Program-made: the position numbers and the translations under genes
Assembly (NCBI RefSeq): GCF_004339575.1
Contig: NZ_SMFV01000001.1
Span: 62,001-126,000 of the forward strand
Direction: 5' to 3'
Length of the DNA stretch: 64,000 nucleotides
DNA from: Phorcysia thermohydrogeniphila
GTDB lineage: Bacteria; Aquificota; Aquificia; Desulfurobacteriales; Desulfurobacteriaceae
Notes under the pieces: generated by a model
Told to the model about the DNA's origin: nothing
The model's database searches: none
Seen by the model: the letters and a program-made list of their open reading frames with translations, nothing else
Part shown: positions 1 to 64,000 of the stretch, one piece after another
How the letters are laid out: each line of letters begins with the position of its first letter
Numbering within the stretch: the first letter of the stretch is position 1

Positions 1-762
1 GCTCGTGCTGGTAGAGTTGGAGTGGCCGTTGCTGGATTGGTAGATATCCGTGAAGGTGTCGTAACGGAGTCTCCGAACCTGTCCTTTCTAAACGGTACTC
101 CCTTGAAGTTCCTCCTTGAAAAGGAGCTCCACGTTCCCGTCCTCACCGTTAACGACGCTACTGCCGCTGCCTACGCAGAGTACTTCCGTGGAGCCGGAAG
201 GGGGAGCTCACTTCTTGTTTGTTTAACGATTGGAACGGGTCTTGGAGGTGGTGCTGTTTTAAAGGGGGAGCTCCTTCTGGGCACTTCAGGGGCTGCAATG
301 GAGGTTGGCCACACGGTTGTAGAGAAGGATGGCTGGCCGTGTCGCTGTGGTAGGCGAGGCTGTCTTGAAGCTTACGTTTCTTCCTACGGCCTTGAAAAGC
401 TCTATCTCTCTAAATCTGGAAGAAAACTACCCTCCCATGAGGTAATCCAGCGGGCGTTACTTGGAGAGCCTGAGGCAAAACAGGCCGTTGGGAAGATGGT
501 AGAGTACCTCTCTGTTGGAGTTATGAACTTAGTTCACATTTTTAACCCGGACGTTGTTGTCCTTGCTGGGGGTATTCCCTCAAACTACCCTGAGATTGTG
601 GATATGACGGAAAGGCTTGTAAGGGAAAAGGCTTTTCCTCTTACATTAAAAGAACTTACCATTAAGCTGGCAGAGCTTGGAGAGTTTAGCGGAGCTATAG
701 GAGCTTGGATGTTATCTGACAACCTCCCAGACAGCAATTCCCGTAGCGACAGAAACGTTTAG
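1..762 (+). CDS. ROK-family sugar kinase, 5' partial
   Basis: The frame is open to the left edge, so the N-terminal ATP-binding part is missing; a GTG at 22 is only an internal codon. What remains is the C-terminal half of a ROK (repressor/ORF/kinase) protein. It has the GxGLGGG nucleotide-binding stretch (IGTGLGGG) and the family zinc motif CRCGRRGCLE followed by the AYVS segment. The domain ends with the usual VVLAGG region. Glucokinase is the commonest role for a stand-alone ROK protein of this type, phosphorylating glucose in the cytoplasm, but the substrate cannot be told from this fragment. Its 3' end overlaps the convergent methylase gene by 51 bp. Confidence 0.85.
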   Translation, partial: ARAGRVGVAVAGLVDIREGVVTESPNLSFLNGTPLKFLLEKELHVPVLTVNDATAAAYAEYFRGAGRGSSLLVCLTIGTGLGGGAVLKGELLLGTSGAAMEVGHTVVEKDGWPCRCGRRGCLEAYVSSYGLEKLYLSKSGRKLPSHEVIQRALLGEPEAKQAVGKMVEYLSVGVMNLVHIFNPDVVVLAGGIPSNYPEIVDMTERLVREKAFPLTLKELTIKLAELGEFSGAIGAWMLSDNLPDSNSRSDRNV

Positions 763-1413
763 TGAAGGAGTTTTCCCAGAAAGGGGTATTGTTGCTATTT
801 CGTCAGAAAGTTCTAAGAGCTTCCCGCTAATTCCCCTACCTTCTGACCCAAGGATGAGGGCTAAGGGTTTTTTAAATGCTACCTTCCTTATGTCCTTTCC
901 ACCTGTTTCAACGGCGTAAATCTTTCCTCCTAAGGACCTGAACTTAATTAGCGAAGCCGTTAGGTCGGGAACTCTTGACACCTTAAGGTGTAGTATCGCG
1001 CCGGAGGAGGCCTTTACTGCTACCTCGTTGATGGGAGCTGAGCCTTTTGTTGGCAGGAGAAGACCTGTCCCTCCAAAGGATTCTACAGTTCTCGCTACCG
1101 TTCCAAGGTTTTGGGGCTCTGTAATTCCGTCTAAGACTACAAAGAAAGATTTCTTCTTTACTGTGAGCTTAAACAGCTCTTCATCGCTAAGGTAGCTAAT
1201 AGGTGAGAGGATTGCTACTATCCCTTGGTGTTTTGTAGTTCCTGTTAGCTTTTCAAGCTGTTTTTTCTTTGTCCACTGAAACCTGATGTTCCTTTTTTCA
1301 AGGAGCTCCAAAAACTCAGGCTCAAAAAACTTCCCGTACTGAAGGTAAACCTTCTCAATAGCCTTTCTCGACTTTACTGCCTCCTCAACGGCGTTTCTGC
1401 CCCAGATTACCAA
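712..1413 (-). CDS. rlmB: TrmH/SpoU-family RNA 2'-O-methyltransferase (RlmB-like)
   Basis: This SPOUT-class enzyme uses S-adenosylmethionine to methylate a ribose 2'-OH. RlmB, the closest member by layout, modifies 23S rRNA. Motif 1 lies near residues 95-114 (LDGITEPQNLGTVART) with the catalytic Arg at about 108. Motif 2 is ILGSEGRG at about 187-194, and motif 3 is IPLSGKTPSLNVSVA at about 209-223. An N-terminal substrate-binding domain (GRNAVEEA) precedes them. The start is a TTG with AAGGAG six bases upstream; that Shine-Dalgarno lies at the end of queH, whose stop is 3 nt away. Family assignment is firm; the exact rRNA site is inferred. Confidence 0.88.
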   Translation of the reverse strand: MVIWGRNAVEEAVKSRKAIEKVYLQYGKFFEPEFLELLEKRNIRFQWTKKKQLEKLTGTTKHQGIVAILSPISYLSDEELFKLTVKKKSFFVVLDGITEPQNLGTVARTVESFGGTGLLLPTKGSAPINEVAVKASSGAILHLKVSRVPDLTASLIKFRSLGGKIYAVETGGKDIRKVAFKKPLALILGSEGRGISGKLLELSDEIATIPLSGKTPSLNVSVATGIAVWEVVR

Positions 1414-1416
1414 CGC

Positions 1417-2031
1417 TTACTCCTTCTTGAAAAACTCTGAAACCCTTTCGGCCTCTTTGAGTACTTGGTTTATAACCCAGTCGGCTTTTACTGTCTTCTT
1501 TGGACAGTACCTTTCCTTTTCAGAGTAAAGACACCCACAGTACTGCTGACGGTAGAGCTTGTAACTTTTAGAAATTTCAATACCTTCTGACCAGCCTTCT
1601 CTAAAGTCTATGTCCAAGAACTTTACTCCGAACTTTCTTGAAGCGTTCTCTGCTAAGGGTAGCATCAGCTCTCGCTTTTGGTACTTGCTGTAAAAGAGGG
1701 TAGAGGTAAAGTAGTCAAACTTTCCCTTCTTTGCAACGGCAGCGGCCATCTCAAGCCTCATGGAGTAGCAGATTTGACACCTAACGGGCTTTTCCTCTCT
1801 GAAGGCAACTTCTCTGAACCACTTTTCCGGCTCGTAGGTTTCAAAGTAAATGACTTTTATGTTCTCTAACTTTTCAAGCTCTTTTACGGTGGCCATACGC
1901 TTAACGAACTCTGTGCAGGGGTGGATGTTGGGGTTATACCATAACCCTACGACCTCAAAACCTTTTTCTTTCAGAACTTTCAAGGGGTAGCAGGCACAGG
2001 GAGCGCAACAGATGTGGAGAAGGACTCTCAC
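1417..2031 (-). CDS. queH: Epoxyqueuosine reductase QueH
   Basis: QueH (formerly DUF208) is the cobalamin-independent enzyme that reduces epoxyqueuosine to queuosine in tRNA. The protein has the family cysteine pattern: HICCAPC at 6-12, RCQIC at 84-88 and YCGC at 164-167. These ligate an iron-sulfur cluster and neighbouring metal. At 204 aa it is of normal length. The GTG start overlaps the stop of the upstream diguanylate cyclase gene by 4 nt (GTGA), so the two are translationally coupled. A QueD-like gene at 35.4 kb would belong to the same pathway. Confidence 0.93.
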   Translation of the reverse strand: MRVLLHICCAPCACYPLKVLKEKGFEVVGLWYNPNIHPCTEFVKRMATVKELEKLENIKVIYFETYEPEKWFREVAFREEKPVRCQICYSMRLEMAAAVAKKGKFDYFTSTLFYSKYQKRELMLPLAENASRKFGVKFLDIDFREGWSEGIEISKSYKLYRQQYCGCLYSEKERYCPKKTVKADWVINQVLKEAERVSEFFKKE

Positions 2032-3116
2032 TCTTCAAGCTCCACGTCTAAGTCTGTTCTTACTTGATTTTTACCCATTCTCTTTGCTAAGTAGAGGGCT
2101 TTGTCGGCTTTCTCTACAAGGAACGTTTCGTCAAGGCCATCCCTCATAACTGCGACGCCAATGCTCACTGTTACGGGTATCTCTACGTCGCGGTATTTAA
2201 AGAGGTGCTTTTCTACGGCTTTTCGTATTCTTTCAGCTATCCTGACAGCCTGACTGAAGGTTACTCCGGGAAGGAGAATCGCAAACTCTTCTCCTCCGTA
2301 GCGGGCGACTAAATCTCTGGCCCTAAGCTGTTCTTTTATTACCCTTGCCAGTTCCTGTAGTACGTAATCTCCTGCCTGATGTCCGTACGTATCGTTTATC
2401 TTCTTAAAATTATCTATGTCAATCAGTAAGAGGACAAATGGGTAGTTCCTCTTGTAGAAGTCCTGAACCATATCGCTGAGAGCTCTATCAAAGCTGGCCC
2501 TGTTGGCCACTCTCGTTAAAAAGTCCGTCGTTGCCTCTTTCTTTGTAGTTTCAAGCTCCTGAGAAAGCTTTTTGATTTGCTGGTTGGACTCTTCAAGTTT
2601 CTTCTTGAGGTGTTCGTTCTGTTCCCTTATTGCCTGAAGTTCCTCAATAACCTTTGTGAGCATTCCCTTAACGGTTTGGTCCTCTATGTTTTCCCTTATT
2701 TCTCTTACTGAGGATTCTTTATCTTTAAGGGACTGTAGGTGCTTTTGGAGGGTTGATACTAAGGCGTCAATTTCTGAGCTTATACTGTTGGCTATCTGCT
2801 GGATAACTCTCCTGTCCTCAGCTTCTACCTCTACTAAGACGCTCTCTATTTTCTTGGCCGTTGGGTACTTGGTCTTGAAGAGGCCAATTATCTCTAAGTC
2901 GTTGAGCTTTAGGTTGTTTTCTAAGATGTAGCAGAATATCTCAAACCACAGGATGTAGTTTTCCGGTATGAGGGGAATGTTGTTCCGGGCTAAGAACTTT
3001 AGCTCTTCCTTAGCTACGGACGTGATAAACTGGAGTTCTTCTACTGATAGTTTTTTCTTCTTGCGGAGCTTTTCTAAGGTCTTACACCTAATCGTTCCGT
3101 TTTTCCCTTTTTCCAT
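2028..3116 (-). CDS. Diguanylate cyclase (GGDEF) with coiled coil
   Basis: This predicted cytoplasmic enzyme makes cyclic di-GMP from two GTP. The C-terminal GGDEF domain (about 195-355) has the intact active-site motif GGEEF at 274-278, the DIDNFKKIND metal-binding segment at 233-242, and an inhibitory I-site RARD at 265-268, exactly five residues upstream of GGEEF. Residues about 105-195 form a long charged coiled coil, and the first 100 residues resemble no sensor I can name. There is no membrane segment. It sits between folB (29 nt overlap) and queH in a compact leftward run. The input signal is unknown. Confidence 0.9.
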   Translation of the reverse strand: MEKGKNGTIRCKTLEKLRKKKKLSVEELQFITSVAKEELKFLARNNIPLIPENYILWFEIFCYILENNLKLNDLEIIGLFKTKYPTAKKIESVLVEVEAEDRRVIQQIANSISSEIDALVSTLQKHLQSLKDKESSVREIRENIEDQTVKGMLTKVIEELQAIREQNEHLKKKLEESNQQIKKLSQELETTKKEATTDFLTRVANRASFDRALSDMVQDFYKRNYPFVLLLIDIDNFKKINDTYGHQAGDYVLQELARVIKEQLRARDLVARYGGEEFAILLPGVTFSQAVRIAERIRKAVEKHLFKYRDVEIPVTVSIGVAVMRDGLDETFLVEKADKALYLAKRMGKNQVRTDLDVELEE

Positions 3117-3444
3117 CGCTTTCCCATATCAATTCAATTCCAACGCGTTTGAAGCTGTGCTGGAACGGTACGCTGACCTTGGTAATTTCTATTATAACTG
3201 AATCTGCTTCCCACTTTTTCCTGATTACGCCGAGAAGGAACATTGCAAAGTCCTCAAGGTAGACAAATACCCTCTCTTTGGCGATTTTTAGTATCGTATC
3301 GTGGAGCTCCCTGTAGTCAACGAACTTTTCAGAGGTTATCTTCACGCTTACCTCAACCTGAACGCCAAGGGTCCTCTCTTCTTCATATACTCCACACTTT
3401 ACGTGGAGCTTTAAACCCTCCAAGAAAACAGATTGCTTTAACAT
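3088..3444 (-). CDS. folB: Dihydroneopterin aldolase
   Basis: FolB cleaves 7,8-dihydroneopterin to 6-hydroxymethyl-dihydropterin in folate synthesis. The 118-aa protein shows the family signatures GLKLHVKCGVYEEER near the N-terminus (catalytic Glu in the YEEER turn), the DYREL segment holding the pterin-binding Tyr, and a Lys in ITKVSVP near the C-terminus. A GGAGG site within the 3' end of ispG sets the ATG start; the two genes overlap by 7 nt. The C-terminal tail is short and charged. Confidence 0.85.
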   Translation of the reverse strand: MLKQSVFLEGLKLHVKCGVYEEERTLGVQVEVSVKITSEKFVDYRELHDTILKIAKERVFVYLEDFAMFLLGVIRKKWEADSVIIEITKVSVPFQHSFKRVGIELIWESDGKREKRND

Positions 3445-4511
3445 TCTTCCTCCGCCAGTTTTTCTACCTCTTCCACGAGCCGCTCTAATGCCTCCTCTTG
3501 TGTAAGTTTATCAATCACCTTGCCCTTTAAAAAGAGAATGAAGTGGTCTCCAGCTCCGGCTATTCCTACGTCAGCAAACTTTGCCTCTCCGGGACCGTTT
3601 ACTGCACAGCCCATTACAGCTACTTTTAAGGGCTTCCTGATGTGGGAAAGCCTTTCCTCTACCTCATGAGCTATCGTTTCAACGTCAACTGAGCACCTAC
3701 CGCAGGTTGGACAGGAGATAACCTCAACTCCCCTTTTCCTGAGCTCTAAAGCAGAGAGTATCTTATAGGCTACTCTGACCTCTTCCTTTGGATGTGCAGA
3801 AAGTGAAATCCTGATGGTGTCGCCTATTCCCTCGTAAAGGAGTATTCCAACTCCAATGGCGGACTTGACTGCTCCAGAAAGGAGCGTTCCGGCCTCAGTT
3901 ATGCCTATGTGTAAAGGATAATCGGTCTTTTCGGCAAAAATTTTGTTGGCAATGACTGTGCTTTTAACTTCTGAGCCCTTTATTGAAAACTTTATGTTTG
4001 TGAAGCTACAGTCTTCAAAGAACTTGGCGTAGTTGATAGCCGTTTCTGCAAGGGCTTCTGGTGAGGGTTTGCCGTACTTTGCAAGGATGTTCTTTGGTAT
4101 TGAGCCGGAGTTAACGCCAATTCTTATAGAAATTCCCCTCTCCTTTGCTAAGGCGATTACCTCCTTCACCTTCCACTCTGCACCGATGTTTCCCGGGTTT
4201 ATCCTGACGCAGTCTGCACCGTTTTCTATTGAGAGGAGGGCAAGTCTGTGGTCAAAGTGGACATCTGCAACTAAGGGGATGGAAATCCTCTTCTTTATCT
4301 CCCTTATCGCCTCTGCTGCCTTTACCGATGGAACTGCGACCCTAACGATTTCGCAGCCAACCCTTTCAAGCTCTTTAATCTGGGCTACCGTCGTCTCAAC
4401 GTCTTCAGTGAAGGTATTTGTCATTGACTGGACAACTATCGGATGCTCACTTCCTATGGGGACATTTCCTACGTAAACAGTTCTTGTCTTCCTTCTCTCT
4501 ATCCAAGACAT
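3438..4511 (-). CDS. ispG: 4-hydroxy-3-methylbut-2-en-1-yl diphosphate synthase
   Basis: IspG (GcpE) is the [4Fe-4S] enzyme that converts MEcPP to HMBPP in the MEP isoprenoid pathway. The TIM-barrel part carries VQSMTNT near the N-terminus and repeated VRINPGN/IRIGVNSGS segments. The C-terminal cluster domain has CPTCGRC and GCAVNGPGE. I place the start at the ATG at 4511 (MSWIERR) because GGAGGAGG lies eight bases upstream; an in-frame ATG at 4535 has no ribosome site. The result is 357 aa, normal for the single-domain bacterial form. The gene is divergent from bioC. Confidence 0.95.
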   Translation of the reverse strand: MSWIERRKTRTVYVGNVPIGSEHPIVVQSMTNTFTEDVETTVAQIKELERVGCEIVRVAVPSVKAAEAIREIKKRISIPLVADVHFDHRLALLSIENGADCVRINPGNIGAEWKVKEVIALAKERGISIRIGVNSGSIPKNILAKYGKPSPEALAETAINYAKFFEDCSFTNIKFSIKGSEVKSTVIANKIFAEKTDYPLHIGITEAGTLLSGAVKSAIGVGILLYEGIGDTIRISLSAHPKEEVRVAYKILSALELRKRGVEVISCPTCGRCSVDVETIAHEVEERLSHIRKPLKVAVMGCAVNGPGEAKFADVGIAGAGDHFILFLKGKVIDKLTQEEALERLVEEVEKLAEEEC

Positions 4512-4550
4512 GCTGAAATCCTCCTCCATTCTCATATATTTTAGCCTGCC

Positions 4551-5282
4551 ATGAAAGAGAAAATAAAGGAAAACTTTTCAAGGGCTGCTAAGGAGTACGA
4601 CAGGTACGCAACTTTTCAGCTTGAGGCAGGGAAACGCCTGTTAAAAAGGTTGAAGCTCCTTCAAAATCCCTTTCCCCTTTTAGACCTCGGTTCTGGGACT
4701 GGGAAGCTCTTTGAGGGCTGGAAAGGCGTTTTCGCCTTGGATATCTCAACTGCCATGGTTACAGAGTGTAAAAGGCGTGGTCTGTTGGCCGTCGCTGGAG
4801 ATGGGGAGCTCCTCCCCTTTAAAGAGGGGAGCTTTAAAGTTGTCTTTTCAAACTTTTCCCTCCAGTGGATGGAGCTCTCCACCTGTTCTTCAGAAATCTT
4901 CAGGGTCTTAGAGGATGGAGGCTACTTTTTAGCCTCTATTCCAGTTGAGGGAAGCCTTGAAAAGCTCCTTTCGGCGTGGAACTTAGCCCACAGGGCAGTT
5001 TTCGGTGAGGATGACAAACTCTTTACATTTCCAAAGGAAGAGGATGTCTTTAAGGCTTTTAGCAATTTTGAGCTGATAGAGTTTGAAAGGTGTTACTTAG
5101 AAAAGAAATTCCCCTCTCCAAGGGAGGCTTTGAGGGTCTTAAACCGTCTTGGAGCGAGAAACCCTTTTAGGAGAGTGAAGGTTAACAGGAAGTTGGTGGA
5201 GCTCTTTTACCGTTTCTTTGAGGAAAAGGGCTCTTTTCCACTTGGCTATCGCGTTCTTAACCTTACCCTTAGGAAACTCTGA
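4551..5282 (+). CDS. bioC: Malonyl-ACP O-methyltransferase BioC
   Basis: BioC methylates the free carboxyl of malonyl-ACP to start pimelate synthesis for biotin. The N-terminus has the family-typical [16 protein letters not shown]. The SAM site DLGSGTGKL follows at about 45-53, with an [17 protein letters not shown] segment further on. Length (243 aa) fits. No Shine-Dalgarno precedes the ATG, but a TATATT box ends about 10 bases upstream, so the message may be leaderless. The rest of the bio genes are not in the window, so the role is assigned from sequence alone. Confidence 0.82.
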
Positions 5283-5343
5283 GGATGGATTTTTCTCCCC
5301 TTTTGGCCTACTTTTAAGCGAAAACTTTTTAAGGGATGTGGAG

Positions 5344-6447
5344 ATGGGATTTAAGTGTGGAATTGTAGGGCTTCCAAACGTTGGCAAATCTACCCTCTTT
5401 AATGCCTTGACGAACTCTACAAAGGCAGAGGCAGCAAACTACCCTTTCTGTACGATAGACCCAAACGTGGGGGTTGTTCCCGTTCCAGATAAGAGACTCT
5501 ACAAAATAGCAGAGATAGTAAAGCCCAAAAAAGTAACTCCTACTACCATAGAGTTTGTTGATATTGCCGGCCTTGTGAGGGGTGCAAGTAAGGGAGAGGG
5601 ACTCGGTAACCAGTTCCTTGCCCACATAAGGAGCGTTGACGCTATAGCCCACGTTGTAAGGTGCTTTAGAGATGAAAACGTCGTCCACGTTGACGGAAGC
5701 GTAGACCCTTTAAGGGATATAGAAACCATTAACGTTGAACTTGTCCTGAAAGATCTTGAGAGCGTTGAAAAAAGACTCCAGAAAGTTTCAAAACAGGCGA
5801 AGGCCGGAGACAAAAAGGCAAGGGCTGAAGTTGAAGCCCTTGAAAAGCTAAAGGAAATCTTAGAGAGGGGAGAGAGGATTTACCCCTACCTTGATGAGTT
5901 TAGTGAAGAGGAAAAGCGCGTTGTAAAGGAGCTTGCACTCCTTACTGCCAAGCCAGTTATGTACGTTACGAACGTTGATGAAGAGGGCTTACTTGAGGAC
6001 AACGACCTTGTTAGACAGGTTAGGGAGTTGGCTGAGAAGGAGGGAGCTCCCGTTATAAAGGTGTGTGCAAAGCTTGAAGCAGAACTTGCAGAGCTTGAAG
6101 GAGAGGAGAAGGAGGAGCTCCTAAGAGAGCTCGGCATGGAAGAGCCGGGACTCAACGTCGTCATTAGAGAAGGTTATAAGCTCCTTGACTTGGTTACATT
6201 CTTCACGGCAGGAGAGCAGGAAGTTAGGGCTTGGACTATAAAGAGAGGAACAAAAGCTCCTCAGGCAGCCGGAAAGATTCACTCTGACATTGAGAGAGGT
6301 TTCATCAGGGCAGAAGTTATCCGTTATGAGGACCTCATTAAAGAAGGTTCACTTCAGGCCTGTAAAGAAAAGGGACTCATGAGGCTTGAAGGAAAGGACT
6401 ACGTCGTGCAGGACGGGGACATAATCTACTTCCGGTTTAACGTTTAA
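5344..6447 (+). CDS. ychF: Redox-regulated ribosome-binding ATPase YchF
   Basis: YchF is an Obg-family P-loop protein that prefers ATP and binds ribosomes. The start at 5344 gives [17 protein letters not shown], almost identical to the usual YchF N-terminus; in-frame upstream starts would add an unrelated tail. G-motifs are GLPNVGKST (G1), [12 protein letters not shown] (G3) and YVTNVDE in place of NKxD (G4, typical for YchF). A helical hairpin insertion follows, then a C-terminal TGS domain with [20 protein letters not shown]. At 367 aa it is full length. It is followed directly by recO with a one-base stop/start overlap. Confidence 0.95.
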
Positions 6448-7097
6448 TGGAGCTTGAAGGCTTTGTTATCTACTCAAGGCAGATAGGTGAAAAGTTAAGG
6501 CAGATTGCCATTTACAGCGATAGGATAGGGAAGGTAGGTCTGATAGTAAAGCTCAAGAGGGGAGATTTCCCCTTGGCTGTTGACCTATTTTCCCTTTCCC
6601 GTTTTAAAGTTCTTCAAAAGGGAGAGGACTTTGAGCTTCAGGAGTTTAAGCTCATACGTCCGTCCTTTCCAGAATCTCAGGAGGAGTTCTTTTACCTATC
6701 ACGGATAGCTAAGCTACTTTTACCCTTTCACCTTCCGGCAAACAGAAAACTTTTTACGCTTATTGACAGGTACTTTCAGGTTAAAGAGAGTTTTCAATTG
6801 GCATATACCATGTTTTTGTTGAAATTTTCCTTTCTGGAAGGGATTTTCCCGACGCTTAACCGGTGCGTTTCCTGCGGTTCTAAAAGCTTTCAGGCCTTTT
6901 CACTTGAAAAAGGAGGAGTTGTTTGCAATAACTGCATTACAAAAGACTCTGTTCCTTGGAGCAGATACCTTTCAAAGCTTGCCACTCAGCTCACAAAGGA
7001 GTCCTTTGAAAAGGAAAAGAGTAAAGACCTTCCCTTAGAAGCCCTTGACAGAATAGCAAAAGTCTTTGAAAGCCACGTAAACTACAGACTTTCTTAA
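6447..7097 (+). CDS. recO: DNA repair protein RecO
   Basis: RecO loads RecA on SSB-coated gaps together with RecR. The 216-aa protein has the N-terminal OB fold (GFVIYSRQIGEKLRQIAIYS). The family zinc finger in the C-terminal half has pairs CVSC and CNNC. It is a little shorter than typical RecO (about 240 aa). Start and ychF stop share one base (TAATG), showing co-transcription. The CRISPR leader promoter-like box begins only nine bases after its stop codon. Confidence 0.85.
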   Translation: MELEGFVIYSRQIGEKLRQIAIYSDRIGKVGLIVKLKRGDFPLAVDLFSLSRFKVLQKGEDFELQEFKLIRPSFPESQEEFFYLSRIAKLLLPFHLPANRKLFTLIDRYFQVKESFQLAYTMFLLKFSFLEGIFPTLNRCVSCGSKSFQAFSLEKGGVVCNNCITKDSVPWSRYLSKLATQLTKESFEKEKSKDLPLEALDRIAKVFESHVNYRLS

Positions 7098-7105
7098 ATT
7101 TTTGT

Positions 7106-7268
7106 TACAATACAAATAAGGTCTTTGAAAGCTGAATAAGGTAAACAGGGCATAGTTCAGTACACTGAAGCTTTTTGCTCTGAGCTTAGATTTTTCAATG
7201 AGTTATAGAATTTGATGGAAGTCTTAAGTTCTGGAGATGTTGATTTCCAACATTTCCAATTTTTTGCT
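7106..7268 (+). promoter_or_regulatory. CRISPR leader of array 1
   Basis: This AT-rich leader immediately precedes the first repeat. From 7121 it aligns over its whole length (roughly 85% identical by eye) with the reverse complement of 47026-47172, the leader of array 2. A TACAAT box at 7106-7111 lies 11 nt before the conserved TCTTTGAAAG; array 2 has TAGAAT at the same spacing. A conserved inverted repeat TTCAG-N4-CTGAA sits at 7156-7169. Conservation of box, spacing and palindrome marks it as a functional leader giving rightward transcription. Confidence 0.85.
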
Positions 7269-7611
7269 CTTGAAATGCCCGAAAAAGTGAGCGGGATTGC
7301 GACTCTTTGGAGCGAATGACAGCAAGAAGCTGGGGCACACTTGAAATGCCCGAAAAAGTGAGCGGGATTGCGACCAACAAGACCTCCGTCAATGCCTTTC
7401 CAGACTGTTTCAATACTTGAAATGCCCGAAAAAGTGAGCGGGATTGCGACTCTTTTGAGAGTAGATTTTGCATCTAAAGATTCCTTCCTTTGTTGAAATG
7501 CCCGAAAAAGTGAGCGGGAGATTGTGACCTGTTCCCTGAATACTCGGATGTGTAGATTCTCCTAATCTTGACATCTTGAGTTGAAATGCCCTGAGAAGTA
7601 GAAGGGACTAA
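7269..7611 (+). CRISPR. CRISPR array 1 (three good repeats, two degenerate, four spacers)
   Basis: Repeats of 35 nt are at 7269-7303, 7340-7374 and 7416-7450. A degenerate one with a 2-nt insertion is at 7492-7528, and a strongly diverged terminal copy at 7580-7611. The repeat opens TTGAAATGCCCG and closes CGGGATTGCGAC, with a short CCCG/CGGG stem. The terminal ATTGCGAC resembles the 8-nt crRNA tag of type I-B and type III systems. Spacers are 7304-7339 (36), 7375-7415 (41), 7451-7491 (41) and 7529-7579 (51). Decay at the far end and the leader at the left give orientation. No cas genes lie in the window. The terminal repeat ends just before the pabC start. Confidence 0.93.
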
Positions 7612-7614
7612 GAA

Positions 7615-8334
7615 ATGGACAGATACTTTGGAATTTTTGAAACTGTAAGGGTTGAGAACGGAGCTCCCGTTCTCCTTCGCTACCACTTTGAGAGAATCTT
7701 AAAGAGCTCCCGTTGCTTAGGAATTCCTTTCTCCTTAGATGAAGAGTCTTTCGGGGAGCTCCTTCTAAACCATGCCAAGTATCCGGTATCCCTCGTTAGA
7801 TTTACCCTTTATAGGGATGGTTCTACAGAAGTAACGGTTCGTCCCTGTGAAAAGAGAGAAAAGGTTCACCTTATCCCTGTGAGAAGCGTTAAGCGCTGTT
7901 ATTCGGGGCTCTCTCTCCATAAAACGATTGACATAATGGATTCCATCCTTGCCTTGGAAACTGCAAAAAAAGCCGGAGGAGATGAGGCTCTTTTATTCTC
8001 GCCAGACGGTTTTATCTCCGAAACTGCCTTTGCAAACATCTTTTTTGTTAAAGATGGCGTTTTCTACACTCCTTCACTTAAAACCGGCTGTCTTCCCGGC
8101 ACAAGGAGGGCTTTTATACTGGAGCTCCTTAAAACAATGGGAGTGCCCTGTATTGAGGGGTTCTTTACGCTGAGGGAGCTCCTTCAGGCCGATGAGGTCT
8201 TTATAACGAGCGCAAGGGAAGATGCCGTTCCAGTTTTAAAAATAGGAAATAGAGAGCTTAAAAAAGTTACCGGAAAGCGCTGGGCTGACAGGATAAAGGA
8301 TATTATAAGAGAGCGCTTTTACCTTACCTTATGA
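7615..8334 (+). CDS. pabC: Class IV aminotransferase, probable aminodeoxychorismate lyase
   Basis: This fold-type IV PLP enzyme probably converts 4-amino-4-deoxychorismate to p-aminobenzoate for folate. It opens with YFGIFETVRV, has the PLP-binding Lys in LHKTIDIMDS, and the family segment FISETAFANIF followed by TGCLPGTRR. Its 239 aa is nearer PabC than the roughly 300-aa branched-chain aminotransferases, but D-amino-acid transaminase remains possible. The ATG lies four bases beyond the last degenerate CRISPR repeat, and the only Shine-Dalgarno-like bases (AAGGGA) are inside that repeat. It ends overlapping the convergent pilC by 11 nt. Confidence 0.75.
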   Translation: MDRYFGIFETVRVENGAPVLLRYHFERILKSSRCLGIPFSLDEESFGELLLNHAKYPVSLVRFTLYRDGSTEVTVRPCEKREKVHLIPVRSVKRCYSGLSLHKTIDIMDSILALETAKKAGGDEALLFSPDGFISETAFANIFFVKDGVFYTPSLKTGCLPGTRRAFILELLKTMGVPCIEGFFTLRELLQADEVFITSAREDAVPVLKIGNRELKKVTGKRWADRIKDIIRERFYLTL

Positions 8335-9538
8335 GTTCTCCCATCTTGAATATCGGTAGGTACATGGCAATTATGATGAATCCAATAATCACACCAATAA
8401 AGACCATCATCATTGGCTCTATGAGTGAAGTTAGTGCCTCCACCGTTCTATCCACTTCTTCTTCGTAGAACTCGGCCACCTTAGAAAGCATTTCATCCAT
8501 ATTACCGGCCTCTTCACCTGTAGCTACCATGTTAACGAGCATAGGAGGAAAAACGGAGTTCCTTGAAAGAGCTGTAGAAACTCCAATACCTCTTTCTACT
8601 TGGCTTCTTACGTTGTCTATGGCCTTTCTTATAACCTCGTTGCTCGTAGTTTTTGCTGCTATTGCGAGGGCGTCAAGTATGTTTAAACCGCTTGCAATCA
8701 TTGAAGAAAGGGTTCTTGCAAAGCTTGCAATGTTGCTCTTTAAGATGAGGTTTCCAAAAATCGGAACTTTTAAGAGAATCATATCGGTTAAGAACTTAAC
8801 TTGAGGGATTTTCCTAATTTGTGACATAGCCACAACGAAAGCGACTAAACCGAGGAATACCCAACCTATGTAGTCCCTTAAGGCTTGGCTCATGTTTATG
8901 ACCATCTGAGTAAGGGCCGGAAGTTGTCCCCCTAAGTCCGCGTAGAGCTGTTGGAAAGTGGGAATGACGAACATTAAGATTCCAACTACAATCACTGTCG
9001 CAATTACGAGAACCATGACCGGGTAGAATAGGGCACTTTTAACTTTTCCTCTTAAACTTTCTATCTTCTCAAGGTAGGTCGCAAGGCGGTGTAAAGTTTC
9101 TTCTAAGGTTCCGGCCTCTTCCGCTGCCCTTATCATGTTAATGTAAAGGTCTCCAAAGACGTTCCTATACTTGTTTAGAGCGGTTGAAAACCTTCCTCCT
9201 TCCTCTATAAAGGAGGCGAGCTCGTCTATTATCTTTCTTAGCTTTTTATTTGGTATTTGGTCCTGAATAATTTTAAGGGAAGTAACGAGGGGAATTCCTG
9301 CGTTAACCATTGCGTGGAGCTGCCTCGTAAAAATTAAGAGGTCCTTTAATGAAATCTTTTCTAAGAAGGAGAGGTCTATTTCAGTACTTAAAAAGGACTT
9401 ATCTTCCTTTAACTTCTCTACGGTGACAACGCCCCTTGTAAAGAGAATCTCCTTTGCCAGCTCCTCGTTGTCGGCCTCTATCCTTCCGACCCTTCTTCTG
9501 TCAAGAACGTCCCTTCCTACGTATTTGTAAACGGGCAT
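8324..9538 (-). CDS. pilC: Type IV pilus inner-membrane platform protein PilC
   Basis: PilC (GspF family) is the platform protein on which pilus motor ATPases act. The 404-aa protein starts with the YKYVGRD cytoplasmic segment. It has two copies of the T2SSF domain (about 65-190 and 265-395), three predicted membrane spans, and repeated GG.FSTAL / AGEEAG.MDE motifs. It overlaps pilT by one base (stop/start), so the two are co-transcribed. The neighbours are pilT and no pilin, so structural pilin genes must be elsewhere. A GspF role in type II secretion is not excluded, but pilT argues for pili. Confidence 0.9.
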   Translation of the reverse strand: MPVYKYVGRDVLDRRRVGRIEADNEELAKEILFTRGVVTVEKLKEDKSFLSTEIDLSFLEKISLKDLLIFTRQLHAMVNAGIPLVTSLKIIQDQIPNKKLRKIIDELASFIEEGGRFSTALNKYRNVFGDLYINMIRAAEEAGTLEETLHRLATYLEKIESLRGKVKSALFYPVMVLVIATVIVVGILMFVIPTFQQLYADLGGQLPALTQMVINMSQALRDYIGWVFLGLVAFVVAMSQIRKIPQVKFLTDMILLKVPIFGNLILKSNIASFARTLSSMIASGLNILDALAIAAKTTSNEVIRKAIDNVRSQVERGIGVSTALSRNSVFPPMLVNMVATGEEAGNMDEMLSKVAEFYEEEVDRTVEALTSLIEPMMMVFIGVIIGFIIIAMYLPIFKMGELIR

Positions 9539-10626
9539 TACCTTCTAAACTCCCTTGAGTAGGCTTTTATGAGGGATTCAAGTTCTCTCGGGTCTGGTGA
9601 GACTCTTAGGGCGTCTTCCAGCTCTATCTCTCCTTCTAAGTAGAGCTTAGCCAAGGACTGGTTCATCGTTATCATACCGGTTGAAGCTTGGGAGGTCTGC
9701 ATCATTGAGTAGATTTGGTGAAGCTTGTTTTCCCTTATCAAGTTTCTTATGGCAGGCGTTGGAATGAAAACTTCTGCCGCCACTACCCTTCCTTTTCCGT
9801 TCTTCCTCTTTATGAGTTTCTGGGCAACTATCCCGACGAGGACAAAGGAGAGCTGTGTCCTTACCTGTGCCTGCTTGTTTGCAGGGAAGACGTCAATGAT
9901 ACGGTTGATAGTTTCTATTGTAGAGTTGGTGTGGAGTGTGGAGAAAACTAAGTGACCGGTTTCGGCTGCGGTAAGCGCTGCCTCTATCGTTTCTGGGTCC
10001 CTCATCTCTCCGACGAGTATAACGTCTGGGTCTTCACGGAGGGCAGCCTTTAGGGCGTTGGCAAAGGACTTGGTGTCCGTTCCAAGTTCTCTTTGAGTAA
10101 CTAAGGACTTTTTGTGTTCATAAACGAACTCTATTGGGTCTTCAATCGTTAGGATGTGGTAGGAGTAAGTTCTGTTAATTATGTCTATTAAGGAAGCAAG
10201 GGTTGTTGATTTACCAGAACCTGTTGGACCTGTAACTAAGATGAGACCCTTGTCCTGATGGGCAAAGTTCTCAACGATTGGAGGGAGTCCCAAGTCAGAA
10301 AACTTTGGAATAACGTAGGGGATAATCCTGAAAGCTGCTGCTAAGGTTGTCCTCTGAAAGTAGGCGTTACCCCTAAACCTTGCCACTCCTTTTATTCCAA
10401 AAGAGAAATCAAGTTCAAGTTCTTCTTCAAGTTTTTTCTTCTGTAAATCTGTTAAGACACTGTAAACAAGCTGTTTTGTATCTGAAGGGGATAGAACTCC
10501 ATACTCTTCAAGTGGGACGAGCTTTCCGTCTATTCTGAGCCTTGGAGGGCTTCCGGGGGCAAGGTGGAGGTCAGAGGCTTTCCGCTCAACGACTTCTTTT
10601 AAAAGGTCTATCATACTTAGTGCCAT
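9538..10626 (-). CDS. pilT: Pilus retraction ATPase PilT
   Basis: PilT powers type IV pilus retraction and twitching. The protein has the N-terminal PAS-like part (ASDLHL.PG..P..RIDG), Walker A GPTGSGKST at about 135-143, and an Asp box with IEDPIEF. Walker B is DPDVILVGEMRD, the His box GHLVFSTLHTN, and the PilT-specific AIRNLIRE motif follows. Its 362 aa is normal. A TATAAT box with upstream TTTATC lies about 30 bases before the start. Followed without a gap by pilC. Confidence 0.95.
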   Translation of the reverse strand: MALSMIDLLKEVVERKASDLHLAPGSPPRLRIDGKLVPLEEYGVLSPSDTKQLVYSVLTDLQKKKLEEELELDFSFGIKGVARFRGNAYFQRTTLAAAFRIIPYVIPKFSDLGLPPIVENFAHQDKGLILVTGPTGSGKSTTLASLIDIINRTYSYHILTIEDPIEFVYEHKKSLVTQRELGTDTKSFANALKAALREDPDVILVGEMRDPETIEAALTAAETGHLVFSTLHTNSTIETINRIIDVFPANKQAQVRTQLSFVLVGIVAQKLIKRKNGKGRVVAAEVFIPTPAIRNLIRENKLHQIYSMMQTSQASTGMITMNQSLAKLYLEGEIELEDALRVSPDPRELESLIKAYSREFRR

Positions 10627-10656
10627 TTCCGCCCTTCCACTCTTATTTGTTGCTTG

Positions 10657-10684
10657 ATTATATCACAGCGGTTCATAGGATAAA
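10657..10684 (-). promoter_or_regulatory. Predicted sigma-70-type promoter of pilT-pilC
   Basis: On the minus strand TTTATC (10684-10679), a 16-base spacer and TATAAT (10662-10657) precede pilT by about 30 bases. The -35 region lies in the 3' end of uppP. The -10 hexamer is a perfect match; the -35 is weak. Confidence 0.5.
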
Positions 10685-11437
10685 CGTTAAAAAAATTACT
10701 CCGACAATGATTCTGTATACACCAAAAGGGATAAATGTGTGCGTTTTTATAAAACTTAAAAGCCACTTTACGGAGAGAAAGGCAAATACAAAGGCTGTAA
10801 CGAAGCCGGTTATTAGTAAAAGTCCGTTTTCCGGAGAGAGCGTGTGAAAATTCTTTAAGATTTCAAAGCCCGTTGCCGCGAGCATAGTTGGTATCGCTAA
10901 AAGAAAAGAAAATTCTGTGGCCGCTATTCTGTTCATCCCAAGAAGCATACTACCTATTATGGTAGCTCCAGAACGTGAAGTTCCCGGTATCATGGCGAGA
11001 GACTGAAAGATACCTATCAGTACTGCCTTACTGTAGCTGACTTCTGCAGGGTCTAAGATTGGCTGTTCTTTTTTCTTTAAAGATATTTCCATAAGTATAA
11101 AGACTATACCCCAGAAAATGAGGGCTAAGCTTACAACCAGAGGGCTAAAGAGCTCCTCAACGTAACTATGTAGAGCAAGCCCTATGACTCCTGTGGGAAT
11201 GAAGGCGGCTATTAACTTCTTCCAAAGCTCCAAACCTTTTAAGAGCCTGTCCTTGTAGATAAAAACTACGGCAAGTATTGCTCCAAGCTGTATGGCTATC
11301 TCAAATGTTTTTTCAAAGGTATTCTGCTTCAGGCCAAGTAGGTGGGAAACCAGAATCATGTGGCCTGTGGATGAGATTGGCAGGAACTCGGTTATTCCTT
11401 CAACTATCCCTAAGATTACAGAGTCAACAAGGTTCAC
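10673..11437 (-). CDS. uppP: Undecaprenyl-diphosphate phosphatase
   Basis: UppP (BacA) regenerates undecaprenyl phosphate, the lipid carrier for peptidoglycan and O-antigen. The 254-aa membrane protein shows both family motifs: the (E/Q)GxTE region GIVEGITEFLPISSTGH near the N-terminus and PGTSRSGATI in the second half. About seven to eight hydrophobic segments are visible. The GTG start follows AGGAGGAG. It lies 10 nt after thiL in the leftward fabD-to-uppP run. Confidence 0.95.
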   Translation of the reverse strand: MNLVDSVILGIVEGITEFLPISSTGHMILVSHLLGLKQNTFEKTFEIAIQLGAILAVVFIYKDRLLKGLELWKKLIAAFIPTGVIGLALHSYVEELFSPLVVSLALIFWGIVFILMEISLKKKEQPILDPAEVSYSKAVLIGIFQSLAMIPGTSRSGATIIGSMLLGMNRIAATEFSFLLAIPTMLAATGFEILKNFHTLSPENGLLLITGFVTAFVFAFLSVKWLLSFIKTHTFIPFGVYRIIVGVIFLTFIL

Positions 11438-11447
11438 AGAACTCCTC

Positions 11448-12395
11448 CTAAGTTTTAAAGTGGTCGTAACCCTTTTCTGGTAATCTTTCTCCGTCTAAGA
11501 ATACTCCGGTTCCCTCTTTCACCTCTCCGATTACTTTAAAGCCTAAGCTTTCTACCTTGTCCTGTAGGTTCTCAGGGAGCGTAATTATAAGCTCATAGTC
11601 CTCTCCTCCAAAGAGGGCGTAGTTTAGGGCTATTTCAGAGTTTCCTACAAAATTTAGAAGTTCACGGGAGATAGGGATTTTTTCTCCTTCAATATGGATG
11701 GAGACATTGGAAGAGTTTGCTATCGTATATAGGTTAAAAACGAGTCCATCGCTAACGTCCGTTCCACACTTCACTCCTAAGTTTCTTGCCTCAACTCCCT
11801 CTTTTACTCTCGGTATGGGGTTTAAGAAGCGCTCAAGTAGGTAGTTATCTTCTTTTCCCTTTCCTTTCAGTATTTCAAGTCCAGCCCTACTATCTCCAAA
11901 GGTTCCCGTTACTGCTACGAGCTCTCCCGGTTTTGCCTCAGAGCGAAGCATAAAGTTTTTGCATTTTCCTGTAAGGGTGACATCAAAAAACTCTGTTTTT
12001 GAAGAGACGGTGTCGCCACCAACAACCGTTACGGAGAATTCTCTACAGCAGTCTGCAAGGCCCTCGTAGAGCTCCTCCATTTCTTCTGTTTCTGTCTTTT
12101 CGGAAAGACCTATATTGACAATTGCATACTCAGGGATGCCCCCCATAGAAGCAATATCGCTAAGGGAAATAGAGAGAAGTTTCCTACCTAAGTAGTAGTA
12201 AAAGTTGTTGAGCTTTTCCTTCCACTCTTTCAAGAAATGGCTTCCCTCAACGAGGGCGTCGGAAGTCAGAAGTAGATATCCTTCATCCTTTTTTATTACG
12301 GCCGTATCGTCCCCTATCCCGACAGTAACCTCTGGGGGTAAGGTGGGCAGTTTCTTTGCAAGGAGCTCTATTAGCTTAAACTCACTTAACTTCAT
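11448..12395 (-). CDS. thiL: Thiamine-monophosphate kinase
   Basis: ThiL phosphorylates thiamine monophosphate to thiamine diphosphate using ATP. The PurM-like fold is clear: GIGDDTAVI near residue 27, then the SDALVEGSHF metal-binding segment, LSDIASMGG, VVGGDT, CGTDVSDGL and FGGEDYEL. Its 315 aa is full length. It overlaps the small lipoprotein gene by 14 nt at its 5' end. There is no thiamine riboswitch-like leader and no other thi gene beside it. Confidence 0.95.
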   Translation of the reverse strand: MKLSEFKLIELLAKKLPTLPPEVTVGIGDDTAVIKKDEGYLLLTSDALVEGSHFLKEWKEKLNNFYYYLGRKLLSISLSDIASMGGIPEYAIVNIGLSEKTETEEMEELYEGLADCCREFSVTVVGGDTVSSKTEFFDVTLTGKCKNFMLRSEAKPGELVAVTGTFGDSRAGLEILKGKGKEDNYLLERFLNPIPRVKEGVEARNLGVKCGTDVSDGLVFNLYTIANSSNVSIHIEGEKIPISRELLNFVGNSEIALNYALFGGEDYELIITLPENLQDKVESLGFKVIGEVKEGTGVFLDGERLPEKGYDHFKT

Positions 12396-12768
12396 CTACC
12401 TTCTCTACCCTTATGTAGCAGGTGTTGTTGTAGGGAGAGAGCTCCACTTTTCCTTTAAATAAAAAAATCCTTCCCTTATCGCTTATCGGGTTTAACTTTC
12501 CACTTCCTAAAAGGTATATACAGCCCGTTTCATCTGCGATGCAGGTATCTGAGCGAGTAATAGCTGGAGGCTTACACTCTTTGGGACAGTTCCAGCCCAA
12601 GTAAGTAGCCTTTAAAAGAACCTCTTTTCCAACGAAAGAGGGACAGTTTCCTTTTATGTTTCCCACCTTCTCAAACCGTATCTCTAACTCTCCGCTGGTT
12701 TTAACAGTGGCACATGAGATAAGGGAGCTCCCAACTAAAAGGAGAGCTCCTAAGCTTTTAGATCTCAT
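12382..12768 (-). CDS. Small cysteine-rich lipoprotein, function unknown
   Basis: The first 19 residues form a signal peptide ending in a lipobox (SLISC), so the protein is probably lipid-anchored. The mature part (about 110 aa) has a GNCP motif, a C-P-K-E-C-K-P-P stretch and two further cysteines (TCIADETGC), so disulphides are likely. A compact beta-rich, perhaps OB-like, fold is only a guess. It overlaps the C11-protease gene by one base upstream and thiL by 14 nt downstream. I do not recognise the family. Confidence 0.6.
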   Translation of the reverse strand: MRSKSLGALLLVGSSLISCATVKTSGELEIRFEKVGNIKGNCPSFVGKEVLLKATYLGWNCPKECKPPAITRSDTCIADETGCIYLLGSGKLNPISDKGRIFLFKGKVELSPYNNTCYIRVEKVDEVK

Positions 12769-14480
12769 CAGTTACTCCCTACTAAGGAGAAGTAGGTTTC
12801 AAGCATTTCGTCCCAACTTGAAACTGCTGCAAAAGGATTGTAATAGTCGTTTACAGTTTCACCACCGTAAGGAGAACAGGGGGCTGGGCTCTGGTAGCTG
12901 TAACACGTGGAATAATTGTTTTCTGTTTCTGGGAAATAGATGTATAGTCCTTTAAGGTTCGTGTTTATCAGTGCTGAATAGGCATTAGCAATTGTCGTTT
13001 TAATTGTGTCAAGTGCCGGTAAAGAAAGGCCTTTTTCTGAAAGCTTTTCTGCTAAGGAGTAAAGGTCTACGTAATCAGGCATGGGGTAGACATCAATCTC
13101 TAAATCTAAAGCTTCGCTTCTAGCTTCTTGGAAGAGAGAATAGTTATTTCCATCTAAGGCATTTGCCAGTTCGTTAACCGCAGAAAGTAGAGTTTCAACC
13201 TCTTCTTTTTTAAAGACTGCTAAGGTGTTGCTATCTATGTAATTTCCATAGGCTTCTCGGTAGGCATCAACTATCATTTTTCCAAATCCATAGGCGTCAG
13301 TATCAAGGTTTTCAAGGAGCTTTTTCATAACAAGCTCATAGTCCCAACCCCATCCCGGTTCTGTCTTTTCTGAGACTACAAAAGCTTCAGCATAGTCTTT
13401 AATGTCAACAAGAACTTCTAATCCTCCCATTAGGCACTCGTCAAAACCTATTAAGTCTATCTTGACACCGTTTTCTTGGAGGTCCTCTAAAGCTCCTTTT
13501 AACTCGTACATGTAGAGAATGTCTCCGTTCCACTCGTCGGAACTGGCTGCTCGGGAGGATTGAGTGCTTCTCCAACCGTCACCGTGGTTCCATAGGATTA
13601 GTGCTACCTTTTGAGCAGGAAACTTGTGGTAGAACTCTTCAACGAAGTTTTTGAGGGTTTCAGGGTCTCCCATGTCGGGCTCGGGAGTTTCTCTTACAAG
13701 CTCCAACTTTCCTGTGAGTTCGCTTGTTGCGTATATAGCTCCTTCGTGGGAGGTTAGATAGTCTATGAGAGTTACTACTTTAACCTGAGGAGGGTAGGTA
13801 ACGCTGTTTAACTCGTTAAAGTCATACTTTATGGCATCTTCAAGGTTGTTGTCTCCATTTATGTATATTAGAACTAACCACTTTTTGTAGGTAACAATCC
13901 GGTTGTTGCTTCCATCGCTTAGGCTCAATTCTCCCTTTGAGCTATCGTAGCTGAGTTCATATTCTTGGGAGTCGTAAGAAAACTTAAGCGTAAAGTTCTT
14001 GTCGTTTTCAAGGAGCTCTTTTAGAGAGGGAGCTTCTTCAAGAGCTACTGGACTGCCGTCAACCGTTAGCTCTTCTACGTTTACCTTTGAAAGGTCTATG
14101 TTTGTACTTTCTGAACTTGGGTCGTTGTTTAGGGCGTGGATTATCCTTGCTAAAGCGTCTCCAACAGCTGGTTCGTCGGAAAGTTTAAAGGGAGTTATAG
14201 TCTCGCCGTTTTCAGAAATCCTGTAACTTCCAAGCTTTAGTCTGGAGTTCTCTCCCTTCAGGAAGAACTCTAAGGTTGGCGTTGGAGTAGTTGAACTTAA
14301 GCTAAAAGAGCCATCATCTTGCGTCGTTACGCAGTTTTCGGTCTGTGCTATACAGACTTCAAGTCCTTTTACGTTACTTGCAGAAAATTTTCCTGAGATT
14401 TGGTAGGTTACTTGGCTGGAGCCCCCTCCTCCGCCGCAGGCTGGAAGGAGCAGGAGGATTAAAGGTAAAAACTTTCTCAT
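12768..14480 (-). CDS. Lipoprotein with clostripain-like C11 protease domain
   Basis: The protein has a signal peptide with lipobox LLPAC (Cys15), then a glycine-rich linker (GGGGGSS). A beta-rich region of about 170 residues resembles a carboxypeptidase-regulatory or Big-like domain. A caspase-fold C11 peptidase domain covers about 200-560. The likely catalytic His is in LWNHGDGW (His299) and the Cys in GFDECLMGG (Cys349), the spacing expected for clostripain relatives. These are cysteine proteases cleaving after basic residues. Here the enzyme would act at the cell surface or in the periplasm. It sits between fabD and a small lipoprotein; its substrate is unknown. Confidence 0.8.
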   Translation of the reverse strand: MRKFLPLILLLLPACGGGGGSSQVTYQISGKFSASNVKGLEVCIAQTENCVTTQDDGSFSLSSTTPTPTLEFFLKGENSRLKLGSYRISENGETITPFKLSDEPAVGDALARIIHALNNDPSSESTNIDLSKVNVEELTVDGSPVALEEAPSLKELLENDKNFTLKFSYDSQEYELSYDSSKGELSLSDGSNNRIVTYKKWLVLIYINGDNNLEDAIKYDFNELNSVTYPPQVKVVTLIDYLTSHEGAIYATSELTGKLELVRETPEPDMGDPETLKNFVEEFYHKFPAQKVALILWNHGDGWRSTQSSRAASSDEWNGDILYMYELKGALEDLQENGVKIDLIGFDECLMGGLEVLVDIKDYAEAFVVSEKTEPGWGWDYELVMKKLLENLDTDAYGFGKMIVDAYREAYGNYIDSNTLAVFKKEEVETLLSAVNELANALDGNNYSLFQEARSEALDLEIDVYPMPDYVDLYSLAEKLSEKGLSLPALDTIKTTIANAYSALINTNLKGLYIYFPETENNYSTCYSYQSPAPCSPYGGETVNDYYNPFAAVSSWDEMLETYFSLVGSN

Positions 14481-14501
14481 CCTTTCCCCCTGTTATGGCG
14501 T

Positions 14502-15425
14502 TTAGGAAACGACCTTTTCAATGTCTTGCGGTTTTTCAATATTAACAACTTTTAGCTTTCGGTCAATTCTCCTTATGAGACCCTTAAGAACATTCTTGGG
14601 GCCAATCTCGTAAATGGTATCAACGCCCATTTCTTTCATCTTTAAAACATCCTCTACCCACCTTACCGGAGAGAATACCTGTCTGTAGAAAGAATCTTTT
14701 ATTTCCTGAGGTTCTCTAAGGACCTTTACGTCTGCGTTGTTAAGGAGAGGGGTTTTTGCCTCTTTAAACTCTATTCCTTCCATTAACTCTTTTAGCTTTT
14801 CTGCCGCAGGTTTCATGAGTTCAGAGTGGAAAGGAGCTGAAACGGCAAGCCTTACAACCCTTTTTGCTCCGGCTTTTTGGAGCTTCTCTTCTGCTTCCTC
14901 TAAGGCTTTCACTTCTCCCGAGATAACGGTTTGTTCTGGGCTGTTGTAGTTTGCCACTTGAACAAATCCGTTCTTTACCTCCTTCAAGACCTCCTCTATC
15001 TTTTCAGCAGGAAGGCCAATTACAGCGGTCATTCCGCCAACGCCTGCTGGGACGGCTTCCTGCATGAACTCTCCCCTTTTCCTTACCAAGAGAGCTCCAT
15101 CCTTAACAGAGAAAACTCCTGCCGAGCAAGCGGCAGAGAACTCTCCAAGGGAGTGGCCGGCGACAACTATCGGATTTTCAGAAAAGCCTGCAGACTCTAA
15201 GACCCTTAGGATTGCCATGCTTACGGTAAATATCGCTGGCTGAGCGTTGTAAGTTAGTGTAAGTTCACTCTCTGGAGCTTCAAAACAGAGCTTTGCTATG
15301 TCAATCTTTGCCCCCTCAGAGGCCTCCTCAAAAACTTCCCTTGCCTCTTTAAAAGCCTCATAAATTTCCTTTCCCATTCCGCTATACTGAGAGCCCTGAC
15401 CGGGAAAGATAAAGGCAACGGCCAT
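14502..15425 (-). CDS. fabD: Malonyl-CoA:ACP transacylase
   Basis: FabD transfers malonyl from CoA to acyl carrier protein for fatty acid synthesis. Signatures are FPGQGSQYSGMG at the N-terminus, the nucleophile Ser in GHSLGEFSA, the Arg/Gln pair in the QEAVP region, and the active His in SAPFHSELM. The 307 aa is typical. GGAGGAAAAG precedes the ATG. It is the first gene of a leftward run that continues into the C11 lipoprotein; the usual fab partners are not adjacent. Confidence 0.95.
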   Translation of the reverse strand: MAVAFIFPGQGSQYSGMGKEIYEAFKEAREVFEEASEGAKIDIAKLCFEAPESELTLTYNAQPAIFTVSMAILRVLESAGFSENPIVVAGHSLGEFSAACSAGVFSVKDGALLVRKRGEFMQEAVPAGVGGMTAVIGLPAEKIEEVLKEVKNGFVQVANYNSPEQTVISGEVKALEEAEEKLQKAGAKRVVRLAVSAPFHSELMKPAAEKLKELMEGIEFKEAKTPLLNNADVKVLREPQEIKDSFYRQVFSPVRWVEDVLKMKEMGVDTIYEIGPKNVLKGLIRRIDRKLKVVNIEKPQDIEKVVS

Positions 15426-15516
15426 TCTTTTCCTCCTTCGGCTTTATCTTTTGTAATGGTTGTTAACTTGTTGTAGTATTGACTTCCAAAGTATACCATT
15501 CTGGTAGGAGGCTGAC

Positions 15517-15930
15517 GTGAAAGCTTATACGGAGTATCTACTTTTTAACACTACAAAGAGGAGGGAGCTCATAAGGATAACGGAAAAAGTAAAGGAAGCC
15601 GTAAAAAAATCCGGCGTTAAGGAAGGGCTTTGCCTTGTTTCTGCCATGCACCTAACGGCAGCTGTTATCATTCAGGACGACGAGGAAGGACTTCACGAGG
15701 ATATCTGGGAGTGGCTTGAAAAACTTGCTCCTTTTCGTAGGAACTATAAACACCACAGGACGGGAGAGGACAACGGGGATGCTCACCTTAAGAACCTCCT
15801 TGTTCACCTTCAGGTTGTTCTTCCAATTACAAATGGGGAGCTTGACCTTGGCCCGTGGCAGGAGATTTTCTATGCAGAGTTTGACGGCCAGAGGCCAAAG
15901 AGAGCAATAATAAAAATCATAGGAGAGTAG
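15517..15930 (+). CDS. yjbQ: YjbQ/UPF0047 family protein
   Basis: The 137-aa protein carries the full UPF0047 signature: an HLTAAV motif, the EDIWEWLE acid segment, the [16 protein letters not shown] metal-like site, and [20 protein letters not shown] near the C-terminus. Family members such as E. coli YjbQ have weak thiamine-phosphate synthase activity, but the physiological role is unsettled. The GTG start follows AGGAGG by six bases. It heads the yjbQ-hemH-hemY run with 2 nt between it and hemH. Confidence 0.88.
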
Positions 15931-15932
15931 CG

Positions 15933-16877
15933 TTGAAAGAGGCGATTCTTTTGACTTATATGGGAGCTCCCTCCACCCTCTCAGAGATAAGACCTTTCCT
16001 CTACAGGCTCTTTTCAGACAGAGACCTCATAAACTTTGGAGTTCCACCTTTCCTTCAGAAGCCGTTGGCTTGGCTTATCTCTCTTTTTAGAGCTCCAAAA
16101 GTAAAGCCCCAGTATGAGGCTATCGGCGGAGGAAGTCCCTTAGTTAAGTACACCTACGAGCAGGCAGAACTTATTGAGAGAAAAACAGGCATAAAGACCT
16201 TTGTCGGGATGCTCTATTCCTCTCCCCTCTTAGAAGAAGTTTCAGAGGAAATAGTTAATTACTCCCCAGACCTTCTCTACGTTGTTACCCTCTACCCTCA
16301 ATTTTCCTTCGGGACGGCCGGAGCTTGCCTTAGGGACGTTGAAAAACTCTTAGGGGGAAGAGTTCCCTATAAAGCTGTTAAATCTTGGTGCAGGAATCCC
16401 TACTACATAAGGTGGATACAGGAGTCTATAGAAAGAGAGCTTGCCGGACTATCTCCAAAGGACACGGCGATACTCTTTTCTGCCCACAGCCTTCCAGAAT
16501 ACTTTATAGAGGAGAAGAAAGACCTTTACGTTGATGAAATAAAGGACACGGTGAAGCTCGTTATGGAAGCTTTCTCTGAATTCCCCTTTAGAATCTCCTA
16601 CCAGAGTAAAGTAGGGCCTATAAAGTGGCTTGAGCCTTCAACGGAAGAAGAGCTCCACAGGCTTAGGGAAGAAGGTTTTAAAAACGTCGTAGTTTTCCCC
16701 GTAAGTTTTGTTTCAGAGCACATAGAGACCCTCTACGAGCTTGACGTTGAATATGCAAAGGTAGCCAAGGAGCTTAGTTTAAACTATAAAAGGGTAAGGC
16801 TTAACCACTGTTCTCCTTTACTTACTGAGGCGATTATATCTGAGATATGGAAGATTAGAGGAAAGGAGGAGTTGTGA
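15933..16877 (+). CDS. hemH: Ferrochelatase
   Basis: HemH inserts iron into a porphyrin (protoporphyrin IX, or coproporphyrin in some bacteria). The conserved active-site His is in FSAHSLPEYF and the Glu in FVSEHIETLYELD, both intact. Strand motifs AIGGGSPL and YQSKVGPIKWLEP are also typical. The start is a TTG with AGGAGA seven bases upstream inside the end of yjbQ. Its 314 aa is normal. Its GTGA overlap with hemY makes the two a coupled late-heme unit. Confidence 0.93.
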   Translation: MKEAILLTYMGAPSTLSEIRPFLYRLFSDRDLINFGVPPFLQKPLAWLISLFRAPKVKPQYEAIGGGSPLVKYTYEQAELIERKTGIKTFVGMLYSSPLLEEVSEEIVNYSPDLLYVVTLYPQFSFGTAGACLRDVEKLLGGRVPYKAVKSWCRNPYYIRWIQESIERELAGLSPKDTAILFSAHSLPEYFIEEKKDLYVDEIKDTVKLVMEAFSEFPFRISYQSKVGPIKWLEPSTEEELHRLREEGFKNVVVFPVSFVSEHIETLYELDVEYAKVAKELSLNYKRVRLNHCSPLLTEAIISEIWKIRGKEEL

Positions 16878-18247
16878 AAGTAGCAGTAATTGGAGGAGGA
16901 GTTTCAGGGCTTTCTACGGCCTTCTACCTTAAAAGGGGTGGCGTTAACGTAACGGTTTTTGAAAGGGAAAGAAGAGCTGGTGGAAAAATGAAAACCGTCT
17001 ATGAGGACGGTTACATAATAGAAACTGGTCCAAACGGCTTCCTTGACGGAAAGCCCTACACCCTTAACTTGGTGAAAGCTCTTGGAATTGAGGAGAAACT
17101 CTACAGGAGCTCCGACAAGGCCAGAAAACGTTTCATCTATACAGATGGAAGGCTTGTAAGGATTCCAGAGAACCCAATAGCTTTTTTAGCTTCCTACCTC
17201 CTTTCTTGGAAAGGAAAACTTCGCCTTATTGGGGAGTTTTTAGTTCCTCCGAGAAAGGATAACTCTGACGAGAGCCTTTCAGAATTTGCCAAGAGGAGAA
17301 TTGGAGAAGAGGCTTTGGAAAAACTCCTTGATCCGATGGTTGCCGGGATATTTGCAGGAGACCCCGATAGAATGAGCCTAAAGGCGGCCTTTCCGGCCAT
17401 ATACCGCCTTGAAAAGGAATATGGAGGCCTCATAAGGGGACTCATAGCTAAGATGAAAGAGGCTAAAAAGAGTGGAAAGAGAACCTCGGGTCCTGCAGGT
17501 CCGGGAGGGGTTCTAACCTCTTTTGTCGGCGGTGTGAGTGACCTTATAGGAGCCTTAGAGAGGGAGCTCCAAAACTCCCTAAAAACTGGTGTAAAAGTTT
17601 TATCCCTTGAAGAAACAACTTCTGGCTGGAAAGTCTTTTATAGTGATGGGGAGAAAAACTACGAGGAGGCCTTTGACGCGATTGTCCTTTCTACTCCTTC
17701 ATACGTTTCGGCAGAGCTCTTAAAAAGTGTTGACCCTGAAATCTCCTCTCTCCTTTCACAGATTGAGTACTCACCGATTTCCGTTGTTGCCTTTGGATTT
17801 GAGAAAAAAGGACTTGGTCACGACCTTGACGGCTTTGGCTTTTTAGTTCCAAGGAAGGAAAAGAGAAAAATTCTTGGCGTTTTATGGGATAGTTCGGTAT
17901 TTCCGAATAGAGCTCCAGAAGGAAAGGTTTTGGTGAGGGTAATGATAGGTGGAGCTCGTCAGCCAGAGCTTGCCCTTTTACCTGAGGAAGAGCTTGTAAA
18001 GATAGCACTAAAAGAGCTTAAAAGGATAATGAAAATCCGCCACTACCCCGAAAAAATTAAAATCTTTAAGCACGAAAAAGGCATTCCCCATTATACTGTT
18101 GGGCACGCAGATAGGGTGGAAAGAATCTTCCAGCTTACAAAGAGGCACAGGGGGCTTTACTTCTGCAACAACGCCTACACCGGCGTTGGAGTAAACGACT
18201 GCACGAAATCTGCTGAGGAAACGGCCAAGGAAATTCTGAGTGGCTAA
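16874..18247 (+). CDS. hemY: HemY-type protoporphyrinogen/coproporphyrinogen oxidase
   Basis: This FAD enzyme oxidises a porphyrinogen to a porphyrin. The N-terminus has the dinucleotide-binding fold (VIGGGVSGLSTAFYL, then ERERRAGGKM). Family segments follow: ETGPNGFLDGKP, LLDPMVAGIFAGDP and a C-terminal NAYTGVGVNDC. The 457 aa is full length. The GTG start overlaps the hemH stop by 4 nt, with GGAGGAG upstream. HemY normally uses O2. In an anaerobic lineage another acceptor, or life at low oxygen, would have to be considered. Confidence 0.9.
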   Translation: MKVAVIGGGVSGLSTAFYLKRGGVNVTVFERERRAGGKMKTVYEDGYIIETGPNGFLDGKPYTLNLVKALGIEEKLYRSSDKARKRFIYTDGRLVRIPENPIAFLASYLLSWKGKLRLIGEFLVPPRKDNSDESLSEFAKRRIGEEALEKLLDPMVAGIFAGDPDRMSLKAAFPAIYRLEKEYGGLIRGLIAKMKEAKKSGKRTSGPAGPGGVLTSFVGGVSDLIGALERELQNSLKTGVKVLSLEETTSGWKVFYSDGEKNYEEAFDAIVLSTPSYVSAELLKSVDPEISSLLSQIEYSPISVVAFGFEKKGLGHDLDGFGFLVPRKEKRKILGVLWDSSVFPNRAPEGKVLVRVMIGGARQPELALLPEEELVKIALKELKRIMKIRHYPEKIKIFKHEKGIPHYTVGHADRVERIFQLTKRHRGLYFCNNAYTGVGVNDCTKSAEETAKEILSG

Positions 18248-18265
18248 GGGAGAGCTCCCTTATTT
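18245..18265 (+). terminator. Hairpin at the end of the yjbQ-hemH-hemY run
   Basis: TAAGGGA (18245-18251), loop GAGC and TCCCTTA (18256-18262) form a 7-bp stem followed by TTT. The hairpin begins in the hemY stop codon and contains the GAGCTC core. It is a plausible but short intrinsic terminator. Confidence 0.45.
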
Positions 18266-18291
18266 AGAAAGTCTGTTTAATCGTTTAAGCC

Positions 18292-18297
18292 TATAAT
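18292..18297 (+). promoter_or_regulatory. Predicted -10 box for the Uma2-family gene
   Basis: A perfect TATAAT lies 35 bases before the GTG at 18333, with no convincing -35 element (AT-rich TTTAATCG upstream). The position between a hairpin and a gene supports a promoter, but it rests on one hexamer. Confidence 0.4.
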
Positions 18298-18332
18298 TAA
18301 AAGTGTAAACCTTCTTTTCTGGAGTAAAGACA

Positions 18333-18872
18333 GTGGAAACGGCAAAAAATTTCATTCCTCACTACACCTTAGAAGACTACAAGCACTGGCAAGGAGACTG
18401 GGAGCTAATAGACGGTGTTCCTTACGCGATGGCTCCCTCTCCTTTCGCAAAGCATCAGAGAACTTCTTTTCTTATCGCTAAACAGATAGAAGAACAGCTT
18501 GAGGACTGTCCAAAAAGGTGCTTGGTCTATCAAGAGTTAGACTGGATAGTGGACGAGCACACGGTAGTACGGCCTGATGTGGTGGTTGTCTGTAAAAGAG
18601 TTGAAGAGTATCTTAGGTCTACTCCAGAGGTGGTGTTTGAAGTTGTTTCAAGGTCAACAGCTTTTAAGGACGAGAAGGTGAAGTTTTACTTATACGAGAG
18701 GGAGAAAGTTAAATACTACGCCCTTGTTTATCCGGACATTAAGAAAATGAGGGTTTTTGAGCTGAAAAAGGGAAAATTTGAAAAGGTCTTTGACAGCGAT
18801 TCAGGCTCTTTTACATTTGAAATTGACTGTCCCTTTAAAGTAGACATCTCAGCCCTCTGGAAGAGAGTTTAA
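18333..18872 (+). CDS. Uma2-family (DUF820) PD-(D/E)XK nuclease-like protein
   Basis: The 179-aa protein has the Uma2 layout: YTLEDYKHWQGDWELIDGVPY at the N-terminus, a helix with KHQRTSFLIA, the acidic active-site strand RPDVVVVC (Asp82), FEVVSRST (Glu103), and the C-terminal YEREKVKYYALVYPD. These are PD-(D/E)XK-fold proteins of unsettled function, common in multiple copies in thermophiles and cyanobacteria. The key Asp and Glu are present, unlike the paralogue at 44978-45511. The GTG start follows GGAG by nine bases. It stands alone, between hairpins. Confidence 0.85.
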   Translation: METAKNFIPHYTLEDYKHWQGDWELIDGVPYAMAPSPFAKHQRTSFLIAKQIEEQLEDCPKRCLVYQELDWIVDEHTVVRPDVVVVCKRVEEYLRSTPEVVFEVVSRSTAFKDEKVKFYLYEREKVKYYALVYPDIKKMRVFELKKGKFEKVFDSDSGSFTFEIDCPFKVDISALWKRV

Positions 18873-18877
18873 AAGGG

Positions 18878-18900
18878 GGAGCGGGAAATTTCCCCGCTCC
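18878..18900. terminator. Bidirectional hairpin between convergent genes
   Basis: GGAGCGGG (18878-18885) pairs with CCCGCTCC (18893-18900) around a 7-base loop, midway between the Uma2 gene and the leftward propeller lipoprotein gene. A TTTT run follows on the minus strand. It probably ends transcription from both sides. Confidence 0.55.
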
Positions 18901-18908
18901 GGATGTAG

Positions 18909-21695
18909 TTACCAGTCAAAAATTTGCTCCTTAGAGTAGTTTAGAGCAGACGGATAGTAGCCGGTGTTCCTTAAGTCTCCCCTGAACTTAGACCAGACAA
19001 CCTTTCCGTGAGGCCTTGTGGCTTCAAAGCGGTAGATTTTGCCGTCCCCAGAACCAACAATAATGTCCAAAAGACCATTGCGGTCTACGTCTCCTATTAC
19101 AGGAGAAGAATAAATGGAGCTTCCAGTCTGGAAGCTCCATAGAAGCTGACCGTTTTCTCCGTTTAGAGCATAAACTTTGTTGTCAAAAGACCCTATGACC
19201 ACATCAAGCTTTCCATCTCCATTTATGTCCGCTATCGCTGGGGAAGAATCAACCCAATTTTCTGTTTGGAAGCTCCAGAGAAGCTGACCGTTTTCACCGT
19301 TTATAGCGTAAATTTTTCCGGACTTAGACCCTATGACCACATCAAGCTTTCCATCTCCATTTATGTCCGCTATCGCTGGGGAAGAATCAACCCAATTTTC
19401 TGTTTGGAAGCTCCAGAGAAGCTGACCGTTTTCACCGTTTATAGCGTAAATTTTTCCGGACTTAGACCCTATGACCACATCAAGTTTTCCATCTCCATTT
19501 ATGTCCGCTATCGCTGGGGAAGAAAAAGTCCAATTGTTGTTAATCGGAAAGTTCCAGAGAAGCTGACCGTTTTCTCCGTTTAGAGCAACAATTGAGCTAT
19601 CCCAGCCACATACGGATCTCCCGACGACCACATCAAGTTTTCCATCTCCGTTTATGTCCGCTATCGCCGGGGAAGAATGAACATAACATCCAGCTAAGAA
19701 TTCCCAAAGCAATTGACCGTTTTCACCGTTTATAGCGTAAATTTTTCCGGACTTAGACCCTATGACCACATCAAGTTTTCCATCTCCATTTATGTCTGCT
19801 ATCGCTGGGGAAGAATGAACAATGTCTCCTGTGTAGAAACTCCATAGAAGTTGACCATTTTCGCCGTTTAGAGCATAAACTTTGTAGTCATCAGACCCTA
19901 TGACCACATCAGGTTTCCCATCTCCGTTTATGTCCGCTATTGCCGGAGAAGAATCAACATCGCCTCCAGTCTGGAAGCTCCAGAGAAGCTGGCCGTTTTC
20001 ACCGTTTAAAGCATAGACTTTGTTATCCAGAGACCCTATGACCACATCAGGCTTTCCATCTCCGTTTAAGTCCGCTATCGCCGGGGAAGAATAAACATCG
20101 TCTCCAGTCTGAAAACTCCAGAGAAGCTGACCGTTTTCTCCGTTTAGAGCGTAAACTTTGTTGTCCAAAGACCCTATGACCACATCAAGTTTTCCATCTC
20201 CGTTTAAGTCCGCTATCGCCGGGGAAGAGTCAACCCAACTCCCCGTTTGATACTCCCACACCTTTACAAATAGCTCCGAATTCAAAAAGTCCGGCGATTG
20301 GTTGACTGCGTAGCCGACGGTAAACTGGTCTATCTGTTTTTCAACAGTTTCCGTGCCGTTGCTGTAGTTTTTAAAGACCTTTACAGTTAGAGGAACTACT
20401 CCGCTACCTGCCTCATCGCCTTTTACGGTGTAGGTAACATTAATGTTGCTACACGTTTGAGAGGTGTTTTCAGAGACTAAAGTATCTCCCTTGTACAGCC
20501 TTACTGTGCAAGTTCCTTCAACCGATGTAGAGCCGGTTATGGTAATGCTACCGGCGTCGGTTGTTGCATCCTGCGGGTCTCCGAAAGGACAGCTTCCCCA
20601 GTTTACGGCGTTCCAGATAGCACCGGTTGAAAGGTCTCTGCACTTAACGGTTACTTTTGGAGAGTCGGGGTTAAATGAGTCTCTGTAAATCTTTAATATG
20701 TAAGTGCCTGAATCCCATATATTTCCGCCTTCGTCAAGGGACTCCTTTACGCCAACTGTTACTGTGGTGTTTTCTCCCTGTGAAAGGGTAAAGTTTTTGG
20801 TGATTTGAAGACTGTAGTCTATGTCTTCGTAAGCCAAACCATCATAGGAGTATGCGGGGTTAAAACCTTCTCCATCTTGGTTCTGGAACTTAAAGGTTAA
20901 ACATTGAGAGTCTGGTGGTATGGTAACCGTGTATACGTCTCCAACTTCAGCCAAGTAGGTTTTAGTTGATGATGCTGAGCAAGTTTCTCCTCCGAAGGAA
21001 ATTCTTGGAAGAGCGTTAATTTTTATCGTGAAGGGATTAAAGTAGTCTCCTAAATCAAGAACTTTGTTTTCTCCTTGAGTAATTAAGTTGTAAAGTTTTA
21101 ACGTGATGCCTGTGCTTCTGCCTTCCCAAATTCTTCCACAAGCACCGCAAACGGGAGAGAGAAAATCAAAAATGAGACTGCCTTGTCCATTTGTTAAAGG
21201 AACTACAATCATATCTTCTTCAGAAAAAGCAGAACCGTCTGTAGCGGTGGCGGTTACCTTTTCTGTGTAAGCTCCGTTGTCTGTAGAAAGAACAAACTTT
21301 TCGTTGTTTAGTATGTTGCCGATAGAAACTCCACCGGAGACTTCCATATAAGAGCAAGAATCGGAAGATGCGGAGTTACTGCATATCAAGGCATCTTCGG
21401 TGTAGAAACCGTAGATATATACCTTGTCGTTGTCAACGTCCTCTACATCTATCTTCATTGTTGTTCCAACGTGAGGAATGAGAACCGTTTGCTGGTACTC
21501 GGTTCTTGAGTCGCTCTCCGTAAGTGCGGCGTTGAAAACGGTGATTTTTGCCTTCCCGTTTGCAGAGGTTATCTCTACTTTGGGCACTTCTTCACTGGTT
21601 AGATTTTCGCCTACGTCGCTTGAGGAGTTTGAAATACCGTTACCACACGAGGACAGTATTAAAAGGAGGGGGAGAAGGGAGAGAGCTCTCCTCAT
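18909..21695 (-). CDS. Large lipoprotein with FG-GAP/PQQ-type beta-propeller
   Basis: The signal peptide ends in lipobox ILSSC (Cys17), so the 928-aa protein is probably exported and lipid-anchored. Residues about 30-475 are beta-rich and share landmarks with the adjacent lipoprotein: LYNLITQ..LDLGDYF, VKESLDEGG, a DPQDATTDAGSI segment and VNQSPDF. The rest is nine 46-residue units. Each joins a calcium-loop motif (DINGDGKLDVVIGS, FG-GAP type) to a PQQ-blade motif (YALNGENGQLLWSF), giving a closed propeller. The last unit is degenerate. Such proteins often bind ligands or partners at the cell surface; no enzyme active site is visible. It follows its paralogue with a 4-nt overlap. Confidence 0.85.
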   Translation of the reverse strand: MRRALSLLPLLLILSSCGNGISNSSSDVGENLTSEEVPKVEITSANGKAKITVFNAALTESDSRTEYQQTVLIPHVGTTMKIDVEDVDNDKVYIYGFYTEDALICSNSASSDSCSYMEVSGGVSIGNILNNEKFVLSTDNGAYTEKVTATATDGSAFSEEDMIVVPLTNGQGSLIFDFLSPVCGACGRIWEGRSTGITLKLYNLITQGENKVLDLGDYFNPFTIKINALPRISFGGETCSASSTKTYLAEVGDVYTVTIPPDSQCLTFKFQNQDGEGFNPAYSYDGLAYEDIDYSLQITKNFTLSQGENTTVTVGVKESLDEGGNIWDSGTYILKIYRDSFNPDSPKVTVKCRDLSTGAIWNAVNWGSCPFGDPQDATTDAGSITITGSTSVEGTCTVRLYKGDTLVSENTSQTCSNINVTYTVKGDEAGSGVVPLTVKVFKNYSNGTETVEKQIDQFTVGYAVNQSPDFLNSELFVKVWEYQTGSWVDSSPAIADLNGDGKLDVVIGSLDNKVYALNGENGQLLWSFQTGDDVYSSPAIADLNGDGKPDVVIGSLDNKVYALNGENGQLLWSFQTGGDVDSSPAIADINGDGKPDVVIGSDDYKVYALNGENGQLLWSFYTGDIVHSSPAIADINGDGKLDVVIGSKSGKIYAINGENGQLLWEFLAGCYVHSSPAIADINGDGKLDVVVGRSVCGWDSSIVALNGENGQLLWNFPINNNWTFSSPAIADINGDGKLDVVIGSKSGKIYAINGENGQLLWSFQTENWVDSSPAIADINGDGKLDVVIGSKSGKIYAINGENGQLLWSFQTENWVDSSPAIADINGDGKLDVVIGSFDNKVYALNGENGQLLWSFQTGSSIYSSPVIGDVDRNGLLDIIVGSGDGKIYRFEATRPHGKVVWSKFRGDLRNTGYYPSALNYSKEQIFDW
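19020..20245 (-). repeat. Nine tandem 138-bp coding repeats (propeller blades)
   Basis: The unit length is 138 bp (46 codons). The conserved core reads ATAAACGGTGAAAACGGTC-like on the coding strand. Units at 19268-19405 and 19406-19543 differ at about one position by eye, so this pair is a very recent duplication. One unit (about 19560-19690) has an insertion encoding RSVCGWDSSI in place of the usual loop. Slippage or recombination here could change the blade number. Confidence 0.9.
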
Positions 21696-23053
21696 CCTTT
21701 ACCCCCTGTAACAATTTGAGGAGCTTGGTTAACTTTGTAGATAACCGTTACGCCGTCAACTGTGTCTTCAAAAGTTCCTGTTCCTGTAGAGTAAACCTTC
21801 TTGACTTCAAAGGTAAGGGTATGTTCTCCAGTTCCTCTGTCTGTGGCCGGTGCTGTGAAAGTGGCGTCAATGGATGAGCAGGGAAGGTCTGTAACTGTAG
21901 CTACAGTTGTACCGTCTTTCTTGATATAGACATTACACCTTCCATAGGAAGCGGAGCTCCCGCTTATTCTTATAGTTCCTGCGTTTGTATTGTCCCTCGG
22001 GTCAACAAAGACTACGCTGTCTCCATCGCTCACGTTCCAAGTGTTTCCACTGTTTAGGTCGTTTACTTCAATGTTCAATCCACTTGCTCCTACTTTGTTA
22101 ACGTCTCTATACACCTCCACGTTTATCGTTCTTTGAACAGAGTCAAAGATAGTTCCACTATCGTCAAGAGCTTCTTTAACTTGGAGACTAAAGGAAGAGA
22201 ACTTGTTCCCGGGTTCTATCGTTACGTTCGCATCGTTTGGTGAGGAGTAGTCTATATCGCTCCAAGTAGTTCCGTTGTCTACAGAGAACTGAGGAGAGAA
22301 CCCTTTACTGTCTACGTTGGTGAAACTCAAAGCGACACAGTTCTTTGAAGGAGGGATTTCAAGCCTTACGAGTTGTCCGTCTATTTCTACTTTATTTGCA
22401 GGGCAGTTATCGCTGACTGTAAATTCTACGATTGGCAAGTGGTTAAACTCTATAACGAAACTTTCAAAGTAGTCTCCCAAATCAAGGATATTAGAATTGT
22501 CCTGAGTTACGAGGTTGTAGAGTCTGAATGGGTTGACGTTGAAAGTCATTCCTTCAGAATTTCCTGTAGAATCGGCGTAGTTGAATGTTAATATGCTTGT
22601 TTTAGTTTCGGGGTCTATAGAAACTTTAATAAATTTAGTGTCTGTTATATCTTCGTTGTTAACAAGGTCATGAGCTGTTAATGTTTCTACTGTTCCGGAG
22701 CCGTCAACAATTCCGAACTTTGGGTCGTTGGGTAGGTCTACGCCGTTAACTTTTGCATAGACGTAAACGTAGGGGTTGTCTACGTCCCTGATTTCAAGTT
22801 GGACATTGGTAGCCCCTGTATGAGGAGCTACAACTACTCTGTTATAGGAGGCTCTTGTTGGTTCTTCTATTAGGACTGCGTTCTTAAACTTTAGAAGGGC
22901 AATTCCACTGGAAGATTCAATAACCGGGTTAACAACTATTTGCTGGTCGGTTTGCTCTGACACTTGGCTGACGTTAGAACCACCTCCTCCGCATGAACTC
23001 AAGAGAAGAAGGAGAACAGCAGTTCCGCTGAGGAAGTTCTTCTTCCCTCCCAT
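21692..23053 (-). CDS. Secreted lipoprotein, paralogue of the propeller lipoprotein N-terminal half
   Basis: I start at the ATG at 23053 (MGGKKNFLSG), seven bases after GGAGGAG; an in-frame start 26 codons upstream would put a non-hydrophobic tail before the signal peptide. The lipobox is LLSSC, followed by a Gly-rich linker. The 453-aa protein is all beta-rich and Asn/Asp/Thr-rich, with landmarks LYNLVTQ..LDLGDYF, NHLPIVEF, VKEALDDSG, DPRDNTNAGTIRISGS and VNQAPQI. These match the neighbouring propeller protein in order and spacing, so the pair arose by duplication, one copy having gained or lost the propeller. The family is unknown to me; surface or envelope location is inferred. Confidence 0.75.
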   Translation of the reverse strand: MGGKKNFLSGTAVLLLLLSSCGGGGSNVSQVSEQTDQQIVVNPVIESSSGIALLKFKNAVLIEEPTRASYNRVVVAPHTGATNVQLEIRDVDNPYVYVYAKVNGVDLPNDPKFGIVDGSGTVETLTAHDLVNNEDITDTKFIKVSIDPETKTSILTFNYADSTGNSEGMTFNVNPFRLYNLVTQDNSNILDLGDYFESFVIEFNHLPIVEFTVSDNCPANKVEIDGQLVRLEIPPSKNCVALSFTNVDSKGFSPQFSVDNGTTWSDIDYSSPNDANVTIEPGNKFSSFSLQVKEALDDSGTIFDSVQRTINVEVYRDVNKVGASGLNIEVNDLNSGNTWNVSDGDSVVFVDPRDNTNAGTIRISGSSASYGRCNVYIKKDGTTVATVTDLPCSSIDATFTAPATDRGTGEHTLTFEVKKVYSTGTGTFEDTVDGVTVIYKVNQAPQIVTGGKG

Positions 23054-23154
23054 CTTTGACTCCTCCAAAATTTCTTTCTTCAGTCCCCTTGTTGTATTCT
23101 TGAGTTTACAGTAATTTAACATCTTTAACATCTGGTAGATTTTAAGGAGGTCTC

Positions 23155-23619
23155 TTGAACCTTCCCGAAAATGGGGGAAGCTACTGTATAGTCTTTGAGG
23201 TGGACTCTCTCTCTTTTATAACGAGGGGAAAAAGAAAATTTTCTCTTAAAGAAGGAACTTACGTTTACGTTGGTTCGGCCTTTGGGGCTGGAGGTTTAAG
23301 AAAAAGAATCCTACGCCACCTTAAAAGAAAAAAGAGTAAGCACTGGCACTTTGACTTTGTTACAACTCATAGCTCTTTTAAACCCCTTGAAGTCTGGCTT
23401 TTTGAGGGTCAAAAAGTGGAGTGTGAGTTGGCCTCCCTCGTTGGAAAGGTTGCCGAGCCTGTAAACGGCTTTGGTTCTACCGACTGTAGCTGTCCATCCC
23501 ACCTTTTTAAGGTGGAGGATATTTCTCTGCTTAAGAGAATGGTAAGGAGCTCCTTCAATGTTAAAATTCTCAAAGTTTTTGATGAGGGGGTGGAAAATGG
23601 AAGCAAAAGCTGTTCTTAA
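23155..23619 (+). CDS. DUF123 / GIY-YIG-like nuclease family protein
   Basis: The protein carries the DUF123 pattern: GSYCIVFEV at the N-terminus, GTYVYVGSAFGAGGLRKRI (a GIY-YIG-like core with its Arg), KHWHFDFV, and the C-terminal GFGSTDCSCPSHLF. Family members are small proteins related to the GIY-YIG endonucleases, common in archaea and thermophiles. The target is unknown. The TTG start sits behind a perfect AAGGAGGT. The trpD start lies inside its last 23 nt, so the two are coupled. Confidence 0.82.
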   Translation: MNLPENGGSYCIVFEVDSLSFITRGKRKFSLKEGTYVYVGSAFGAGGLRKRILRHLKRKKSKHWHFDFVTTHSSFKPLEVWLFEGQKVECELASLVGKVAEPVNGFGSTDCSCPSHLFKVEDISLLKRMVRSSFNVKILKVFDEGVENGSKSCS

Positions 23620-24628
23620 CAGGTTGATTGAAAAGGAAAACCTTTCTTTTGAGGAAAGTAAGGAGCTCTTTAATGCCATAATGGAGGGAAAACTTACGGA
23701 AGTTCAGATAGCCGGAGTTTTAGTTGCACTTAGAGCTAAAGGGGAGACCGTAGATGAAATAGCCGGCGCTGCATTTGTAATGAGGGAAAAAAGCTTAAAA
23801 GTTCCCCTTCCTGAGGAAATAAAAGACAGAATAGTTGACACCTGTGGGACAGGTGGGGACCTTAAAGGAACTTTTAACATATCAACTACTGTGGCCTTTG
23901 TTGTAGCTTCTTGTGGAGTTCCGGTTGCAAAGCACGGTAACCGTTCGGTTTCAAGTAAGTGTGGAAGTGCAGATATTTTAGAGGCCTTAGGCGTAAAGAT
24001 AGACTTAGCGCCTGAACAGGTTGCAGAGTGTATAAAAGAAACAAACTTTGGCTTTATGTTTGCTCCTCGTTTTCACCCTGCGATGGCTAACGTTGTAAAA
24101 CCAAGAAAAGAACTCGGTATTCGTACAATCTTTAACCTCCTTGGTCCAATGACGAATCCAGCAGGGGCAAAGAGGCAACTCATGGGTGTATTCTCAGAGG
24201 ATTTAACCGAGAAACTTGCAAGGGTTCTTTTAAAGCTCGGAACGGAGAGAGCTTTTATCGTTCACGGAAAGGACGGGATGGACGAGATAACCTTGTGTGA
24301 TTCTACTAAGGTAACTGAGATTTCAAAGGGAGAAGTCAAAAGCTACGAGATTTCTCCGGAGGATTTTGGCTTAAGGAGAGCATCACCTTCGGAGCTCCTT
24401 GGAGGAGAGACCTTAGAGGAAAATAAAGAAATTGTCTTAAAGATACTGAGGGGAGAAGAAAAAGGGGCAAAGAGGGACGTTGTCCTCCTTAACTCTGCCT
24501 TTGCCCTCCTTGCAGGTGGCAGGGTAGATAGCGTAGATGAGGGGATAAGGGTAGCAAGGGAAGCCCTTGAGGAAGGGAAACCTTACGAGGTTTTAAGAAG
24601 TGTCGTGGAAGTTACAAATTCTTTTTGA
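23597..24628 (+). CDS. trpD: Anthranilate phosphoribosyltransferase
   Basis: TrpD joins anthranilate to PRPP in tryptophan synthesis. The PRPP site CGTGGDLKGTFNIST, the anthranilate-site GNRSVSSKCGSAD, and HPAMANVVKPRKELG.RT are all intact. The start MEAKAVLNRLIEKENLS matches the family's N-terminal helix; an in-frame ATG 13 codons upstream would add a tail lying inside the DUF123 gene. Length is 343 aa. No other trp gene is beside it, so the pathway is scattered. Confidence 0.95.
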   Translation: MEAKAVLNRLIEKENLSFEESKELFNAIMEGKLTEVQIAGVLVALRAKGETVDEIAGAAFVMREKSLKVPLPEEIKDRIVDTCGTGGDLKGTFNISTTVAFVVASCGVPVAKHGNRSVSSKCGSADILEALGVKIDLAPEQVAECIKETNFGFMFAPRFHPAMANVVKPRKELGIRTIFNLLGPMTNPAGAKRQLMGVFSEDLTEKLARVLLKLGTERAFIVHGKDGMDEITLCDSTKVTEISKGEVKSYEISPEDFGLRRASPSELLGGETLEENKEIVLKILRGEEKGAKRDVVLLNSAFALLAGGRVDSVDEGIRVAREALEEGKPYEVLRSVVEVTNSF

Positions 24629-24646
24629 GTATGAGAAGTGAAGAGA

Positions 24647-24667
24647 GGGTGGGCTAAAAGCCCACCC
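24647..24667. terminator. Hairpin between convergent trpD and rpoD
   Basis: GGGTGGGCT (24647-24655), loop AAA and AGCCCACCC (24659-24667) make a perfect 9-bp GC-rich stem between the two stop codons. It lacks a long T tract, but position and strength make a bidirectional terminator likely. Confidence 0.65.
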
Positions 24668-24673
24668 GAAGGA

Positions 24674-26365
24674 CTATTTCTCAAGGAATATACTCAGGTC
24701 AATATCAAGACCGGAGTTCCTGAGCTTCCTGAGGGCTTTAGACTCTATCTGTCTAATTCTTTCCCTTGTAACCTTGAGTTCCTTCCCGACCTGCTCTAAG
24801 GTGTGTTCTGGGTAGCCGTCAAGGCCAAAGCGGAGCTTAAGGACTAAAGCTTCTCTTTCACTGAGCTGTGATAGGAGCTTTGCAACTTTTTCCTGAAGGT
24901 CCCTCTTTATGACCTCGTTTTCCGGTATGGGACTCTTGGAGTCTTCAATTAAACTTCCGAGTGTGCTGTCCTCATCGTCTCCTATGGGCGTTTCAAGGGA
25001 AACTGGCTCTTGGGCAAGCTGTAGAATTGAACGCACCTTAGAGGCTGGCATTTTAAGCCTTTCTGCAATTTCCTCAGGCTTAGGCTCTCTACCCATTTCA
25101 AGGAACATCTGGCGGGAGGTCTTTATTACCTTGTTTATCGTTTCTATCATGTGAACGGGTATCCTGATAGTTCTTGCTTGGTCTGCGATTGCCCTTGTTA
25201 TGGCCTGTCTTATCCACCAAGTTGCGTAAGTACTGAACTTGTAACCCCTCCTGTACTCAAACTTATCAACGGCTTTCATCAGGCCAATGTTACCTTCCTG
25301 TATGAGGTCAAGGAAGTGGAGCCCTCTGTTTATGTACTTTTTGGCGATGCTGACGACGAGTCTCAGGTTTGAGCGAACGAGAATCTGCTTAGCCTCTTGG
25401 GAGTCTTTTTTGTAGAAGTGGATTTTCTCTGCAAGCTTGTAGAAGACGTTACGGGGCATTTCAAGGGAATCAATTATCTGCCTGTAGGTTTCCTTTGTAT
25501 CCAAGTATTTCTTAACCATGTTCTTTATTTCTCTCGTTGTATACTTGGAGGCATCTATCTTCTCCCTTATCTCGTCCTCATCTATCCTGTGGCAAATTTC
25601 CTCAATTGGGATACCTAAGAAGGAGAGCTTTCCGCTTAGCTTCTGGAGGCTCTTTTCGCTCTTTTTGAGTATCTTGTACTTCCTGTATATTTCGTCAGCC
25701 ATAGAGTCGTAGATGGAGTAGGAAAGGGGAAGCTTGCGTAAATAGTTGTTGATTTTTGCCCAAACTTTTAGGTATTCTTTTTTTAGCTCCTCATTCTTTC
25801 TGTTTCTGTTGTACTGTTTCCGGAGTCGTTCAAGCTCCGGAAGCAGCTTCTTTATCTCGTCTACAATCGCAAAGAACTTCTTCTTCCTCTGAGCTTCTCC
25901 TCCTTCTGCAAACTCGTCGGGTGAGCGCATTATATCCCTAACTTTAACTTCGCCGCTCTTGATTTTCTCCTCAACTTCAAGGATGTAATCAAGAACTGCC
26001 CTTGTCTTTAGGAGATACCTGAGGAGAGCTTTCCTTCCTAGCTCTACCCTTTTGGCTAAGGATATTTCCTCGTGGCGTTTTAAGAGGGAGATGTTGCTCA
26101 TTTCTCTGAGGTAGAGCCTTATGGGGTCGTCGGAGCGCGGAAGGGTGTCTGGAGCGATTGTAATCTGGAGCTTTGAGAGGTCTACGTGCTCCTCTCCTTC
26201 CTTTGGTATAATGTGGATGTCAAACTCGTCCAGCTGTGTTATGAGCTCCTCTATGAGCTCTGGCGTTAGAGCCTCTTCGTCTAAATGCTCCATTAGCTCT
26301 TCAAAGGTGATGTAGCCCTTGTCCCTTCCCAGTGCTATAATCTCTTCAAAGTTTAGCCTTTCCAA
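24674..26365 (-). CDS. rpoD: Primary RNA polymerase sigma factor
   Basis: This is the housekeeping sigma-70. Region 1.2 is [10 protein letters not shown]. Region 2 contains [11 protein letters not shown]-type sequence and [40 protein letters not shown]. Region 3 has [12 protein letters not shown], and region 4.2 [27 protein letters not shown]. The start is a TTG at 26365 behind a perfect AAGGAGGT; an upstream in-frame codon at 26404 would overlap dnaG. That gives 563 aa. A charged non-conserved segment follows region 1.2. It lies downstream of dnaG, the classic dnaG-rpoD macromolecular-synthesis order. Confidence 0.96.
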
Positions 26366-26376
26366 GGCTACCTCCT

Positions 26377-28017
26377 TTAATTGGTTGTTCTGGATAGGGC
26401 GCAAGCTAAAGCGTTAAGGTTTCCTCTCCTTAGGGAGAAAATTAGGTTCTTAAGCTCCTTTTTTTCCTTCAGGTCGTGTAGTTTCTTTAACCTCCTTTCA
26501 AGTTCCTTGCATAGAACCCTGCAGACTGCCATTTTCATCTCTTCTTCAGAGAAGTCGCTGAAGAGGACTTCCGAGATAAAGCCTGAGAGCTCCGGAAACT
26601 CCGTCTGCAGGACTGTCGGGTCCTGAAACTCTGTATTCCTGATGATTGAGTAAACCCTTGAAACCTCGTCGGAGACAAAGATGTTGGGGGAAACCTCTAA
26701 GGGGAGCTGGAATCTCTTCTCAAGGAGTGCCCTGAGGAAGGCCTTTTCGTGAGGAGGAACGGGGTTTTCGGCTGTCTCTTCCCTTAGTCGGCTTAAAGCT
26801 CCTGTGTTAAGCCTTATCCAGTGTTCGTCAATGCCAAATTCGGCAGAGAGCTTTGATACGTAGCGCTTGTAGATGAAAGGATTGAGGGCTTTCAGTGGAG
26901 CTATGGCCTGTGCTATTTCCCTGAGGACAGCGGGCTTCTCTTGGTCGCTCAGAAGTTTAACGGTCTGGATGCTCCAGTCTATAAAGGTAAGGGGGGAAAG
27001 AATGAGTTTCCTTAGCTCTGAGGGGTTTTCCTTAGCCATAGAGTCGGGGTCTTCGCTTTCTGGGAGCTGGACGACTAAGGGTTCAACTCCTCTCTGGAGG
27101 AATAGCCCGGCGCTCCTTATCGTTGCCTTCCTGCCGGCGCTGTCGCCGTCAAACATTAGGATTGGGCTTTCTGTGTAGCGTTTGATTATTTTGGCGTGGT
27201 TTTCAGTTAGAGAAGTCCCCATTGGGGCTACAGCGTTCTTTACTCCAATCTGGTGAAGGCTTATTACGTCAAAGTAACCCTCAACGATGATGGCTTTTTT
27301 CTCTTTCAGTATCGTCTCCCTTGACTGGTAGAAGCCGTAGAGGGTGGAATTTTTCTTGAAGATGGAGCTCTCAGGGCTGTTTACGTACTTAGGAAGGGAG
27401 CTATCACTTTTAAGCGTTCTTCCAGCAAAGGCTATTACTTTCCCCGAGTGGCTGAATATCGGAATTATGAGGCGTTCGGCGAAGAACTCTTTCCCCCTTT
27501 CATTTATAAGTCCGAGCTCCTTAGCAATTTCTGCTTTAATATTTAGCTTCCTTGAATAACCCCGCGGGGCAAAGCCTATCAAGAACCTCTCTGCCTCTTT
27601 TGGAGAGATACCTCTTTGCTCTATGTATTGAGAGACTTGGGAGAGCTGTGAGTGAAAGTACTTCGCTGCCTTGAAACCGGCTTCTTCAATTACAGCTACC
27701 TTATCGTCTTCTGTGAAGCTTGTTGGAATTTCTATACCTGCAAGCTCTGCTACCCTTTTTACTGCCTCTACGAACGATAGGTTTTCGTACTTTTCAACGA
27801 ATGTTATGGCGTTCCCGCCTATTCCGCAGCCGAAACACTTGAATATCTGTTTTTCTGGGCTTACGACGAAGGAGGGGGTCTTCTCAGGGTGGAAGGGACA
27901 GAGGGCTGTAAAGTTCCTTCCAACCTGTTTGAGGGATAGGTAGTGGGATACTATATCAACGATGTCTACCCGAGAGAGAAGCTCCTGAATAAAAGAGTGG
28001 GGGATTTTTCTCCCCAA
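26377..28017 (-). CDS. dnaG: DNA primase
   Basis: DnaG makes RNA primers at the replication fork. The N-terminal zinc domain has [11 protein letters not shown] and KCFGCGIGG (CHCC ligands). The RNA-polymerase core has [19 protein letters not shown], and the Toprim motifs are [10 protein letters not shown] and [10 protein letters not shown]. The C-terminal helicase-binding region is short and divergent. The start is a TTG (28017) after GAGGTGAT. At 546 aa it is slightly short of the E. coli protein. Eleven bases separate it from rpoD. Confidence 0.95.
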
Positions 28018-28079
28018 TTATATCACCTCATTCAAGGTCTAAAGTGCCTATCTAAAAATTATTCGTGAGGGTGTTAAAG

Positions 28080-28553
28080 TCAACTTTCCATTTTCTTGCC
28101 TAAATAGTGGTGGAGCACAAGGAGAAGACAACCAAGAAAGACGCAGGTATCGGCTACGTTGAAGGTAGGGTAGTGATAGTTCCCGATATAGAAATCAAAG
28201 AAATCTATAACCTTCCCGTGAAGTATCCTGTCGTAGAGGTTTCCTACGGCTCCCCCAAGTATTAGTCCGAGACCGGTTATGTTTAGTTTGTCCTTGGTTT
28301 CCTTAAAAAGGCCGTAGTAGAGAATAACTACTACTATTAAGATGGGAATAACTATCAGGAAGAGCTTTCTAAGAATTTCGTTCCCAGAAGACAGAATGCT
28401 GAAAGCAGCTCCGGGATTTTCTGCGTACCTCAGGCTGAAAAAGTGGGGGATAACTGTGACAGACTTACCGTAGAGAAACTTTACGGCAAGGAATTTTGTA
28501 ACCCTGTCAAGGACAAAAGAAAAAAGTGCGGCTGCTAAAAAGAGTTTCTTCAA
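28080..28553 (-). CDS. lspA: Lipoprotein signal peptidase (signal peptidase II)
   Basis: LspA removes signal peptides from prolipoproteins in the inner membrane; several lipoprotein substrates are encoded here. The catalytic Asp pair is in GNLYDRILHGKVIDFFDF and FNVADTCVF, and RYAENPGAAFS is also typical. Four membrane segments are visible. I prefer the TTG at 28553 (MKKLFLAAALF) because GGAG lies seven bases upstream; a GTG at 28598 has no ribosome site and would add a basic 15-residue tail. Confidence 0.93.
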   Translation of the reverse strand: MKKLFLAAALFSFVLDRVTKFLAVKFLYGKSVTVIPHFFSLRYAENPGAAFSILSSGNEILRKLFLIVIPILIVVVILYYGLFKETKDKLNITGLGLILGGAVGNLYDRILHGKVIDFFDFYIGNYHYPTFNVADTCVFLGCLLLVLHHYLGKKMES

Positions 28554-28591
28554 CCCTTTTCTCCGCTTTCTGCTGAGGTGTGGTGGAAATT

Positions 28592-29179
28592 TTAGCACGA
28601 AGCAAACCGGTGGACGATATCAGAGAGCCAGTGGAAGATAATTGGAGCTCCTATTGACCTACTCCTCTCAAAGAGCCATCCCATGACGAGGGAGGGAAAG
28701 AAAACCTTAAACATAGAAGGGTCGTAGTATATGAGGGAGTGGGCCGTAGCAAAGAGGAAACTTGAAACGAAATTGGCCTTTGAGATAAAGGGCAGGAAAG
28801 GCTCGTTCTCCATCTCTGAGTATAGGTAACCCCTAAAGAAGACTTCCTCTGAAATAGCTACCGATAGATAGAAAAGGGCTAAGTTGAGGAGCTCTTCCAC
28901 TTCAACCTGTCTATAGCCTGTAGCTAAACCACATAAAAGGGTGTAAACAGGCAGAATAACGGCTGAAGCACCAATTCCCCACTTTAAACCGGAAAGGAAA
29001 TTTTTAAACCCGAGCTCTTCTGGTGATTTTCTAAGGAGCAGGACAGGAATTCCGACCATTACGGCAGTGTTAACTACCCCGGCATAGTTGGGGAAGAAAC
29101 GTAACGTCACTGCTGCAACGAGGATGACTAAAAAGTAAAACTTGATAAAGGTGCAGCTCTTACACCTTTTAAATCGCAA
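28592..29179 (-). CDS. CPBP-family intramembrane glutamic-type protease
   Basis: This 195-aa membrane protein has the CPBP (Rce1/Abi) motifs: EEVFFRG (motif 1), FATAHSLIY (motif 2) and IIFHWLSDI (motif 3). The glutamates and histidines needed for catalysis are present. Six or so hydrophobic helices fit the fold. Bacterial members process bacteriocins, surface proteins or anti-sigma factors, or confer immunity; the substrate here is not indicated. A TTG start follows GGGGTGA. It lies upstream of lspA. Confidence 0.85.
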   Translation of the reverse strand: MRFKRCKSCTFIKFYFLVILVAAVTLRFFPNYAGVVNTAVMVGIPVLLLRKSPEELGFKNFLSGLKWGIGASAVILPVYTLLCGLATGYRQVEVEELLNLALFYLSVAISEEVFFRGYLYSEMENEPFLPFISKANFVSSFLFATAHSLIYYDPSMFKVFFPSLVMGWLFERSRSIGAPIIFHWLSDIVHRFASC

Positions 29180-29236
29180 AGCTTCACCCCGTTTGTTAAA
29201 ATTCTCAAAGCTACATTATGGCTTAAGGAGAGGAAA

Positions 29237-29497
29237 ATGGCAAACTACGCTGTTAAAGTTTACATCAGCTACAGGAAAGGTGTCCTTGACCCTCAGGGAG
29301 TTGCCGTAGAAAAGGCCGCCCACAGCTTAGGATTTGAGAAGGTTAAGAACGTAAGGGTAGGAAAGTACGTAACGATGGAGATTGAGGCAGACTCCATGGA
29401 GGAGGTAAAGAGGGAAGTAGAGGAGATGGCGGCCAAGTTCTTGGTCAACCCTGTAATTGAGGAGTACACATTTGAAGTAGAAGAGGTGAAGGAATGA
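29237..29497 (+). CDS. purS: Phosphoribosylformylglycinamidine synthase subunit PurS
   Basis: PurS is the small bridging subunit that connects PurL and PurQ in the three-part FGAM synthase of purine synthesis. The 86-aa protein has the family pattern [20 protein letters not shown], a Leu-Gly-Phe turn, and [23 protein letters not shown] precedes the ATG. Its stop overlaps the purQ start by 4 nt. PurL must be elsewhere. Confidence 0.95.
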
Positions 29498-30186
29498 GGT
29501 TTGGAATACCCGTCTATCCCGGAAGCAACTGCGATAGAGACGTTGGCTGGGTTGTAGAGAAAGTTCTCGGCCACGAGGTTAGGTACCTGTGGCATAGGGA
29601 GATAGACCTATCGGGGATAGACTGCGTTATTATTCCCGGTGGCTTCTCCTACGGCGATTACCTAAGAGCTGGCGCAATGGCAAAACTCTCCCCCGTTACA
29701 GAGGCCATCTGTGAGTTTGCCGAAAAAGGTGGCCTTGTAATGGGCATCTGCAACGGCTTTCAGATACTCCTTGAGGCAGGGTTACTTCCGGGAGCAATGC
29801 TTCCAAACAAGACCCTCTCCTTTATCTGCGAGTTTGTCCACCTCAGGGTAGAGAACAACCAGACGCCCTTTACGAGCCTTTACGAGAAGGGAGAAGTTAT
29901 CAGAATCCCAATTGCTCACGCTGAGGGTAACTACACCTGCAGTCCAGAAGTCTTAAAGGAGCTTGAAGAGAACGGTCAGGTTGTCGTAAGGTACTGCTCT
30001 CCAGAAGGGGAAGTTTCAGAAGAGTTCAATCCTAACGGTTCTTTAAATAACATTGCCGGTATCTGCAATAAAAGAGGGAACGTTTTTGGACTGATGCCTC
30101 ACCCTGAGAGGGCTGCTGAGGCTATCTTGGGCTCAACAGACGGCTACCGTATGTTTGAATCTATAGTTAAGTCTGTCCTTGCCTGA
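29494..30186 (+). CDS. purQ: Phosphoribosylformylglycinamidine synthase subunit PurQ
   Basis: PurQ is the glutaminase that feeds ammonia to PurL. The class I amidotransferase triad is clear: the nucleophile Cys in MGICNGFQ, and the His and Glu in [16 protein letters not shown]-type sequence ([10 protein letters not shown]) and [15 protein letters not shown] are typical. Its 230 aa is normal. ATGA coupling with purS is direct evidence of co-translation. kdsB follows 16 nt downstream. Confidence 0.96.
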
Positions 30187-30202
30187 TTTTCTTGGAGGTG
30201 GC

Positions 30203-30928
30203 GTGGAGGACTTTCTGATAGCTATTCCTGCAAGACTCCGCTCTTCCCGCCTTCCTGAAAAGCCCTTGCAGGAGCTCTGCGGTAAACCCTTAATTGTCTG
30301 GGTCGTTGAGGCTTGCAGGAGAATAACTGATAACGTCCTCGTTGCAACGGACAGCAAAAAGGTAGCCAGCGTCGTTAGAGGGTGTGGCGTAGAGGCAGTT
30401 TTGACCCCTTCGGAGCTCCCAAGTGGAACTGATAGAATCTGGGAAGCCGTTAAAAAACTTGACGTTAACTACATAGTCAACGTTCAGGGAGACGAGCCTT
30501 TTGTAAAACAGGAGCACGTCCTACCTATAGTTGAAGCTTTAAAGAGTGGTGAGGAGTACGCAACGGTTGCCACCCCTTTTAAGAGCTTAGAGGAAGTTCA
30601 GAATCCCAACAACGTTAAAGTTATCCGCGATAAAAACGGCCACGCCATCTACTTTTCAAGAAGCGTTATTCCTTTTGTAAGGGATGGGGAGCTCCCTCCC
30701 AGCGACTACCTAAAACATATAGGTATTTACGGCTACACAAAAGGAGCCCTCAGGCGCTTTGTAAACTGGCCGGAGGGTTTTTTGGAGAGAACCGAAAAGT
30801 TGGAACAGCTCCGTATTTTGGAGAACGGGTATAAAATTCACGTCTCAGTAGTTGAGAGCTCTCTCGTTGGAATAGACACCTACGAGGATTTAAAGAAGGC
30901 CGAAAAAATACTAAAAGAGGAACGGTAA
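30203..30928 (+). CDS. kdsB: CMP-KDO synthetase
   Basis: KdsB activates 3-deoxy-manno-octulosonate with CTP for lipopolysaccharide synthesis, supporting a diderm cell. Motifs are [15 protein letters not shown] (nucleotide site), [24 protein letters not shown] and [16 protein letters not shown] start at the GTG at 30203 because GGAGGTG sits just upstream; an in-frame TTG at 30179 overlaps purQ and has no such site. The stop shares a base with the pyrG start. The next gene, pyrG, makes its substrate CTP. Confidence 0.93.
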
Positions 30929-32547
30929 TGGCTTCAAAGCTGATATTCGTAACAGGTGGAGTCCTCTCTTCCATCGGTAAAGGTATCACGGCGTCTTCCA
31001 TAGGAACGCTCTTAGAGAGTAGAGGCTTTAAAGTAACCATTCAGAAGCTTGACCCCTACCTAAACGTTGACGCCGGAACTATGAACCCCTACCAGCACGG
31101 TGAAGTCTACGTAACCGACGACGGAGCAGAGACCGACCTTGACCTTGGCCACTACGAGCGCTTTACAAACGCCACTATGAAGAGGATAAACAACATTACC
31201 TCCGGGCAGATATATCAGGAGATTATCCAGAAGGAGAGAAAGGGAGAGTTCTTAGGAGGAACGGTTCAGGTTATTCCCCACGTTACGAACCTGATTAAGG
31301 AGAAAATCCGTCAACTTATGTCCTCAGACGTTGACGTTGTTATAGTGGAAGTTGGTGGAACGGTTGGAGACATTGAGGGACTGCCCTTCTTAGAGGCGAT
31401 AAGACAGCTCGGAATGGAGGTTGGAAGGACAAACGCGATATACATCCACGTAACCTACGTTCCCTACGTAAAGTCTGCCGGAGAGCTAAAGACAAAGCCT
31501 ACCCAGCACTCAATTAAGGAGCTCCGCGCTATCGGTATCCAGCCAGACATAATCGTATGCCGTGCAGAGCGCTCTATCCCTCAGTCTGTAAAACGTAAAA
31601 TAGCCCTCTTTGCAAACCTTAAAGAGCACGAGATTATTACCGCAAAGGACCTTCCGACTATCTATGAGGTTCCCCTCGTTCTTCAGAAAGAGAGAATTGA
31701 CGAGCTAATAATTGAGAAGCTTCAGCTTCCTGTAACTAAGGAGGCAGACCTTTCTGAGTGGAAGGATTTTGTCGCAAGGGTGAAGAAGCCCTCAAAGGGT
31801 AGCGTAAAGGTGGCAGTTGTCGGGAAATACATAGAGCTCCCCGACGCCTACAAGAGTATCATTGAGGCCTTTGTCCACGCAGGGGCTGCAAACGACGTAA
31901 GGGTTGAAATCAAGTGGGTAAGTGCAGAGGAGCTTGACGAGAAAGAGCCGGAGGAGTTCCTCTCTGATGTCTCTGGTATCCTCGTCCCCGGTGGATTCGG
32001 TGAGAGGGGCGTTGAAGGGAAAATAAAAGCCGTTAGGTTTGCAAGGGAGAACAAAATTCCCTTCTTCGGTATATGCCTTGGAATGCAGTGTGCAGTTATT
32101 GAGTTTGCAAGGAACGTTGCAGGCTTAAAAGATGCTCACAGCGCTGAGTTTAGCTCCACAACCCCTTATCCCGTCATTGACCTTATGGAGGAGCAGAAAG
32201 GAGTCAAAGAGAAAGGCGGAACGATGCGCCTTGGTGCTTACCCTTGCGTCCTAAAGGAGGGAACTTTCAGCTACAGGGCTTACGGACAAAAGGAGATTTC
32301 TGAGAGGCATAGACACCGCTACGAGTTTAACAACAAGTTTAGGGACGTTTTAGAGAAGGCAGGCCTTGTGATAGCCGGAACTTCCCCAGATGGAAACCTC
32401 GTTGAGGTGATAGAGATTAAGGACCACCCTTGGTTTGTTGCCGTTCAGTACCATCCAGAGTTTAAGTCAAGGCCAAGGAATCCCCATCCTCTCTTTGTTG
32501 ACTTTGTCAAGGCTGCTATGGAGTTAGAGGAGAAGTTTGGAGGTTAG
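30928..32547 (+). CDS. pyrG: CTP synthase
   Basis: PyrG aminates UTP to CTP with glutamine. The N-terminal synthetase domain starts [14 protein letters not shown] (P-loop) and contains [11 protein letters not shown]. The C-terminal class I glutaminase has [16 protein letters not shown] (nucleophile Cys) and VQYHPEF with its Glu. Its 539 aa is full length. It overlaps kdsB by one base and murB by 11 nt. Confidence 0.97.
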
Positions 32548-33364
32548 GGAGCTCTCGGCAAAAGAGCTAACAACCATCGGGATAGGTTCTTCCTATCCCG
32601 TTTATTTTCCTGAGAACTTAGAGGAGCTTAAGAGCCTTTTAAGGAACGAGGACATATTCATCATCGGCGGTGGGTCTAACACAGTCCTCTCTGAGAAATT
32701 AAATAGGAAGTTCGTAAGCCTTAGGAAGTTTAGGAACATTCTTCTTGAAGAAGACAGAATCACCGTTGGAGCAGGGGTTAAACTGAGTGAACTCTTGGCT
32801 CTTCAAATTCAAAAGAAATTCTCCCTCTTTGAATTCCTTGCTGGGATTCCAAAAGCTACAGTTGGGGGACTTGTAGCCCAGAATGCTGGCGCTTTCGGCC
32901 ACGAGATAAAGGATAGATTGGTAGAGGTAAAGTTTTTAAGCCGAGAAACCTTAGAGGTTGAGGTCCTAAGGGATTTTTCTGAGTTTGGTTACAGGAAATC
33001 ACCTTTTCCCGAGCTTGGTGCTGTTGTTGAGGCCACCTTTAAAATATTTCACTCTCAAAAAGTAAAAGAAGAAATGAAGAAGTTTGTGAGCTTACGCTTG
33101 GAAAAACAACCTCCCTTTTACCTAAGAACTGCCGGTTCTACATTTAAGAACCCTCCCGGCGACTCTGCAGGTAGACTCCTTGACCTTGCCGGCCTTAAAG
33201 GTTTCAGTGTAGGAGGGGTGAAGTTTTCAGAGTTCCACGCCAACTTCATAGTAAACGAGGGAGGGAGTTTTAGCGAGTTCTTAGAGCTCGTTGAGATGGG
33301 AAGAAAGAAGGTAAAAGAAAAATTTGGTGTAGACCTTGAACTGGAGGTAAGAGTGATTACTTGA
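32537..33364 (+). CDS. murB: UDP-N-acetylenolpyruvoylglucosamine reductase
   Basis: MurB is the FAD/NADPH enzyme that completes UDP-MurNAc for peptidoglycan. It has the FAD-binding GGGSNTVLS, the [21 protein letters not shown] segment, and the substrate/catalytic stretch [11 protein letters not shown]-type ([14 protein letters not shown]). The C-terminal Glu region is VNEGG. The short form (275 aa) looks type II, without the extra Tyr loop. The TTG start follows AGAGGAG inside pyrG. Confidence 0.92.
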
Positions 33365-33365
33365 G

Positions 33366-34508
33366 TTAGATTTTAAAAATTTCACTTAAGATGTCTTCTT
33401 CAACTTCCCGGGGTAGCCTGTTGGAGATTATGGAGGAAATCAGAGAGGTTGCGACGATTATTAATAGTAGCGAAACGTAAGTTTCTTCGTCTATTATTCC
33501 AGCTTTTAATCCGAAGAGAGAGGCAACAATTCCGAAAGTCAGCCTTAGGTTAAAGAACAGGCCAGCCAGCTTGTAAACAGCCCCTCTAAAAAGGTTTGCC
33601 GTTGCATAAACAGTTCCTATGTACTTTGTAACAAAGGCAATCGTTCCTAAGAAAAGGGAAAGGAAAATAACCTTAGGGGAAATCACTGAGAGCTTTACGG
33701 AGTAGCCGGCTTTAAAGAAGAAGAAGGGTGCTAAGAAACCGAAAATCAAAGCTTTTATTTTCCTCTCTGTAACGAAGTCCTTTTTCATGAACTCTGCAAA
33801 GAATATTCCGGTCGTGAAGGCCAAAACGGCCTCGTTTATGTGAACTGTTTCCGATAAAAATCCCAGTCCAATCAGCATAACTATTATGAAGCGGGTCTTA
33901 AACTCAATGTTGTTTTTTGCGTACCTGTCAAAGAGTTTTTCTCCCCACTTAGGGAGTCTCACGAGTAGCAGAAGGAGGGCTACTGAAAAAAGTAAGTTAT
34001 AGATGTTGATTCCTTCAAACAGGAAACTCATCGTTAGCATACTTGAAATGTCAACGACCATCGCTCCTGCAAGCAAAATCTGACCGGCCGGAAGGCGGAG
34101 GATTCTCTTCTCTTTAAGGAGGGGATAGACGAGGGCTAAGGAAGTTGTTGAGAGGGCAATACCTATGAGGACTGAAGCCTCAAAGGAGTAGTCTAATATG
34201 TAGTGGGTAACGTAAAAAATGCTGATTAGTGGGAAAAAGTAGGAGCAGAAACCTATGAATAAGCTTTTATATAGGTGTTTTCTCATAAGTTCTGGATCTG
34301 TTTCAAGGCCTGCAAAGAACATAAGTCCTAAGAGGCCAAGGTTAGAAAGAAAGTCCAGCCAGCTAAGATTTCCTAAATTAAGGGCATTTGAAGCAAATAC
34401 TCCGGCTACTATTTCAAGGATGGATGATGAAAAGCCAATTTCTAAAGCTCCAATTCCGGCTAAGATTATGAGGACGCTTACTATGAGGCTTTCGGTCTGT
34501 AGTTTCAC
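33366..34508 (-). CDS. CPA2-type Na+(K+)/H+ antiporter membrane protein
   Basis: About 12 hydrophobic segments and the KefB/NapA-type pattern identify a monovalent cation:proton antiporter. NLGLLGLMFFAGLETDPELM lies early. GIALSTTSLALVYPLLKE is the TSLA stretch where the exchanger family is often TD/SD. A discontinuous helix has VVDISSM, and AFTTGIFFAE follows. An ion-site Asp is plausible in VVDISS. There is no C-terminal TrkA domain. It would act in the inner membrane in pH or sodium homeostasis; ion specificity cannot be read. It follows a small unknown gene by 8 nt. Confidence 0.82.
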   Translation of the reverse strand: MKLQTESLIVSVLIILAGIGALEIGFSSSILEIVAGVFASNALNLGNLSWLDFLSNLGLLGLMFFAGLETDPELMRKHLYKSLFIGFCSYFFPLISIFYVTHYILDYSFEASVLIGIALSTTSLALVYPLLKEKRILRLPAGQILLAGAMVVDISSMLTMSFLFEGINIYNLLFSVALLLLLVRLPKWGEKLFDRYAKNNIEFKTRFIIVMLIGLGFLSETVHINEAVLAFTTGIFFAEFMKKDFVTERKIKALIFGFLAPFFFFKAGYSVKLSVISPKVIFLSLFLGTIAFVTKYIGTVYATANLFRGAVYKLAGLFFNLRLTFGIVASLFGLKAGIIDEETYVSLLLIIVATSLISSIISNRLPREVEEDILSEIFKI

Positions 34509-34516
34509 TTGAAAGC

Positions 34517-34741
34517 CTACACCTCTAATTCTTCAATGAAACTGTAGGAGCTCTGAGGAATTATTAGAGTCCTTCTCTTTCCACCCTCTTCCTTTATTCT
34601 TTTATACTCCGCAACGTCGCCGGTGTCAGTAAAGTAGCCGCTTACTCTAATGTGAGCATCGTTTAAAAATTCAAGCTCCTCTGCGAACATGTAAGCTCCT
34701 TCGGCACAGTTTGGAGAGAAGAATACAAGGTATACCTTCAT
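34517..34741 (-). CDS. Small conserved-looking protein, function unknown
   Basis: A 74-aa protein begins VYLVFFSPNCAEGAYMFAEELE and ends LIIPQSSYSFIEELEV. The beta-alpha start with a Cys, and charged middle, hint at a small thioredoxin- or DUF3343-like fold, but there is no CxxC. It lies 8 nt upstream of the antiporter gene and is probably co-transcribed. Good coding character and operon position support it as a real gene. I cannot name the family. Confidence 0.5.
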   Translation of the reverse strand: MKVYLVFFSPNCAEGAYMFAEELEFLNDAHIRVSGYFTDTGDVAEYKRIKEEGGKRRTLIIPQSSYSFIEELEV

Positions 34742-34824
34742 TTTCGTCCTCCGTTCTTGACTCTTAAAGCTATTTTAGCAAATTTTAAGTTTTGATAAGT
34801 TTTAAAACTTTTAAGGGTGGAGTT

Positions 34825-35400
34825 ATGAGAATAATCGGCGGTAAGTATAAGGGAAAGCGGCTAAAGTCTCTACCAAAGAGAGAGGATACAAAGCTTTTGA
34901 GGCCAACTACCGATAGGGTAAAGGAGTCTGTTTTTTCCATTCTTAACAACTACCTTGAAGGGGTAAAGTTCCTTGACCTTTTTGCCGGAACTGGAAACGT
35001 TGGCATAGAGGCACTGAGCAGGGGTGCTGCTAAAGTCATCTTTGTTGAGAACGATAAAAGGTTCTGTAAGCTTATAAGGGAAAACCTTGAAAGACTTGGA
35101 GTTGAGAAGAACAGGTATGAGATTATCTGCGATGACTACGTTAACGCCCTAAAGAGGCTGGCAAGGAGAGGAGAGAAGTTTGACTTCATCTACGCCGACC
35201 CTCCCTATGAAAAGGGTTTCTACACGAGAATAGTTCACATGGTTAAAAACTTGGGACTCCTTGATGAGGACGGCCTCCTTATGCTGGAAGAGCCAAAAAA
35301 CGACCCCTTCTTGCCGGACGATGAGGACTGGATTGTTGAGAGGAGGGGGTACGGCACAACCCTTGTAACCTTTGTTAACTTCCACCCAGACGGAGAGTGA
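34825..35400 (+). CDS. rsmD: 16S rRNA (guanine-N2)-methyltransferase RsmD
   Basis: RsmD methylates G966 of 16S rRNA. The start MRIIGGKYKGKRL matches the family exactly, preceded by GGTGGAG; upstream in-frame starts are not needed. It has LRPTTDRVKESVFSIL, the SAM site FLDLFAGTGNVGIEALSRGA, and the catalytic DPPY in IYADPPYEKG. Its 191 aa is normal. It is divergent from the small unknown gene and runs 4 nt ahead of the QueD-like gene. Confidence 0.95.
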   Translation: MRIIGGKYKGKRLKSLPKREDTKLLRPTTDRVKESVFSILNNYLEGVKFLDLFAGTGNVGIEALSRGAAKVIFVENDKRFCKLIRENLERLGVEKNRYEIICDDYVNALKRLARRGEKFDFIYADPPYEKGFYTRIVHMVKNLGLLDEDGLLMLEEPKNDPFLPDDEDWIVERRGYGTTLVTFVNFHPDGE

Positions 35401-35404
35401 TGCC

Positions 35405-36055
35405 ATGTTTGAGATTTCTAAGACTTTTGAGTTCTCGGCAGCCCACTCTGTCTTTTCACAGCGCTTAAGTAAAAGGTGGGCTAAGAACGCCTACCCAAAG
35501 TGTAGGAGACTCCCGGGGCACGGACACAACTATAGGCTTGTTGTTTACTTGCAGTCAGAAAAACTTGACTCCTCCCAGATGGTTACGGACTTTGGACACC
35601 TCAGGTGGCTTAAGGACTTTATTGGCGAGTGTTTTGACCACAAGCTCATTTTGAGCTTTGAAGACCCTGCTTTTTATGTTCTACTGGAAAAACTGGGACT
35701 TTTGAAGAATGAGACCTTTTCCCTTCCTGTTGAAGGGGCGCAAGTAGAGGCTGTTGCTGTTAAGGAGGACTACCGTTTAGAGAAGTTTAACTTTAAGGAG
35801 ATGGAGCTCTCCAAGTTTAGCTCCTATACTTTTGTCTCTTTCCGCTACCTTGGAGAAACTTCTACTCCTGAGGGTGACTTCTACAGCAGGCTTATTGACG
35901 GCATTGCCTTTTTTAGAGGCTCTCCCACTTCAGAAAACTTGGCAAGATTCTTCTATTACTTTGTGAATGAAAACATTAAACCTTTGGGCGTTAAGTGCTC
36001 TAAGGTTTCTATATTTGAGACTCCCTCTTCCTGTGCAACCTTTGGAGAGGTATGA
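35405..36055 (+). CDS. 6-pyruvoyltetrahydropterin synthase/QueD-family protein, long form
   Basis: The T-fold enzyme has the zinc histidines in FSAAHS and LPGHGHNY, a preceding Cys (PKCRRLPGHGH) as in QueD, and DFGHLRWLKD. DHKLIL, SENLARFFYYFV and SIFETPSSCATF follow. QueD makes 6-carboxytetrahydropterin for queuosine, which fits the queH gene at 1.4 kb. At 217 aa it is much longer than QueD (about 120 aa), because of an insertion of about 80 residues between DHKL and SENLA. A related pterin role therefore remains possible. Its stop overlaps uvrC (ATGA). Confidence 0.78.
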   Translation: MFEISKTFEFSAAHSVFSQRLSKRWAKNAYPKCRRLPGHGHNYRLVVYLQSEKLDSSQMVTDFGHLRWLKDFIGECFDHKLILSFEDPAFYVLLEKLGLLKNETFSLPVEGAQVEAVAVKEDYRLEKFNFKEMELSKFSSYTFVSFRYLGETSTPEGDFYSRLIDGIAFFRGSPTSENLARFFYYFVNENIKPLGVKCSKVSIFETPSSCATFGEV

Positions 36056-37797
36056 GGGAAAAGCTTAACCTTGTTCCGGACGCTCCGGGCGTTTACCTCT
36101 TTAAGGACGGGGAAGGTAACGTTATTTACGTTGGAAAGGCCAAGTCCCTTAAGAACAGGCTTTCTACTCACCTAAACTGCACAGACCCAAACGAAAAGAG
36201 CTACCGTATAGTAAGAAGCGCCAAGGACTTTGACTTTATCGTCGTTAAGAACGAGAGGGAGGCCTTAGCCTTAGAGGCAGAGCTCATAAAGAAGTACCTT
36301 CCCCGTTTCAACGTCCTTTTAAAGGACGATAAGAGTTACCCTTACATTGTGATTACGGAGGAAGAGTTTCCAACTGTTAAGGTTGTCAGGAAGAAGGATT
36401 CTGTAGAAGGTGAGAGGTTTGGTCCTTTTATTCCTGCAAAGAACGCCAGAGCTCTAAAGGAGCTCCTCCACAAGGTCTTTAAGCTGAGAAAGTGTAAAGA
36501 GCTCCAAAAGAGAGATAAACCCTGCCTTCAGTACTACATTGACCGCTGCACAGCTCCCTGCTGTGGCTACGTGAGTAAGAAAGATTACAGGGAACAGGTG
36601 AAGGGAGCTCTCTCCTTTTTGAAAGGAAACGTAAGGAGCTACATCTCTCAGCTTTACAACCAGATTGAAGAAGCTGCTGAGAGGCTGGAGTTTGAGAGAG
36701 CTGCTATCCTGAGAGACCAGCTGATAGCCATAAAGGGTATTTATGAAAAGTCCTTGGCCTTTTTTGAGGAGCATCGCAGTTGTGACGTTTTTTACCTTGA
36801 AAAGAGAAACGGTCTCTTTTACGGTGTAAAACTGACCGTCAGGAACGGTATTGTCTACGGGAAAGAGAACTTTACTTTTGACCCGATTGACCCGTGGGAT
36901 GAGGGAATTTTGAGGGAGCTCTTTGAGTTTGGCGTTTCGCAAGTTACGGAAGACGTTGTAGGGACTATCTGGCTGAAAAACACTTACGAAGGGGAAGAAA
37001 AGCCTGATGAGATACTTGCAAGCTTTAAGAGCCTTGACCCCCGCTTTGAGACAAAACCCATTCCAGAAGGAATTCTCCAGCTTGTTAAGAAGAACAGGAC
37101 ATTTAGCAGTGTAAACATTAACTTGGCGGAGCTCCAGAAGGAGTATGAGAGCGTATTCCTTGACTCTTTCCCTCAGAGGGTAGAAGTTTTTGACATTTCC
37201 ACTCTTCAGGGAACGGGAACGGTTGCCTCCTGCGTTGTCTGGGAGAGGGGACAGTTTGTTAAGGACGATTACCGTAGGTATAGAGTAAAGACCGTTAAGG
37301 GTGTAAACGACTACGCCTCAATGGAAGAGGTGTTAACGAGGCGTTTTAGGCGTATAAAGAACGGAGAGGTTAAAAAGCCCGACTTAGTCCTTGTTGATGG
37401 TGGTGTAGGGCAGTTAAACGTTGCAATTAAAGTGAGGGACTCTTTTGGTCTTGACCTTAGGGTCTTCTCAATTGCCAAGAAGGAAGAGATAGTTTATACC
37501 GACGATGGAGAAGTTGTTGAGACGAAAAGGTATCCCCACCTTTACAGGTTCTTTACAACTTTAAGGGATGAGGCCCACAGGTTTGCCCTTGCCTTTAACA
37601 GGAAGGTGAGGAATAAGCTAATGGTCAGTAGTATCTTTGATGGAATAAAGGGGCTTGGAACGAAGAGGAAAAAGCTCCTTGAAAAGTTCTATCCAGACCC
37701 GAAGGAGCTCTCCCACGTAACTCCGGAGGAGCTCGTAAAAATAGGGATACCCAGAAAGGTAGCAGAAGAAGTAATAGAAAGGGCTAAAAAGCTATAG
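36052..37797 (+). CDS. uvrC: Excinuclease ABC subunit C
   Basis: UvrC makes both incisions in nucleotide excision repair. The N-terminal GIY-YIG nuclease is PGVYLFKDGEGNVIYVGKAKSLKNR, then a Cys-containing stretch (DRCTAPCCGYVSKKDY), and the UVR helix. The RNase H-like C-terminal nuclease (EVFDISTLQGTGTVAS, DLVLVDGGVGQLNVA) and terminal helix-hairpin-helix repeats follow. Its 581 aa is full length. It is coupled to the QueD-like gene by a 4-nt overlap and overlaps the convergent cyclotransferase-like gene by 6 nt. Confidence 0.96.
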   Translation: MREKLNLVPDAPGVYLFKDGEGNVIYVGKAKSLKNRLSTHLNCTDPNEKSYRIVRSAKDFDFIVVKNEREALALEAELIKKYLPRFNVLLKDDKSYPYIVITEEEFPTVKVVRKKDSVEGERFGPFIPAKNARALKELLHKVFKLRKCKELQKRDKPCLQYYIDRCTAPCCGYVSKKDYREQVKGALSFLKGNVRSYISQLYNQIEEAAERLEFERAAILRDQLIAIKGIYEKSLAFFEEHRSCDVFYLEKRNGLFYGVKLTVRNGIVYGKENFTFDPIDPWDEGILRELFEFGVSQVTEDVVGTIWLKNTYEGEEKPDEILASFKSLDPRFETKPIPEGILQLVKKNRTFSSVNINLAELQKEYESVFLDSFPQRVEVFDISTLQGTGTVASCVVWERGQFVKDDYRRYRVKTVKGVNDYASMEEVLTRRFRRIKNGEVKKPDLVLVDGGVGQLNVAIKVRDSFGLDLRVFSIAKKEEIVYTDDGEVVETKRYPHLYRFFTTLRDEAHRFALAFNRKVRNKLMVSSIFDGIKGLGTKRKKLLEKFYPDPKELSHVTPEELVKIGIPRKVAEEVIERAKKL

Positions 37798-38205
37798 CTT
37801 TATGAGCTTCTTTACAAACTCCTTCCAGTTTCCAAAGGGAACTTCTGTAAAGGAGAGTTTTCCGGCTACGGTAGGGTTTAAAAGGTAAACCCAAGCGTCA
37901 ACAAAGTCCCCAAAGGGAATTAACCTAACGGGCTTCTTAACCCTTATGTAAAAGCTCTTTTCCGGAAAGTTCTCATAGAACTCTTCAAAGAAGTCTATGG
38001 CAGAGAGGGTTAAGGAATCTACCCTGTAGACTTCACCAAAAACCCTTCCCTCTCCCTCTACAACTCCCGGGTATCCTTCGTCTAAGTGGAGGAGCTTTGC
38101 CCCGTATAGAATCCCGTGGGCGACGAACTCAGAGTCAAGAAGGAAAGCGTGGGCCGAGAGCCCCGACATTAGCGTTCCGTAAACAAAAAGGAGCTCGTAG
38201 TACAT
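37792..38205 (-). CDS. Gamma-glutamylcyclotransferase-family protein
   Basis: The 137-aa protein has the AIG2/GGCT fold signature LFVYGTLMSGLSAHAFL at the N-terminus, GYPGVVEGEGRVFGEVYRV in the middle, and a candidate catalytic Glu in DFFEEF. Relatives cleave gamma-glutamyl amides or release 5-oxoproline; many bacterial members are uncharacterised. It is the last gene of a leftward group beginning with gyrB and the DUF4160/DUF2442 pair. Confidence 0.8.
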   Translation of the reverse strand: MYYELLFVYGTLMSGLSAHAFLLDSEFVAHGILYGAKLLHLDEGYPGVVEGEGRVFGEVYRVDSLTLSAIDFFEEFYENFPEKSFYIRVKKPVRLIPFGDFVDAWVYLLNPTVAGKLSFTEVPFGNWKEFVKKLIKL

Positions 38206-38230
38206 CTTTTACTTTCCCTTTTAGAATTCC

Positions 38231-38500
38231 TTAGGCCTTCTCTACAAGGGAGTCGTGTAGCAAAAACTCTTCCCTTAAAAGATACTTGATAGAAATGTCC
38301 TCGTCTATACTTTCCCAGTGGATACCAGTTCCATTAGCAGTCAGATAGTAGTTGTTCCTTTCTTCTGGAGAAGCCTCTTTAAGCCTCGGAAACCAGTCAA
38401 GGGGGACACCTATTTCTCTTCCATCCCTTAGCTCAAAGTAGATTTTGTCATCTGTGAAACGAATATTTTTAACTCCTATATCTCCTATCTTCCGTGCCAT
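38231..38500 (-). CDS. DUF2442 protein
   Basis: The 89-aa protein has the DUF2442 pattern: a strand pair VKNIRFTDDKIYFELRDGREIGVPLDWFPRL-like (quoted in part), then a central segment with a Tyr, and GTGIHWESIDEDISIKYLL. These small proteins usually lie beside DUF4160, as here, where the two overlap by 16 nt. The pair is often suggested to be a toxin-antitoxin-like or DNA-binding unit, but no function is proven. Confidence 0.8.
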   Translation of the reverse strand: MARKIGDIGVKNIRFTDDKIYFELRDGREIGVPLDWFPRLKEASPEERNNYYLTANGTGIHWESIDEDISIKYLLREEFLLHDSLVEKA

Positions 38501-38727
38501 TCCCTGTATGCCTCCAAAAACTTTTCAAGGTTCGTTTCTACTATTTCAAGTATAGTGCTCGGTTCTTTACGAGAAAAGCCAAAGTTCTCTGCAACGGAAA
38601 CGTTTGGCTTAAGCCATATCTTAGCTTCGCATCCACCCTTAACTACGTGAACGTGTGGAGGTTCTATTCCTTCGTTGGAATAGAAGAAAAAGCGAAATCC
38701 TTTCTCTCTATGAAGAGTAGGACTCAA
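38485..38727 (-). CDS. DUF4160 protein
   Basis: The 80-aa protein reads FRFFFYSNEGIEPPHVHV followed by a strand with AKIWLKP, then a helix ILEIVETNLEKFLEAYREWH. This is the DUF4160 pattern with its conserved E..HVHV motif. The start is a TTG with GGAGAG seven bases upstream. It lies 11 nt downstream of gyrB and overlaps the DUF2442 gene by 16 nt, so translation is coupled. Confidence 0.82.
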   Translation of the reverse strand: MSPTLHREKGFRFFFYSNEGIEPPHVHVVKGGCEAKIWLKPNVSVAENFGFSRKEPSTILEIVETNLEKFLEAYREWHGR

Positions 38728-38738
38728 GGCTCTCTCCG

Positions 38739-41183
<2,445 letters not shown>

Positions 41184-41187
41184 TTAG

Positions 41188-41214
41188 ATTATATCAAGAG
41201 CTTATGAAAATCAA
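41188..41214 (-). promoter_or_regulatory. Predicted sigma-70-type promoter of gyrB
   Basis: On the minus strand TTGATT (41214-41209), 15 bases and a perfect TATAAT (41193-41188) precede gyrB by about 35 bases. The spacer is short. It is divergent from the promoter at 41235-41264. Confidence 0.55.
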
Positions 41215-41234
41215 TGGTTAACGTAACTTTAGGG

Positions 41235-41264
41235 TTAACAGCTGTATTCTGATATTTGTAGAAT
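41235..41264 (+). promoter_or_regulatory. Predicted promoter of the substrate-binding protein gene
   Basis: TTAACA (41235-41240), an 18-base spacer and TAGAAT (41259-41264) lie 33 bases before the ATG at 41298. Both hexamers match sigma-70 at four or five of six positions. Confidence 0.5.
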
Positions 41265-41297
41265 TTGCCTTTAAGTTGGAGAGGTGAGAGAAGGAAA

Positions 41298-43046
41298 ATG
41301 AAAGTTGTTTGGAAATTAATCCTATTTATTGTCTTGATTATATCTGCTTTTACTCTGGCGCTCTGTTTTGTTCCTGAACCTTCAGAGAAAGAGGAAAGTT
41401 TTTCTGTCGGTAAGCCAGTTGACCTTGAAAAGGTGCGTTTTCTGCCGGGAAAGTACGGGGGAACTCTTTACTTAGCGGTTTCCTCAGACCCGAAAACTTT
41501 TAATCTTGTTATGGCTCATGAAACTTCTTCAACAGACGCCGTTGGGGAGCTCTTTGAAGGTCTAACAGAAGTTGATATTAAAACCTTAAAACCGAGGGGA
41601 GCTTTAGCCGAAAGCTGGGAAATTAAGGACGGAGGCCTTCGCTGGATTTTCCACCTTAGAAAAGGCGTAAAGTGGTTTGACGGAAAAGAATTTACGGCAG
41701 ACGATGTTGTTTTTACCTATAACGAGATTTACTTTAATCCGAAAATACCCAACTCAACGAAGGACATGTTTTTAATTGATGGAAAACTTCCAAAGGTCAG
41801 GAAGATAGACAGATATACGGTTGAGTTCCTACTTCCAGAGCCTTTTGCTCCTTTACTCTACTCTCTCTCTGCACCGATATTTCCAAAACACGTTCTTGAA
41901 GAGGCTGTAGAGAATGGAAAGTTTATGGAAACTTGGACTGTTTCTACTCCCCCTGAAAATCTTATAGGAACGGGGCCTTACAGACTCGTTAAGTACGTTC
42001 CGGGACAGTATCTTGTTTACGAGAGGAATGAAAACTACTGGAAGAAGGACGAAAGAGGAAACAGACTTCCCTACATAGAGAGGAAGGTTAAGTTCATACT
42101 GCCTGATAGGAACACTCAGCTTTTAAAGTTTAAGGCTGGGGAGCTCCACTTCTACGGCCTCAGTGGGGACGACTTCCCAGAGCTTAAGGAGGGAGAGAAG
42201 AAAGGAAACTACACGATATACAACCTTGGTCCCTCTTTAACGGCAGACTTTCTGTGCTTTAACCAGAAAAAGGGTGCAATTCCCGACTGGAAGTGGAAAC
42301 TCTTTACGAACAGGAAATTCCGCTGGGCAATCTCCCACGCAATTGATAGAAAGGGGATTATCCTCACCGTTTACAACGGTCTTGGCTACCCTGTTTACTC
42401 TCCCGTTACGCCTGCAAATAAACTCTACTGGGATGAGAGCTACCCTAAGTTCCTTTACGATTTAGAAAAGGCCAAAAGACTCCTTGAAGAGATAGGTCTT
42501 AAGGACAGGAACGGTGACGGCTGGCTTGAGACCCCAGACGGCCACAAAGTAGAGTTTAACCTACTTACAAACTCAAACAATCCGGCAAGGGTTCAGATAG
42601 GTGCTATTATCAAGCATGACTTAAAGAGGCTCGGCATAGACGTTCACTTTCAGCCCCTTGACTTTAACAACCTCGTTGAAAAGCTCCTCCACACCCACGA
42701 CTTTGATGCTGTGATAATTGGGTTAACTGGGAGTATTGACCCTAACGGTGGTAGAAACGTCTGGATGAGTAGGGGACAGCTTCACATGTGGAATCCGGAG
42801 CAGAAAACACCGGCAACCGAGTGGGAGGCAGAGGTTGACAGGCTCTTTGAGGAAGGAGCTAAGGAGATTGACTTTAAAAGGAGGGTTGAGATTTACAAAA
42901 AGGCCTACAGGATAATAGCCTACGAGCAACCCCTTATCTACATAGCAGCTCCTTTAGTCCTTGAAGCTGCAAAAAATGAAGTTAAAAACTTTTACCCGAC
43001 AGTTTGGGGAACTTACGAGCCTGAAAGGATGTTTTTAAAGCCTTAG
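41298..43046 (+). CDS. ABC-type peptide/nickel family substrate-binding protein
   Basis: The start MKVVWKLILFIVLIISAF gives a membrane-spanning export signal, AAGGAAA upstream; no lipobox is seen, so the protein may stay anchored or be cleaved. The rest is SBP family 5 (OppA/DppA): GTLYLAVSSDPKTFN, the family signature AESWEIKDGGLRWIFHLRKG-type with WFDGKEFTADDVVF, then VSTPPENLIGTGPYRLVKY and a C-terminal lobe. Relatives bring oligopeptides, dipeptides or nickel to ABC permeases. No permease or ATPase gene is adjacent, so the partner is elsewhere. Length is 582 aa. Confidence 0.88.
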   Translation: MKVVWKLILFIVLIISAFTLALCFVPEPSEKEESFSVGKPVDLEKVRFLPGKYGGTLYLAVSSDPKTFNLVMAHETSSTDAVGELFEGLTEVDIKTLKPRGALAESWEIKDGGLRWIFHLRKGVKWFDGKEFTADDVVFTYNEIYFNPKIPNSTKDMFLIDGKLPKVRKIDRYTVEFLLPEPFAPLLYSLSAPIFPKHVLEEAVENGKFMETWTVSTPPENLIGTGPYRLVKYVPGQYLVYERNENYWKKDERGNRLPYIERKVKFILPDRNTQLLKFKAGELHFYGLSGDDFPELKEGEKKGNYTIYNLGPSLTADFLCFNQKKGAIPDWKWKLFTNRKFRWAISHAIDRKGIILTVYNGLGYPVYSPVTPANKLYWDESYPKFLYDLEKAKRLLEEIGLKDRNGDGWLETPDGHKVEFNLLTNSNNPARVQIGAIIKHDLKRLGIDVHFQPLDFNNLVEKLLHTHDFDAVIIGLTGSIDPNGGRNVWMSRGQLHMWNPEQKTPATEWEAEVDRLFEEGAKEIDFKRRVEIYKKAYRIIAYEQPLIYIAAPLVLEAAKNEVKNFYPTVWGTYEPERMFLKP

Positions 43047-43453
43047 AGCTTCCTCTTAAACTCTTCTTGTAGTTTTTTTTCGCGGAAGAATTTCGTCAGT
43101 TTCTTTATTCTCTCTACTGTTTCCGGTGATAGGTGGTGCTCCATTAGACAACCTTCTTTCTCTGCAACTTCTTCCGGCAGCTGAAGGACGGTTCTCATAA
43201 AATCAATGATGGCCTTGTGTTTTCTGTAGAGATTTTCCGCGTAAGTTTTTCCTTTTTCAGTTGTTTTTACGTAGCCGTAGGGTTCGTAGTGGATAAATCC
43301 TCTTTCTGAAAGCTTTTTTAAAACTTCAGTAACGGCAGACATACGGACGTTTCTTTCAAGAGCTATTTCCTTTACTCTCGCAACGCCGTTTTTCTTTTCA
43401 AGCAGGTAGATAGTTTCTAAGTAGTCTTCAAGTCTTGGAGCAAGCTTTTCCAT
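43043..43453 (-). CDS. DtxR/MntR-family metal-dependent regulator
   Basis: The 136-aa protein has the winged helix of this family (LEDYLETIYLLE, then ARVKEIALERNVRMSAVTEVLKKL and GFIHYEPYGYVKTTEKG). The dimer/metal domain has CLMEHHLSPETVERI, where the Cys, Glu and His residues match the usual metal ligands. There is no C-terminal SH3 domain, as in MntR. It probably represses genes when Fe(II) or Mn(II) is plentiful. It ends in a 4-nt convergent overlap with the binding-protein gene. A palindrome lies just upstream. Confidence 0.88.
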   Translation of the reverse strand: MEKLAPRLEDYLETIYLLEKKNGVARVKEIALERNVRMSAVTEVLKKLSERGFIHYEPYGYVKTTEKGKTYAENLYRKHKAIIDFMRTVLQLPEEVAEKEGCLMEHHLSPETVERIKKLTKFFREKKLQEEFKRKL

Positions 43454-43473
43454 TGTTTTGTACTCCTGAACTA

Positions 43474-43481
43474 ACTTAAGT
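43474..43481. promoter_or_regulatory. ACTTAAGT palindrome upstream of the DtxR-family gene
   Basis: A perfect 8-bp palindrome lies 20 bases before the regulator start, in an AT-rich 45-bp gap, with a minus-strand TATAAT box close by (43497-43492). It may be an autoregulatory operator. It is short and AT-rich, so chance is possible. Confidence 0.3.
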
Positions 43482-43498
43482 GTATTTAAAATTATAAC

Positions 43499-44965
43499 TT
43501 AGCTCTTAACTTTTATGCCACAGTGCTGGCACAGGGAGCTCTCCGAAACGATAAACAGATTTTCACCACAGGGTTTCTCAGGCTTTGGATGGTAAAAGTC
43601 TAAAGAGAACCATATTCTTTCTGAAAGTCCGAGTTCCTTCAGTATTCGTTCGGCTACATTCCTACCGTCTCTCACAGCGGTAACGGCTGAGGACATTCCG
43701 TTTAGGACGTCTCCAGCAAGGTAAATTCCGTTCTCGTAAGGTTTCTCTCCGGAGATTCCAAAGGCTTTAAGGAACTCCCTGTCCTTTTCAAACCCTATGG
43801 CCGGAACGAGGTAGTCAAACTGGAGCTTGCCGCAGGAGAACTCTATTCTATTCCCTTCAACTGCTACGGGAGTGCAGTTGGTATAAATTCTGACGCCTTC
43901 CCTCACCGCCGCTGATATTTCCTTCTGCTGGGCTTTCATCTCTTGAGATTCCCCTCTGTAGAATACGAGAGCTTCCCCTCCGTTTCTTGCAGTGAGCCTT
44001 GCTACGTCAAAGGCAGTATCCCCTGCACCGATAATGACTACCCTTTTGTTTTTAAGCTCTGGTGGGTTTTTAAGGAAAGATAGAGGATAAATAATTGCAG
44101 GATTTCCACTTGTTGGAATGTTGAGTTTCTTCTCAACCTGACTTCCAGTCGCTATAACGATAGCGTCGTAATCCTTAGGGGGTGATTTAATTTCTGTTCC
44201 TGTGAAGATTCTTACGTTCTCAAATGAGGTGATGAAAGCGATTTCCTTCCTCATTAGCTCTTTATTTAGCTTAAAGTCAGGGATAACGTTTAGAATTCCG
44301 CCGAGTTCCCTTTCCTTTTCAAAAATGTCAACCTTCACACCGGCGGAGGCTAAATAGTAAGCGGCTGTAAGTCCGGCAACTCCTCCACCTACAACGGCAA
44401 CTTTTTTTTCAACCGGAGGAAAGAAGGGTTTTCTTCTTTTGATTGGCGTTTTTTCAAGGAAGATTCTTCCAAGTTCTGCGTGTACTTCCCTTATCTTTAA
44501 GGGTCTTTCCGGTAAAACTCCACACTTTTCTTCACAGGGTGCAGGGCATATTCTGCCGAGGGTGAACGGGAGTGGAGCTCTCAAAAAAATTGACCCGAGG
44601 GCTCTCTCAAAATCTCCTTCCTCTGCGTAGCTCATGAATGTCGGAACGTTTATCCCTGCCGGGCAGAAGTCCTCGCAGGGAGACGTTTCCCTTTTACTCC
44701 CTTTCTTGGCATCAACCGCCTGAAGGACATAGAGAAGGAGTTGAGAAAGGACAAGGGCGACTGAGCCGTAGTTTAGTGAAAATCCTAAAAGGTAGAGGTA
44801 GTAGAAGGGAAAGAGGAATATGACGAGGAACGCTATTCCCGTTAAAGTTCTTCCCTGATAGACTTGTCCAAGCCCCGGGAGGATAAGTGAGAGAAAGAAA
44901 GCTTTTTTCCTCTTCTGGAGCTCTTCCTTTCCTAATTTACTGAAGAACTTGTCCGGCTGCACCAT
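43499..44965 (-). CDS. Membrane-anchored GltD-like NAD(P)H oxidoreductase
   Basis: The first 80 residues have an RKKAFFLSLILPGLGQVYQG stretch typical of small TM2-like membrane proteins, and two or three hydrophobic segments. Next comes a GltD/DPD-type Fe-S domain (CEDFCPAGINVPTFM, then GRICPAPCEEKC). A two-nucleotide flavoprotein domain follows: VAVVGGGVAGLTAAYYLA for FAD and VVIIGAGDTAFDVAR for NAD(P)H, closing with GIYLAGDVLNG. The tail has a CQHC pair. GltD-like proteins pass electrons from NAD(P)H to a partner; here the membrane anchor suggests a membrane-bound acceptor. It lies directly upstream of the DtxR-family gene. The partner is unknown. Confidence 0.85.
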   Translation of the reverse strand: MVQPDKFFSKLGKEELQKRKKAFFLSLILPGLGQVYQGRTLTGIAFLVIFLFPFYYLYLLGFSLNYGSVALVLSQLLLYVLQAVDAKKGSKRETSPCEDFCPAGINVPTFMSYAEEGDFERALGSIFLRAPLPFTLGRICPAPCEEKCGVLPERPLKIREVHAELGRIFLEKTPIKRRKPFFPPVEKKVAVVGGGVAGLTAAYYLASAGVKVDIFEKERELGGILNVIPDFKLNKELMRKEIAFITSFENVRIFTGTEIKSPPKDYDAIVIATGSQVEKKLNIPTSGNPAIIYPLSFLKNPPELKNKRVVIIGAGDTAFDVARLTARNGGEALVFYRGESQEMKAQQKEISAAVREGVRIYTNCTPVAVEGNRIEFSCGKLQFDYLVPAIGFEKDREFLKAFGISGEKPYENGIYLAGDVLNGMSSAVTAVRDGRNVAERILKELGLSERIWFSLDFYHPKPEKPCGENLFIVSESSLCQHCGIKVKS

Positions 44966-44977
44966 TACTCTTTTCTT

Positions 44978-45511
44978 CTAAGGCCAGATTCTTGAAAAGT
45001 CTAAGGAAAGCTTGCACTTTTTGAGGTTAAAGGTAAACGTATCTTCTGTTACGTCAAGAACCTTTTTATACTTGTCACCCTCAAGCTTGAAAATTCTTGC
45101 CTTTTTTAGGTCTGGATAGACGAGGACGTAGTATTCCACTTTTTCCCTCTCGTAGAGCTCTCTCTTTAATCCTTCATCCTTTTCGCTCGTGCTTTCAGAA
45201 ACAACTTCAAAGATTATCTGAGGAGCTTTTAATATCCTATCTTTGACTTTATCGCAAATTACGTAAACGTTTGGTCTTACAACTGTGTGCTCGTCTATTA
45301 CGTAGTCGGTGTCTATGCCTACAATGCAACCTTTACACTCTTTTTCTATGGCTTCGTCCAAGAACCTAAAGAGCTTTCCTACAGTCCTCTGGTGTTGTAT
45401 AGAAGGGGAAGCCAAAGCGTAGGCTATTCCTTCTATAAGTTCCCAGTTTCCTTCCCACTTTTCGTAGTCTTTGAGTGTATATTTTGGCAGGTACTTTATA
45501 GCTAAGTTCAT
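44978..45511 (-). CDS. Uma2-family protein with altered active-site residue
   Basis: This protein is clearly paralogous to that at 18333-18872: YTLKDYEKWEGNWELIEGIAY, QHQRTVGKL, IDEHTVVRPNVYVIC, FEVVSEST and EYYVLVYPDLKKAR. The start MNLAIKYLPK at 45511 follows AGAGGAT and aligns with the paralogue; upstream in-frame starts add an unrelated tail. The acidic position RPD of the fold is RPN here (Asn81), so nuclease activity may be lost. The Glu (EVVSES) is kept. It follows the flavoprotein in a leftward tandem of uncertain operon status. Confidence 0.82.
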   Translation of the reverse strand: MNLAIKYLPKYTLKDYEKWEGNWELIEGIAYALASPSIQHQRTVGKLFRFLDEAIEKECKGCIVGIDTDYVIDEHTVVRPNVYVICDKVKDRILKAPQIIFEVVSESTSEKDEGLKRELYEREKVEYYVLVYPDLKKARIFKLEGDKYKKVLDVTEDTFTFNLKKCKLSLDFSRIWP

Positions 45512-45581
45512 AATCTTTATCCTCTTAGCTTCATAAAAGCTCTTATATTCTAACATGCAAAGACTACGGTTTGGAGGAAGG

Positions 45582-46550
45582 ATGCTTGAGGAGAAAATCA
45601 GGGGAGCTGTTCTTGGCGCTGCGATAGGGGATGCCCTCGGGACTCTCGTTGAGGAGATGGACAGGGAAACTGTGAAGAAGGCCTACGGTGGGGCAATAGT
45701 TGGTTTTACAGAACCTTCACCTCTGTCTGTCTGTCCTCACCTTAAGAAGGGACAGTACTCACACGAAACACAGATGTTCTTACTCGTTCTTGAGATTTAC
45801 GCAGAGAAGGGTAGGTTTGACGAGGAGCTCTACGTAGAGAGGCTGATTGAGTGGGTAAAGGACGAAAAGTCCCACAGGTATCCTGCAGGTTCTCACATAA
45901 ACGCAGCCCTTTCTTACGCTGCCGGCGTTGACCCGTCAGAGGCAAGGGTGAAAAGTGCCGACATTGACGGGGCAGTTCCAGCGCTTGCTGCCGGAATCTT
46001 TCGCTGGGACAGCAGTTACGATGCTTACGAGGAGGGAGCTCTCATCGCTTCCGTTACCCATAACGACGAGGCACTCATAGATACTGCCGGCGTTCTTGCA
46101 GTTGCCGTTTCTGAGGTCATAGGAGGAAGAGTTTTACTTTCAACAACCGACGATAGACTCGGCTTTGTTGAGATACTCAGGGAGTTTGCAAGGACTGAAA
46201 TGGTAAGGGCTTACCTTGACATGGTTTCTCAGGTTCTAATAAAGAACGTTGATTCCTTAGACGACGTTATACTGATGCTTGGAAACGGAAGCTTTGCCCC
46301 TGAAGCCTTTGCGATTTCTCTTTACTTGGCAGTTACTAACGTTTCAAGCTTTAGAAATGCCGTTTTAAAGGCCGTTAACTCCTACGGGGACTTTGGAGGG
46401 GATACAGACGCCATTGCCTTTATAACCGGTGGGCTTGTTGGGGGATATTTAGGAGCTTCTGCGATTCCTTCCGACTGGATTGAGTGTTTGGAGAGTGCGA
46501 ACTACTTTGACCTTGTTGTTAAGAAACTGATTGATAAGATGAAAGTTTAA
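45582..46550 (+). CDS. ADP-ribosylglycohydrolase-family protein
   Basis: The DraG-like fold has the GAVLGAAIGDALGT start with its metal Asp, a YSHETQMFLLVLEIY segment where the family usually has TDDT, and SVTHNDEALIDTA. The C-terminal signature is GGDTDAIAFITGGLVGGYLGA. Such enzymes remove ADP-ribose from proteins (dinitrogenase reductase is the classic case) or cleave related compounds. No DraT or nitrogenase gene is here. The ATG at 45582 follows GGAGGAAGG. The stop codon abuts the repeat element of CRISPR array 2. Confidence 0.82.
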   Translation: MLEEKIRGAVLGAAIGDALGTLVEEMDRETVKKAYGGAIVGFTEPSPLSVCPHLKKGQYSHETQMFLLVLEIYAEKGRFDEELYVERLIEWVKDEKSHRYPAGSHINAALSYAAGVDPSEARVKSADIDGAVPALAAGIFRWDSSYDAYEEGALIASVTHNDEALIDTAGVLAVAVSEVIGGRVLLSTTDDRLGFVEILREFARTEMVRAYLDMVSQVLIKNVDSLDDVILMLGNGSFAPEAFAISLYLAVTNVSSFRNAVLKAVNSYGDFGGDTDAIAFITGGLVGGYLGASAIPSDWIECLESANYFDLVVKKLIDKMKV

Positions 46551-46645
46551 GTGAGGGGGATGAAATCCCCCCTCAGACTCCCCCCTTTGAAGATGAAAGC
46601 TTCTCTTCTACCCCTTCCTTTAAACTCCTCCCCATAGAAACAGAA
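46551..46645. repeat. Repeat element copy 1, beside CRISPR array 2
   Basis: A 95-bp unit begins GTGAGGGGGATG, has a GC-rich hairpin (GAGGGGGAT paired with ATCCCCCCTC), CAGACTCCCCCCTTTGA, a pyrimidine-rich run, and ends GAAACAGAA. It is about 85% identical by eye to 46900-46998. Its right end joins a truncated CRISPR repeat at the same base as copy 2. Its left end abuts the stop codon of the glycohydrolase gene with no repeat fragment, which suggests a later deletion. It carries no gene. Confidence 0.75.
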
Positions 46646-47025
46646 CCTGTCCACTTTTTCGGGCATTTCAACCAGCGGTGAGGATATGATGGCTGAATGT
46701 AAGTCGTGCGTTGCAATCCCGTTCACTTTTTCGGGCGTTTCAACAAAGTTTTCCCGTGTTATCAAACAGGTAGTCAAGCAAAAACCGTTGCAATCCCGCT
46801 CACTTTTTCGGGCATTTCAACACTCAAAAAATCCAAACCCAGAGGTAATAGCGAGTAGAGAATTGTCGCAATCCCGTCCACTTTTTCGGGCAGGCAATTG
46901 TGAGGGGGGATGATAATCCCCCCTCAGACTCCCCCCTTTGAAAATATGAAACCTGTCTTTTTTCCCCTTCCTTTAAACTCCTCCCCAGAGAAACAGAACC
47001 CGTCCACTTTTTCGGGCATTTCAAC
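46646..47025 (-). CRISPR. CRISPR array 2, interrupted by a repeat element
   Basis: Read on the minus strand from the leader at the right: a truncated repeat (47025-46999), inserted DNA (46998-46892), and the rest of that repeat (46891-46865). Then come spacers and repeats at 46821-46787 and 46744-46710, and a truncated repeat at 46672-46646. Spacers are 46822-46864 (43), 46745-46786 (42) and 46673-46709 (37). Repeats match array 1 (start GTTGAAATGCCCG, end CGGGATTGCAAC or GCGAC) with single-base variants. The leader matches array 1 too. No cas genes are near. Confidence 0.92.
46892..46998. mobile_element. Repeat element copy 2 inserted in a CRISPR repeat
   Basis: This 107-bp insertion splits the leader-proximal CRISPR repeat. 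The 19 bases on its left (46873-46891, CCCGTCCACTTTTTCGGGC) recur exactly on its right (46999-47017), as a target duplication would. Both flanks share the variant GTCCAC, not found in the two intact repeats of this array. The core from 46900 matches copy 1. A perfect 10-bp stem, GAGGGGGGAT / ATCCCCCCTC with loop GATA, stands near its left end. It encodes no protein, so it resembles a MITE- or REP-like non-autonomous element. Confidence 0.65.
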
Positions 47026-47186
47026 AGCAAAAATCTGAAAGTATTGGAAATCAATATCTCCAGAACTTAAGATTTCCATCAAATTCTGTAACTCATTGAA
47101 AATTAGCTTTTCCGAGCAAAAAGTTTCAGTATGCTGAACTATGCCCCGTGCCCTATTCAACTTTCAAAGATCCTACTCTAATTCTA
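47026..47186 (-). promoter_or_regulatory. CRISPR leader of array 2
   Basis: On the minus strand this region matches the array 1 leader: TAGAAT box (47186-47181), 11 nt, then TCTTTGAAAG, the TTCAG-N4-CTGAA inverted repeat (47125-47138), CAATGAGTTA, and a T-rich end at the repeat. The four bases in the palindrome loop differ between leaders while the arms are identical, which suggests selection on the arms. It gives leftward transcription through the array. Confidence 0.85.
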
Positions 47187-47318
47187 CCATAACTTTAGTG
47201 CTGTTTTTTAATGAGCGTAAATTTACTTTATTAAATTTTGTTTATCAAATATGAGAAGCTGATAATTTTATGTCTGTGTGATAGAATTCAAAGAAAGTTT
47301 TTGTGAGGGAGCTCCCCC

Positions 47319-48518
47319 ATGAAAAAGTTCTTAACAGCCACTTTAGCTCTTTCTCTCCTTTTCGGATGCTCTGAAGAGAGCTCTAAAACCTGTACTCCTG
47401 ATACTCCTTTAGCAAAAGTAGGTGATAGAGTTATAACGGTTAGCTACTACGAAAAGGTTGAAAATGCCCTTCCGGCCGGTTCTGTTAAGAGGTTTCACTC
47501 CGGAAAAAAACTCCTTGATGAGATAGTTGAGAGACACCTCATTCTCTTAGATTCCCTTGAGAAGGGAATTTTTGAAAATCCAGAAATAAAAGAGAAAGTA
47601 GAGCGTTACAGGATAAAGAGACTTGCCTATAGGTTTCTTAACTCTAAGGTTGGGGACTATTCCGTTTCTGACAGAGAAGTGGAGGAGTTCATAAAGAAAC
47701 GTTACGCCGGAAAAGAGGTAACTCCAGAGCTTAAGAGGAAAGTTAAGGTAAATCTTGAAGCTAAAAAGTTCGTACAGAAACGCCAAGAGATCTTAAACAG
47801 AATCAGCTCTGAGGTTCGTTTTGTGGATGACAGGCCGACTTCTCCGGAGGACGTTATTGCAGTCTATAAAGGAGAAAAGATTCGTTTTAGTGACGTGAAA
47901 TCCCTCTTGGGCAAAAAACCTTCTCCTGAGAAATTGAAAAAGGCAGTTTTGGAGTACGTTCTTTATAAGAGAGCTCTTAAAGAAGGCCTTGATAAGAACG
48001 GAGATTTCCTTTCCTCCTATAATAGATTCCTTGCAAGTTTAGCCGTTAAGGAGTTTAAGAAAAGGGTTCTTTCTTCAGTAAAAGTTACGGATGAGGAGAT
48101 AAAGAACTACTACGAGAAGCATAAAGGTCTTTTCAAGAGACCTCCGGAGGCTGAGGTTGTAATCTACGAGTTTAGAAGTAAAGAAGATGCGGAGAGAGCT
48201 CTCTCTAAAGGCTCTTTAAAAGGCGGGAGAGTGTGGAAGGTAACTGCTGCCGACGCAGATTGTAATCCAGTTTCTACCCTTGTCTTTAAGGAGAAAAAGG
48301 ATAGGGGGATAATTCCTCTTCCTGACGGGAGAGCTCTCCTTGTGGTTGTAAAGAGGAGGCTGCCGGCAAGGGAGCTCCTTTACGGCGATGCCTATCAGCT
48401 CATAAAGGAGAAGCTAACCTTAGAGAAGGCAGAAAGGCTCTACAAGCAGGAGATAGAAAAGCTTAAAGAGAAGTTTGGCGTTAAGTACTACAAGGAAAAT
48501 TTAGTCTGCATTTCTTAA
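47319..48518 (+). CDS. SurA/PpiC-like periplasmic chaperone lipoprotein
   Basis: A signal peptide with lipobox SLLFGC is followed by a SurA N-terminal-like region: LAKVGDRVITVSYYEKVENAL, then a long helical section with EIVERHLILLDSLEKGI. A second helical part and a C-terminal parvulin-like remnant (EVVIYEFRSKEDAERAL, GIIPLPDGRALLVVVKRR) follow. The prolyl isomerase core looks degenerate, so a chaperone role is more likely than catalysis. The Shine-Dalgarno AGGGAG lies within a GGGAGCTCCC palindrome (47307-47316). It ends with a 4-nt convergent overlap with the M16 protease gene. The 130 bases upstream, to the CRISPR leader, are AT-rich and hold no gene. Confidence 0.75.
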   Translation: MKKFLTATLALSLLFGCSEESSKTCTPDTPLAKVGDRVITVSYYEKVENALPAGSVKRFHSGKKLLDEIVERHLILLDSLEKGIFENPEIKEKVERYRIKRLAYRFLNSKVGDYSVSDREVEEFIKKRYAGKEVTPELKRKVKVNLEAKKFVQKRQEILNRISSEVRFVDDRPTSPEDVIAVYKGEKIRFSDVKSLLGKKPSPEKLKKAVLEYVLYKRALKEGLDKNGDFLSSYNRFLASLAVKEFKKRVLSSVKVTDEEIKNYYEKHKGLFKRPPEAEVVIYEFRSKEDAERALSKGSLKGGRVWKVTAADADCNPVSTLVFKEKKDRGIIPLPDGRALLVVVKRRLPARELLYGDAYQLIKEKLTLEKAERLYKQEIEKLKEKFGVKYYKENLVCIS

Positions 48519-49720
48519 CGGGCTGGTAAGAGTAAGCCAGTTAAAGGCTCTTCCTGTAGGAACTGCACCCTCTTTAAGAACTCCTTGTAGTTTGCCTCTT
48601 TTAAGTCTGAGAAGAACTTTTCGTAGTAGTCCTTGTCCCTCATTACTGTTAGAGCGTAGCCTATGGCGTCAGCCTCTGCCTCTCCGCTTTCCCTTGCGAA
48701 CATTTCTCCCTTGTAGAGCTTTTCTTTAGCAAACTCAAACTCTTCTTTTGATATGGATAAGACCTCCTGCAGGGTATCCTTTAAGGCTTTTCTACTTTCG
48801 TCAATCCTGTCGGTTATGACCACTATGTAGAAGTTTGAGCCTAAGAGGAGGTTCTGGTAGCTTGAGTAAACTCCGTAGGCCAATCCCTTCTCTTTCAGCC
48901 TTCTGTAAAGGAGGGAGCTCCTTCCGGAAGAAAGTAGAGAGTCAAGAATTTCGTAATAGATGTCTTCTCTGCTTGCCCTTGGCAGTCTCCAGCCAAGGAG
49001 GACGTTAGGAACGGCCACGGCAGGGTGGGTTACGGTAAACTCGTCTGCTACGGTAACAGCCTTTTCTTCCTCAGGCTCTTTAACTTCAGAGTTTCTTTTT
49101 AAACTGCCAAAGAGCTCTTCCGTTACGGAAAACATCTCCTCACTTTCTACTTTCCCTGCGATGGAAACTGTTATCCGTTCTGGGGTGTAAAGGCTTTCGT
49201 AAAAATTTCTTAAATCTTCTGCCGTAAACTCTTTAACCGTTTCCTCAAATCCTAAGATGGGGAACCTGTAAGGGGCTTTCCTGTATAGCTTTTCCATGAA
49301 CTTCTCTGCAAAGATTTCCTGAGGGTTATCCTTGCTTCGGGCTATCTCTTCAAGGACTATGGGTTTTTCTTTTTGTAACATCTCTTCCGAAAGGAGAGGG
49401 TTAAGGACGAGTTCGGCGATAAGTTCAAGGGCACGCTTTCCGTGCTCGTAGGGAAGGTTGATGTAGTAGTAAGTGTAGTCGTAAGAAGTTGCTGCGTTTA
49501 TCTCTCCTCCGAGGCTCTCAACCTCCCTGTCAATTGCTCCGGCAGGTAAGTTTTTGCTTCCGTTAAACATCATGTGTTCTAAAAAGTGAGCGATTCCTCT
49601 TGTTCTATCTGTTTCGTAAGAAGCTCCAGCCCTTATCCAGACGCTTACCGTTACGGAGTTTAGGTCTTCCCTTTCCCTTACAGAGACAGTTACTCCGTTT
49701 GAAAGCTTTACAACCTTCAT
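48515..49720 (-). CDS. M16-family zinc protease
   Basis: The zinc site HFLEHMMFNG (HxxEH) and its downstream Glu in the EEIARSKDNP region are intact. The C-terminal half has the family RLKEKGLAYGVYSSYQ. The 401-aa single-unit form resembles bacterial processing-peptidase-like proteins, usually with a dimer partner. No signal peptide is evident, so it may be cytoplasmic. I start at the ATG at 49720 (MKVVKLSNGVTVSV), ten bases after GGGAGG. Its substrate is unknown. Confidence 0.9.
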   Translation of the reverse strand: MKVVKLSNGVTVSVREREDLNSVTVSVWIRAGASYETDRTRGIAHFLEHMMFNGSKNLPAGAIDREVESLGGEINAATSYDYTYYYINLPYEHGKRALELIAELVLNPLLSEEMLQKEKPIVLEEIARSKDNPQEIFAEKFMEKLYRKAPYRFPILGFEETVKEFTAEDLRNFYESLYTPERITVSIAGKVESEEMFSVTEELFGSLKRNSEVKEPEEEKAVTVADEFTVTHPAVAVPNVLLGWRLPRASREDIYYEILDSLLSSGRSSLLYRRLKEKGLAYGVYSSYQNLLLGSNFYIVVITDRIDESRKALKDTLQEVLSISKEEFEFAKEKLYKGEMFARESGEAEADAIGYALTVMRDKDYYEKFFSDLKEANYKEFLKRVQFLQEEPLTGLLLPAR

Positions 49721-49745
49721 TTTCAGCTTTCCTCCCGTTATATTA

Positions 49746-51092
49746 ATGGGAGCAGGAAAGTCTACCATTTTGGAGAAGCAAGTGGAGAAGTGTAGGGTTT
49801 TGGTGATAGAGGACGACGATGTCCAGAGGGAGCTCTTAAAGGAAATCCTACAGGATTCAGGCTTTAGGGTGTCTGTTGCTCCTACTGCTGAAAAGGGGCT
49901 TCAGTCCCTCTTAAAGGACTCCGTTGATGTTGTTGTGACGGACGTTAGACTTCCCGGAATGGACGGACTTTCTTTCCTTAGAAAGGTAAAACGGGATTAT
50001 CCGGACGTTGAGGTAATAGTCATAACCGCCTTTAGCAACGTTGAGGACGCTGTTAACGCAATAAAGGAGGGAGCTTTTCACTACGTTACGAAACCCTTTG
50101 ACCCTCAGGTTCTCATAAACCTGATAGACAAGGCCTGTCAGCTTGCAAGGTTAAAGAAGGTTCCGAAAAGGGACGGAGAAATAGTGTACGCTTCTAAAGA
50201 GATGGAGGATATCCTTAAAAAGGCCTCTCTTTTTGCAAGGGCGGAAGCTCCCGTTTTAATCTTAGGGGAAAGTGGTGTTGGCAAGGAGCTCATTGCAAGG
50301 TTCATCCACAGGGAAAGCGGCAGAAAAGGGAAGTTTGTTGCCGTTAACTGTGCCGCCATTCCGAGGGACCTTTTTGAAAGCGAACTCTTTGGGTATGAAA
50401 AAGGAGCTTTTACTGGAGCTCTCAAAGCTAAAAAAGGACTCTTTGAAGAGGCCGACGGCGGAACGCTCTTTTTGGATGAGATTGGAGAGCTCCCCTTAGA
50501 GCTCCAGCCAAAGCTTTTAAGGGTTCTTCAAGAGGGGAAAGTTAGGAGGGTCGGAGCTACCTTAGAAAGGGAGGTTGACGTTAAAATCGTTGCAGCGACG
50601 AACAGGGACTTGAGAGAGCTCGTTGAGAAGGGAGAGTTTAGAGAAGACCTCTACTACCGCTTAAACGTTTTGACTTTAAAGATTCCTCCTCTCAGGGAAA
50701 GACCCGAAGATATCTTAGAGCTTACAGGATTTTTCCTCAAAAAGTACTCGGATAAGTACGGAAAAAAGGTAGAGATAACCCCTGAGGCCCTTCAGAAGCT
50801 TCTTAGTTATTCCTTTCCCGGCAACGTCAGGGAGCTTGAGAACTTGCTCCACCGCTTAGTTATATTCTCTGAAGGGAAAATAACAGAAAGAGACTTAGAA
50901 GAGCTTTCAGAAAGTAAGCCGTGTAACGAGCTTGACTTTTCAAAGCCTCTTCCTGAGAAGGTTGCAGAGTTTGAAAAGAGGCTTATTGAAGAGGCCCTAA
51001 AGAGGACGAACTACGTTCAGACAAGGGCTGCAAAACTTCTTGGGATAGACGAGAAATCTCTAAGGTATAAGAGGAAGAAGTACGGGATATGA
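49746..51092 (+). CDS. NtrC-family sigma-54-dependent response regulator
   Basis: The order is receiver domain, AAA+ domain and Fis-type helix-turn-helix. The receiver has VLVIEDDD, a phospho-acceptor Asp in VTDVRLPGMDG (about residue 66) and a Lys in YVTKPFDP. The AAA+ domain has Walker A GESGVGKE, the sigma-54 loop GAFTGA, Walker B GGTLFLDEIGE and an R-finger region. The tail is LIEEALKRTNYVQTRAAKLLGIDEKSLRYK. The start is uncertain: an ATG at 49746 has no ribosome site, whereas a TTG at 49770 has AGGAAAG eight bases upstream. Its kinase overlaps by 4 nt. Its likely target promoter lies just downstream of the kinase. Confidence 0.95.
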   Translation: MGAGKSTILEKQVEKCRVLVIEDDDVQRELLKEILQDSGFRVSVAPTAEKGLQSLLKDSVDVVVTDVRLPGMDGLSFLRKVKRDYPDVEVIVITAFSNVEDAVNAIKEGAFHYVTKPFDPQVLINLIDKACQLARLKKVPKRDGEIVYASKEMEDILKKASLFARAEAPVLILGESGVGKELIARFIHRESGRKGKFVAVNCAAIPRDLFESELFGYEKGAFTGALKAKKGLFEEADGGTLFLDEIGELPLELQPKLLRVLQEGKVRRVGATLEREVDVKIVAATNRDLRELVEKGEFREDLYYRLNVLTLKIPPLRERPEDILELTGFFLKKYSDKYGKKVEITPEALQKLLSYSFPGNVRELENLLHRLVIFSEGKITERDLEELSESKPCNELDFSKPLPEKVAEFEKRLIEEALKRTNYVQTRAAKLLGIDEKSLRYKRKKYGI

Positions 51093-52207
51093 GGAAACTC
51101 TTTCTGCCGGCTTTGGTTCTTGGAGTTCTCTTTGTAGCGCTCGTTTCCAACCTATACTTCCTTCATAAGGAGCTCCAAGACTTCTACTTTGCAGTAATTG
51201 CTGAGGAGACCCGTAGGGTAGAGTCCATAATTGAGGGAACAGTTGCGGGAGGTGGTGACCCCGTTGAAGCTGTTAGTTCCTACATGGAGAGCTCTCCTTT
51301 CTTAGTTGGAGCTACTTTCAGCTTAGGAGGAAGGGAGATAATCATTCCCGGTTCTGCTGTTGGCGAGAACTACTATAGAAAAACCGTTAAAGTAGAGCCT
51401 TTTACATTTAACCTTTACTTTGACTTTTCCTACTTAGAGGAGTTTAATAAGCACGTCTTCTACACATTCGTAGCCCTCCTATTTTTCAGTTTCTCCTTTA
51501 CGGCAGTTACGGTGTGGCTCGTTAGAAAGTATTTTGAGGAGAAACTCCTCTATGAAAAGGAGAAGCAGGAGAAGGAAAGGCTTGAGAGTATCAATTTGGT
51601 GATTCACTCTCTCCTTCACGAGGTAAAGAACAGGCTCAATACTTTAAACCTTCTCCTCCACAGGATAGAGCGTAACTGTGAGAACCCTTACGTTGAAAAA
51701 CTGAAAAAAGAGGTGGAGGGGCTCGGAAGGTACTTGGAAGAAACTGCCGACCTTAGAAGGCCTATAGTCTTAGAGAAAGAGAAAGTGGATATTCGGGAAC
51801 TTGTTGAGGGAACCGTGGCAAAGTTTTCCCACCTCTTGGGCGTGAAGGAAATAGAGACGAAAGTAAACATTGAGAGGGCACTCTTAGAAGTTGACCCTGA
51901 AAAGCTTTCCTCTGTTTTTGTAGACCTTATAAAAAACGCTATTGAGGCCTTAGAGGGTAAGGAAAAGAGAAAACTGAAGATAGAGGGAAAGAGAGAGGGG
52001 AACTTCTACGTTGTCTCTATTATGGACAGTGGGGGGGAGCTCCCAGACACTGAAAAGATTTTCCTTCCCTACCGTTCAACTAAGAAGGGGGGATTTGGTT
52101 TAGGACTTTACAACGCCAAGCGAGTTGTTGAAGCCCACGGTGGGAAAATAGAGGCTTCTGTAGAAGGTGGCTGGACTGTCTTTAGGATAACTCTTCCTTT
52201 AGCTTGA
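51089..52207 (+). CDS. Sensor histidine kinase partner of the NtrC-type regulator
   Basis: The 372-aa protein has a membrane segment at about 5-25, a periplasmic sensor region of about 95 residues, a second span at about 123-146, and a coiled linker. The H-box is SLLHEVKNRLNTLN (His177) and the ATPase domain has N-box VDLIKNAIEAL and GFGLGLYNAKRVVEAHGG. There is no PAS domain. ATGA overlap with the regulator gene shows a matched pair. The signal is probably outside the cytoplasm, but the sensor part matches nothing I know. Confidence 0.93.
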   Translation: MRKLFLPALVLGVLFVALVSNLYFLHKELQDFYFAVIAEETRRVESIIEGTVAGGGDPVEAVSSYMESSPFLVGATFSLGGREIIIPGSAVGENYYRKTVKVEPFTFNLYFDFSYLEEFNKHVFYTFVALLFFSFSFTAVTVWLVRKYFEEKLLYEKEKQEKERLESINLVIHSLLHEVKNRLNTLNLLLHRIERNCENPYVEKLKKEVEGLGRYLEETADLRRPIVLEKEKVDIRELVEGTVAKFSHLLGVKEIETKVNIERALLEVDPEKLSSVFVDLIKNAIEALEGKEKRKLKIEGKREGNFYVVSIMDSGGELPDTEKIFLPYRSTKKGGFGLGLYNAKRVVEAHGGKIEASVEGGWTVFRITLPLA

Positions 52208-52210
52208 GAT

Positions 52211-52226
52211 TCGGAATTCTTTCCGA
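52211..52226. promoter_or_regulatory. Upstream activator site 1 (inverted repeat)
   Basis: TCGGAA-N4-TTCCGA at 52211-52226, an exact 6-bp inverted repeat. An equal site follows 33 bp away (centre to centre), about three helical turns. Position upstream of a sigma-54 promoter and next to an NtrC-type gene makes it a candidate binding site for that regulator. Confidence 0.65.
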
Positions 52227-52241
52227 GAGATTCACTTAGGA

Positions 52242-52261
52242 TTTCGGAAAAATTTCCGAAA
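52242..52261. promoter_or_regulatory. Upstream activator site 2 (inverted repeat)
   Basis: TTTCGGAA-N4-TTCCGAAA, an 8-bp perfect inverted repeat with the same core and spacer as site 1. Its centre is about 50 bp from the -24 element. The longer arms suggest the stronger site of the pair. Confidence 0.7.
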
Positions 52262-52298
52262 GTCTGTTTACCAGTCCTTGTCTTTGCTACTCCAAAAC

Positions 52299-52314
52299 TT
52301 GGCACTCCTCTTGC
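52299..52314 (+). promoter_or_regulatory. Sigma-54 (-24/-12) promoter
   Basis: TTGGCAC at 52299-52305 and TTGC at 52311-52314 give the invariant GG and GC with ten bases between, an excellent match to the sigma-54 consensus TGGCAC-N5-TTGC. Transcription would start near 52326, ahead of the gene at 52372. The rpoN gene is not in the window. Confidence 0.78.
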
Positions 52315-52322
52315 TTGTTTAC

Positions 52323-52350
52323 TTAACAGGTCACCCGGAGAGGATATAAT
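52323..52350 (+). promoter_or_regulatory. Overlapping sigma-70-type promoter
   Basis: TTAACA (52323-52328), 16 bases and a perfect TATAAT (52345-52350) lie just downstream of the sigma-54 elements. Its start point would leave a leader of about 15 bases that just includes the ribosome site. It may supply basal expression or compete with the sigma-54 promoter. Confidence 0.5.
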
Positions 52351-52371
52351 CCTTGAGAGGGAGGTAAGAAA

Positions 52372-52707
52372 ATGGTTTCCAATGTAACTACTACTGATAC
52401 GACGTACGTCCAGTATCAGCTCCTCCAGCAGATGTTCCAGTACAGGCGTCATTATGGCCAGCATAAGGGAATGGGACTTGTGATGCAGTTCTTGACTCCA
52501 GAGCAGAGGCAGGAAGTTTCCTCCCTCCTTCAGGATTTAACCGAGGAGCAGAGGATAGAGGTAAAGGAGCAGATACTTCAACTTGACTTGGCCTCCATGA
52601 CTTCCGACCAGCTCTTTGAGTCCATCGTGAACATTATCTCCTCTGTAAGTGGCGCTACCTCAGTTTCGGACTCTGGCTCTACAGTCGGGGTGGATGTTTA
52701 CGCTTAA
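52372..52707 (+). CDS. Small Gln/Ser-rich protein, first gene of the sigma-54 operon
   Basis: This 111-aa protein has no signal peptide or membrane segment. The middle has two runs resembling an LTPEQR motif (LTPEQRQEVSSLLQDL and LTEEQRIEVKEQILQL), predicted helical. The last 20 residues are rich in Ser, Gly, Thr and Val and end VGVDVYA. A strong GGGAGGT site precedes the ATG. It is the promoter-proximal gene ahead of the DUF2202 gene. It may be a structural, regulatory or carrier/precursor protein. I recognise no family. Confidence 0.6.
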   Translation: MVSNVTTTDTTYVQYQLLQQMFQYRRHYGQHKGMGLVMQFLTPEQRQEVSSLLQDLTEEQRIEVKEQILQLDLASMTSDQLFESIVNIISSVSGATSVSDSGSTVGVDVYA

Positions 52708-52764
52708 AGAAGGGTCTCTCCGGGTGGCCCTCTGAACCTAAAAACCTTCTTAAGGGAGTTAGCC

Positions 52765-54099
52765 ATGGTAAAGAAAGCCTTAGTACTTCTGTCAGCAGTA
52801 GTTCTCTGTTTTCCTTTTGAGCTTAATGCAAAAATGCCAGTTAAGACTTATGGGGAGTACTACGTTCAGAACCTTCCAAAGCAGAAGTTAAACAAGTCAG
52901 AGATTTCCGACCTCCTCTACATGAGGGAGGAGGAAAAGCTTGCAAGGGACGTTTACCTGACCCTTTCAAAGGTTTATCCCCTTCCTGTTTTCAGGAATAT
53001 TTCAAGGTCTGAAGAGCAACACATGAAGATGGTGAAGGTTCTCCTTGATAAGTACGGAATCCCAGACCCGGTTGCAGAAACTGGTAACAGGGTTGGAGTT
53101 TTTAAGAATAAGAAACTACAGGAGCTCTACAACAAGCTCGTTGAGCAGGGGAGGAGCTCTCTCATTGCTGCTTTAAAGGTGGGAGCTACAATTGAAGACC
53201 TTGACATCAAAGACCTTGAAGAGGCTATCTCTAAGACGGACAACGAGGACGTAGAGGTTGTCTACCAGAACTTGATGAAAGGTTCAAGAAACCATATGAG
53301 GGCCTTTGTAAGACTCCTTAGACGTTTCGGTAGCGACTACACACCTCAGTACATCTCAACTGAGGAGTTTCAGAGAATCCTCTCAGTTAAGCACGAGGCC
53401 GGATTTTACGGCTCTTCCGGTAAACCTTACGTTGCCGACTTTACAGAGGTAGTTGAAGGAAAGGTTCTAAAAGTGGAGAAAGTTCCCGGTTTTGGAAGGC
53501 GTAAGGTAATGTGGTGGACCGTGGATGTAAAGACGGGAAACGGAACCGTTAAAGTATGGCTCGTTCCTGTCTGGAGGTATCCATCAATCAACTTAAGGCC
53601 CGGCGATGAGGTGAAGGTTACCGGCTTTGTTCCACCTTACTGGCAGATAAGTGGGATAGAGGGAATGATGGCCTGTCTTGTAGAAAATAAAAGTGCTGGA
53701 GCTCTCATAGACTTTACCTTTAAACCTCCTTGTAGAGGAATTAACGTTAAAGGAACAGCTGTTGCCCAGAAGAACAAGACTTTGGCCTCCTCTGGAAACA
53801 GAAGGAGCTGGACTCTAACCGGAAAAGTCGTATCCATCTCTCAACAGCCGGGTGTCGGAAGGAAGAACGTAACTTGGTGGGTTGCAGATCTTGAGACCCC
53901 TCAGGGGAACGTAAAGGTTTACCTTGCCCCTACCTTTAGGTTTCCAAGTATTGACGTTTCTCCGGGAGATTCCCTTCAGCTAATGGTCTTTACGCCTCCT
54001 CGCTGGAGGGTTCTAAATGTGCAGAATACCTATATGGCCTGTTACTTTAAGAATCTGAGCAAGGGTTCTGAGTACAGAATAAGGAGACGTTGTCCGTAG
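52765..54099 (+). CDS. Exported DUF2202 ferritin-like protein with two C-terminal repeats
   Basis: A signal peptide (first about 22 residues) directs export. Residues about 45-190 are a DUF2202 domain, a ferritin-like four-helix bundle, with candidate iron ligands in YMREEEKLARDVY, RSEEQHM and KGSRNHMRAF. The C-terminal half has two similar units of about 80 residues (about 225-300 and 350-430), each with a VKVEKVPGFGRRKVMWW / ISQQPGVGRKNVTWW strand pair and a PGD turn before F.PP.W. These look OB- or beta-sandwich-like and are unknown to me. An iron, oxygen or redox function in the periplasm is inferred from the first domain only. Confidence 0.75.
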   Translation: MVKKALVLLSAVVLCFPFELNAKMPVKTYGEYYVQNLPKQKLNKSEISDLLYMREEEKLARDVYLTLSKVYPLPVFRNISRSEEQHMKMVKVLLDKYGIPDPVAETGNRVGVFKNKKLQELYNKLVEQGRSSLIAALKVGATIEDLDIKDLEEAISKTDNEDVEVVYQNLMKGSRNHMRAFVRLLRRFGSDYTPQYISTEEFQRILSVKHEAGFYGSSGKPYVADFTEVVEGKVLKVEKVPGFGRRKVMWWTVDVKTGNGTVKVWLVPVWRYPSINLRPGDEVKVTGFVPPYWQISGIEGMMACLVENKSAGALIDFTFKPPCRGINVKGTAVAQKNKTLASSGNRRSWTLTGKVVSISQQPGVGRKNVTWWVADLETPQGNVKVYLAPTFRFPSIDVSPGDSLQLMVFTPPRWRVLNVQNTYMACYFKNLSKGSEYRIRRRCP

Positions 54100-54112
54100 T
54101 GGGAGGTGGGAG

Positions 54113-54928
54113 ATGAGAAGATTTGTGAGCCTTTTCCTGTTCTTTACTCTAATAGCTATGGTTGTTAGTGGTGTCGTTCTCTACATCATGCCCCACGGAA
54201 GGGTAGCTTACTGGACGGGCTGGAGGTTCTTAGGACTTGATAAGGACCAGTGGGACAACCTCCATACCGTCTTCGGTTTCCTCATGGTTTTCTTTGGTAT
54301 CTGGCACGTCGTTCTAAACTGGAGCAGTATCGTGAGCTACATTAAGGGGAAGGCAGGAGCTCTCCTCTCCAAAGAGTTTCTTCTTTCCTCTGTAGTTGCT
54401 CTTGTTGTAGCTGTGGGCACTATCTTGAACCTTCCTCCCTTCAGCTTTGTTTCTGAGTTTGGAGAACAGATTAAGAACATGTGGGAAAAGCCGAAGGTAA
54501 TGCCTCCTGCTCCCCACACGGAGGTCTTCCCCCTTAAGAAGGTAGCAGGGCTTGTTGGAATTTCTCCTGAAAAAGCCCTCAAAGTTCTAAAAGATAGGGG
54601 CATAAAGGTTAGTTCCTTAGACGAGAGGCTAAAGGACATTGCCCTTAAGAACGACACCACACCTGCCCATATTTACGAGATTCTCCTCTCTGCCTCACCA
54701 AAGAAGGAGAAGACCTCCTTTAAATTCCAGCCCGGTTCCGGTATGGGTAGGATGACTCTAAGGGAAGTGTGTCAGGAGCTTGGAATTCCTGTTAAGGAGT
54801 GTGTTAAGAAGCTTAAAAGTCACGGAATAGAGGCGACTCCTGATAAAACACTGAGGGAGATAGCCTTTAGCCAAGGAAGGTATCCTTACGAGATTGTTGA
54901 AATTTTACAGGGAGGAAAGGATGAGTAG
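54113..54928 (+). CDS. DUF4405-type membrane (cytochrome b-like) protein with duplicated C-terminal domain
   Basis: The N-terminus has the DUF4405 pattern: a TM helix FLFFTLIAMVVSGVVLYI, then MPHGRVAYW (His28), DNLHTVFGFLMVFFGIWH (His51, His65) and further TM helices up to about residue 105. The histidines are placed to bind heme b. After about residue 135 come two homologous segments of about 55 residues (LKKVAGLVGISPEKALKVLK and LREVCQELGIPVKECVKKLK), each ending in a YEIL or YEIVEIL helix. These cytoplasm- or periplasm-facing repeats are of unknown use. It lies 13 nt after the DUF2202 gene and overlaps the PqqD-like gene by 8 nt. Confidence 0.75.
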   Translation: MRRFVSLFLFFTLIAMVVSGVVLYIMPHGRVAYWTGWRFLGLDKDQWDNLHTVFGFLMVFFGIWHVVLNWSSIVSYIKGKAGALLSKEFLLSSVVALVVAVGTILNLPPFSFVSEFGEQIKNMWEKPKVMPPAPHTEVFPLKKVAGLVGISPEKALKVLKDRGIKVSSLDERLKDIALKNDTTPAHIYEILLSASPKKEKTSFKFQPGSGMGRMTLREVCQELGIPVKECVKKLKSHGIEATPDKTLREIAFSQGRYPYEIVEILQGGKDE

Positions 54929-55172
54929 GCTTAACAGGCTCGCCATTAACGATGAGGGTTTCATCTTTGACCCTGAAACGGGGAACAGCTTTACGGTAAA
55001 CGGGACTGGGCTCTTCATAATAAAGCTCCTCAAGGAGGGAAAGGGAGAGGAAGAAATACTCTCTGCCCTCATGGAGGAGTACGACGTTTCGGAAGATGAG
55101 GCAAGGAGGGACTTACTTGACTTCATTGAACAGCTGAGGGTTTTGGGGATACTGGAGGGTAAGGATGTATAA
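54921..55172 (+). CDS. PqqD-family protein (RRE-like)
   Basis: The 83-aa protein reads NRLAINDEGFIFDPETGNSF, a PqqD-type winged helix-turn-helix with a three-strand start, then a helical part (EEEILSALMEEYDVSEDEARRDLLDFIEQLRVLGIL). PqqD-like domains bind leader peptides of ribosomally made peptides and present them to enzymes. The ATG at 54921 follows GGAGGAAAGG. It overlaps the DUF4405 gene by 8 nt and the ATP-grasp gene by 8 nt. No radical-SAM enzyme is beside it, so its peptide partner is not known. Confidence 0.8.
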   Translation: MSRLNRLAINDEGFIFDPETGNSFTVNGTGLFIIKLLKEGKGEEEILSALMEEYDVSEDEARRDLLDFIEQLRVLGILEGKDV

Positions 55173-56196
55173 GGTTGCTGTCTCTGGAATTAACGCCGTT
55201 GATAACCCGGGGCCCGGTATTGGAATAGCCAAGGGGTTAAAGGAGAGTGGACTTGACGTTACCGTCTACGGCCTTGCCTACGATGCCATGGAGCCCGGTA
55301 TATATATGAAGTGGTTAATCTCTAAGAGTTTCCTGATGCCCTACCCTTCTGTCGGTGAAGAGCCTTTCTTAGAGAGGCTTTTCTACATAAAGGTAACCTA
55401 CGGCCTTGACGCTGTTATCCCTGCCCTTGACGCAGAGCTCCCCCTCTTCATAAAGGCACAGGAAACCTTAAAGAACTCCGGAATAAGCACTTTCCTCCCG
55501 ACTGAGGAGCAGTTTAAGCTAAGGGGTAAAGACAAGCTTCCTGAAATTGCCGAAAGGATAGGCGTGAAAGTCCCGAAAACAAAGGTGGTTACTTCCTACG
55601 AAGAGCTAACGGGAGCTCTCTCTGAAATTGGCTATCCCGTAATGGTGAAGGGAATCTTCTACAAGGCTTACAAGGCTTTTAACTTTTCTCAGGCTGTTTC
55701 CTACTTTAACTCAATAGTTTCTGAGTGGGGTTACCCCGTTATTGTCCAGCAAGTGGTTTCTGGTGAGGAGATGAACGTTGTTGGGGTCGGAGACGGTGAG
55801 GGAGGGCACTTTGGCCTTGTGGGCATAAAGAAGCTCTGGATAACGAGCCTCGGGAAAATCTGGACGGGAGTTACCGTTAAAAACGAGAAGCTCCTTTCTG
55901 CTACAGAAAGGTTCATATCTGAGTTTAAGTGGAGAGGCGCTTTTGAGTTTGAGTGCATAGTGAACGACGAAACCATCTACCTGATAGAGATAAATCCTCG
56001 CTTTCCGGCGTGGGTCTACTTTGCTACCGGTGTTGGAGTTAACCTCCCCGGAAGACTTTTAAAGGCAGCTCTTGGAATAGAGCCAGAGAGGGACTGGGAT
56101 TACGAGGCCGGAAAGCTTTACGTGAGGTTTACGGACGACTTTGTAACCGACATGGTAGAGTTCCAGAAAATTGTAACGAGGGGGGAAAGCCAATGA
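55165..56196 (+). CDS. ATP-grasp ligase
   Basis: The 343-aa protein has a Rossmann-like start (VSGINAVDNPGPGIGIAKGL). The ATP-grasp fold follows: KDKLPEIAERIGVKVPKT, MVKGIFYKAYKAFNF, IVQQVVSGEEMNVVGVGDG, and the metal-binding IYLIEINPRFPAWVYFATG. This carbamoyl-phosphate-synthase-like type joins a carboxylate to an amine or thiol through an acyl phosphate. The substrate is unknown. Both ends overlap the neighbouring genes (8 nt with the PqqD-like gene, 4 nt with the cytochrome gene), so all three are translated together. Confidence 0.85.
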   Translation: MYKVAVSGINAVDNPGPGIGIAKGLKESGLDVTVYGLAYDAMEPGIYMKWLISKSFLMPYPSVGEEPFLERLFYIKVTYGLDAVIPALDAELPLFIKAQETLKNSGISTFLPTEEQFKLRGKDKLPEIAERIGVKVPKTKVVTSYEELTGALSEIGYPVMVKGIFYKAYKAFNFSQAVSYFNSIVSEWGYPVIVQQVVSGEEMNVVGVGDGEGGHFGLVGIKKLWITSLGKIWTGVTVKNEKLLSATERFISEFKWRGAFEFECIVNDETIYLIEINPRFPAWVYFATGVGVNLPGRLLKAALGIEPERDWDYEAGKLYVRFTDDFVTDMVEFQKIVTRGESQ

Positions 56197-56483
56197 GGAC
56201 TGTGGTTGCACTTGTTTTTGCCCTTATTCTCGGAGCTCCAGCCTACGCTGGCCTCTGGGAAACAAAGTGCGCTTCGTGCCACAACGGAACGGTAGCTCCT
56301 TCTAAAAAGTCCCTTCTTGAAAAGTACAAGACCCCAGATGCCTTTATGTCTGCCGTTAGGAAAGCCGTATTAAGTGGGAAAATGCCCCATGGACTGGGGT
56401 ACCGTTTTGTGGCTAAGGAGCTCTACGGCCGTTTCCCCACTTTACAGTGCAGGCAACGCTGTAAAAACTGCGGTAGGTTTTAA
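56193..56483 (+). CDS. Small periplasmic c-type cytochrome
   Basis: A signal peptide ending AYAG precedes a heme c site CASCH (Cys26, Cys29, His30). A likely axial Met lies in SGKMPHGLG. Length is 96 aa. The C-terminus has an extra Cys group, CRQRCKNC, uncommon in single-heme cytochromes and possibly a metal site or second redox group. The start overlaps the ATP-grasp gene (ATGA). It should carry electrons in the periplasm, consistent with the DUF4405 and DUF2202 proteins upstream. Confidence 0.82.
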   Translation: MRTVVALVFALILGAPAYAGLWETKCASCHNGTVAPSKKSLLEKYKTPDAFMSAVRKAVLSGKMPHGLGYRFVAKELYGRFPTLQCRQRCKNCGRF

Positions 56484-56495
56484 ATGGAGGGTAAC

Positions 56496-57857
56496 ATGAA
56501 AAAGCGTTACGAGAAACCTGTAATTTTCAAGCTTAAGACAGGGTTAATGAACAAGTTTGGAAAATCTACTCTGCCTTACGGTAGAAGAGTTAGGAGGGAG
56601 ATAGACGGAGTACCGATAGAGGAGCTCGTTAAGGAGTTTGGTTCTCCCCTTTTCGTCTTCTCTGAGAAAAGACTTCGCCAAAAGTTTAGGGAGGTAAAGA
56701 ACGCCTTTACCTTGAGGTACCCAAACGTTGAGTTTAGCTGGTCCTACAAAACCAACTACCTTGACGCTATTTGCGCCATTTTGCATTCAGAAGGCGAAAC
56801 GGCAGAGGTCGTTTCTGAGTTTGAGTACGAAAAGGCAAGGAGGCTGGGCGTTCCGGGAGAGAAAATCATCTACAACGGCCCTTACAAGCCGATAGACTCT
56901 TTGAGAACTGCAGTTAAAGAAGGTGCAAGGATAAACATTGACCACTTTGAGGAGATTTCAGACCTTGAAAAGGTGGCTGACGAGCTGGGAGTCAAGGTTA
57001 AAGCCGGTATAAGGCTCAACATGGATACTGGCATATACCCCCAATGGAGCAGGTTCGGCTTTAACCTTGAGAACGGTCAAGCCCTGGATGCTGTAAAGAG
57101 GATTGCTGCTGGCGGCAAAATAGAGCTTGTTGGCCTTCACTGTCACATTGGAACCTTTATCTTGGAACCAAGCGCCTACGAGAAAGAAGTAAAGAAGATG
57201 GTTGAGTTTGCCTACAGGGTTGAGGATGAGTTTGGATTTAAGATTGAGTACATTGACATCGGTGGAGGTTTTCCATCAAGAAACCGTTTAAGGGGTGTTT
57301 ACCTTCCGCCTGAGCTGGCCGTTCCCACGATAGATGAATTTGCAGAAAGAATTGCAAGCGCTCTCCTTTCAAGCCTTCGTCCCGGCGACTACCCAAAACT
57401 CATTTTGGAAAGTGGTAGAGCAATCGTTGACGAGGCTGGTTTTCTAATAACTACCGTCCACGCTTCTAAACGCATGCCAGACGGCAGGAAGGCCTACGTA
57501 CTTGATGCCGGCGTTAACGTCCTCTTCACGGCCTTCTGGTACCACTTTAAGATTGAAGTTGACAAGGAGGTTGCTGGTCCTTTAGAGCCCTGCATTCTTT
57601 ACGGGCCACTCTGTATGAACATAGACGTTGTTGACGATACTGTTTACCTTCCTCCCCTACCAAGGGGAACTCGCCTCATTCTTTCCCCGGTTGGAGCCTA
57701 CAACGTTACCCAGTGGATGCAGTTTATCCGCTATAGACCTGCTGTAGTACTGATTGGTGAGAAGGGAGAGGTTGAGCTAATCCGTGAAAGGGAAGACTTA
57801 TCTGACATCGTGGGGAGGGAGAGACTACCTGAGAGGTTAAGGCTCTCATGGGAGTGA
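56496..57857 (+). CDS. PLP-dependent decarboxylase (DapDC/ODC family) with peptide-like N-terminal extension
   Basis: This fold-type III enzyme is related to diaminopimelate, ornithine and arginine decarboxylases. The PLP Lys is in SWSYKTNYL (Lys85). Other active-site parts are LHCHIGTF, DIGGGFPSRN, ESGRAIVDEAG, the Cys/Asp of GPLCMNIDVV and the Tyr of VGAYN. The start is the ATG at 56496 after GGAGGG. The first 30 residues before the fold (KRYEKPVIFKLKTGLMNKFG) have a Y.KP start and a GLMNKFG motif unlike ordinary DapDC, and resemble leader peptides. The overlap with the transporter-peptidase gene is 10 nt. The substrate is not clear. Confidence 0.85.
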   Translation: MKKRYEKPVIFKLKTGLMNKFGKSTLPYGRRVRREIDGVPIEELVKEFGSPLFVFSEKRLRQKFREVKNAFTLRYPNVEFSWSYKTNYLDAICAILHSEGETAEVVSEFEYEKARRLGVPGEKIIYNGPYKPIDSLRTAVKEGARINIDHFEEISDLEKVADELGVKVKAGIRLNMDTGIYPQWSRFGFNLENGQALDAVKRIAAGGKIELVGLHCHIGTFILEPSAYEKEVKKMVEFAYRVEDEFGFKIEYIDIGGGFPSRNRLRGVYLPPELAVPTIDEFAERIASALLSSLRPGDYPKLILESGRAIVDEAGFLITTVHASKRMPDGRKAYVLDAGVNVLFTAFWYHFKIEVDKEVAGPLEPCILYGPLCMNIDVVDDTVYLPPLPRGTRLILSPVGAYNVTQWMQFIRYRPAVVLIGEKGEVELIREREDLSDIVGRERLPERLRLSWE

Positions 57858-59932
57858 AAAAGTACGCTCTTCCTATCCTGCGGAGTTACTCGGCAGTTCT
57901 CTTTAACTCAAGCACTAAGGGTGGAGCTCTCCTGCTCCTCCTTACCTTTTTAAACCCCAACCTTGGAATCGGCGGTTTTACGGCCGTAGTTTCTGCCTAC
58001 GCCTTTGCAAAACTTGTTGGCTTTAAGGATGAGTTCCTGAGGCTTGACTACTACATTTACAACCCTCTCCTTGTTGGCCTCTCCTTGGGTTACCTATTTA
58101 AAGTAAACCTTTTGAGCCTCTTTTTCTTCTCAATAGCCGGCGTTCTTACGTTTCTCCTTACGTATACCCTCTCTTCTCTCTTTTCCTACTACTTAAAACT
58201 TCCCGTTTTAAGCGTTCCTTTTGTTGTAGCGAGCTCTCTCCTATATTTGGCCTCTTCTAAGTTTTCTAACCTCTTTGTAGGTAGCCTCTATCCCCACTCT
58301 TTTTTCTTTCCTCTTGAGCTCCCCGGTATCTTAGCGGGTTACTTAAAGTCCTTAGGAGCTATTTTCTTTATGCCGAACGTTTTTGCTGGAGCTGTTATTT
58401 TCCTCCTGCTCCTTTTCATCTCGCGGATTCTTACCTTTCTTTCAGTTCTCGGGTATCTATGCGGTATTTTCACAAAAGCTCTCTTTGTAGGTTCTTTCTA
58501 CTCTGCAGTCTCTGATACCTCCTCTTTCAACTACATCCTAACCTCAATGGCAGTTGGTGGAGTTTTCCTTATTCCGTCAATCAGGAGCTACAAGTTCGCT
58601 ATTCTTTCAGCAGTTCTGTCTGTTCCAGTTGTTGAGGGTGCAAAGGTTTTCTGGGAAAGCTATGGACTTCCGGTCTTTGCACTGCCCTTCAACGTTACTA
58701 CACACCTGCTCCTTTACGTTCTCCTCTCTGTGAGCTACTTTTACGTTACGAAAATCTACAAAGGGACTCCTGAAAGGACTCTTGACTACTACCTGACCGT
58801 TTCAAAGAGGTTCCCGTTTACAGGAAGAGAGGTAGCTCTCCCTTTTTCTGGAGAGTGGACTGTTTGGCAATCCTTTGATGGTGAGTGGACCCACAAGGGT
58901 TCTTGGAAGTACGCCGTTGACTTTGTTATAACGGATGAGGAGGGGAAAACCTATAAAAATCAAGGTATCTACCTTACCGATTACTACGCTTTTGGAAAAC
59001 CCGTTCTCTCTCCAGTAGAGGGACAGGTGGTTGCTGTGGTTAACTCGCTTCCTGATAACCCTCCCGGTCAGGCAGATAAAGAGAATAACTGGGGTAATTA
59101 CGTTGTCATTTACGATAAAAGAGGTTTTTACGTTCTCCTTGCTCACTTTAAGCAAAACTCTATAAAGGTGAAGGTGGGGGATTACGTTGTAAAGGGAGCT
59201 CTTCTTGGACTCTGCGGTAACTCCGGTTACTCTCCTCAACCTCACATTCACATTCACGTTCAAGCTTTACCAGAGCCGGGTTCTCCGACGCTTCCTTTTA
59301 GTTTCTCCTCTTACATTTCTAACGGAGTCTTTAAGGATACCGGTGTTCCGAAAGTGGGAGAGAAATTAGAGCCTGTATTCCCTGATAAAGGTCTTAGGAA
59401 CAGACTAAACCTTCTTATAGACCAGCGTATGGAGTTTGTAGTAAGAGAAAACAGCGAAAGAAAGGAGTTTTCCGTTACCGTGAAAATGGCTCCAGACGGT
59501 ACTTTTTACTTAACAGACGGAGCTTCTAAACTTTACTTTGGAATAAAGAACTCAACCTTTTACTTCTACCACTTTGAGGGAAACTTGAACTCTCCACTTA
59601 AATACTTCTTCTTTGCTGCTCCTAAGATTCCTTTGATTTCTGGAAAAATAATGAGGTGGGAGGATTACCTGCCTCTTATGACACTTTCGTCAGAGCTTAG
59701 GAGGGAGCTCTACCTCTTTCTCTCATCTTTTAAACACAGCCTCTTTGAAGTTAAAGTGGAAAGCCGTTTTTCTTCCGAAAACAAGGTAGAGTCTGATATA
59801 TTTCTGCCTGAAGGTAGGCTCTCTGCTGCCTTGGAGATTTCAGAAGATTTTGGTTTTGAAAAGGTTACTTTTGGGGAAAACGTAACGATTGAGAGGAGGA
59901 GAGGTGATGAGGAAACTGCTTTTAGCGTGTAG
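57848..59932 (+). CDS. Urea-transporter-like protein fused to an M23 metallopeptidase
   Basis: Residues about 5-300 form ten or so membrane helices with two similar halves, in the pattern of the urea transporter family (RSYSAVLFNSSTKGGALLLL, YNPLLVGLSLGYLF, and a second half starting about 165). After a linker, residues about 330-475 are a LytM/M23 peptidase: THKGSWKYAVDF (His349, Asp358), LLAHFKQNSIKVKVGD, and SGYSPQPHIHIHV (His466-x-His468). The zinc ligands look complete. A final domain of about 200 aa is beta-rich and unknown. Transport of a small amide or amine coupled to a periplasmic cell-wall or peptide hydrolase is an inference. It overlaps the genes on both sides. Confidence 0.83.
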   Translation: MGVKKYALPILRSYSAVLFNSSTKGGALLLLLTFLNPNLGIGGFTAVVSAYAFAKLVGFKDEFLRLDYYIYNPLLVGLSLGYLFKVNLLSLFFFSIAGVLTFLLTYTLSSLFSYYLKLPVLSVPFVVASSLLYLASSKFSNLFVGSLYPHSFFFPLELPGILAGYLKSLGAIFFMPNVFAGAVIFLLLLFISRILTFLSVLGYLCGIFTKALFVGSFYSAVSDTSSFNYILTSMAVGGVFLIPSIRSYKFAILSAVLSVPVVEGAKVFWESYGLPVFALPFNVTTHLLLYVLLSVSYFYVTKIYKGTPERTLDYYLTVSKRFPFTGREVALPFSGEWTVWQSFDGEWTHKGSWKYAVDFVITDEEGKTYKNQGIYLTDYYAFGKPVLSPVEGQVVAVVNSLPDNPPGQADKENNWGNYVVIYDKRGFYVLLAHFKQNSIKVKVGDYVVKGALLGLCGNSGYSPQPHIHIHVQALPEPGSPTLPFSFSSYISNGVFKDTGVPKVGEKLEPVFPDKGLRNRLNLLIDQRMEFVVRENSERKEFSVTVKMAPDGTFYLTDGASKLYFGIKNSTFYFYHFEGNLNSPLKYFFFAAPKIPLISGKIMRWEDYLPLMTLSSELRRELYLFLSSFKHSLFEVKVESRFSSENKVESDIFLPEGRLSAALEISEDFGFEKVTFGENVTIERRRGDEETAFSV

Positions 59933-60797
59933 TGCCTTTTTGCTGGGCCTTTCTGAGGCAAATGCTCAGGAGGTAAAACTTACAGGTTATGAGGCCTTTT
60001 ACGGAACTTACATCAACTACAGCGGCTCTGACGTTAAGGACAAGGGGGAATCTGCCACCGGCTACTTGGCCCTTACAATGGGGCAGGATACCCTTCAGCT
60101 TGGGATTTCGCTTACCCGAATTAGCTATAAGAACGACCAGCCTGACTTAGACCAGCAGGACTTTACAGTCGCCTACACAAATACAAACGGTTTCCTTAGG
60201 AATCACACTTTTACCTTCGGTCTTCATTACATAAACAGCGACGATGACCTTACGGATGGCGGTTTTACACTCTTCTTTGACGGAACTTACTCAAGTTACC
60301 AAAAGACCTACCCTTACCTCTTTAACTGGAGCGGTGGAATTGGGTTCTACTACACGAGCTACAGTAACACTGTGGATTTTAACGTCTTTCAGGTTACTCC
60401 CCACGCTACTTTCAGGCTTTTTTCGGACTATAAGAGGGGAGCTCTCTATACCGATGTGACCGGTTACGGCATCTACGTTGAGAACAAGAGTAAAGTAGGT
60501 CTTGGGGATAGTAACTACTACTCCTTGGATGTTGCCCTCAGGTATTACTACGGAGGGCTTGACGTTAAGTTCGGTGGCTGGGCAGGAGAGCAGGTCTTTG
60601 CCGTCAAGAACAGCGGTTTTGTGGTCTATAACCTTAAAGAAAAGTATAAGGGTGGAGTTTACGGAGAGCTTGGCTATACTTTCAGAAACGGCTTAAGAGT
60701 TTCTTTGAACCTTAGCATCAATAGGTACAAAGAGGTAGATACTGGAGAATCTGTTACTCAGACTGTAGGAACTCTTTCTGTTGGTTATAGATTTTAG
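59907..60797 (+). CDS. Outer-membrane beta-barrel protein
   Basis: A signal peptide ends SEANAQ. The remaining 275 residues alternate polar and aromatic residues in amphipathic strands separated by short Asn/Asp/Gly turns. They end with YRF, the classic C-terminal aromatic signature of outer-membrane barrels. There is no plug or known porin family I recognise. The ATG at 59907 follows GAGAGGTG. It overlaps the transporter-peptidase gene by 26 nt, so is co-translated with it. Confidence 0.8.
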   Translation: MRKLLLACSAFLLGLSEANAQEVKLTGYEAFYGTYINYSGSDVKDKGESATGYLALTMGQDTLQLGISLTRISYKNDQPDLDQQDFTVAYTNTNGFLRNHTFTFGLHYINSDDDLTDGGFTLFFDGTYSSYQKTYPYLFNWSGGIGFYYTSYSNTVDFNVFQVTPHATFRLFSDYKRGALYTDVTGYGIYVENKSKVGLGDSNYYSLDVALRYYYGGLDVKFGGWAGEQVFAVKNSGFVVYNLKEKYKGGVYGELGYTFRNGLRVSLNLSINRYKEVDTGESVTQTVGTLSVGYRF

Positions 60798-60802
60798 TCT
60801 TT

Positions 60803-60816
60803 GGGGCGTATGCCCC
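60803..60816 (+). terminator. Short hairpin between barrel and TPR genes
   Basis: GGGGC (60803-60807), loop GTAT and GCCCC (60812-60816) form a 5-bp GC stem followed by GCTTTA. It may act as a partial terminator or processing site that lowers expression of the last gene. Confidence 0.4.
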
Positions 60817-60838
60817 GCTTTAAAGAGAGGTAAGGGAA

Positions 60839-63393
<2,555 letters not shown>

Positions 63394-64000
63394 TGAGAAT
63401 TCTCACAATTGTGCTTAACGTCTCTTTGGTTTCCTCGCCTATTAACTTTTGGAGGAGCGTCTTTTTGGGCTTTACTTCGTAAACTTTGGCATCTGGGGCT
63501 TTTGCAAGCTCCTTAGCGATTTCTATAGCTCTTTCAAAGTTACCGAGCTCGTCAACAAGTCCTATTTCTTTCGCCTTTCTGCCCGTGAACACCCTTCCGT
63601 CGGCGATTTCCTTGACTTTCTCTATTGGCAGTTTTCTACCCTTTGCGACCGCTTCAACAAACTGCATGTAGGAGTCGTTGATGAGTTCCTGAAGAACTTT
63701 AAGGTCTTCCTTTTTAGGTTCTTTGAAAGGATTGAGGAGGTCTTTAAACTTTCCGCTCTTTACTGTTACTACCTTTATTCCCCACTTGTCTGCCAGCTCT
63801 TTGACGTTATACGTCTGCAGTATAACGCCGATACTGCCAGTAATAGTTCCGGGGTTGGCAACTATTTTCGTTGCTGGGACGGATATGTAGAGTCCTCCTG
63901 AGGCAGCAACGCTTCCCATTGAGACGACTACAGGTTTTTTCTTAGTAATCTCCTCTACCTTGTCGTGGATTTCTTGACAGGCGCCGACAACTCCGCCGGG

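Follow-up and report, generated by a model that had tools for sequence, protein, structure and literature searches.

Array 2 is one of the CRISPR arrays in the window, the stretch of 64,000 nucleotides of the Phorcysia thermohydrogeniphila genome that we analysed, and it lies between an ADP-ribosylglycohydrolase-like gene and a peptidylprolyl-isomerase-like gene (Table 1). It is encoded on the minus strand, with its leader on the right-hand side in window coordinates, and its repeat, read on the crRNA strand, is GTTGAAAYGCCCGAAAAAGTGARCGGGATTGCRAC (35 nt). The stretch 46999–47170 matches the leaders of six further arrays of this genome at 81–90% identity. By eye, a boxA-like stretch, CTTTGAAAGTTGAATAG, can be seen in this leader (47138–47170, minus strand), and similar stretches precede other arrays. 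Elsewhere in the window, 138-bp direct repeats lie in register at 19053–20333, within a 928-aa open reading frame (18909–21695, minus strand).

The leader-proximal repeat of array 2 is interrupted by 107 bp, here called copy B, and the 19-mer CCCGTCCACTTTTTCGGGC stands on either side of the interruption. On each side, the 19-mer is extended outwards by the corresponding part of the 35-nt repeat and, on the crRNA strand, the order is repeat positions 1–27, the element and positions 9–35; positions 9–27 (GCCCGAAAAAGTGGACGGG), which make up the stem-loop of the repeat, are present twice. Our re-reading of the positions bears out the sequence-only reading, which had described a 107-bp split between two copies of the 19-mer with these coordinates and lengths. 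That reading had also pointed to a variant, GTCCAC, in both flanks but not in the intact repeats, and these indeed read GTTCAC (46710–46744) and GCTCAC (46787–46821). Its use of the variant as a sign of target duplication stands only in part: GTCCAC is found in the flanks, but it also occurs in the terminal repeat (46646–46672) and in the repeats of another array, and it is not private to one target.

A second element, copy A, closes the leader-distal end of the array and on its outer side abuts the stop codon (TAA) of the convergent gene. As had been noted, its junction with the repeat falls on the same base as that of copy B. Both copies lie behind a GTGGAC repeat (crRNA strand), are 95% identical over their aligned columns, and match the covariance model of the hairpin with E = 1.4e-12 (copy B) and 5.5e-8 (copy A).

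Table 1. Features of array 2, its surroundings and array 1 (window coordinates)
Feature	Position	Strand	Remarks
ADP-ribosylglycohydrolase-like gene flanking array 2	45555..46550	+	
Element copy A, leader-distal end of array 2	46551..46645	-	95 bp
Terminal repeat of array 2	46646..46672	-	repeat positions 1–27 only
Intact CRISPR repeat, array 2	46710..46744	-	
Intact CRISPR repeat, array 2	46787..46821	-	
Trailer-side part of split repeat	46865..46891	-	positions 9–35; handle ATTGCGAC intact
Trailer-side 19-bp copy	46873..46891	-	repeat positions 9–27 (stem-loop)
Element copy B, long form, splitting the leader-proximal repeat	46892..46998	-	107 bp; G-rich strand is the crRNA strand
Triplex-type hairpin core of copy B, GGGGGGAGTCTGAGGGGGGATTATCATCCCCCCTCAC	46900..46936	-	covariance model E = 1.4e-12; 11-bp stem
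Leader-side 19-bp copy	46999..47017	-	
Leader-side part of split repeat	46999..47025	-	positions 1–27; handle ATTGCRAC missing
Leader of array 2	47026..47170	-	homologous to the leaders of six further arrays of this genome
Peptidylprolyl-isomerase-like gene, leader-side neighbour of array 2	47319..48518	+	
Array 1 of the window	7269..7610	+	same repeat family; no element at its end

Judged by its sequence, the element is a small, non-coding, G-rich stem-loop of the predicted purine intrastrand-triplex (PIT/TM) kind. Its core has the form GGGGGGAG-TYT-GAGGGGGG-loop-CCCCCCTC, that is, a hairpin with, on its 5' side, a purine stretch mirroring the purine arm, and in copies A and B it reads GGGGGGAG-TCT-GAGGGGGG-loop-CCCCCCTC, a perfect 19-nt mirror. 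Among the 16 CRISPR copies that we found, all keep the hairpin stem of 8–11 bp; the third strand is less strictly kept, being shorter or mutated in about half of them.

What might the insertion do to the CRISPR system? The type III-A genes cas10, csm2, csm4, csm5 and cas6 are present and open, as is a CARF gene, and the only cas1 match in the genome, located between two arrays, is a fragment of ~104 aa (G000:C1:9150-9460, L198; G, C and L numbers are our handles for genomes, contigs and loci, and G000 is this genome). Interference has probably been kept and adaptation probably lost. The suggestion that the insertion blocks spacer acquisition is therefore weak, since with cas1 surviving only as a fragment copy B probably blocks nothing. 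Equally weak is the companion suggestion that it silences downstream crRNAs: the 8-nt handles are intact in the repeats downstream of internal copies, both of copy B and of the copy at C2:161580, so a loss of downstream crRNAs is not evident. The element itself would not be expected to yield a normal crRNA, because the repeat that precedes it lacks its 8-nt handle, and the spacers beyond it, with handles intact, may still be usable.

Copies in CRISPR arrays and before tRNA-Leu genes

We searched for further copies across the 1.62-Mb genome, both by DNA search and with a covariance model of the hairpin. There were 14 strong matches to the model, 12 of them within CRISPR arrays, although the arrays make up only ~4.5 kb (0.28%) of the genome (binomial P about 2e-29), and all 12 have the same orientation, with the G-rich strand as the crRNA strand. 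The remaining two lie just upstream of tRNA-Leu genes. This search, which the sequence-only reading had proposed, thus yielded further copies that are mostly CRISPR-linked and have recurring duplicated flanks, in keeping with its view of a hairpin element with a strong preference for CRISPR repeats. Chance and misassembly can be ruled out, since the identical repeat–element–repeat layout recurs at other loci and in other genera and copies A and B match the hairpin model with the E-values given above. An Rfam search of the element gave no family above threshold. The element pattern is also rare in viruses (6 matches in 2.9 million viral contigs), on which basis a viral origin was rejected.

The leader-distal end of nearly every array in the genome carries the element, array 1 of the window being an exception. 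Internal copies are found next to the leader at C1:410097, as for copy B, after ten of sixteen repeats at C2:161580, and, as two tandem copies, at C1:201968-202093. Three other genomes of the family, which overall similarity suggests to be the Desulfurobacteriaceae, carry four CRISPR-linked copies (two arrays of G005, one each in G018 and G006), and a weaker copy lies at a contig end beside a repeat in G001, a genome of the same genus. Many arrays of the family lack the element, and arrays of relatives end without it. By eye, the element-bearing array of G006 (L095, G006:C15:20200-22600) directly adjoins a tmRNA-like sequence.

Could the element be a functional end of the array? Its constant orientation at the ends of nearly all arrays of the genome, the conserved stem, and the fact that three elements abut or nearly abut the stop codon of a convergent gene are what would be expected if a hairpin and T-rich stretch after the last repeat stem terminated or insulated transcription and were maintained by selection, with the internal copies as leftovers of joined arrays. 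However, no T run follows the hairpin, a terminator scan of the region found no intrinsic terminator, the arrays of relatives do without the element, and the handles downstream of internal copies are intact. Furthermore, in a passage of PMC4666352 that cites earlier work, related triplex motifs are stated to have neither terminator nor promoter activity in E. coli. The missing T run and this inactivity make a selected terminator or insulator less likely, and we regard it as improbable.

Outside the arrays, the wider genome search found the hairpin in tRNA-Leu leaders only. The two examples in this genome (G000:C3:91485-91520, L155, and G000:C3:70865-70900, L158) lie 7 nt before the tRNA in the sense orientation of the transcript, and hairpins of the same type stand between a promoter-like TATATTATA and the tRNA-Leu genes, also in G001 (L135) and G021 (L136). 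Related leader hairpins are found in G001, G021, G015 and G011, and the corresponding leader is short and without a hairpin in G018, G008, G006, G005, G004 and G002. This patchy presence implies that such a hairpin was gained (or repeatedly lost) there too, and it suggests mobility independent of the arrays. The tRNA-Leu copies lack the T-rich end and the right end of the CRISPR form, so a common origin of the two forms is not established, and they have no flanking duplication. Matches in the family to the pattern GGGGAGTYTGAGGGGG outside the arrays and tRNA-Leu leaders were discarded, as they form no hairpin and are mostly coding-like.

Junctions and possible routes of origin and spread

The leader-side repeat of all CRISPR copies breaks off at, or no more than about three bases from, ...GGG, which is the expected Cas6 cut site leaving an 8-nt handle in type I and III systems. 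In most copies a T-rich stretch follows this break. Where a trailer-side half repeat survives, the CTCAC of the element is followed by 8 nt and then by the core GCCC, the repeat core being partly deleted in the G018 copy. Where both flanks survive, the order is repeat positions 1–27, the element and then positions 9–35 (or 5–35). The flanking 19-bp copies described at array 2 thus recur at other arrays; the duplicated flank is 19 bp at most copies and about 23–25 at C2:161580, C1:10870 and in G006. The flanks are not always identical, differing at about 4 of 19 positions at C1:10870, and the ends of the element vary in length and sequence. The 8-nt junctions fall into two classes, NNTTGYYT and NNNCAAAT, each present in more than one genus, which indicates that the insertion events are old.

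Repeat sequence has been lost symmetrically on the sides facing the element, and the far ends of the repeats are largely preserved. Such symmetry would not arise from random decay, and it indicates that the element once entered one repeat and duplicated its stem-loop. One may ask instead whether the short form is an ancient and conserved spacer-like unit, located at the end of the array and bordered by repeats with decayed ends, as its core-to-core distance (about 58–64 nt) equals that of ordinary repeat units (48–71 nt). On the other hand, 8 nt are gone from both element-facing sides while the outer ends of the same repeats are intact, long forms of 102–107 nt exist (the G006 distance is about 77), the element is leader-adjacent in two arrays, and its pattern is rare in viral contigs (6 matches). 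In all copies with both flanks, moreover, the repeat ends facing the element are replaced, so that it does not sit between two complete repeats as a CRISPR spacer does. We consider a spacer-like origin very unlikely.

The account to which we give roughly an even chance is an old insertion that duplicated the repeat stem-loop, followed by spread mainly with the arrays. In an ancestor within the family, one or a few copies would have entered a CRISPR repeat at its stem-loop, so that positions 1–27, the element and positions 9–35 followed one another, with the 19-nt stem-loop on both sides. The likeliest route would be that a replication fork stalled at the G-rich hairpin and switched template, which we propose because both junctions lie at the base of the repeat stem-loop and terminal inverted repeats are absent. 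The repeat–element–repeat block would later have spread mainly along with the arrays: arrays consisting of leader, repeats and terminal element would have been copied to new loci, making the element the usual array end, and recombination through the repeat cores would have placed copies inside arrays, including copy B beside the leader of array 2.

Several observations bear on spread with the arrays. In at least 10 relatives, the interval between the two flanking genes lacks array 2, leader and terminal element included, and is mostly short; array 2 is itself an insertion between the ADP-ribosylglycohydrolase and isomerase genes, and its absence as a whole indicates that leader, array and element moved together. 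In G005, two arrays have a common terminal block though their working repeats differ, and the array at C1:355176, of subtype GCCCG, ends in a GCCCTG repeat, both of which suggest that terminal blocks are inherited as units. The 95% identity of copies A and B, the CRISPR linkage of 12 of the 14 matches and the lack of a Y1/REP-type transposase in the genome (PF01797 search, Y1 family only) also count in favour. On the other hand, no empty site for copy B was found among the genomes compared, and a homology of 19 bp is short for RecA-type recombination. The flanks usually match the local repeat subtype, on both sides at C1:410097, C2:161580 and C1:202051, which a fresh insertion would predict likewise.

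The main rival to template switching and array-borne spread is an active, non-autonomous element that recognises the stem-loop of the CRISPR repeat and inserts each time with enzymes acting in trans, making a target duplication of 19 bp (up to about 25 bp), of which copy B would be one example. It would account for the same junction at independent arrays and genera, for the many copies with both flanks of the local subtype, for the tandem copies, and for the scattered tRNA-Leu hairpins. However, the element has no terminal inverted repeats, its ends vary, and no Y1 transposase was found in the search of that family; the tRNA copies lack a duplication as well as the T-rich and right ends; the C1:10870 flanks differ from each other; and 113 similar hairpins in other phyla, among the matches listed, show no excess of flanking direct repeats. 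We hold active insertion to be possible but rather unlikely. The claim that copy B is a real insertion with target duplication stands as far as its flanking 19-bp copies go, but a fresh event is not established, because flanks differ in several copies, GTCCAC is also found next to copy A, and copy B closely matches copy A; duplication or recombination within and between arrays accounts for copy B at least as well.

A more speculative proposal, in which we have little confidence, is that a transposase-less G-rich hairpin inserts by stem-loop recognition, with structured transcribed DNA as its guide, for instance via R-loops or displaced-strand hairpins. Its targets would be the base of the CRISPR repeat stem-loop and the site 7 nt upstream of the tRNA-Leu acceptor stem, in sense orientation, with CRISPR arrays as its main home.

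The hairpin has become integral to these arrays. With copies at one defined point of a well-understood sequence, junctions that can be read to the base, and element-free relatives, the spread of such a hairpin becomes directly testable. The results also suggest that CRISPR arrays behave like mobile cassettes that share a recurrent end piece, and they offer a natural case for asking whether an array-borne element alters crRNA production.

Relation to known elements

The element ends, TTCTGTTTCT... and ...CTCACAATTGCCT, are not inverted repeats, so it is not a MITE in that sense. REP/REPIN elements with RAYT transposases resemble it as short, palindromic, non-coding repeats, but no GTAG-type tag was seen at the hairpin here, and a REP/RAYT element was rejected for want of a RAYT (Y1) transposase in the PF01797 search of the genome. 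The MITE inside a CRISPR spacer of Haloquadratum walsbyi HBSQ001 (PMC3119063) is likewise a small non-coding element that interrupts an array, in a CRISPR system that is decaying; it differs in being a single insertion, in a spacer and not targeted to the repeat, and its class has inverted terminal repeats, unlike the element here.

Similar hairpins occur in other bacteria. When species genomes were scanned, at least 120 stretches from many phyla carried the same core (GGGGAGTTTGAGGGGG...CCCCCTCA), and the hosts among the matches listed include Roseomonas, Rhodobacteraceae, Bacteroidales, Desulfovibrio, Rokubacteria and others. Triplex-type hairpins are widespread in bacteria, and to our knowledge neither their way of multiplying nor their function has been explained. 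The GGGGAGTTTGAGGGGG hairpins share the core and the mirror-plus-hairpin layout with the element here, but none of those examined among the matches listed lies in a CRISPR array. Four loci among these matches (L240, L288, L316 and L296) were flagged for nearby short repeats, and L240, L288 and L316 proved to be tandem hairpin repeats or ordinary intergenic DNA. Tandem arrays of a hairpin of the same kind are seen at L240 (a Nitrospirae contig) and L288 (an Elusimicrobia contig).

In motif kind, the element belongs with the class II purine intrastrand triplex motifs (PIT/TM) described by Holder et al. 2015 (PMC4666352): by sequence, a purine third strand mirrors the purine arm of the hairpin, with a short loop between. 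Shared with that class are the G/C-richness, the purine third strand, the 3-nt loop, the hairpin and the mirror symmetry (GGGGGGAG-TCT-GAGGGGGG), as well as intergenic location, many copies and a patchy distribution between close relatives. It is not TM_ECO itself, whose consensus is CCCTCNCCCN3-6GGGNGAGGGN3GGGNGAGGG (PMC4666352), as the order of the arms is reversed, with the third strand 5' and not 3' of the hairpin, and the sequence is different. It also differs in being almost confined to CRISPR repeats; the paper gives no CRISPR link, and in the literature that we searched triplex motifs were not described within CRISPR repeats. The CRISPR-lodged hairpin is thus real, orderly and not ordinary, yet built from a known class of repeat.
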